Shown here: positions 1 to 25,271 of the stretch, in pieces
Layout of the letters: each line of letters starts with the position of its first letter
How positions within the stretch are numbered: the stretch's first letter is position 1
NCBI GenBank assembly: GCA_003527555.1
Contig: DPWT01000025.1
Span: 1-25,271, forward strand
Direction: 5' to 3'
Source: Verrucomicrobiales bacterium
Lineage (GTDB): Bacteria > Verrucomicrobiota > Verrucomicrobiia > Verrucomicrobiales > Akkermansiaceae
DNA length: 25,271 nucleotides
The notes under the pieces: generated by a model
Database searches by the model: none
What the model saw: only the letters and a program-made list of their open reading frames with translations
What the model was told of the DNA's origin: nothing
Made by a program: the position numbers and the translations under genes

Positions 1-1
1 C

Positions 2-2080
2 AAGGGTCAGGCGTACTTCAACCAGGGACTCAGACAGCTCCACGGTTTTTGGTATTATGAGGCAGAACGATCATTCCGTGCCATCCTAGCTAATGATGAT
101 AAGTGTCTGATGGCATACTGGGGGCTATCTCAAGCGAACTATGAAAACGAGAAACGAGCCAAAGCATTCATCGATAAGGCTGCTGAACTACTCAAAAATG
201 AAGATCTGAAAATTCAGCCTCATGAAAAAGCATATGTTCAGGCGGAGATCGATTATCATGACGAGAAAAAAGTCAAAGATATCAGCAAACGGAGAAAAAA
301 CTTCATCCGTGCGTATGAAGACATCATTATAAATTACCCCCACGATTTGGAAGCAAAAGCCCTGCTTGTATGTCGACGCTGGCAGTTTACTCGAAAGGGA
401 ATTCCGATCAGCAGCCACATCGGGCTGGATGCCATCCTCAAACAAATATTTGTCAAAAAACCCAATCATCCCGCACACCATTACGCAATTCACTTGTGGG
501 ATGACCGCCGCCATGAAGAAGCTTTGGACTCAGCTGCCAAGCTCGGAAAAACAGCCCCTGAAATAGCTCACATGTGGCACATGCCCGGACACATTTATTC
601 AAAAGCCAAACGCTACCACGATGCCGTATGGCACCAACAAGCATCTGCACGTATCGACCACGCCCACATGCAAAGATGGTTCCTCTTGCCTGATCAAATT
701 CACAACTATGCGCATAACAACGAGTGGCTATCGCGCAATTTCTTAAATCTTGGTAAAGTCAGCGCCAGTATCGATATGGCCAAGTCACTGCTCTCAAACC
801 CACGCCACCCAGATCTGAATAATCAAGACAAGAAAAAATCCTCGGCTCGCTACGGGCGCAGAGCTCTAATCAACTCCCTTGAAAAGGCCGAACTCTGGCA
901 TGAGGCACTTCAGACCGCCGACTCAGCTTGCCTCATGCCACTGACAAAACCCGAACAAGACTTATCACGACTGCGCCTAATCGCAGTAGCTCAGCACAAT
1001 CTCAACAAACGCGATCAACTCATCAAAACCATCAGCATAATCGATTCACATCATATCGTCATTAAAGATGAGCAGAAGAAAGCAATGAAGAAAGCTCGCG
1101 AGAAGGCCACAAAGGAAAATAAAAATAAAGAGTCGCTCAAAGTCGCCGAAAAAAAAGCTCACGATCAGCATCAAAAAAAAATCAAAGCCTTTGCAAACAC
1201 ACTTATCGAATTACGAGGTTACCTTGCCGCCATGGATGGTGATTTTAAAACCGCAAAGGGCGCGCTCAGTCAACGACCCTCCAAGCAATCCCCAATGATC
1301 TATCAGCTTGCCTACGGAGATCATGAGAAAGCTGCCGAAACCGCTCGCAAACAAATCGAAAAAAAGAATAAAGAGGCCCTACCCCTCGCCAAAGCAATTT
1401 ATGTTCTACATAAAGCCAAAAATGATGATCCCGCATGGAGAACAGGCTTCGAGGAACTGCGAACTTTTTCATCCGACATCGAACTAACTTCGCCGGTTTT
1501 TAAACGCCTTGGCCCGATTGCCCGAGAACTTAGCTACCCTGATGACTGGCGGCAGCCTCATACGCCAGCAACAGATGTCGCGGACCGACCAACACTAGAT
1601 AGTCTAGGGCCGTTACACTGGACGCCGCCAACCGCACCAACATTCAACCTCCCAGACCAACATAATAAGTATATTTCGCTCACTAAATATCACGGCAAAC
1701 CCATGATTCTCGTTTTTTATCTGGGTGCTGGATGCCTGCATTGCACCGAGCAATTGACAGCAATGGCCGACCGCTACTCGGACTTCAAAAAAGCTGGGCT
1801 ACCGATCCTAGCGATTTCCACAGATGACGTCCCCAATCTTAAAAAATCACAAACGAACTACAAAAAAGGTGAAATCCCCTTCCCAATCATATCTGACTCA
1901 AGGAAAGATATCTTCAAAAAATACACCTCTCACGATGACTTTGAGAATAAACCTCTTCACGGAACATTCGTCATCGATAAAACAGGGCGTATACTCTGGT
2001 CAGATATTTCAGCCGACCCATTCATGGACCTTGATTTTCTGATCAAGGAATCGTCGCGGCTGCTCAAACTTCACCAGTAA
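2..2080 (+). CDS. TPR protein with C-terminal thioredoxin-fold (redoxin) domain, 5' end outside the window
   Basis: The reading frame is open from base 2, so the gene begins upstream of the window; the first in-window ATG (110) lies inside the conserved TPR region and is not the true start. About 692 residues are visible. The N-terminal part begins with a TPR signature (FNQGL, then EAERSFRAIL, then MAYWG) and continues as helical repeats. A strongly charged lysine/glutamate-rich helical stretch lies near bases 1060-1200. The last roughly 150 residues form an AhpC/TSA-like domain with a CLHC motif at bases 1733-1744 (residues 578-581 of the visible part), which could act as a redox pair. Families with this architecture occur in Planctomycetes and Verrucomicrobia; their substrate is unknown. 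No signal peptide can be assessed because the N-terminus is missing. The rhomboid gene follows closely on the same strand. Confidence 0.85.
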   Translation, partial: KGQAYFNQGLRQLHGFWYYEAERSFRAILANDDKCLMAYWGLSQANYENEKRAKAFIDKAAELLKNEDLKIQPHEKAYVQAEIDYHDEKKVKDISKRRKNFIRAYEDIIINYPHDLEAKALLVCRRWQFTRKGIPISSHIGLDAILKQIFVKKPNHPAHHYAIHLWDDRRHEEALDSAAKLGKTAPEIAHMWHMPGHIYSKAKRYHDAVWHQQASARIDHAHMQRWFLLPDQIHNYAHNNEWLSRNFLNLGKVSASIDMAKSLLSNPRHPDLNNQDKKKSSARYGRRALINSLEKAELWHEALQTADSACLMPLTKPEQDLSRLRLIAVAQHNLNKRDQLIKTISIIDSHHIVIKDEQKKAMKKAREKATKENKNKESLKVAEKKAHDQHQKKIKAFANTLIELRGYLAAMDGDFKTAKGALSQRPSKQSPMIYQLAYGDHEKAAETARKQIEKKNKEALPLAKAIYVLHKAKNDDPAWRTGFEELRTFSSDIELTSPVFKRLGPIARELSYPDDWRQPHTPATDVADRPTLDSLGPLHWTPPTAPTFNLPDQHNKYISLTKYHGKPMILVFYLGAGCLHCTEQLTAMADRYSDFKKAGLPILAISTDDVPNLKKSQTNYKKGEIPFPIISDSRKDIFKKYTSHDDFENKPLHGTFVIDKTGRILWSDISADPFMDLDFLIKESSRLLKLHQ

Positions 2081-2111
2081 GCACTTGCCGCTAGCGATAC
2101 GATCTATCAAT

Positions 2112-2852
2112 ATGCATTTGATGTTACGTTTCCAATTTCCACCTGAGAACCCAGCTGATGCCGGCCCTGGGTGCAGGTCACGCCTCTACGAGCGTTTTGT
2201 TGATCTGATTCCTGTTGTCACCTATGCATCTTTGCTGTGGTGTATCACTGTTTTTCTTCTGATCTATCGCTGCATAAGCGAGAGAGGTGAGGTCGAGATA
2301 CTGATGGTAAAGCTCGGCGCTACTGCAGAACGTGAGCTCTCGCTCGGCCAGTGGTGGGGAATGATCGCATCCGCATTCATTCACGTCGAATTTTTGCACC
2401 TTGCATTCAATATGTATTGGCTTGTAAAGTTAGGTAGCCTCATGGAAAGAGGTTTAGGAAGTGTAAAAACCGCAGTGTTTTTTGTAGTCACAGCATTTGT
2501 TAGCACAACCTATCAACTCGAAATCGGTGGCTACGGCATAGGGTTTTCTGGAGTAGTTTATGCTATGGCAGGATTCATGTGGGGAGCTTGGCCTCGCTAC
2601 ACAGGATTTCTTGAAGGCTTTAATGGCCGCACATTGCGATTTTTCCTCATCTGGCAAGGTCTCTGTTTCCTGTTGAGCATGAGCAATATCATGCCGATCG
2701 GTAATACTGCACACATATCAGGCATGCTCTTTGGATTTTTATTAGGCATGTGGGCACATAAAGGCACTAAGCATGGCTGGCGCTGGCTGGCTGCATCTGT
2801 AGCCATGACTGCCGGAGCCGTCATGGCTGTAGTCACGGCAATAACAGGCTAG
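2112..2852 (+). CDS. rhomboid family intramembrane serine protease
   Basis: This is a polytopic membrane protein of 246 residues if read from the ATG at 2112. A TTG at 2085 would add nine residues, and an ATG at 2121 is also possible; no clear ribosome binding site decides between them. Rhomboid hallmarks are present: an HxxxN element (HLAFN, bases about 2397-2411), the nucleophile in GFSG (Ser146), and the catalytic histidine in NTAHISG (His201) before a glycine-rich helix. Rhomboids cleave substrate transmembrane helices within the membrane using a Ser-His dyad, and both dyad residues are intact, so the protein is probably active. About six transmembrane helices are visible. Its stop overlaps the stop of the convergent adenosyltransferase gene through a shared CTAG. 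The substrate is unknown. Confidence 0.88.
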   Translation: MHLMLRFQFPPENPADAGPGCRSRLYERFVDLIPVVTYASLLWCITVFLLIYRCISERGEVEILMVKLGATAERELSLGQWWGMIASAFIHVEFLHLAFNMYWLVKLGSLMERGLGSVKTAVFFVVTAFVSTTYQLEIGGYGIGFSGVVYAMAGFMWGAWPRYTGFLEGFNGRTLRFFLIWQGLCFLLSMSNIMPIGNTAHISGMLFGFLLGMWAHKGTKHGWRWLAASVAMTAGAVMAVVTAITG

Positions 2853-3370
2853 GCGCTACTATTCTCAAGTTCCCTGGCCCACAACCATAAAATATCAGAC
2901 AGGCGGTTGAGAAACTTACACGCACTGGGGCTCACCCCCTCCCCCAATTCCCATGCACTGAGTTCAGCTCGGCGGCAGATGGTGCGGGCCATATCCATCC
3001 ATGCAGCACCCAAGTTACCGGCGGCACCAGGGCGCGCCCATCCATCAAACTTGACCGGCATTTCCACGGCAATGCTCTCCAGCCAATTAAGATCCTCTTC
3101 ACTGATAGTGGGATATCCATCAGAAAGATATTTCTCACGCCGGTCACTTGGCACGGACAACAACCCCATCAATGAAACCAAGTGCCCCTGAATGGTATCA
3201 ATTTTTTCCTTTATATCTATTGGCACACCAGAGACGCGAACCATACCAAGCGCGGCATTTAGCTCATCAACACAACCACAAGCAGCCACTTCCGAAGATG
3301 TCTTAGGCATTCTGCCACCATACATGACGTCCGTGTTACCATCGTCACCTCTGCGGGTAATTATACTCAT
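2849..3370 (-). CDS. PduO-type cob(I)alamin adenosyltransferase
   Basis: The enzyme transfers the adenosyl group of ATP to cob(I)alamin, making adenosylcobalamin. The 173-residue protein starts MSIITRRGDDGNT, which matches the ATP-binding N-terminus of the PduO/MMAB family. It also carries a CVDELNA segment, a RRAE motif and the C-terminal FLNRLSDILW, all typical of the family, and its length is typical. A start at 3397 would add nine residues (MVWMCYVSY) that precede the conserved N-terminus, so the ATG at 3368-3370 is preferred. The gene converges with the rhomboid gene, and no cobalamin biosynthesis or B12-dependent mutase gene lies nearby, so its client enzyme is not shown here. Confidence 0.92.
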   Translation of the reverse strand: MSIITRRGDDGNTDVMYGGRMPKTSSEVAACGCVDELNAALGMVRVSGVPIDIKEKIDTIQGHLVSLMGLLSVPSDRREKYLSDGYPTISEEDLNWLESIAVEMPVKFDGWARPGAAGNLGAAWMDMARTICRRAELSAWELGEGVSPSACKFLNRLSDILWLWARELENSSA

Positions 3371-3436
3371 GTAAGAGACATAGCACATCCACACCAATGT
3401 GCTTGCAAGAAATGATGAAAACCTTAAATTGCGGTC

Positions 3437-4330
3437 ATGTCTCCGACACGCCGAAAATTCCTCAAAATATCAGGACTCGCACTAACCAGCAGCTATCTGC
3501 CCGCGTGTGCTGAACAAACTGGAGACCCTAAAAAACCTCGCTTCGATATCTCACTCGCCCAGTGGTCACTGCACCGCACCTTAAGGGCTGGCAAGCTTAC
3601 CAACCTTGAGTTTCCCAAATACGCTAAAGACAAATTCGGCATCCTTGCTGTTGAATACGTAAACTCATTCATGAAAAAACAGGCCAAGAACATGTCCTAC
3701 CTCAAGGACCTCAAGTCACGGACTGATGGCGAGGGCGTAAAGAATATTCTCATCATGTGTGATGGCGAAGGGCGACTTGGAGCCAAAACTAAAGAGGAAC
3801 GCACCAAAACAGTAAACAATCACAAGAGATGGGTTGATGCTGCAAAGTTCCTTGGATGCCACTCAATCAGAGTAAACGCAGGTGGCCCAGGCAGCCGTGA
3901 AGAACTTGCCAAGCAAGTGGTGGATGGGCTGACACAACTATCGCTCTTTGCCAAGAGCCACAGTATCAATGTGATTGTAGAAAACCACGGTGGGCTGTCG
4001 TCCGATGGAGCATGGCTTGCAGGTGTGCTCAAAACCGTCGGCATGGAAAACTGCGGGTCATTGCCTGATTTTGGTAACTTCCACAAGTATGACCGTTATC
4101 AGGGGATGAAAGATCTCATTCCCTTTGCCAAGGGCGTGAGTGCTAAAAGCGGCAAATTCGACGCCAAAGGCAACGAAGTGGATACTGATTTTGTCAAAAT
4201 GATGGGAATCGTCGCGGCCTCAGAATACGAGGGGTATGTCGGTGTGGAATACGCCGGAGGCAAACTCTCCGAAGACGATGGCATCATCGCCACCAAGAGA
4301 CTGCTCGAAAAAGTTTTTAAACTCCTCTAA
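3437..4330 (+). CDS. exported sugar phosphate isomerase/epimerase-like TIM-barrel protein
   Basis: The protein has 297 residues. It begins with a twin-arginine-like signal (SPTRRKFLK, arginines 5-6), a hydrophobic stretch and a possible lipobox ending at Cys24 (LPAC), so it is probably exported and perhaps lipid-anchored. The mature part matches xylose isomerase-like TIM barrels (AP endonuclease family 2): SLAQWSLHRTL near the start, VIVENHGG and LPDFGNF in the middle, VSAKSGKFD later, and GVEYAGG near the end. These segments carry the acidic and histidine residues that bind the metal in this family. Such secreted relatives are abundant in Planctomycetes and Verrucomicrobia, usually with an unknown sugar substrate. 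The gene ends 10 bases before queE and may be cotranscribed with it, although no functional link is evident. Confidence 0.85.
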   Translation: MSPTRRKFLKISGLALTSSYLPACAEQTGDPKKPRFDISLAQWSLHRTLRAGKLTNLEFPKYAKDKFGILAVEYVNSFMKKQAKNMSYLKDLKSRTDGEGVKNILIMCDGEGRLGAKTKEERTKTVNNHKRWVDAAKFLGCHSIRVNAGGPGSREELAKQVVDGLTQLSLFAKSHSINVIVENHGGLSSDGAWLAGVLKTVGMENCGSLPDFGNFHKYDRYQGMKDLIPFAKGVSAKSGKFDAKGNEVDTDFVKMMGIVAASEYEGYVGVEYAGGKLSEDDGIIATKRLLEKVFKLL

Positions 4331-4340
4331 AAAATACTGC

Positions 4341-5108
4341 ATGCCAGATACGGTGCTAAAACTTGCCCGACTCAACAGCGGACCAGAAATTTTTCATAGC
4401 CTCCAGGGTGAGGGTGTGACTACTGGATTACCATCGGTTTTTATTCGAGCCTCCCTTTGCAACCTTCATTGTCGATGGTGTGATACCGACTACACATGGA
4501 ACTGGCAGGGCACACCATGGGAACACGATAACGATACAACCCCAGGATATCAAAAATTCAAAAAAGAGACGCATTTGGTTGAGCTAGATGTGGCAGAGGT
4601 AGCACGGATCGTATCATCCCTGCCCTGCTATAACGTCATCTTAACGGGCGGAGAACCACTACTACAAGATGAAGCCTGGTGCTCGCTCATGACGCAACTA
4701 AAAGCGCGAAACAATCAATACCGGTTTGAGGTCGAAACAAATGGAACGATTGTTCCTAGCAAGACATTTGACTCCTTGGTGGACCAGTATAATATTTCAC
4801 CCAAGCTGGCCAATTCAGGTAATATTAGCGAAATTCGCTGCCGCAGTAAGGCACTCGCTTATTTTTCAGGCTCTGAAAAATCCTGGTTTAAATTTGTGAT
4901 TGCAGATGAACACGACCTGCTGGAAGCAGAAGAATTACTGACCGATCACAATCTAGCACATAATAAAATTTTACTGATGCCCGAAGGCCGCGATGCCGAA
5001 ACACTTCAAAAACGACGTCTTTGGCTCGCAGATGCATGCCGTGAAAAAAACTACAGATTCAGCGACCGCCTGCACATTCATCTCTGGGGGGCCAAACGAG
5101 GGGTATGA
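4341..5108 (+). CDS. queE: 7-carboxy-7-deazaguanine synthase (radical SAM)
   Basis: QueE converts 6-carboxytetrahydropterin to 7-carboxy-7-deazaguanine, a step toward preQ0 and queuosine in tRNA. The 255-residue protein has the substrate-side motif SLQGEG followed by the cluster-binding CNLHCRWC (Cys40, Cys44, Cys47, spacing CX3CX2C), then the radical SAM LTGGEP motif. It ends in HLWGAKRGV, a characteristic QueE terminus. The ATG at 4341 is chosen because the conserved domain begins right after it; the frame is open further upstream but that part overlaps the preceding gene out of frame. No queC, queD or queF lies in the window, so the rest of the pathway must be elsewhere. Confidence 0.93.
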   Translation: MPDTVLKLARLNSGPEIFHSLQGEGVTTGLPSVFIRASLCNLHCRWCDTDYTWNWQGTPWEHDNDTTPGYQKFKKETHLVELDVAEVARIVSSLPCYNVILTGGEPLLQDEAWCSLMTQLKARNNQYRFEVETNGTIVPSKTFDSLVDQYNISPKLANSGNISEIRCRSKALAYFSGSEKSWFKFVIADEHDLLEAEELLTDHNLAHNKILLMPEGRDAETLQKRRLWLADACREKNYRFSDRLHIHLWGAKRGV

Positions 5109-5161
5109 TTTTTCAGTTTTTTAGTGCAACTTCCCCGTAAAAGTAATGTTCAATAGCTACC

Positions 5162-5629
5162 ATGAAGTCCAATCCGCCAATTAGGCTGTCCTCAGACAGC
5201 TCTGAAGCACTCACGACAAACGATTCTGATTCCCCCACCGACCCCATGGGAAAAGATGATTTGCTGTGGGATCTGCTCGGTGAAGCATCTGAACAAAAGC
5301 CAAATGTATTTTTTGCCCGCAATGTCGTGCGCGAAACACGCAAGCTTGCGGAAACTCAGCCATCGTGGAGACAGTTGATCATCAATGTCTTATCTACTAA
5401 AAAAGTCATCATCCCGATCGTTGCCACCGCCTGCATCGCTCTAGCTATCATAACACAACACCAGACATTGCAGCCTAGCACCAGCCCATCTAATGTGGTG
5501 GTCGTGTCTACAACTACCGAGGATGATACTGCCCTCACTGATCTTGTCATCAATGAGTCCCTGACTATCGCCGCGGATGATCCTAGCCAGTTTACGCACG
5601 ACGAAATCGTCGCAATGATAGGATTATAG
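5162..5629 (+). CDS. small single-span membrane protein of unknown function
   Basis: This is a 155-residue protein. Residues 1-30 are serine-rich and look disordered. A conserved-looking block follows (LLWDLLGEAS, then NVFFARNVVRETR, residues 34-60), then one transmembrane helix at about residues 81-98. The external tail is threonine- and aspartate-rich and ends with a DDPSQFTHDEIVAMIGL segment. From memory, proteins with this layout in Verrucomicrobia often sit beside ECF sigma factor genes, which would suggest an anti-sigma or envelope-signalling role, but no sigma factor gene is adjacent here. It lies between queE and the pilT pair. The ATG at 5162 is the first in-frame start. The function is not established. 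Confidence 0.7.
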   Translation: MKSNPPIRLSSDSSEALTTNDSDSPTDPMGKDDLLWDLLGEASEQKPNVFFARNVVRETRKLAETQPSWRQLIINVLSTKKVIIPIVATACIALAIITQHQTLQPSTSPSNVVVVSTTTEDDTALTDLVINESLTIAADDPSQFTHDEIVAMIGL

Positions 5630-5772
5630 CAGGTGCGCCAATCGATAATTAGCGCTCAAAATTTAATGTTCAGCGAAATCTGGGCATTATTGATCATTTA
5701 GCTAACTTATCTCTTTTCATGCCACCACAATCTGTCAAGTTGATGTGAACTTAGCCACTTCATCACCTTTTT

Positions 5773-6855
5773 ATGTCTGATACTACGGTCCATGACCACG
5801 TCGATCAATATCTCCAAATAGGCATCGAGTATAATTGCTCTGATATCCATTTGCCCACCGCTTACCCCCCAGCATGGAGACGCTTCGGACAGCTGCAGCC
5901 TATCTGGGATGATGCTCCTTTACTCGAAGCCCAGCACACAGAAAAACTAGCTAGGGGATTTCTTGGTGAAAACGAGTGGAACCGACTGCAGGAAAAAGGT
6001 GATGTCGATTTTGCTTATCAGAACGATAGCGGGCGATTTCGTGCCTCCGTGGTTAAACAACGGCTCGGATACGATATCTGCTTTCGGATTATCGATACCA
6101 AAGTTCGTACGATGACTGAACTCGGCCTGCCTGTGGAATCACTACTGCCTCTTACCCGTTATCAGAACGGTCTACTTCTCGTAACAGGATCAGTAGGATC
6201 TGGAAAATCTACCACACTTGCTGCCATTGCAGATTTCATTAACGAGGATAGAGAAGATCACATCCTCACATTAGAGGATCCTATCGAATATGTTCTCAAC
6301 TCGAAAAACTGCCACGTCAATCAACGCGAGGTTCACACGCACACAGAATCATTTCCTAAGGCACTTCGCGGCGCTTTGCGTGAAGACCCAGATATTATTT
6401 TAGTCGGTGAGATGCGTGATCTAGAAACTATTTCTCTTGCGCTAACGGCAGCCGAGACCGGCCACTTAGTACTTGCGACATTACACACCGGAAATGCACC
6501 TCGCACGCTCGACCGAATTCTAGATGTTTTCCCAGTCGATCAGCGCGATCAGATCCGTATCATGGTGTCAGAATCACTGCGTGGAATTATATCTCAACAA
6601 CTCGTTCCACGTATGGACGGCTCCGGACGGGAACTTGCTCTTGAGCTGCTTGTTAATACACCAGCAGTGGCCAACTGCATCCGCGAAGGAAAAACTTACA
6701 TGCTCCCAGGAATCATGCAAACCGGTAAAAATGTTGGTATGATCACAATGGACGACTCATTACGAGAACTCTACGTGAAGGGCAAAATTTCCCAAGAAGA
6801 CGTGATGTTCCGTGCCGAGGACAAAGCACAAATGCGTGAGTATTTCGCCCTCTAA
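5773..6855 (+). CDS. PilT/PilU-family type IV pilus retraction ATPase (first of two)
   Basis: This 360-residue hexameric ATPase of the GspE/PilT family would power pilus depolymerisation at the cytoplasmic base of the type IV pilus. The PAS-like N-terminal domain (SDIHLPTA) precedes the RecA-like core. Visible motifs are Walker A GSVGSGKST (139-147, Lys145), the Asp box (TLEDPIEY), Walker B DIILVGEMRD (around 208-216), the His box (ATLHTGNA), and an NCIREGK element that corresponds to the C-terminal AIRNLIRE motif of PilT. Walker A has Ser-Val in place of the usual Pro-Thr, which may mark it as the more divergent, PilU-like member. The second ATPase gene follows 34 bases downstream, so the two are probably one operon. 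No other pilus genes are present in the window. Confidence 0.92.
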   Translation: MSDTTVHDHVDQYLQIGIEYNCSDIHLPTAYPPAWRRFGQLQPIWDDAPLLEAQHTEKLARGFLGENEWNRLQEKGDVDFAYQNDSGRFRASVVKQRLGYDICFRIIDTKVRTMTELGLPVESLLPLTRYQNGLLLVTGSVGSGKSTTLAAIADFINEDREDHILTLEDPIEYVLNSKNCHVNQREVHTHTESFPKALRGALREDPDIILVGEMRDLETISLALTAAETGHLVLATLHTGNAPRTLDRILDVFPVDQRDQIRIMVSESLRGIISQQLVPRMDGSGRELALELLVNTPAVANCIREGKTYMLPGIMQTGKNVGMITMDDSLRELYVKGKISQEDVMFRAEDKAQMREYFAL

Positions 6856-6889
6856 TATATTTCTGATAACTCTATTCTACCCTTTTATC

Positions 6890-7999
6890 ATGGCTGACAT
6901 CGACTCTTTGTTCACCTATCTTGTTGAAGCTGGTGGTTCTGACCTTCACCTCAGTGAGGGAGAACACCCAAAAATCCGCATACACGGTGCGATTTCCGAA
7001 ATCCCCGATCAAAAACTACTCACCCATGAGCTGATTGATAGCTTACTCAGTGAGATTTGTGACCCCAAGGCATACGAATTATATAAAAAAACGGGTGATC
7101 TTGATTTTGCCTATTCCATGGATAAGCAATCACGTTTTCGTTGCAACTACCTCCAGCAAAAAAATGGTCTCGCTGCAGTTTTCCGTCTGATTCCCACAGA
7201 AATCGCTTCATTAGAGGATTTAAACATCCCTCAAGTCATCAAACAATTCGGGCACATGCGCTCCGGCTTGGTGCTAGTCACCGGCCCAACAGGCTCGGGC
7301 AAATCAACGACACTCGCAGCGTTGATCGACTACATCAATTCCAATTTCAACCGCCATATTATTACAATTGAGGAGCCAATTGAATTTGTGCATACCAATA
7401 AGAAATCTATCATCACTCAGCGAGAGGTTCCGATACAGACACCATCTTTTGCGGACGGCCTGCGTGCCACCCTACGTGAAGATGCCGATATTGTGCTTGT
7501 CGGTGAAATGCGTGACTTGGAGACTATTTCACTCGCGCTAACAGCAGCAGAAACCGGTTTGTTAGTTTTTGGCACTCTGCACACAAACAACGCACGTAAA
7601 ACAGTAGATCGAATTGTGGATGTATTCCCAGCTGATCAACAAAGCCAGGTGCGCACCATGCTTGCGGCATCGCTTCGTGGAGTAGTTGCCCAACTATTGA
7701 TGAAACGCTGCGATAAACCTGGTAGAGCTGCAGTGAACGAGATCATGTTTGCTAACACCGCAGTCTCCGCCATCATACGTGAAGGCGCCACCCAGAAGCT
7801 CTACGATGTCATCATCGGAGGAAAGTCAGAAGGCATGCAATTTATGGATGAAGCGATTTGGGATAAACTCCAATCTGGTATGGTAACCCCTCAAGAAGCC
7901 TATATGAAAGCGATTGATAAGACACGCTTCAAAAAATTCCTACCTAAGGATCTTGTTCACCTGGGCGATGCCTCCGGTGAAAGCCCATTGGAGCACTAG
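6890..7999 (+). CDS. pilT: PilT-type type IV pilus retraction ATPase (second of two)
   Basis: This 369-residue protein is a paralogue of the preceding gene. It has the canonical Walker A GPTGSGKST (132-140, Lys138), an Asp box (TIEEPIEF), Walker B DIVLVGEMRD, a His box (GTLHTNNA) and a VSAIIREGA element. The stretch LVGEMRDLETISLALTAAET is identical in both proteins, showing recent or strongly constrained duplication. The ATG at 6890 starts MADIDSLFTYLVEAGGSDLHL, the usual PilT N-terminus; an upstream in-frame ATG at 6812 overlaps the previous gene and is rejected. With its canonical P-loop this copy is the better candidate for the main retraction motor. It ends three bases before the convergent DUF4230 gene. 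Confidence 0.93.
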   Translation: MADIDSLFTYLVEAGGSDLHLSEGEHPKIRIHGAISEIPDQKLLTHELIDSLLSEICDPKAYELYKKTGDLDFAYSMDKQSRFRCNYLQQKNGLAAVFRLIPTEIASLEDLNIPQVIKQFGHMRSGLVLVTGPTGSGKSTTLAALIDYINSNFNRHIITIEEPIEFVHTNKKSIITQREVPIQTPSFADGLRATLREDADIVLVGEMRDLETISLALTAAETGLLVFGTLHTNNARKTVDRIVDVFPADQQSQVRTMLAASLRGVVAQLLMKRCDKPGRAAVNEIMFANTAVSAIIREGATQKLYDVIIGGKSEGMQFMDEAIWDKLQSGMVTPQEAYMKAIDKTRFKKFLPKDLVHLGDASGESPLEH

Positions 8000-8002
8000 T
8001 CT

Positions 8003-8677
8003 TCATGGTAAGGTTTTTATACTCCACTGCAGGTCAGCCTCAGAGCCGTTCATTCGATCGTTGATGCGCCTCATAAGAACTCGCTCAGCCTCTCTGCCGA
8101 TGTCGCTACGCTCAGCATCCCGGCGCGCTTGATTCTTCAGATGGTTATATGCATTCGCGTGATCCTGCGGGTTAAGGCGATTGATAGCACCATTACCTGA
8201 ATGATAGATTTCAAAATCTCCGATCGGCTCTACACTTAACACCTTTCCCTGTGGTAGCTTACCATTGATTTTGCCATTTAGCATTTCCCAGCTCCCCCCT
8301 TCAGCGAAATCAAAACCTGCCTTTAAGAGAAAATCTCCTCTCACAATGAGTATTTTTTCACTGCCTAACCATGATGTCTCATACTTAACGATCGCTTGAG
8401 TCTTGCGCTGAACCACTGCAAGCTCATCAATTTCTGACTTCTCTAAAACAGCGGTGGAACCTCTCACAGTGACCTCCGTTCCCATTATTGTGGATAACGC
8501 TTCGGCCAGCTTATCCACAGGTGCCACTGTAGCACGGCTCACCATGAAGTAAAAACAGGCCGTTCCTGCCACCATTAACAGTGTGATCCCTAGAGAAACC
8601 GCCATGATTGAACTGGCACATGATTTTTTCTGCTGAGCGTATTTGTCAGAAACAGATTCTATATCAGGCATAATCAT
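8003..8677 (-). CDS. DUF4230 membrane-anchored protein
   Basis: The protein has 224 residues, with a short cytoplasmic N-terminus, one transmembrane helix at about residues 22-46 and an outward-facing domain. The core segments (VKYETSWLGSEKILIVRGDF, the AGFDF strand, and GKVLSVEPIGDFEIYH) fit the DUF4230 family, whose function is unknown. After the domain comes a charged helical region rich in arginine and glutamate (residues about 180-210). A second in-frame ATG two codons in (8671) is an equally possible start. The gene converges with pilT and is divergent from the next gene. A link to pili is possible only by position. Confidence 0.8.
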   Translation of the reverse strand: MIMPDIESVSDKYAQQKKSCASSIMAVSLGITLLMVAGTACFYFMVSRATVAPVDKLAEALSTIMGTEVTVRGSTAVLEKSEIDELAVVQRKTQAIVKYETSWLGSEKILIVRGDFLLKAGFDFAEGGSWEMLNGKINGKLPQGKVLSVEPIGDFEIYHSGNGAINRLNPQDHANAYNHLKNQARRDAERSDIGREAERVLMRRINDRMNGSEADLQWSIKTLP

Positions 8678-8769
8678 GGATTACATGATCGTATCGTTAC
8701 GTCTTACAAAAATAACAACATGGGATGATTCCACTTGAAACTTGCAACAGGCAGCGAAACACTCTGAGC

Positions 8770-9387
8770 ATGGCATTAAACGAACCATGGTCAATCCGAT
8801 CACGCGCACACGTGTGCAATACCACGGAACGCAAATTCGAAGATGGAGAGGCATTCTACACTGCACTGTTTCCAGATCCCGAATCCAGTGGATACGCCCG
8901 AAAAGATTTTTCTATTGAAGCATGGAACAAGCGAGAACAGGGCGCTGAACAACCATTCTCATTCTGGAAAACTAAATACCTCGCTCCTGTGAAGGAAGAG
9001 GAAGTGCAGGTGACCGAAGAAACTCCAGAAGATCTCTTAAGGCGATTAATTGAAGAGGACGAGGAACATACAGAAAATGTCCGCTACATCCTAGCCGTGA
9101 TGCTAGAGCGCAAAAAACAACTCGTTGAAGCAGACAATCAGCCAACCGCTACAGGCATCATACGTATTTACGAACAACGTAAAACTGGTGACGTCTTTAT
9201 AGTCAAAGACCCTAATATTCCATTGGATGAGGTTGAAAAAGTACAGAAGGATGTTGCTTTGCTCTTGGAAAATGGCGGCCGCATTCCAGAACCTGAAGAT
9301 CCAGAAGCAGGTGAAAAGGAACAAGAATCAGAACATACTGAAGACAATGAGGAGTCTGAGGCACACACAGAATCTACAATTAAATAA
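8770..9387 (+). CDS. conserved hypothetical protein with acidic C-terminal tail
   Basis: This is a 205-residue soluble protein read from the ATG at 8770; an upstream in-frame ATG at 8725 would add 15 poorly conserved-looking residues. The N-terminal third holds the segments WSIRSRAHVC, TERKFEDGEAFYTALF, RKDFSIEAW and PFSFWKTKY. I recall this pattern from uncharacterised Planctomycetes/Verrucomicrobia proteins, but no function is known. The middle is helical (ENVRYILAVMLERKK), followed by a probable strand region (GDVFIVKDPNIPLDEVEKVQ). The last roughly 35 residues are almost all Glu, Asp, Ser and Thr and are probably disordered. dusB follows after 11 bases, so the two are likely cotranscribed. 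Confidence 0.75.
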   Translation: MALNEPWSIRSRAHVCNTTERKFEDGEAFYTALFPDPESSGYARKDFSIEAWNKREQGAEQPFSFWKTKYLAPVKEEEVQVTEETPEDLLRRLIEEDEEHTENVRYILAVMLERKKQLVEADNQPTATGIIRIYEQRKTGDVFIVKDPNIPLDEVEKVQKDVALLLENGGRIPEPEDPEAGEKEQESEHTEDNEESEAHTESTIK

Positions 9388-9398
9388 GCTTAAGCTAC

Positions 9399-10385
9399 AT
9401 GCTCGATTGGTTCAAAAACGACGCTTTCCCACTCTACCTCGCACCAATGGCAGGTGTCACTGATGTGGTGTTCCGGACTATCTGCAAGGAGTTGGGCGCA
9501 GATGTCATGGTCACTGAGTTTGTGTCCGCCGAGGGCATCATTAGACAAGATGATCGGACTCGAAAATACACAGAGTTCACGGATGAACAGCGCCCCTGCG
9601 GCGTGCAATTGTTTGGTGCAGATGGCGACCGCATGGGCGAGGCAGCAAATAAAATCATCGACTGGAAACAGCCTGATTTCATCGACATCAACTTTGGCTG
9701 CCCCGTTAACAAGGTAGTTTCCAAGAATGGTGGCTCATCTTTACTCAGGGACTGCAACACCCTAGCCAGCGTGGCCTCTGGAATTGTCAAAGCGGTTGGT
9801 GATCGCGTTCCCGTAACTGCAAAAATTAGAATAGGATGGGATGAAAAAACAGTGAATGCAATTGAGGTTTGCCACATTCTTAAGGAGGAAGGTATGCAGG
9901 CGATTTCAATTCACGGCCGAACTCGCTCGCAAGGTTACCGTGGTGATGCCAACTGGGAGGTGATTGATGCCTGCTCGCGTGCGGTCGATATTCCAGTCAT
10001 AGGTAATGGTGATATTATTAATGGTGAAGATGTGAGACGGCGACGTGAGACAACAGCAATCTCCGGAGTTATGATTGGCCGTGCCGCAATGCAAAACCCT
10101 TGGGTATTTCGCGAGGCAAAACATTACCTCGAGACAGGCGAGCAACCTAAACCAGTTGCCATTTCTGAACGTTGGAAAATGATTGTGCGTCACTGCCAAA
10201 TGGCTGTGGATTCGGATCGCTACGGAAACGAACGTCAGTCAATTATGGCAATGCGCTCACGCTTGATGACTTACTGTAAAGGATTCCCGGGCGCTAAACC
10301 ACTACGCCAAAAATTGTGCTCAGTCTCCTCTATTGTGGCAGTCGAAAACCTAGCAAAGGAGTACCTTCACTCTCTTGTCTCCTGA
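9399..10385 (+). CDS. dusB: tRNA-dihydrouridine synthase, DusB type
   Basis: This flavoenzyme reduces specific uridines in the tRNA D-loop to dihydrouridine using NADPH. The 328-residue TIM barrel has the FMN-binding start PLYLAPMAGVTD, the signature DINFGCPVNKVV with the catalytic acid Cys101, an AKIRIGWDE segment with Lys142, SIHGRTRSQGY, IGNGDI and GVMIGRAAMQNPW. These motifs and the length fit the bacterial Dus family, and the GRTRSQGY and GRAAMQNPW patterns favour DusB. The last 19 bases overlap the 3' end of the convergent DUF502 gene. The upstream acidic-tail gene is only 11 bases away and probably shares its transcript. Confidence 0.94.
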   Translation: MLDWFKNDAFPLYLAPMAGVTDVVFRTICKELGADVMVTEFVSAEGIIRQDDRTRKYTEFTDEQRPCGVQLFGADGDRMGEAANKIIDWKQPDFIDINFGCPVNKVVSKNGGSSLLRDCNTLASVASGIVKAVGDRVPVTAKIRIGWDEKTVNAIEVCHILKEEGMQAISIHGRTRSQGYRGDANWEVIDACSRAVDIPVIGNGDIINGEDVRRRRETTAISGVMIGRAAMQNPWVFREAKHYLETGEQPKPVAISERWKMIVRHCQMAVDSDRYGNERQSIMAMRSRLMTYCKGFPGAKPLRQKLCSVSSIVAVENLAKEYLHSLVS

Positions 10386-11086
10386 AATGATGCTGGTGCC
10401 ACTAGCCCCGCCGAGAGGATCATCTTGCTCGCTTCCTCAAGAGTCATTTCACTATTTTCCACCTTGTCATCATCAACCACGATAATAAAACCAGTCATGG
10501 GGTTAGGACTCGTAGGGATAAAGACGGTAGTCACATCTTTTCCAGTTTGATTATCATGATAGTTGCCGGTAACAAAACCAATCATTCGACAACCAGGGCT
10601 CGGATATGCCACATATGCAACACTCTTGAATTTTCGGTCACCACCAAGATTTTTTACAGCATCAACAAACTGCTTCAGCGCGGAGTAGATGAAGCCAAGG
10701 TAAGGAATGCGCTGCATAACACCATTTAACCAATGCAACATTCTGTGCCCCGGTCGGTTTGCTACAATAAATCCAGCCAATAACAGAAGCAATACAGGGA
10801 TGAGAAAACGGACAAAATTAGATCCTAAAAAATCAAACGTCCACGCGTCAAATCCCCAATCAACATCATGGTAATGCCAACGAACACCATTAAGAATAAT
10901 CATTAACTTATCAATGATCACTTCACCTACCTTAAGCAGGATTTTGTAAATTAGGATAAGTAGCCAGATTGTACCCAAAATTGGCGCCACGGCAGCAAGC
11001 CCTGTAAGCAACAAACTCATGAACCTGCGAACACGTGGGTGCTTTTTCAATGTTGGTTTCCCAATAATCTCTTCTTCTGTTGTCAT
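10367..11086 (-). CDS. DUF502 family membrane protein
   Basis: This 239-residue protein has two hydrophobic segments, at about residues 25-50 and 90-110. A conserved domain follows: IPYLGFIYSALKQFVDAV, VAYPSPGCRMIGFVTG, TTVFIPTSPNPMTGF, and MTLEEASKMILSAGLVAP. These are hallmarks of DUF502, a widespread uncharacterised family of inner-membrane proteins in bacteria and plants. The family's function is not established. The gene lies 88 bases downstream of the PBP2 gene on the same strand, so the pair may be transcribed together, which would fit an envelope role. Its 3' end overlaps dusB by 19 bases. Confidence 0.9.
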   Translation of the reverse strand: MTTEEEIIGKPTLKKHPRVRRFMSLLLTGLAAVAPILGTIWLLILIYKILLKVGEVIIDKLMIILNGVRWHYHDVDWGFDAWTFDFLGSNFVRFLIPVLLLLLAGFIVANRPGHRMLHWLNGVMQRIPYLGFIYSALKQFVDAVKNLGGDRKFKSVAYVAYPSPGCRMIGFVTGNYHDNQTGKDVTTVFIPTSPNPMTGFIIVVDDDKVENSEMTLEEASKMILSAGLVAPASFQETRE

Positions 11087-11174
11087 TTGATACGCTGAAT
11101 ATGTTGAGGCCTTAGCTTATCTTGATAGCCTGCTTGATCATACGCCCCGATTAATTACCTGATTCGGCATCAGA

Positions 11175-13388
11175 CTACTCTTCATCATCCTCCACCGGTA
11201 GAGCACGTGGCGGCACAGGAGTAACTGGATCAAGGGGACGCAAAAGTGCAGGTGGCAGAGGTGACACAGGCCCAAACTCATCATCTTCTACCGGAATAGC
11301 ACGCAATTTTCCAGCGTTGTCTTCTCCAGGCAGCAGATCCTCCCCTTCCTCATCAATAGGGATGGCACGTGGTACATTTCCCATGTCAAGAATACGACCT
11401 TCATCACCAAAATCTTCATCCTCTTCGATCACCATAGCTCTCGGCGGAGGAGTGATCACCTTTTTGATATCCTTTTTGAAATGCTCAAAAAAAGCACCGA
11501 CCATCGGCGCTGCCTTACGACCACCACTGAGTCTTTCCCCCGGCTTACCCTCGTAAAGAGCCGCAAAAGCATAGCGAGGATTATCCAACGGAAAAAAACC
11601 AGCAAACCAAGCAAGACGTTGCTCCTTATCCTTGGGACCCCACTGGGCAGTTCCCGTTTTTCCACAAAGCACTGTGTAACTCAGCTTAGCTCGCATTCCG
11701 GTTCCATAAGACGCATGCACTACCTGCATCATACCCTCATGAACCACATTCACCGCCTCTGAATCTAAGTTAATAAAGTTTCTTCTCTGTGGATTATTAG
11801 AAACCAAAACACGGCCACTGACATCCTGCGTCTGGCGAACCAGGCGAAGCTTTGGCAAGGCCGAGCCATTGGCAATACCCGCCATGCCTTGCGCAACTTG
11901 AAGCGGCGAGGCAAGCATCACCCCCTGACCAATCGAGAGGTTGGCTGTGTCACCATCAATAAAATTTCTATTATGGTTTTTTTTCATCCACTCATTGGTC
12001 GGAATCAAACCTGCAGTTTCACCTATGAGCGGCAAACCAGTTTTTGCTCCAAATCCAAGACGGCGTGCCGTAGATAGAAATGCAGATGGACCTGTTTTAA
12101 TTCCAACCTGATAAAACCACGGGTTACATGACCGCGCAATGGCTCGCTTCACGTCAATGTAGCCTTCTGCAGATTTCGACCAGTTGTGAAACCAATGATT
12201 ACCAATTTGAATTTTTTCTGGGCAATCAATCAAACTCCACTCATCGACCTCGCCATTACTCAGAGCGGTAGCAGCAACCACTGGCTTAAAAGTGGATGCA
12301 GGCGGATAGCCACCTTGAAAAGCGCGCGCAAAAAGCGGCGTGCCCGGATCTTCACGAAGTTTTGCAAACTTGTCAGTACTGATGTATGGGATGAAATCAT
12401 TCAAATCATAGCTTGGTCGTGATGCCATCGTCATGATTTCTCCAGTATGAATGTCAATAACCACAAAGGCACCTCGGTCACTATATTTCTCAAGCACTTT
12501 CTCAGCATGAACTTGCCAGTCGAGATCCAATGTGGTCACGACAGTGCCTCCCGGTCGTGGTCGCTTACCGTATTTTTTTAATACCAATGTGCCGTCTGAT
12601 TCGTAGTCTTCCCGCAGCAGTCCATCTTCTCCAGTGAGATTTTTGTTGAAAATTTTCTCCAGTCCGGATCGCCCTTCAGTACGTTCAAATATTGGATCAC
12701 CGTAATTGATTGGGCCTTTTTCTAAGTTACCCACACTTCCAACGTAACCGATGATATGTGCGGCGCTTTTCCCCTGAGGATAGTGCCTCAAATAAACAGG
12801 ATGCAGAACAAGACCACTCATCAATTTTGATTCGATCTCACTTTTACGCACTTCATCAACGACATGCGTGACTGGCATTGCCAGCCAACGGCGATGGCGA
12901 TAGTGCTGCCATAATTCCTCGTCACTGACCTTCCACTCAATCTTAAAAATCATGTTCGCCTGTACGATTCGCTTCCTAGCCCACCCGATAATAAAAGCCC
13001 TGTCTGCCTTTTCAAACTGACCGAACTTTAGCGCAGGATACCAAGCCACCTTGCTCTGTGCAAACGGTGCTCCATAACGATCAGTGATCTGCCCACGCGG
13101 AGCAGGGATAGATAACGCCATCGTGCGCGCATTACGCCTCACAGTGATTGATCCTGGCAGGCCCTTACCATTCATTGGCTCAGACACTACCCTGTCAGGA
13201 GATAAAGAATTACTCGGCGCAGTAGCTACAGCAATTTGCTGCTCAGATGGTTTTCCGTTATTTACGGGGGCGGGCGATTGTGACATTCCCCAGCCCGCCA
13301 ACCCAAACATCATGGCAGAAAACTGTGCTATCCTCATTGCCCGAGACACACTTAGATCTCTTATCACAGCTGGTGGCGATAACGTCAT
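11175..13388 (-). CDS. mrdA: penicillin-binding protein 2 (class B transpeptidase) with a repeated acidic C-terminal tail
   Basis: This is a D,D-transpeptidase that cross-links peptidoglycan, normally partnering RodA in the elongasome. Read from the ATG at 13388 it has 737 residues; GTG 13406 and ATG 13337 are alternatives. A hydrophobic N-terminal segment is the probable membrane anchor. The PBP dimer domain starts at PAPRGQITDRYG and includes IIGYVGSVG and EGRSGLEK. The transpeptidase motifs are complete: STFK (Ser365, Lys368), SCN (Ser420-Cys-Asn422) and KTGTAQ (Lys577). The sequence fits PBP2 better than PBP3/FtsI because of the RSGLE region and the GYPPASTFKP context. After the catalytic domain comes an odd tail of nearly 90 residues, rich in proline, Asp and Glu, with four copies of an RA-(I/L/M)-x-(V/I)-acidic motif (bases 11178-11441). 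Confidence 0.92.
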   Translation of the reverse strand: MTLSPPAVIRDLSVSRAMRIAQFSAMMFGLAGWGMSQSPAPVNNGKPSEQQIAVATAPSNSLSPDRVVSEPMNGKGLPGSITVRRNARTMALSIPAPRGQITDRYGAPFAQSKVAWYPALKFGQFEKADRAFIIGWARKRIVQANMIFKIEWKVSDEELWQHYRHRRWLAMPVTHVVDEVRKSEIESKLMSGLVLHPVYLRHYPQGKSAAHIIGYVGSVGNLEKGPINYGDPIFERTEGRSGLEKIFNKNLTGEDGLLREDYESDGTLVLKKYGKRPRPGGTVVTTLDLDWQVHAEKVLEKYSDRGAFVVIDIHTGEIMTMASRPSYDLNDFIPYISTDKFAKLREDPGTPLFARAFQGGYPPASTFKPVVAATALSNGEVDEWSLIDCPEKIQIGNHWFHNWSKSAEGYIDVKRAIARSCNPWFYQVGIKTGPSAFLSTARRLGFGAKTGLPLIGETAGLIPTNEWMKKNHNRNFIDGDTANLSIGQGVMLASPLQVAQGMAGIANGSALPKLRLVRQTQDVSGRVLVSNNPQRRNFINLDSEAVNVVHEGMMQVVHASYGTGMRAKLSYTVLCGKTGTAQWGPKDKEQRLAWFAGFFPLDNPRYAFAALYEGKPGERLSGGRKAAPMVGAFFEHFKKDIKKVITPPPRAMVIEEDEDFGDEGRILDMGNVPRAIPIDEEGEDLLPGEDNAGKLRAIPVEDDEFGPVSPLPPALLRPLDPVTPVPPRALPVEDDEE

Positions 13389-13483
13389 GGTAAATATATT
13401 TTGCACAAATCAAGAGAATTAGCCATCACCAATTTTTAACATTCCATGCACAACACAGTAACGTATAAGGTGTTTCACACTCT

Positions 13484-14338
13484 ATGAAAAATCTCCTCAT
13501 CCTTTTATTACTCATGGGTAGCCTGACGTGCAGTGCCGAGACATCGGCAAAAAAACATATACGCTACCAAAACAATGCCGGGACATCTGTATTGCGCCAG
13601 ATACTCGATGTGCATTACAATAAACAGACCACCAAGACAGCCAAACCGGTCATTCTTTGGATTCACGGTGGTGCTTGGAAATTTGGCAACAAAACTTACG
13701 GTATCGGCTCCAAGGCACGGGCGTTCACCAAAGCAGGCTACGTGCTGGTGGCTATGAATTACCGATTTCACCCAAAGGCCAACTGGAAGGATCAGGCTGG
13801 AGACGTCGCTGCCGCAGCGAAATGGATCCAACAAAACATCGCACCCTACGGTGGTGATCCAAAACGTATCATCCTGATGGGTCACTCAGCCGGCGCTCAT
13901 CTCGCTGCTCTAACAGCTGCTGATCCATCGTATTTCAATAACACTCAAGTTCCCTACCATCACATCAAAGCTGCCGTGCTGCTCGATGGCGCCGGCTATG
14001 ACCTAACCTCTGTGATGAAAACCTCGAAGGGTTTAGAGCTTAAGTTTTATCAGGACGTATTTGGTAACGACCCCAAGCTTCTCAAGGCAGCATCCCCTAC
14101 CCATCAGTTTACAAAAAAGCGACCCAGCCCGGACTATCTTATCATCCCAATTTCCAACCGTAAAATTACACTGCAACAGTCTAAGGCGCTCGCGACCGCT
14201 ATCAAGAGTTCCGGTAATCACGCAGAAGTTTTCGTTGCCAGAAACCGCACCCACATGTCACTCAATCAAAAGATCGGAGCCCCAGGCGACGGCCCAACCA
14301 CAGCAATCCTTAAGTTTTTGAAGAAACAGCTGAAATAG
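13484..14338 (+). CDS. secreted alpha/beta hydrolase, BD-FAE/esterase-like
   Basis: This 284-residue protein begins with a Sec signal peptide (MKNLLILLLLMGSLTCSAET, cleavage near residue 18, or lipidation at Cys16). The fold's markers are the oxyanion-hole HGGAW (61-65), the nucleophile elbow GHSAG (Ser135) and a late histidine in NRTHMSL (His257). It resembles the carboxylesterase-like hydrolases common in Verrucomicrobia and Planctomycetes, often linked to polysaccharide or ester degradation. The expected acidic residue of the triad would fall in the segment PISNRKITLQQS, where an Asp is usual but Asn225 is seen, so the triad may be incomplete or completed from elsewhere. It is divergent from the PBP2 gene and stands upstream of the thiC riboswitch. 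The substrate is unknown. Confidence 0.88.
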   Translation: MKNLLILLLLMGSLTCSAETSAKKHIRYQNNAGTSVLRQILDVHYNKQTTKTAKPVILWIHGGAWKFGNKTYGIGSKARAFTKAGYVLVAMNYRFHPKANWKDQAGDVAAAAKWIQQNIAPYGGDPKRIILMGHSAGAHLAALTAADPSYFNNTQVPYHHIKAAVLLDGAGYDLTSVMKTSKGLELKFYQDVFGNDPKLLKAASPTHQFTKKRPSPDYLIIPISNRKITLQQSKALATAIKSSGNHAEVFVARNRTHMSLNQKIGAPGDGPTTAILKFLKKQLK

Positions 14339-14395
14339 CCGACCCATCAGGAAATTCGTCCTTGATTCCCACTCGATAGCGTCCACCCTTAGATA

Positions 14396-14494
14396 CACGA
14401 CAGGAGAGTCCCGCGACCGAGGGACTGAGAACAGCCGTCGCGCGGCACACATCCTCGGAACCTGCCACGGTTTACACCGGCGAAGGGAGTCGCA
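14396..14494 (+). promoter_or_regulatory. TPP riboswitch (thi box) upstream of thiC
   Basis: The thiamin pyrophosphate aptamer core is complete: a CTGAGA element at 14425-14430, GGAACCTG at 14457-14464, and the conserved ACACCGGCGAAGGGAGT at 14474-14490. The ends CGAC (14398-14401) and GTCG (14489-14492) can close P1. The purine-rich strand 14402-14411 and GGGACT (14421-14426) supply the P2/P3 side. It lies directly before an intrinsic terminator and thiC, so TPP binding is expected to cause premature termination and shut off thiamin synthesis. The exact ends are approximate. Confidence 0.93.
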
Positions 14495-14508
14495 TTTCAA
14501 TCCACTGA

Positions 14509-16671
<2,163 letters not shown>

Positions 16672-16734
16672 TCAAATCAAGCCGAAAAATCGCACACAGA
16701 GCTCAGGGGAAAATCACTCCAGACACACAACGAC

Positions 16735-16750
16735 ATCATGATTTCATGAT
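16735..16750. promoter_or_regulatory. perfect inverted repeat, possible operator
   Basis: ATCATGA and TCATGAT are exact reverse complements separated by TT. The site lies 51 bases upstream of the DUF3127 start in the otherwise featureless 130-base gap after thiC. Its size and symmetry would suit a homodimeric repressor or activator. The protein that would bind it is unknown, and the repeat could be chance. Confidence 0.35.
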
Positions 16751-16801
16751 CACTGATCTTTTTCGTTCGCCATCTAATAAAACCAATCATAAATTAACAC
16801 T

Positions 16802-17179
16802 ATGTACGAAGCCACAGGAAAACTCAAAGTAAAATTCGACACACAAACCTTCCCTAGCGGATTCACAAAACGTGAATTCGTAATTACCACTGGAGATGAA
16901 AATTACCCACAGGACATCAAATTCGAGCTCATCAAGGACAAATGCTCATGGCTCGACAACTTCGAGCAAGGCCAAGATTTAACAGTGAATTTCGATATTC
17001 GGGGTAATGAATACAAAGACAAATACTACGTGAATCTCAACTGCTGGAAAATTCTCGGCGCAGGTAATGCAAATAGCGGAGGAACAAACCCAAAATCACA
17101 AGCCCCCACTCAGGCCACCAACTCTGGCCAAGCTGAACCATCACCAGATGATCTTGTGAGTGACGATATTCCTTTTTAA
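16802..17179 (+). CDS. DUF3127 protein, SSB-like OB fold with acidic DDIPF tip
   Basis: This 125-residue protein starts MYEATGKLKVKF and carries FTKREFVITT, YPQDIKFELIKDKCSWLD and NEYKDKYYVNLNCWKI, which matches DUF3127, a family predicted to adopt an OB fold. Residues 88-115 are a Gly/Asn/Gln/Thr/Pro-rich flexible linker, and the protein ends DDLVSDDIPF. This layout (OB domain, disordered linker, acidic tip with terminal Pro-Phe) is that of bacterial single-stranded DNA-binding protein, whose tip docks repair and replication partners. A nucleic-acid role is therefore inferred, not shown. The gene appears monocistronic, with a palindromic site upstream. Confidence 0.85.
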   Translation: MYEATGKLKVKFDTQTFPSGFTKREFVITTGDENYPQDIKFELIKDKCSWLDNFEQGQDLTVNFDIRGNEYKDKYYVNLNCWKILGAGNANSGGTNPKSQAPTQATNSGQAEPSPDDLVSDDIPF

Positions 17180-17373
17180 TATACCCAAAAACTAGGCTCT
17201 CCCCTGGCTCATCAATCACACGATCACTGGTAGCCACTCACTCGCTAGACAAGTTGCCTGAGATGGAGCCACACGCTCTCAGCAGCACCCAGCGAAAAGC
17301 TTATTCCTTCGGTTACTTACAGGACTACGTTGCATGCTGGACATGACACGTATGATTGTTAAAGTGCGCGCCC

Positions 17374-18987
17374 ATGCACTCAGATTTTCTCGTTATTGGC
17401 AGCGGCATCGCTGGGCTGTCGTTTGCAATCCGCGCTGCGGAACATGGAAGCGTGACTGTCCTGACAAAAGGAAAACCAATGGACTCCAACACCGCGTGGG
17501 CACAGGGCGGCATCGCAAGTGTTTTACCCAAAGATCTGCGCGAGAGTGGCGACAACGTTGAAAACCATGTGGCGGATACTTTGGATGCAGGTGCAGGTCT
17601 TTGTGACGTAGATGCCGTGCGCACCATCTTGTCAGAAGGCGCGCAGACTATCGAGGAACTCATCGAGTGCGGTGTGAATTTCGACGCAGAGGGTGATACA
17701 TTCTCACTCGGTAAAGAAGGCGGACATAGCCATCGTCGTATTTTACACGCCAAAGACACCACAGGTCGAGAAATCGCGGAATCCTTAATCAAAACCGCGC
17801 GCAAAAACAAAAACATCAAACTACTCGACGAACATTTTGCAATCGACTTAATCACTTCCGGTAAGCTTGGCATGGTATCAGAAGACCGTGTTCTCGGCGC
17901 TTACGTATTGGATGAAAATTCAGGTCAAGTTCACACATTTCGCTCAGATCGCGTAATTCTTGCCACAGGAGGTTGTGGCAAAGTCTATCTCTATACCACG
18001 AACCCAGACAGCTCAACTGGCGATGGTGTTGCGATGGCATGGCGCGCAGGCGCAACAATTTCTAACATGGAATTCGTACAATTTCATCCAACTTGTTTTT
18101 TTAATCCCGCAGCCACCGGTGCTGAAGCCAGGTCCTTCTTGGTCTCAGAAGCTGTCCGTGGCGAAGGCGGCATCCTAAGAGATGAAAGTGGTTATGCATT
18201 CATGGAGAAATACGACGAGCGCAAATCTCTGGCACCACGGGACATCGTTGCCCGTGCTATCGACCATGAACTAAAAAAAACAGGCGCAGCATGTGTTTAC
18301 CTTGATGTCACCCATAAGCCCACAGGCTTCATGAAAGATCGTTTCCCAAACATCCACAAAACATTGTTAGAGTTTGGACATAACTGCGAAAAAGACCCTA
18401 TTCCCGTGGTGCCTGCTGCGCACTATCAATGTGGTGGAGTAATGACTGACATTGACGGCCGCACGGAAATCCGAGGCCTGTTCGCCATTGGTGAAGTTGC
18501 GTGCACTGGCCTTCATGGAGCCAACCGGCTGGCGTCCAACTCTCTTCTGGAGGGTCACGTTCTGGCGCGGCGGGCACTAGAAAAATCTCTCAACCTACAT
18601 CCAGTTTTAAAACCCTCTCCTCAAGCACCTGAAATACCTGAATGGGAATACGGAGACACTGCTCCACCAGATGAAATGGTAGTCATCTACCATAATTGGG
18701 ATGAAATTCGCCGACTGATGTGGGACTACGTATCTATTGTGCGCACTAGTAATCGCCTAGATCGTGCCGCCAACCGCCTCAGTAATTTACGACGTGAGGT
18801 GCGAAGTTTCTATTGGGGGCATCAAGTTACCCCTGATATCCTTGAGCTCAGAAATTTGGTGGCTACCGCTTCACTCATTGTCGATTGTGCCCTTCGCCGC
18901 CATGAATCGCGCGGTATTCACTACACTCTCGATTTCCCTGAAAAAAGCGATCAACTCTGCGTTCCCACAACACTACGCAGATTTTGA
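17374..18987 (+). CDS. nadB: L-aspartate oxidase
   Basis: This FAD enzyme oxidises L-aspartate to iminoaspartate, the first step of de novo NAD synthesis. The 537-residue protein starts MHSDFLVIGSGIAGLSFAIR, with the FAD-binding GxGxxG at residues 9-14. It then has NTAWAQGGIA, ATGGCGKVY, a QFHPTC segment, RGEGGILRDESGYAFM, APRDIVARAI, AAHYQCGGV and GANRLASNSLLEG, all diagnostic of NadB within the succinate dehydrogenase flavoprotein superfamily. An in-frame TTG at 17356 adds six residues but the ATG at 17374 begins the FAD motif as expected. nadA and nadC are not in the window. A secreted-protein gene starts 27 bases after the stop and may be cotranscribed. Confidence 0.95.
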   Translation: MHSDFLVIGSGIAGLSFAIRAAEHGSVTVLTKGKPMDSNTAWAQGGIASVLPKDLRESGDNVENHVADTLDAGAGLCDVDAVRTILSEGAQTIEELIECGVNFDAEGDTFSLGKEGGHSHRRILHAKDTTGREIAESLIKTARKNKNIKLLDEHFAIDLITSGKLGMVSEDRVLGAYVLDENSGQVHTFRSDRVILATGGCGKVYLYTTNPDSSTGDGVAMAWRAGATISNMEFVQFHPTCFFNPAATGAEARSFLVSEAVRGEGGILRDESGYAFMEKYDERKSLAPRDIVARAIDHELKKTGAACVYLDVTHKPTGFMKDRFPNIHKTLLEFGHNCEKDPIPVVPAAHYQCGGVMTDIDGRTEIRGLFAIGEVACTGLHGANRLASNSLLEGHVLARRALEKSLNLHPVLKPSPQAPEIPEWEYGDTAPPDEMVVIYHNWDEIRRLMWDYVSIVRTSNRLDRAANRLSNLRREVRSFYWGHQVTPDILELRNLVATASLIVDCALRRHESRGIHYTLDFPEKSDQLCVPTTLRRF

Positions 18988-19014
18988 TAACTACAGTTCT
19001 CCCACCAGATAAGA

Positions 19015-19866
19015 ATGATCAAATCTAGCACCATTCTCTCGTTATACATCTCCATGTGCTGTTGGCTCATGGGATCCATTAGCTATGCACAATCGACCGG
19101 TCGCGATGTCACCCCACAGCGAATTACACCTCGTATCAGCACCCCCACCGCTCCAGCCAACCCCTTCAAAGCAATACAATACCAGTGGAAAAAAAATATC
19201 ACGGCAACCGTATTCTGGATCGGTGAAAAACCAACCGCCAATAACCCTACACCCAACCATGCCAGCTCATGGGACACAGCCTGGCAACATAATTACGGTG
19301 GCTATGACAATCCAGATCCGTCAATGCGAGTCAACTATCGTCCAAAAACATTCAAACCCCAACTAAATCCATTTTACGTTGCCCTGCCCTACAATGATCT
19401 AATCAATCATCGCAAACATAAACCAGAGGCCGCACGCGTAATCCCATGGTGGAATCGCAGACTAGATAAACGTCACGGAAAAACATCTTGTAAAGGCCGT
19501 TGGGTTCAAATTGTCTGTGGCAAACGAGTCTGCTACGCTCAGTGGGAGGATTGCGGACCTTTCACCACTAACGACTGGCAATATGTTTTTGGTAATAAAC
19601 GCCCAAAAAATACCAAGAACAAAGGTGCTGGAATCGATCTCTCACCATCTGTAAGGGACTATCTCGGCATGAAAAATATGGGGACTGTCCATTGGCGTTT
19701 CATCGATTTTTCACGCATTCCACGCGGACCATGGTCTTACTACGGAAGTAACAATCCGTTCGTAAACCCTAGGCTCGATCCCGAACGAAAAGCACGCGAA
19801 GATTATATGATCTACCTAAGAAAGCTACGCGATGAGGCATATAGAACGAAAAATAACCGCCAATAA
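19015..19866 (+). CDS. secreted protein with probable double-psi beta-barrel (RlpA/expansin-like) domain
   Basis: This 283-residue protein has a signal peptide (cleavage near SYAQ, residue 26) and a proline/threonine-rich stretch. The domain from about residue 60 to 240 includes ATVFWIGE, NPFYVALPYND, CKGRWVQI, CYAQWEDCGPF, DWQYVFG and GAGIDLSPSVRDYLGM. Asp208 in GIDLSP is at a place where double-psi barrels (RlpA, barwin/expansin) often carry an active Asp. Four cysteines (159, 168, 173, 180) cluster in the core and could form disulfides. I recognise the pattern from uncharacterised bacterial secreted proteins; a role in binding or cleaving cell-wall or plant-like glycans is an inference from fold only. 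Confidence 0.68.
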   Translation: MIKSSTILSLYISMCCWLMGSISYAQSTGRDVTPQRITPRISTPTAPANPFKAIQYQWKKNITATVFWIGEKPTANNPTPNHASSWDTAWQHNYGGYDNPDPSMRVNYRPKTFKPQLNPFYVALPYNDLINHRKHKPEAARVIPWWNRRLDKRHGKTSCKGRWVQIVCGKRVCYAQWEDCGPFTTNDWQYVFGNKRPKNTKNKGAGIDLSPSVRDYLGMKNMGTVHWRFIDFSRIPRGPWSYYGSNNPFVNPRLDPERKAREDYMIYLRKLRDEAYRTKNNRQ

Positions 19867-19972
19867 CGACTTTAGTGCCAATATTCTCTTATTTTTAAGA
19901 AAAGATCGCTTGCCTTTTCTGCCCCCGCACCTTACCTCATCCGCGCACCACGTTTCTACGTTTGGCACCTGT

Positions 19973-20060
19973 GCGCGGGTGGCGGAATTGGTAGACGCGC
20001 TAGACTAAGGATCTAGTCCGAGTTAATCGGGTGCGGGTTCGATTCCCGCCTCGCGCACCA
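19973..20060 (+). tRNA. tRNA-Leu, anticodon AAG
   Basis: The cloverleaf is complete. The acceptor stem is GCGCGGG (19973-19979) with CTCGCGC (20050-20056), discriminator A20057 and encoded CCA (20058-20060). The D stem is GCG/CGC (19982-19984, 19996-19998). The anticodon stem CTAGA/TCTAG flanks the loop CTAAGGA, giving anticodon AAG at 20007-20009. The long variable arm (CCGA/TCGG, 20018-20030) is typical of class II tRNAs, and the T arm GCGGG-TTCGATT-CCCGC is normal. AAG reads CUU and, if A34 is deaminated to inosine, also CUC and CUA. Most bacteria use GAG here, so A34 is notable. A terminator follows at 20067. Confidence 0.95.
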
Positions 20061-20066
20061 TAAATT

Positions 20067-20101
20067 GCTCCTCTTCTCCAAGCGAGAATGGGAGCTTTTT
20101 T
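20067..20101 (+). terminator. intrinsic terminator after tRNA-Leu
   Basis: The stem GCTCC (20067-20071) pairs with GGAGC (20091-20095), an inner helix TTCTC/GAGAA (20074-20078, 20084-20088) continues it across a small internal loop, and a run of six T follows. It begins six bases after the tRNA CCA end. Confidence 0.85.
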
Positions 20102-20186
20102 GTGTTCATCATTACACACATTTATATTAAATAGCACCTGCAACATTACCAATCGCTCTCATCGTAATAACTAGACCTCATACATC

Positions 20187-20831
20187 ATGTTCCCTGAAGC
20201 CATTCTCAACCGTCTAGCCAACTGCAAAGTTGTCGCTGGATTCTCCGTCGATCATATCGACGATGCCGTCCCGCTTGCCAATGCTCTGCTAGCAGGCGGT
20301 ATTGATGTCATCGAACTCACCCTGCGCACCGAGGCAGGCATAGATGCTACCCGTGCAATTAGCACGGAGGTGCCAGAAATACTGGTGGGAGTGGGCACAA
20401 TCCTCGCGCCAGAGCAAGCCGTTCAAGTCAAGGAGGCTGGCGCTCATTTTGGAGTGTCTCCCGGTCTGAATCCTCGCGTAATTAAAGCCGCCAAGGCAGT
20501 GGAGTTGCCCTTTGCCCCAGGTATTGCAACACCCTCAGATATTGAAGCAGCCATTGAACTCAACTGCCGCTTTGTGAAGTATTTTCCGGCCGCTGCGCTT
20601 GGTGGCGTCGCCTATCTTCGCAGCATGTCAGCACCATACGCCCACCTCGGCATCCAGTATTTTCCTTTGGGTGGTCTTAACGCCGCCAATATGAACGAAT
20701 ATTTGGCTGAACCAAATATCCCTGCCATAGGTGGATCATGGATCGTTCAAAAAGATCTCGTTAAAAACAAAGATTGGGCAGCAATCACCACCCGTGCCCA
20801 AGAGGTTGTCCTCCATGCTAATGGTTCCTAA
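20187..20831 (+). CDS. eda: KDPG/KHG aldolase (2-dehydro-3-deoxyphosphogluconate aldolase)
   Basis: This class I aldolase cleaves 2-keto-3-deoxy-6-phosphogluconate to pyruvate and glyceraldehyde-3-phosphate, and often also 4-hydroxy-2-oxoglutarate. It works in the Entner-Doudoroff pathway or in uronate breakdown. The 214-residue length is normal. Key residues are visible: Glu43 in VIELTLRT with Arg47, the GVGTIL strand, SPGLNPRVIKAA, PFAPGIATPSD, and the Schiff-base Lys131 in FVKYFPAA, followed by PLGGLN and GGSWIV. The usual partner gene edd is not adjacent, so it may serve sugar-acid catabolism. The 178-base gap downstream holds a possible promoter and a leader hairpin of the next gene. Confidence 0.92.
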   Translation: MFPEAILNRLANCKVVAGFSVDHIDDAVPLANALLAGGIDVIELTLRTEAGIDATRAISTEVPEILVGVGTILAPEQAVQVKEAGAHFGVSPGLNPRVIKAAKAVELPFAPGIATPSDIEAAIELNCRFVKYFPAAALGGVAYLRSMSAPYAHLGIQYFPLGGLNAANMNEYLAEPNIPAIGGSWIVQKDLVKNKDWAAITTRAQEVVLHANGS

Positions 20832-20890
20832 AGCATCCTCGTAGAGCATTTTTTTACAAACTCGATAGTCTCAGATGCTGCAAAAATAAA

Positions 20891-20931
20891 CTGACAATAG
20901 ATTTGACAGTTTTTAGATTTAATGGTAAATC
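20891..20931 (+). promoter_or_regulatory. possible sigma-70 promoter of the PEP-CTERM gene
   Basis: Two overlapping candidates are seen. One is TTGACA (20903-20908) with a 17-base gap to a poor TAAATC (20926-20931). The other is CTGACA (20891-20896) with a 17-base gap to TAGATT (20914-20919). Either would place the start of transcription about 70-90 bases before the ATG at 21010. Verrucomicrobial promoter consensus is not known to me in detail, so this is tentative. Confidence 0.35.
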
Positions 20932-20948
20932 GTTTTATCAGACAGCGG

Positions 20949-20973
20949 GTTGTCTCTCATTTTAGAGAGCAAC
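20949..20973 (+). promoter_or_regulatory. stem-loop in the 5' leader of the PEP-CTERM gene
   Basis: GTTG (20949-20952) and CTCTC (20954-20958) pair with GAGAG (20965-20969) and CAAC (20970-20973) around a six-base loop, with one bulged T. There is no following T run, so it is not a terminator. It could stabilise or regulate the transcript leader. A purine-rich stretch at about 20981-20988 lies too far from the ATG to be a normal ribosome binding site. Confidence 0.4.
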
Positions 20974-21009
20974 GCATAACCAAAGGAAAACATAAACAAT
21001 ACAAACAAT

Positions 21010-21786
21010 ATGAAATACATACGTCCAAATATGGCATTAACATGTGCCACAATCCCACTACTTCTGGCCATGCCGGCATCAGCCGCGATCACAACGAGTT
21101 TCAATGTAGACCTTAGCCCCGACGCTCAGAATTTTGCTGTCAACTCCACTGATGCATTTCAACTCGATTACTCGATCGGCGGCACGGGTATCGTGTCATT
21201 GAACGCAGTAGCGTCGACAGGCGGTCCCGCGAGATGGGATCAAATTGACAACGCGAGCGCCGGAACTACAGCATCGGTGGCTTTGTTTAATACTTCTTTC
21301 ACTCTAACATACTCAGGAACAGCGAATGCTCTACTTGCTTACAACCCCAACTACGGCAACGCCGGAACTGGCGCTGTTTTGTCAACTCAAGGGCAGTCTA
21401 ATTCGAACGTCTTGGAAAATGGTGAGTCCATCACATTCACTGTCAGTGGTACTGCGACTGCAGTCCCGGGTTTCTCCTTGGACTTGAATAGCTTCTCCTA
21501 TGACCTCCGTCTTGCTAATGGTGGATCTTCTTTCGGCGTTCAAGACACGAGTAACAATGTGGTCGAACAGCTCATCCCGAACACATCGCTTTTCGGCACT
21601 ATTGATGGCACCGGAATCTCCCTGGGAGCTGGTGAAGCCATGACCTTCCGCACGATTGCCGGCAACGCAGGTGGAGCAGGATTGACAGGATTTGAATTTG
21701 ATGTATCGGCTGTCCCCGAGCCTTCATCCACAGCCCTCCTTGGTATGACTGGAATGCTTGCACTTCTTCGCCGCCGTCGCGGTTAA
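21010..21786 (+). CDS. PEP-CTERM sorting-domain surface protein
   Basis: This is a 258-residue exported protein. The signal peptide runs to about residue 25 (LLLAMPASA), then a beta-rich Gly/Ser/Thr/Asn-dominated domain fills residues 27-232. The end is a classic PEP-CTERM tail: VPEPSS (235-240), a hydrophobic helix TALLGMTGMLALL, and RRRRG. Such tails are recognised by exosortase-type transpeptidases, and the proteins usually become surface or extracellular-matrix components; no exosortase gene is in the window. The beta-rich domain is homologous to two modules of the next protein (for example LDYSIGGTGIVSLNA, LFNTSFTLT, GFEFDV). The gene ends before a strong terminator, so it is transcribed separately from the sulfatase. 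Its ligand is unknown. Confidence 0.88.
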   Translation: MKYIRPNMALTCATIPLLLAMPASAAITTSFNVDLSPDAQNFAVNSTDAFQLDYSIGGTGIVSLNAVASTGGPARWDQIDNASAGTTASVALFNTSFTLTYSGTANALLAYNPNYGNAGTGAVLSTQGQSNSNVLENGESITFTVSGTATAVPGFSLDLNSFSYDLRLANGGSSFGVQDTSNNVVEQLIPNTSLFGTIDGTGISLGAGEAMTFRTIAGNAGGAGLTGFEFDVSAVPEPSSTALLGMTGMLALLRRRRG

Positions 21787-21831
21787 TTTACCGTACCGAC
21801 AAGGGGCTTTAAACCAAGCCATCCTTTTACG

Positions 21832-21864
21832 GCTCCCGTCCGGCAACAGACGGGAGCTTTTTTT
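21832..21864 (+). terminator. intrinsic terminator after the PEP-CTERM gene
   Basis: A perfect nine-base stem, GCTCCCGTC (21832-21840) with GACGGGAGC (21849-21857), an eight-base loop and seven T residues (21858-21864). It lies 24 bases before the next gene's ATG, so that gene needs readthrough or a promoter inside or very near the terminator. Confidence 0.93.
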
Positions 21865-21887
21865 GCCAAAAATCTTTTACCATTAAG

Positions 21888-24800
21888 ATGAAATTGCTCA
21901 ATCCGAAGCTCCTCCGAACCGCTACCCATATGTTTAGCGGGGCTTGCTGGCTCACCATAGCCGCACCCGCATTCTCAGCGGTAGAAGTAGACTTCGCGCA
22001 TTCCTATACAAGTGGCGGTAGCGCTACCCAGAATACCGGTGACATTACACTTGCCTTTACGGTCGATGGTTCGGGTAATGTCACCCTTGATGCATCTTCT
22101 GCCGACACCGATCCAGCCGCCTACGTCAATGAGTTTGATGGCTCAGTTGGCACGGTAAGCGACACTGCCATGTGGGGTCAGAGTTTCACCATTGTGCTTT
22201 CTTCCACCGGTGCAGGCAATTTACGGATCGACAACACCGGCAGTGGGCTCGCCGTTCAAGGCGGCAATTCCCAACTCATTGATGCCACTCCAGCCGCAGT
22301 TAACGAAGTGATCACTGCGACGGTTACAGCTTCGGGAACTCAGTTTAATCTCTCGGGTGTCGATTATGCCAAGCTGTCAGGCGGCATCGGTATGAACGTC
22401 TCAGGCACCACCTACACTCTCACCGGCAGCAGCGGTTCAGCCGATGTTTCGGCTCAAGGTGTGACTGGTAACTTCACCATCGCTTCGACCAGCAGTGCGG
22501 CTGGTCAAGGATTCGTAATCAGTGGATTTAGTTTTGATCTAACTGGTTCACTATCCGCCTCTAATGTAGTGGTAAGTTTTGCTAACAGCGGAACCGGCTT
22601 TGGAGATCCTACGGATGCCCGCACTATTCCGTGGGTGCCTTCGGGTGGCGCCGCTTACGCCATTACCCTAGACTTCTCGATTGATGGAGCCGGCGTGGTA
22701 TCTCTTGATGCTTCCACCACCGCCACGGAGCCTTTATTCCAGAATATGGTAGCCGAATGGGATAATGCCTCAGTCGGCTCAGTGGCTGATCCTGCTTTGT
22801 TAAATCAATCCTTTACTTTAACAGGAACAAGAGCTGGTGGGGTAGGTGGTCTAACCATCACCGAAAACAATGGCGGAGGCATCGGCGTGCAGGGTGAAAA
22901 CTCGAACCGGGTTGATGGCTTAAACTACGGCGCAGGCGGCACGACTTCCACTCCCGAAACACTGACATGGACGTTGAGTGCCCCTGTGGGAATCATCCTA
23001 AATTTGGTCGATTGGTCACATGCGGACGGTGCCAACGGCGACATTCAGGTTTCAGATGGAACCACAGATAGCAACTTCCTTAACCTATCAGGAACGTCTG
23101 GAAGCAATACCTTGACCAGCCTGACCCTCTCCAATGGCGACTCGTTGAACTTTCGGGAAATTCCTGGTGTTGGCCTGACTACTGGCGCAGCGATTGGTGG
23201 CTTCACCTTTGCGATCGCTGCTCCTCCTGTTTTCGATAACGACTCAGGCGATAACCTCTGGACCACGGCATCGAACTGGAAATCCAACGTTCTCCCGACC
23301 GCCCCAAACGATGCTATCATCGATGGCTTCGATGTGATTCTGAACAGTCCAGTGGCAAGCGGACCAGCGGCGCTGAAGATTTCAGACGGTTCCTTAACTA
23401 TTCGTGACACGGGCACTATTTCGATAGCATCCATGAACATTGGAAATAATCTGGAAACGCCCATCGAACTAATTCTCGAAGGCTCAACGGCCTCCCTAAG
23501 TCACACCGGCAGCGGAGTGTTCACAGTCGGAAGCGCTTCCTCCGTCATTACTATCCCCGACAACGGTGGCAGTAGTCCCCTCGAACTAGACAACGGCGAA
23601 CTAGTGCTAGAAATCGGCTACCAGTGGATTCTTGACGGTAGTGACTACACAGGAACCTACACTATCGGGGACCAATTTGTGCTCGCCAATTTTGGCACCC
23701 TGATTGGACCTAGTTTCGGCAGCGGTAACGAAGACGGTTTTTCCGATACCGCCGGCTTCAGAACACGCAATTTCGACCTGCCAGCGAACCGCAAACTGCA
23801 ATTGGTAAAAACGGCAAGTTCCATCTACTACGAAGTGGTCGCACAGACCGCTGCCACCGGGCCTAACATCATCATCATCAATGTCGATGATATGGCAGGC
23901 GGTCAGCATTTCAATTTCGAGGGACGCGACTGCATCACGCCGACTCTTGACACGCTGGTATCCAGCGGGCTTCGCTTCACCTCGGCCTCCGCCGCCTCGA
24001 CGGTATGCGGACCATCGCGCTACGCGCTCCTGACCAGCCGCTGGGCATCGCGCAATACCAGCGCGCAATTTATCGCCCACTATCCGCTCGGAACGCTGGG
24101 TCGTTTTGCCGTGGCCGACACCGAGCTTGAGTCCGACAATCAGAACCTCGGTGCTTGGCTGCAGCAGGCGGGTTACCGCACCGGCATGGTCGGCAAGGGA
24201 CACTTCACAGACGACGATCTGAACCAGACCACCAACTGGTCGGTTAAGGGACTGCTGACTTATCCCTCGAACGCCGATCCTAAGACTGACGCCACCACTA
24301 ACGCGAAGATGCAACACAACCACCGCGTCCTTTGCCAGCGTATGCGCGCCTTTGGTTTTGATTACGTCTCCAGCTACTACAAAGCGAACCTCGCAGAACT
24401 CCGCAACGATGCGCTCAACGTGCACAACCAGGAATGGATCACCAAGGGTGCTCTCGACTTCATCGAGGAAAACCACGACGAGCGGTTTTTCCTCTACATG
24501 GCACCAACTATCAACCATGGGCCGGTGCGCAACGACCTCAGCAAGACACTCGGTGCAGACAATAGCTACACCAGTGCCGGCTACCTCCCGAACGAGGACT
24601 ACTCGTTCATGCCCACACGTCAGGCCATCATTAACGAGGTGAACAATGGGGGCAAAGAACTGATTTCAGCCCGTGAAACTTGGCTAGATTACTCGGTCCA
24701 AGCTATCGTCAATAAACTGACTACACACGGCATCCGGAATGACACGCTGATCATTTTCACCTCCGACCACGGCGAGAAGGATCTAAATTCGACTCGTTCT

Positions 24801-25148
24801 GGACAGGGGCCAGTGGTCTGGGGGAAATCCTCGCTCTACGACCTCGGCATGAGGGTGCCGTTAGTGATGAACTGGCCGAATGGCATCACCTCACCGGGGC
24901 GCAGTTATGATGAAATTGTTAGTCACGTCGATATCGCTCCTACCCTGCTCGCGCTGACCGGTGCATCGAGCTTGCCGACCCGTCTGGTCGACGGCGTAAG
25001 CCTGGTATCGATAATCAACGGCGGCAGCACTGCAGTTCGCCAAGACCTTTTTGCCGAGGTCGGCTACGCCCGCGCCGTCCGCACCAAGGACCGCAAGTAC
25101 ATTGCCGTGCGCTATACTCCTAGTGTCTACACCCAGATTAGCAGGTGA
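21888..25148 (+). CDS. secreted multidomain sulfatase with two beta-rich N-terminal modules
   Basis: The protein has 1086 residues. A signal peptide (to about residue 31) leads into two homologous beta-rich modules (residues 32-218 and 226-444) that also match the PEP-CTERM protein upstream. Next is an autotransporter/PEP-CTERM-style stretch (DNLWTTASNWKSNVLPTAPND, from 455) and more beta structure to about 655. The sulfatase domain follows: metal-binding IINVDDMAGG (Asp667, Asp668), the formylglycine site CGPSR (Cys707-Arg711), GKGHF (Lys770, His772), INHGP (His877), TSDHGEKD (Asp960, His961) and LGMRVPLVMNWP. It would need a formylglycine-generating enzyme, and probably removes sulfate from an extracellular polysaccharide; iduronate-sulfatase-like relatives are the best match. 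The frame ends just after RKYIAVRYTPSV, without the usual LYDL...DP.E C-terminal region, so the 3' end may be truncated. Confidence 0.85.
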   Translation: MKLLNPKLLRTATHMFSGACWLTIAAPAFSAVEVDFAHSYTSGGSATQNTGDITLAFTVDGSGNVTLDASSADTDPAAYVNEFDGSVGTVSDTAMWGQSFTIVLSSTGAGNLRIDNTGSGLAVQGGNSQLIDATPAAVNEVITATVTASGTQFNLSGVDYAKLSGGIGMNVSGTTYTLTGSSGSADVSAQGVTGNFTIASTSSAAGQGFVISGFSFDLTGSLSASNVVVSFANSGTGFGDPTDARTIPWVPSGGAAYAITLDFSIDGAGVVSLDASTTATEPLFQNMVAEWDNASVGSVADPALLNQSFTLTGTRAGGVGGLTITENNGGGIGVQGENSNRVDGLNYGAGGTTSTPETLTWTLSAPVGIILNLVDWSHADGANGDIQVSDGTTDSNFLNLSGTSGSNTLTSLTLSNGDSLNFREIPGVGLTTGAAIGGFTFAIAAPPVFDNDSGDNLWTTASNWKSNVLPTAPNDAIIDGFDVILNSPVASGPAALKISDGSLTIRDTGTISIASMNIGNNLETPIELILEGSTASLSHTGSGVFTVGSASSVITIPDNGGSSPLELDNGELVLEIGYQWILDGSDYTGTYTIGDQFVLANFGTLIGPSFGSGNEDGFSDTAGFRTRNFDLPANRKLQLVKTASSIYYEVVAQTAATGPNIIIINVDDMAGGQHFNFEGRDCITPTLDTLVSSGLRFTSASAASTVCGPSRYALLTSRWASRNTSAQFIAHYPLGTLGRFAVADTELESDNQNLGAWLQQAGYRTGMVGKGHFTDDDLNQTTNWSVKGLLTYPSNADPKTDATTNAKMQHNHRVLCQRMRAFGFDYVSSYYKANLAELRNDALNVHNQEWITKGALDFIEENHDERFFLYMAPTINHGPVRNDLSKTLGADNSYTSAGYLPNEDYSFMPTRQAIINEVNNGGKELISARETWLDYSVQAIVNKLTTHGIRNDTLIIFTSDHGEKDLNSTRSGQGPVVWGKSSLYDLGMRVPLVMNWPNGITSPGRSYDEIVSHVDIAPTLLALTGASSLPTRLVDGVSLVSIINGGSTAVRQDLFAEVGYARAVRTKDRKYIAVRYTPSVYTQISR

Positions 25149-25271
25149 TTGTAATGGTTCAGACCGATAGTGGCTGCGTAGTCTCCAGCTACATGATGTT
25201 GGAGCATTCGCCGAACGTGGAAATCGGTAACAAGGTCACCATTCATGACAATTAGTGGGTGTGCTGGTTGT
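25149..25271. other. sequence downstream of the sulfatase stop
   Basis: None of the three forward frames here restores a sulfatase C-terminus. The only short open frame is 25154-25255 (33 codons, starting MVQTDSGCVV and ending NKVTIHDN), which I do not recognise and which is too short to call a gene. The window ends here, so whether this belongs to a disrupted gene, a mobile element or a new gene cannot be decided. Confidence 0.3.

What the first reader, a model, noticed from the sequence alone, without database searches (positions are those of the whole stretch)
21088..23219. An apparently undescribed ~200-residue beta-rich module occurs three times in two adjacent secreted proteins
Residues 27-232 of the PEP-CTERM protein align by eye with residues 32-218 and 226-444 of the downstream sulfatase. 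Shared landmarks appear in the same order in each copy: LDYSIGGTGIVSLNA / LAFTVDGSGNVTLDA / LDFSIDGAGVVSLDA; then NTSFTLT / GQSFTIV / NQSFTLT; then STQGQSNSN / VQGGNSQ / VQGENSN; then GESITFTVSG / NEVITATVTA / PETLTWTLSA; and a closing LTGFEFDV / ISGFSFDL / IGGFTFAI. Copies 1 and 3 also share an LxxGxxxxFRxI strand. One copy is tethered by a PEP-CTERM tail and two precede a sulfatase. This suggests a duplicated extracellular domain, perhaps for carbohydrate or matrix binding, that brings the enzyme and the surface protein to the same place.
Basis: partly seen in the sequence, partly recalled or inferred. Interest (0 to 1): 0.72.

Follow-up and report, generated by a model that had tools for sequence, protein, structure and literature searches.

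The report
Shared glycan-binding-like module beside mannan sulfatase
Two neighbouring secreted proteins share a previously unnamed all-beta module whose predicted fold resembles sugar-binding domains; the enzyme of the pair looks like one that strips sulfate from a diatom mannan, so the module may hold cell and enzyme on the same algal polysaccharide.

Summary
Three copies of a ~190-220-residue module lie in a PEP-CTERM protein and at the N-terminus of the next gene's sulfatase, at the stated places. No Pfam or NCBIfam model covers it. Elsewhere it occurs as a solo PEP-CTERM protein, as 1-3 copies before sulfatases, and on a GH88 and some other secreted proteins. Predicted models are beta-sandwiches; carbohydrate-binding modules lead the solved matches, at middling Z.

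[quoted passage not shown] In two Pirellulaceae MAGs the module's PEP-CTERM gene sits directly upstream of the genome's only sulfatase of this type, which lacks the module. GH99-like, GH92 or GH38 genes lie within ~20 kb in 12 of 22 genomes whose module flanks were scanned.

Best reading: a new CBM-like family placing a sulfatase and an exosortase-type surface protein on one polymer, probably sulfated alpha-mannan. Ligand binding and substrate are untested. Against: 4 of 8 readable solo loci lack the sulfatase next door, one genome lacks it altogether.

The parts
21010..21786 (+). PEP-CTERM surface protein gene, 258 aa; signal-peptide-like N-terminus (residues 1-26, read from the sequence)
   Evidence: PF07589 22.6 bits v cut-off 20.7; TIGR02595 24 v 16
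21088..21705 (+). module copy 1 (residues 27-232)
   Evidence: AlphaFold2 model pLDDT 83.3
21709..21780 (+). PEP-CTERM sorting tail (residues 234-257)
21831..21864 (+). intrinsic terminator between the two genes (10-bp stem and T tract), with similar spacers in L035, L059 and L037, weaker in L036
21888..25148 (+). S1-type sulfatase with two N-terminal modules; the ORF lacks the last ~326 residues of its near-identical relative P0050 (3 differences in the first 1085 residues)
21981..22541 (+). module copy 2 (residues 32-218)
22566..23216 (+). module copy 3 (residues 227-443)
23862..24965 (+). sulfatase domain (PF00884, residues 659-1026); best solved relative 9FVT
   Evidence: E 7.7e-44; E 4.8e-93
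24006..24020 (+). CGPSR, the C-x-P-S-R formylglycine site of sulfatases (motif recalled, read from the sequence)
   Evidence: motif from general knowledge

Best explanation
The repeated unit is a previously unnamed glycan-binding beta-sandwich module. In the sulfatase two copies precede the catalytic domain and act as accessory binding modules that hold the enzyme on a sulfated polysaccharide. In the upstream protein one copy is attached to the cell surface or matrix through the PEP-CTERM/exosortase pathway and captures the same polysaccharide. [quoted passage not shown] SHOWN: homology of the copies; spread over architectures; gene linkage to one sulfatase type in two lineages; GH99-like, GH92 or GH38 neighbours in about half the genomes scanned. 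PREDICTED: CBM-like fold. INFERRED: sugar binding, mannan specificity, surface anchoring, joint action.
Confidence: 0.5

Rival explanations
1. The module is a docking or self-association domain: the anchored copy binds the sulfatase's copies directly, so the enzyme is held on the surface by protein-protein contact rather than by a shared glycan.
For: The same module occurs in an anchored protein and in the adjacent enzyme, and the solo protein keeps company with the sulfatase.
Against: In Pirellulaceae the linked sulfatase has no module and the pair is still there. In 15 of 20 module-bearing Akkermansiaceae genomes all copies found lie in long open frames (577-1798 aa), in 13 of them on the same contig as the sulfatase domain and in 2 (G067, G096) on short contigs apart from it, with no solo copy found. 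The fold resembles CBMs.
Confidence: 0.15
2. A generic structural beta-sandwich of secreted proteins, acting as spacer or matrix building block, without a specific ligand.
For: Gly/Ser/Thr-rich; found with PATR, TSP3, Big_5 and T9SS-tailed proteins; middling fold scores.
Against: Association with one sulfatase type and with glycan-active neighbours. Twelve columns are invariant across 12 diverse copies, among them a Glu and an Asp, and one Glu is 99% conserved in 256 copies.
Confidence: 0.25
3. A glycan-binding module, but for another sulfated polymer (for example fucoidan-type or uronide-containing glycans); the S1_51 resemblance is misleading about substrate.
For: Fusion to GH88 (P0160) and to a different sulfatase type (P0162); the paper read calls its enzyme the first described activity of S1_51.
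Against: GH99-like, GH92 and GH38 neighbours.
Confidence: 0.3

Closest known systems
Carbohydrate-binding modules of the beta-sandwich type (CBM6, CBM22, CBM35, CBM36)
   Same: predicted sandwich fold, tandem arrangement, attachment to secreted carbohydrate-active enzymes
   Different: no sequence match to Pfam CBM families for the window proteins, larger (190-220 residues; the listed single CBM chains are about 124-159), and occurs alone on PEP-CTERM proteins
OpSulf1 / PbSulf1-GH195, S1_51 mannan sulfatase of marine Bacteroidota (PMC13063451)
   Same: closest solved relative of the catalytic domain; a GH99-like gene next to it in several genomes, as the paper's sulfatase is fused to or encoded with GH195, which it calls distantly related to GH99
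   Different: the paper's text has no occurrence of PEP-CTERM or carbohydrate-binding, and the passages found for Verrucomicrobia and Planctomycetota lie in its reference list; the enzymes here carry N-terminal modules and a PEP-CTERM partner; the GH99-like genes were not shown to be GH195
Surface glycan-binding proteins / SusD of Bacteroidota PULs (recalled, not compared here)
   Same: proposed role: a surface-held glycan binder encoded with the degrading enzymes
   Different: no sequence test made; anchoring by PEP-CTERM instead of lipoprotein
NF038129 and NF038120 families of PEP-CTERM proteins
   Same: share the C-terminal region (from about residue 171) with the window protein (E 8e-6 and 7e-5)
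   Different: scores of 25.8 and 22.8 bits are far below the cut-offs of 65 and 80

Membership tests
PEP-CTERM (PF07589/TIGR02595) | C-terminal sorting motif above curated cut-off | tested here: met
   22.6 v 20.7 bits; 24 v 16 bits
PEP-CTERM/exosortase system | exosortase gene in the same genome | not tested
Sulfatase family S1 (PF00884) | sulfatase domain with C-x-P-S-R site | tested here: met
   E 7.7e-44; CGPSR at 24006-24020 (motif recalled)
S1 subfamily 51 | clear nearest similarity to the characterised S1_51 enzyme among solved sulfatases | tested here: met
   E 4.8e-93 v next 7e-36
S1 subfamily 51 | SulfAtlas subfamily assignment by its own model | not testable with these tools
   no SulfAtlas library on hand
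S1 subfamily 51 | activity on C6-sulfated alpha-1,3-mannan | not testable with these tools
   needs enzyme assay
Known CBM families in Pfam | profile match over the module | tested here: not met
   no CBM model at E<=10 for either window protein
CBM-type beta-sandwich | fold clearly above background in solved structures | tested here: inconclusive
CBM-type beta-sandwich | binds a carbohydrate | not testable with these tools
   needs binding assay

The most novel reading that the evidence does not exclude
The module founds a new carbohydrate-binding family, and the solo PEP-CTERM protein is a new kind of surface glycan-capture protein of Verrucomicrobiota and Planctomycetota. It would be displayed by exosortase and dedicated to sulfated alpha-mannan, working with an S1_51 sulfatase that in some lineages has taken up the same module. 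It would be the PVC counterpart of Bacteroidota surface glycan-binding proteins.
Probability: 0.33. Interest if true: 0.8.

Novelty: new variant of a known kind. Interest (0 to 1): 0.6.

Why it matters
PEP-CTERM proteins are numerous in PVC bacteria and few have a known passenger function (recalled). A passenger that recurs in an enzyme of guessable substrate gives a direct handle: one recombinant domain and one glycan test would show whether exosortase display serves polysaccharide capture. It also suggests that PVC bacteria may take part in the degradation of diatom sulfated mannan, which the 2026 paper shows for Bacteroidota.

Tried and rejected
Rejected: chance similarity of low-complexity beta-rich sequence (0 of 2000 shuffles for each pair; leave-one-out profiles). 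Rejected: recent duplication within the locus (tree). Rejected: P0048 and P0049 as members; both came up but carry no module by the profile. Not used as the main linkage evidence: co-occurrence of the fusion with itself; the separate-gene cases were used instead. Left open: whether conserved Asp/Asn/Glu columns form a metal site; no coordinates were available. Rfam gave nothing at the terminator. A search with the solo family's profile over 288 genomes of the window's order found only the window's own solo protein plus three weak hits in long frames, so the solo protein is rare in the genomes held.

Literature: six searches on PEP-CTERM, sulfatase, exosortase, CBM, PUL and mannan terms returned no title or opening abstract text describing this module; of all papers listed only PMC13063451 was opened (outline and abstract, sections 8 and 10, and four found passages), so the others are judged from listings. 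Searches (9FVT; GH195) found that same paper. (S1_51) was useless because the underscore is ignored. P0025 and P0072 share a longest contig length of 127,260 bases, as do P0038 and P0157 (1,461,499); only the second pair was looked at.

Rows left out and limits: structure alignments used 45 sequences (window + 44 of the 49 proteins) and 64 (window + 63 of the 111). The tree leaves out 2 of 258 domains that were not near full length. Whole-genome searches scored only the best first-look candidates (up to 16 per genome, 9), so absences there can be misses. Of five genomes with the sulfatase type but no module, three were looked at (G048, G024, G034: 0 of 3 with a GH99-like, GH92 or GH38 match); G147 and G191 were not, and G147's gene lies 668 bases from a contig start. 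In the count 12 of 22, flank lengths differ widely; 10 of 22 come from the stretches fetched first, and two more (G185, G033) from extra stretches fetched around a second sulfatase of the type, which favours finding such genes. G096 also has a GH99-like gene beside such a sulfatase, but on another contig than its module, and is not counted. The window and L035 were not in that scan, and no Pfam scan was run on the other window genes. L039/L087 (contig ends inside the gene) was not counted among the 8 solo loci. G089 and G699 show the same match coordinates and were counted once; G934/G1179, G940/G512 and G703/G1213 likewise.

Full report
What was checked. The two ORFs are present at 21010-21786 and 21888-25148, and the landmark strings are in them. 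Pairwise alignments between the three segments beat all of 2000 shuffles each (z 7.4, 11.4, 14.0), with BLASTP E-values 7e-6, 3e-10 and 4e-16. A profile from two copies recognises the third (36.2, 33.5, 52.9 bits; best shuffles 11.8, 7.1, 7.9). An iterated profile finds 258 copies in 160 of the 162 proteins given to it (158 of the 160 database proteins plus the two window proteins); these had been collected by similarity to the window proteins, so the number shows spread, not independent proof. The window's assembly, 2.2 Mb and 77% complete, yielded only these three. Pfam sees only the PEP-CTERM tail and the sulfatase region above cut-off; NCBIfam adds no model for the module above cut-off.

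Where else it occurs. Solo proteins, mostly of 247-281 aa (47 of the 49 hits; a PEP tail is seen in 46 of the 47, the exception being the shorter P0043). Before sulfatases in one, two or three copies (100 of 111 hits carry PF00884; copy numbers over all 160 proteins: 68 with one, 86 with two, 6 with three). With PATR (P0143); two copies with TSP3 repeats and a sub-threshold PA14 match (P0121); three copies without other Pfam match (P0153); at the C-terminus of a GH88 protein with two Big_7 domains (P0160). In G512 in a protein with CBM6 and DUF1349 and a GH42 match just below cut-off (20.2 v 21 bits), and in another with sub-threshold GH14/GH42 matches, with two sulfatases and a GH92 gene between them. 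P0161 (two modules, sub-threshold LamG-like match), P0162 (two modules and another sulfatase type), P0163 (two modules, Big_5, T9SS tail). In the phylum sample it is rare: 3 of 387 genomes, the window's included. In the window's family: 20 of 195. In the order of G703: 4 of 273; in the order of G512: 3 of 177, all three already seen. In the family of the Pirellulaceae genome G701 the solo protein appeared in 2 of 149, the two already known.

What the sulfatase is. Against PDB sequences the window's catalytic domain hits 9FVT at E 4.8e-93; the next is 7e-36. The full-length relative P0050 gives 9e-108 v 5e-34. [quoted passage not shown] abstract, sections 8 and 10 and passages read).

Linkage of separate genes. 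In two related MAGs labelled Planctomycetaceae and Pirellulaceae (G700/L036, G701/L037) the solo PEP-CTERM module gene is followed on the same strand by a sulfatase without modules. That gene is the only one in its genome of the window's type: E 3e-74 and 3e-72, next best 4e-17 and 4.5e-20, out of 44 and 51 sulfatase matches. The neighbour in G701 is again closest to 9FVT (2e-132 v 4e-32). The same arrangement is in the window and, as far as its contig goes (136 residues, inside the first module), in a second genome of its genus (L035). Of 8 solo PEP-CTERM loci with readable context, the S1_51-type or module-bearing gene is the next gene in 4 (window, L035, L036, L037), 7.2 kb away in 1 (G040), ~36 kb in 1 (G1179), on other contigs in 1 (G125) and absent from the genome in 1 (G702). 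In 195 Akkermansiaceae genomes, 20 have the module, 24 have the sulfatase type at E<=1e-55, 19 have both; the single module genome without it is the one whose contig breaks in the gene. In G109 the module-like ORF 3.9 kb from the sulfatase is a remnant of the fused kind, not a solo protein.

Neighbours that speak for mannan. GH99-like genes of one family (all matching the same ~385-residue domain; Pfam GH99 scores 46.6, 33.2, 31.3, 28.6 and 26.5 v cut-off 33 in five of them and no match in two) are the divergent next gene of the fused sulfatase in G076, G193, G069 and G138. They lie in the scanned flanks in G098, G1179, G1045 and G427, and two genes from a second, module-free sulfatase of the type in G185 and G033, 17-19 kb from the fused gene. 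GH92 lies in G1179, G512 and G051; GH38 in G427 and G185. Altogether 12 of 22 genomes whose module flanks were scanned. Three loci with the sulfatase type but no module had none (0 of 3). The GH99-like genes were not shown to be GH195. No such gene is evident among the window's ORFs, where the contig ends just after the pair.

Spacer. Between the two window genes is a terminator hairpin (stem 21831-21858, then a T tract; fold -20.1 kcal/mol, z -3.0). The spacer is alike in L035 (z 42.8), G098/L059 (z 22.4), the Planctomycetota-labelled locus L037 (z 15.6) and faintly L036 (z 6.0, 1 of 1000 shuffles as good). This suggests the pair has been inherited or has travelled as one piece, and that the surface protein may be made in excess of the enzyme. 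In G098 the gene at the same place is a PEP-CTERM protein in which the module profile finds nothing (E 0.1), although it aligns to the last 98 residues of the window protein (E 1e-8).

Mechanism proposed. Two modules on the sulfatase and one on the anchored protein bind the same sulfated polymer, bringing cell, polymer and enzyme together; the endo-sulfatase then opens the chain for a GH99-like endo-mannanase and GH92/GH38 mannosidases. Homology, linkage and enzyme type are shown; fold is predicted; sugar binding, mannan as ligand, and anchoring are inferred. Confidence 0.5 for the whole.

Novelty. No library or paper searched names this module. Modules that bind glycans on secreted enzymes are a known kind; sharing one between a PEP-CTERM protein and a sulfatase is, as far as the listings go, not in print.

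Noticed in passing
window 21787-21887; L035 8775-8873; L059 (reverse strand) 9835-9934; L037 8775-8864: The spacer with its terminator between the PEP-CTERM gene and the sulfatase is similar in sequence across MAGs labelled to two phyla; no Rfam match in the window's stretch.
   Followed up: partly
L059 10068-10931 (-); protein P0048: PEP-CTERM proteins that keep the ends of the window protein (G098: C-terminal part and spacer; P0048: both ends) but have a different middle: the passenger seems to be exchanged.
   Followed up: partly
window 25146-25271: The sulfatase ORF stops at 1086 aa while its near-identical relative P0050 (3 differences in 1085 residues) runs to 1412 aa; the last ~125 bases of the contig diverge and have no second copy in the assembly. 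Contig-end artefact or real truncation cannot be told.
   Followed up: partly
L054 3756-16864: G512 cluster: module protein with CBM6, DUF1349 and sub-threshold GH42; sulfatase; GH92; sulfatase; module protein with sub-threshold GH14/GH42.
   Followed up: partly
L021 and L024: In G109 and G040 short ORFs carry remnants that look like the first module of the fused sulfatase, as if a fused gene had decayed.
   Followed up: no
protein P0163: Two modules with Big_5 domains and a T9SS sorting tail, pointing to Bacteroidota-type secretion.
   Followed up: no
L066 12288-13010; L069 5360-6082: A pilin-like protein with an H-X9-DG C-terminus lies next to the fused sulfatase in G069; G138 has one alike by its printed ends, not scanned.
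   Followed up: no
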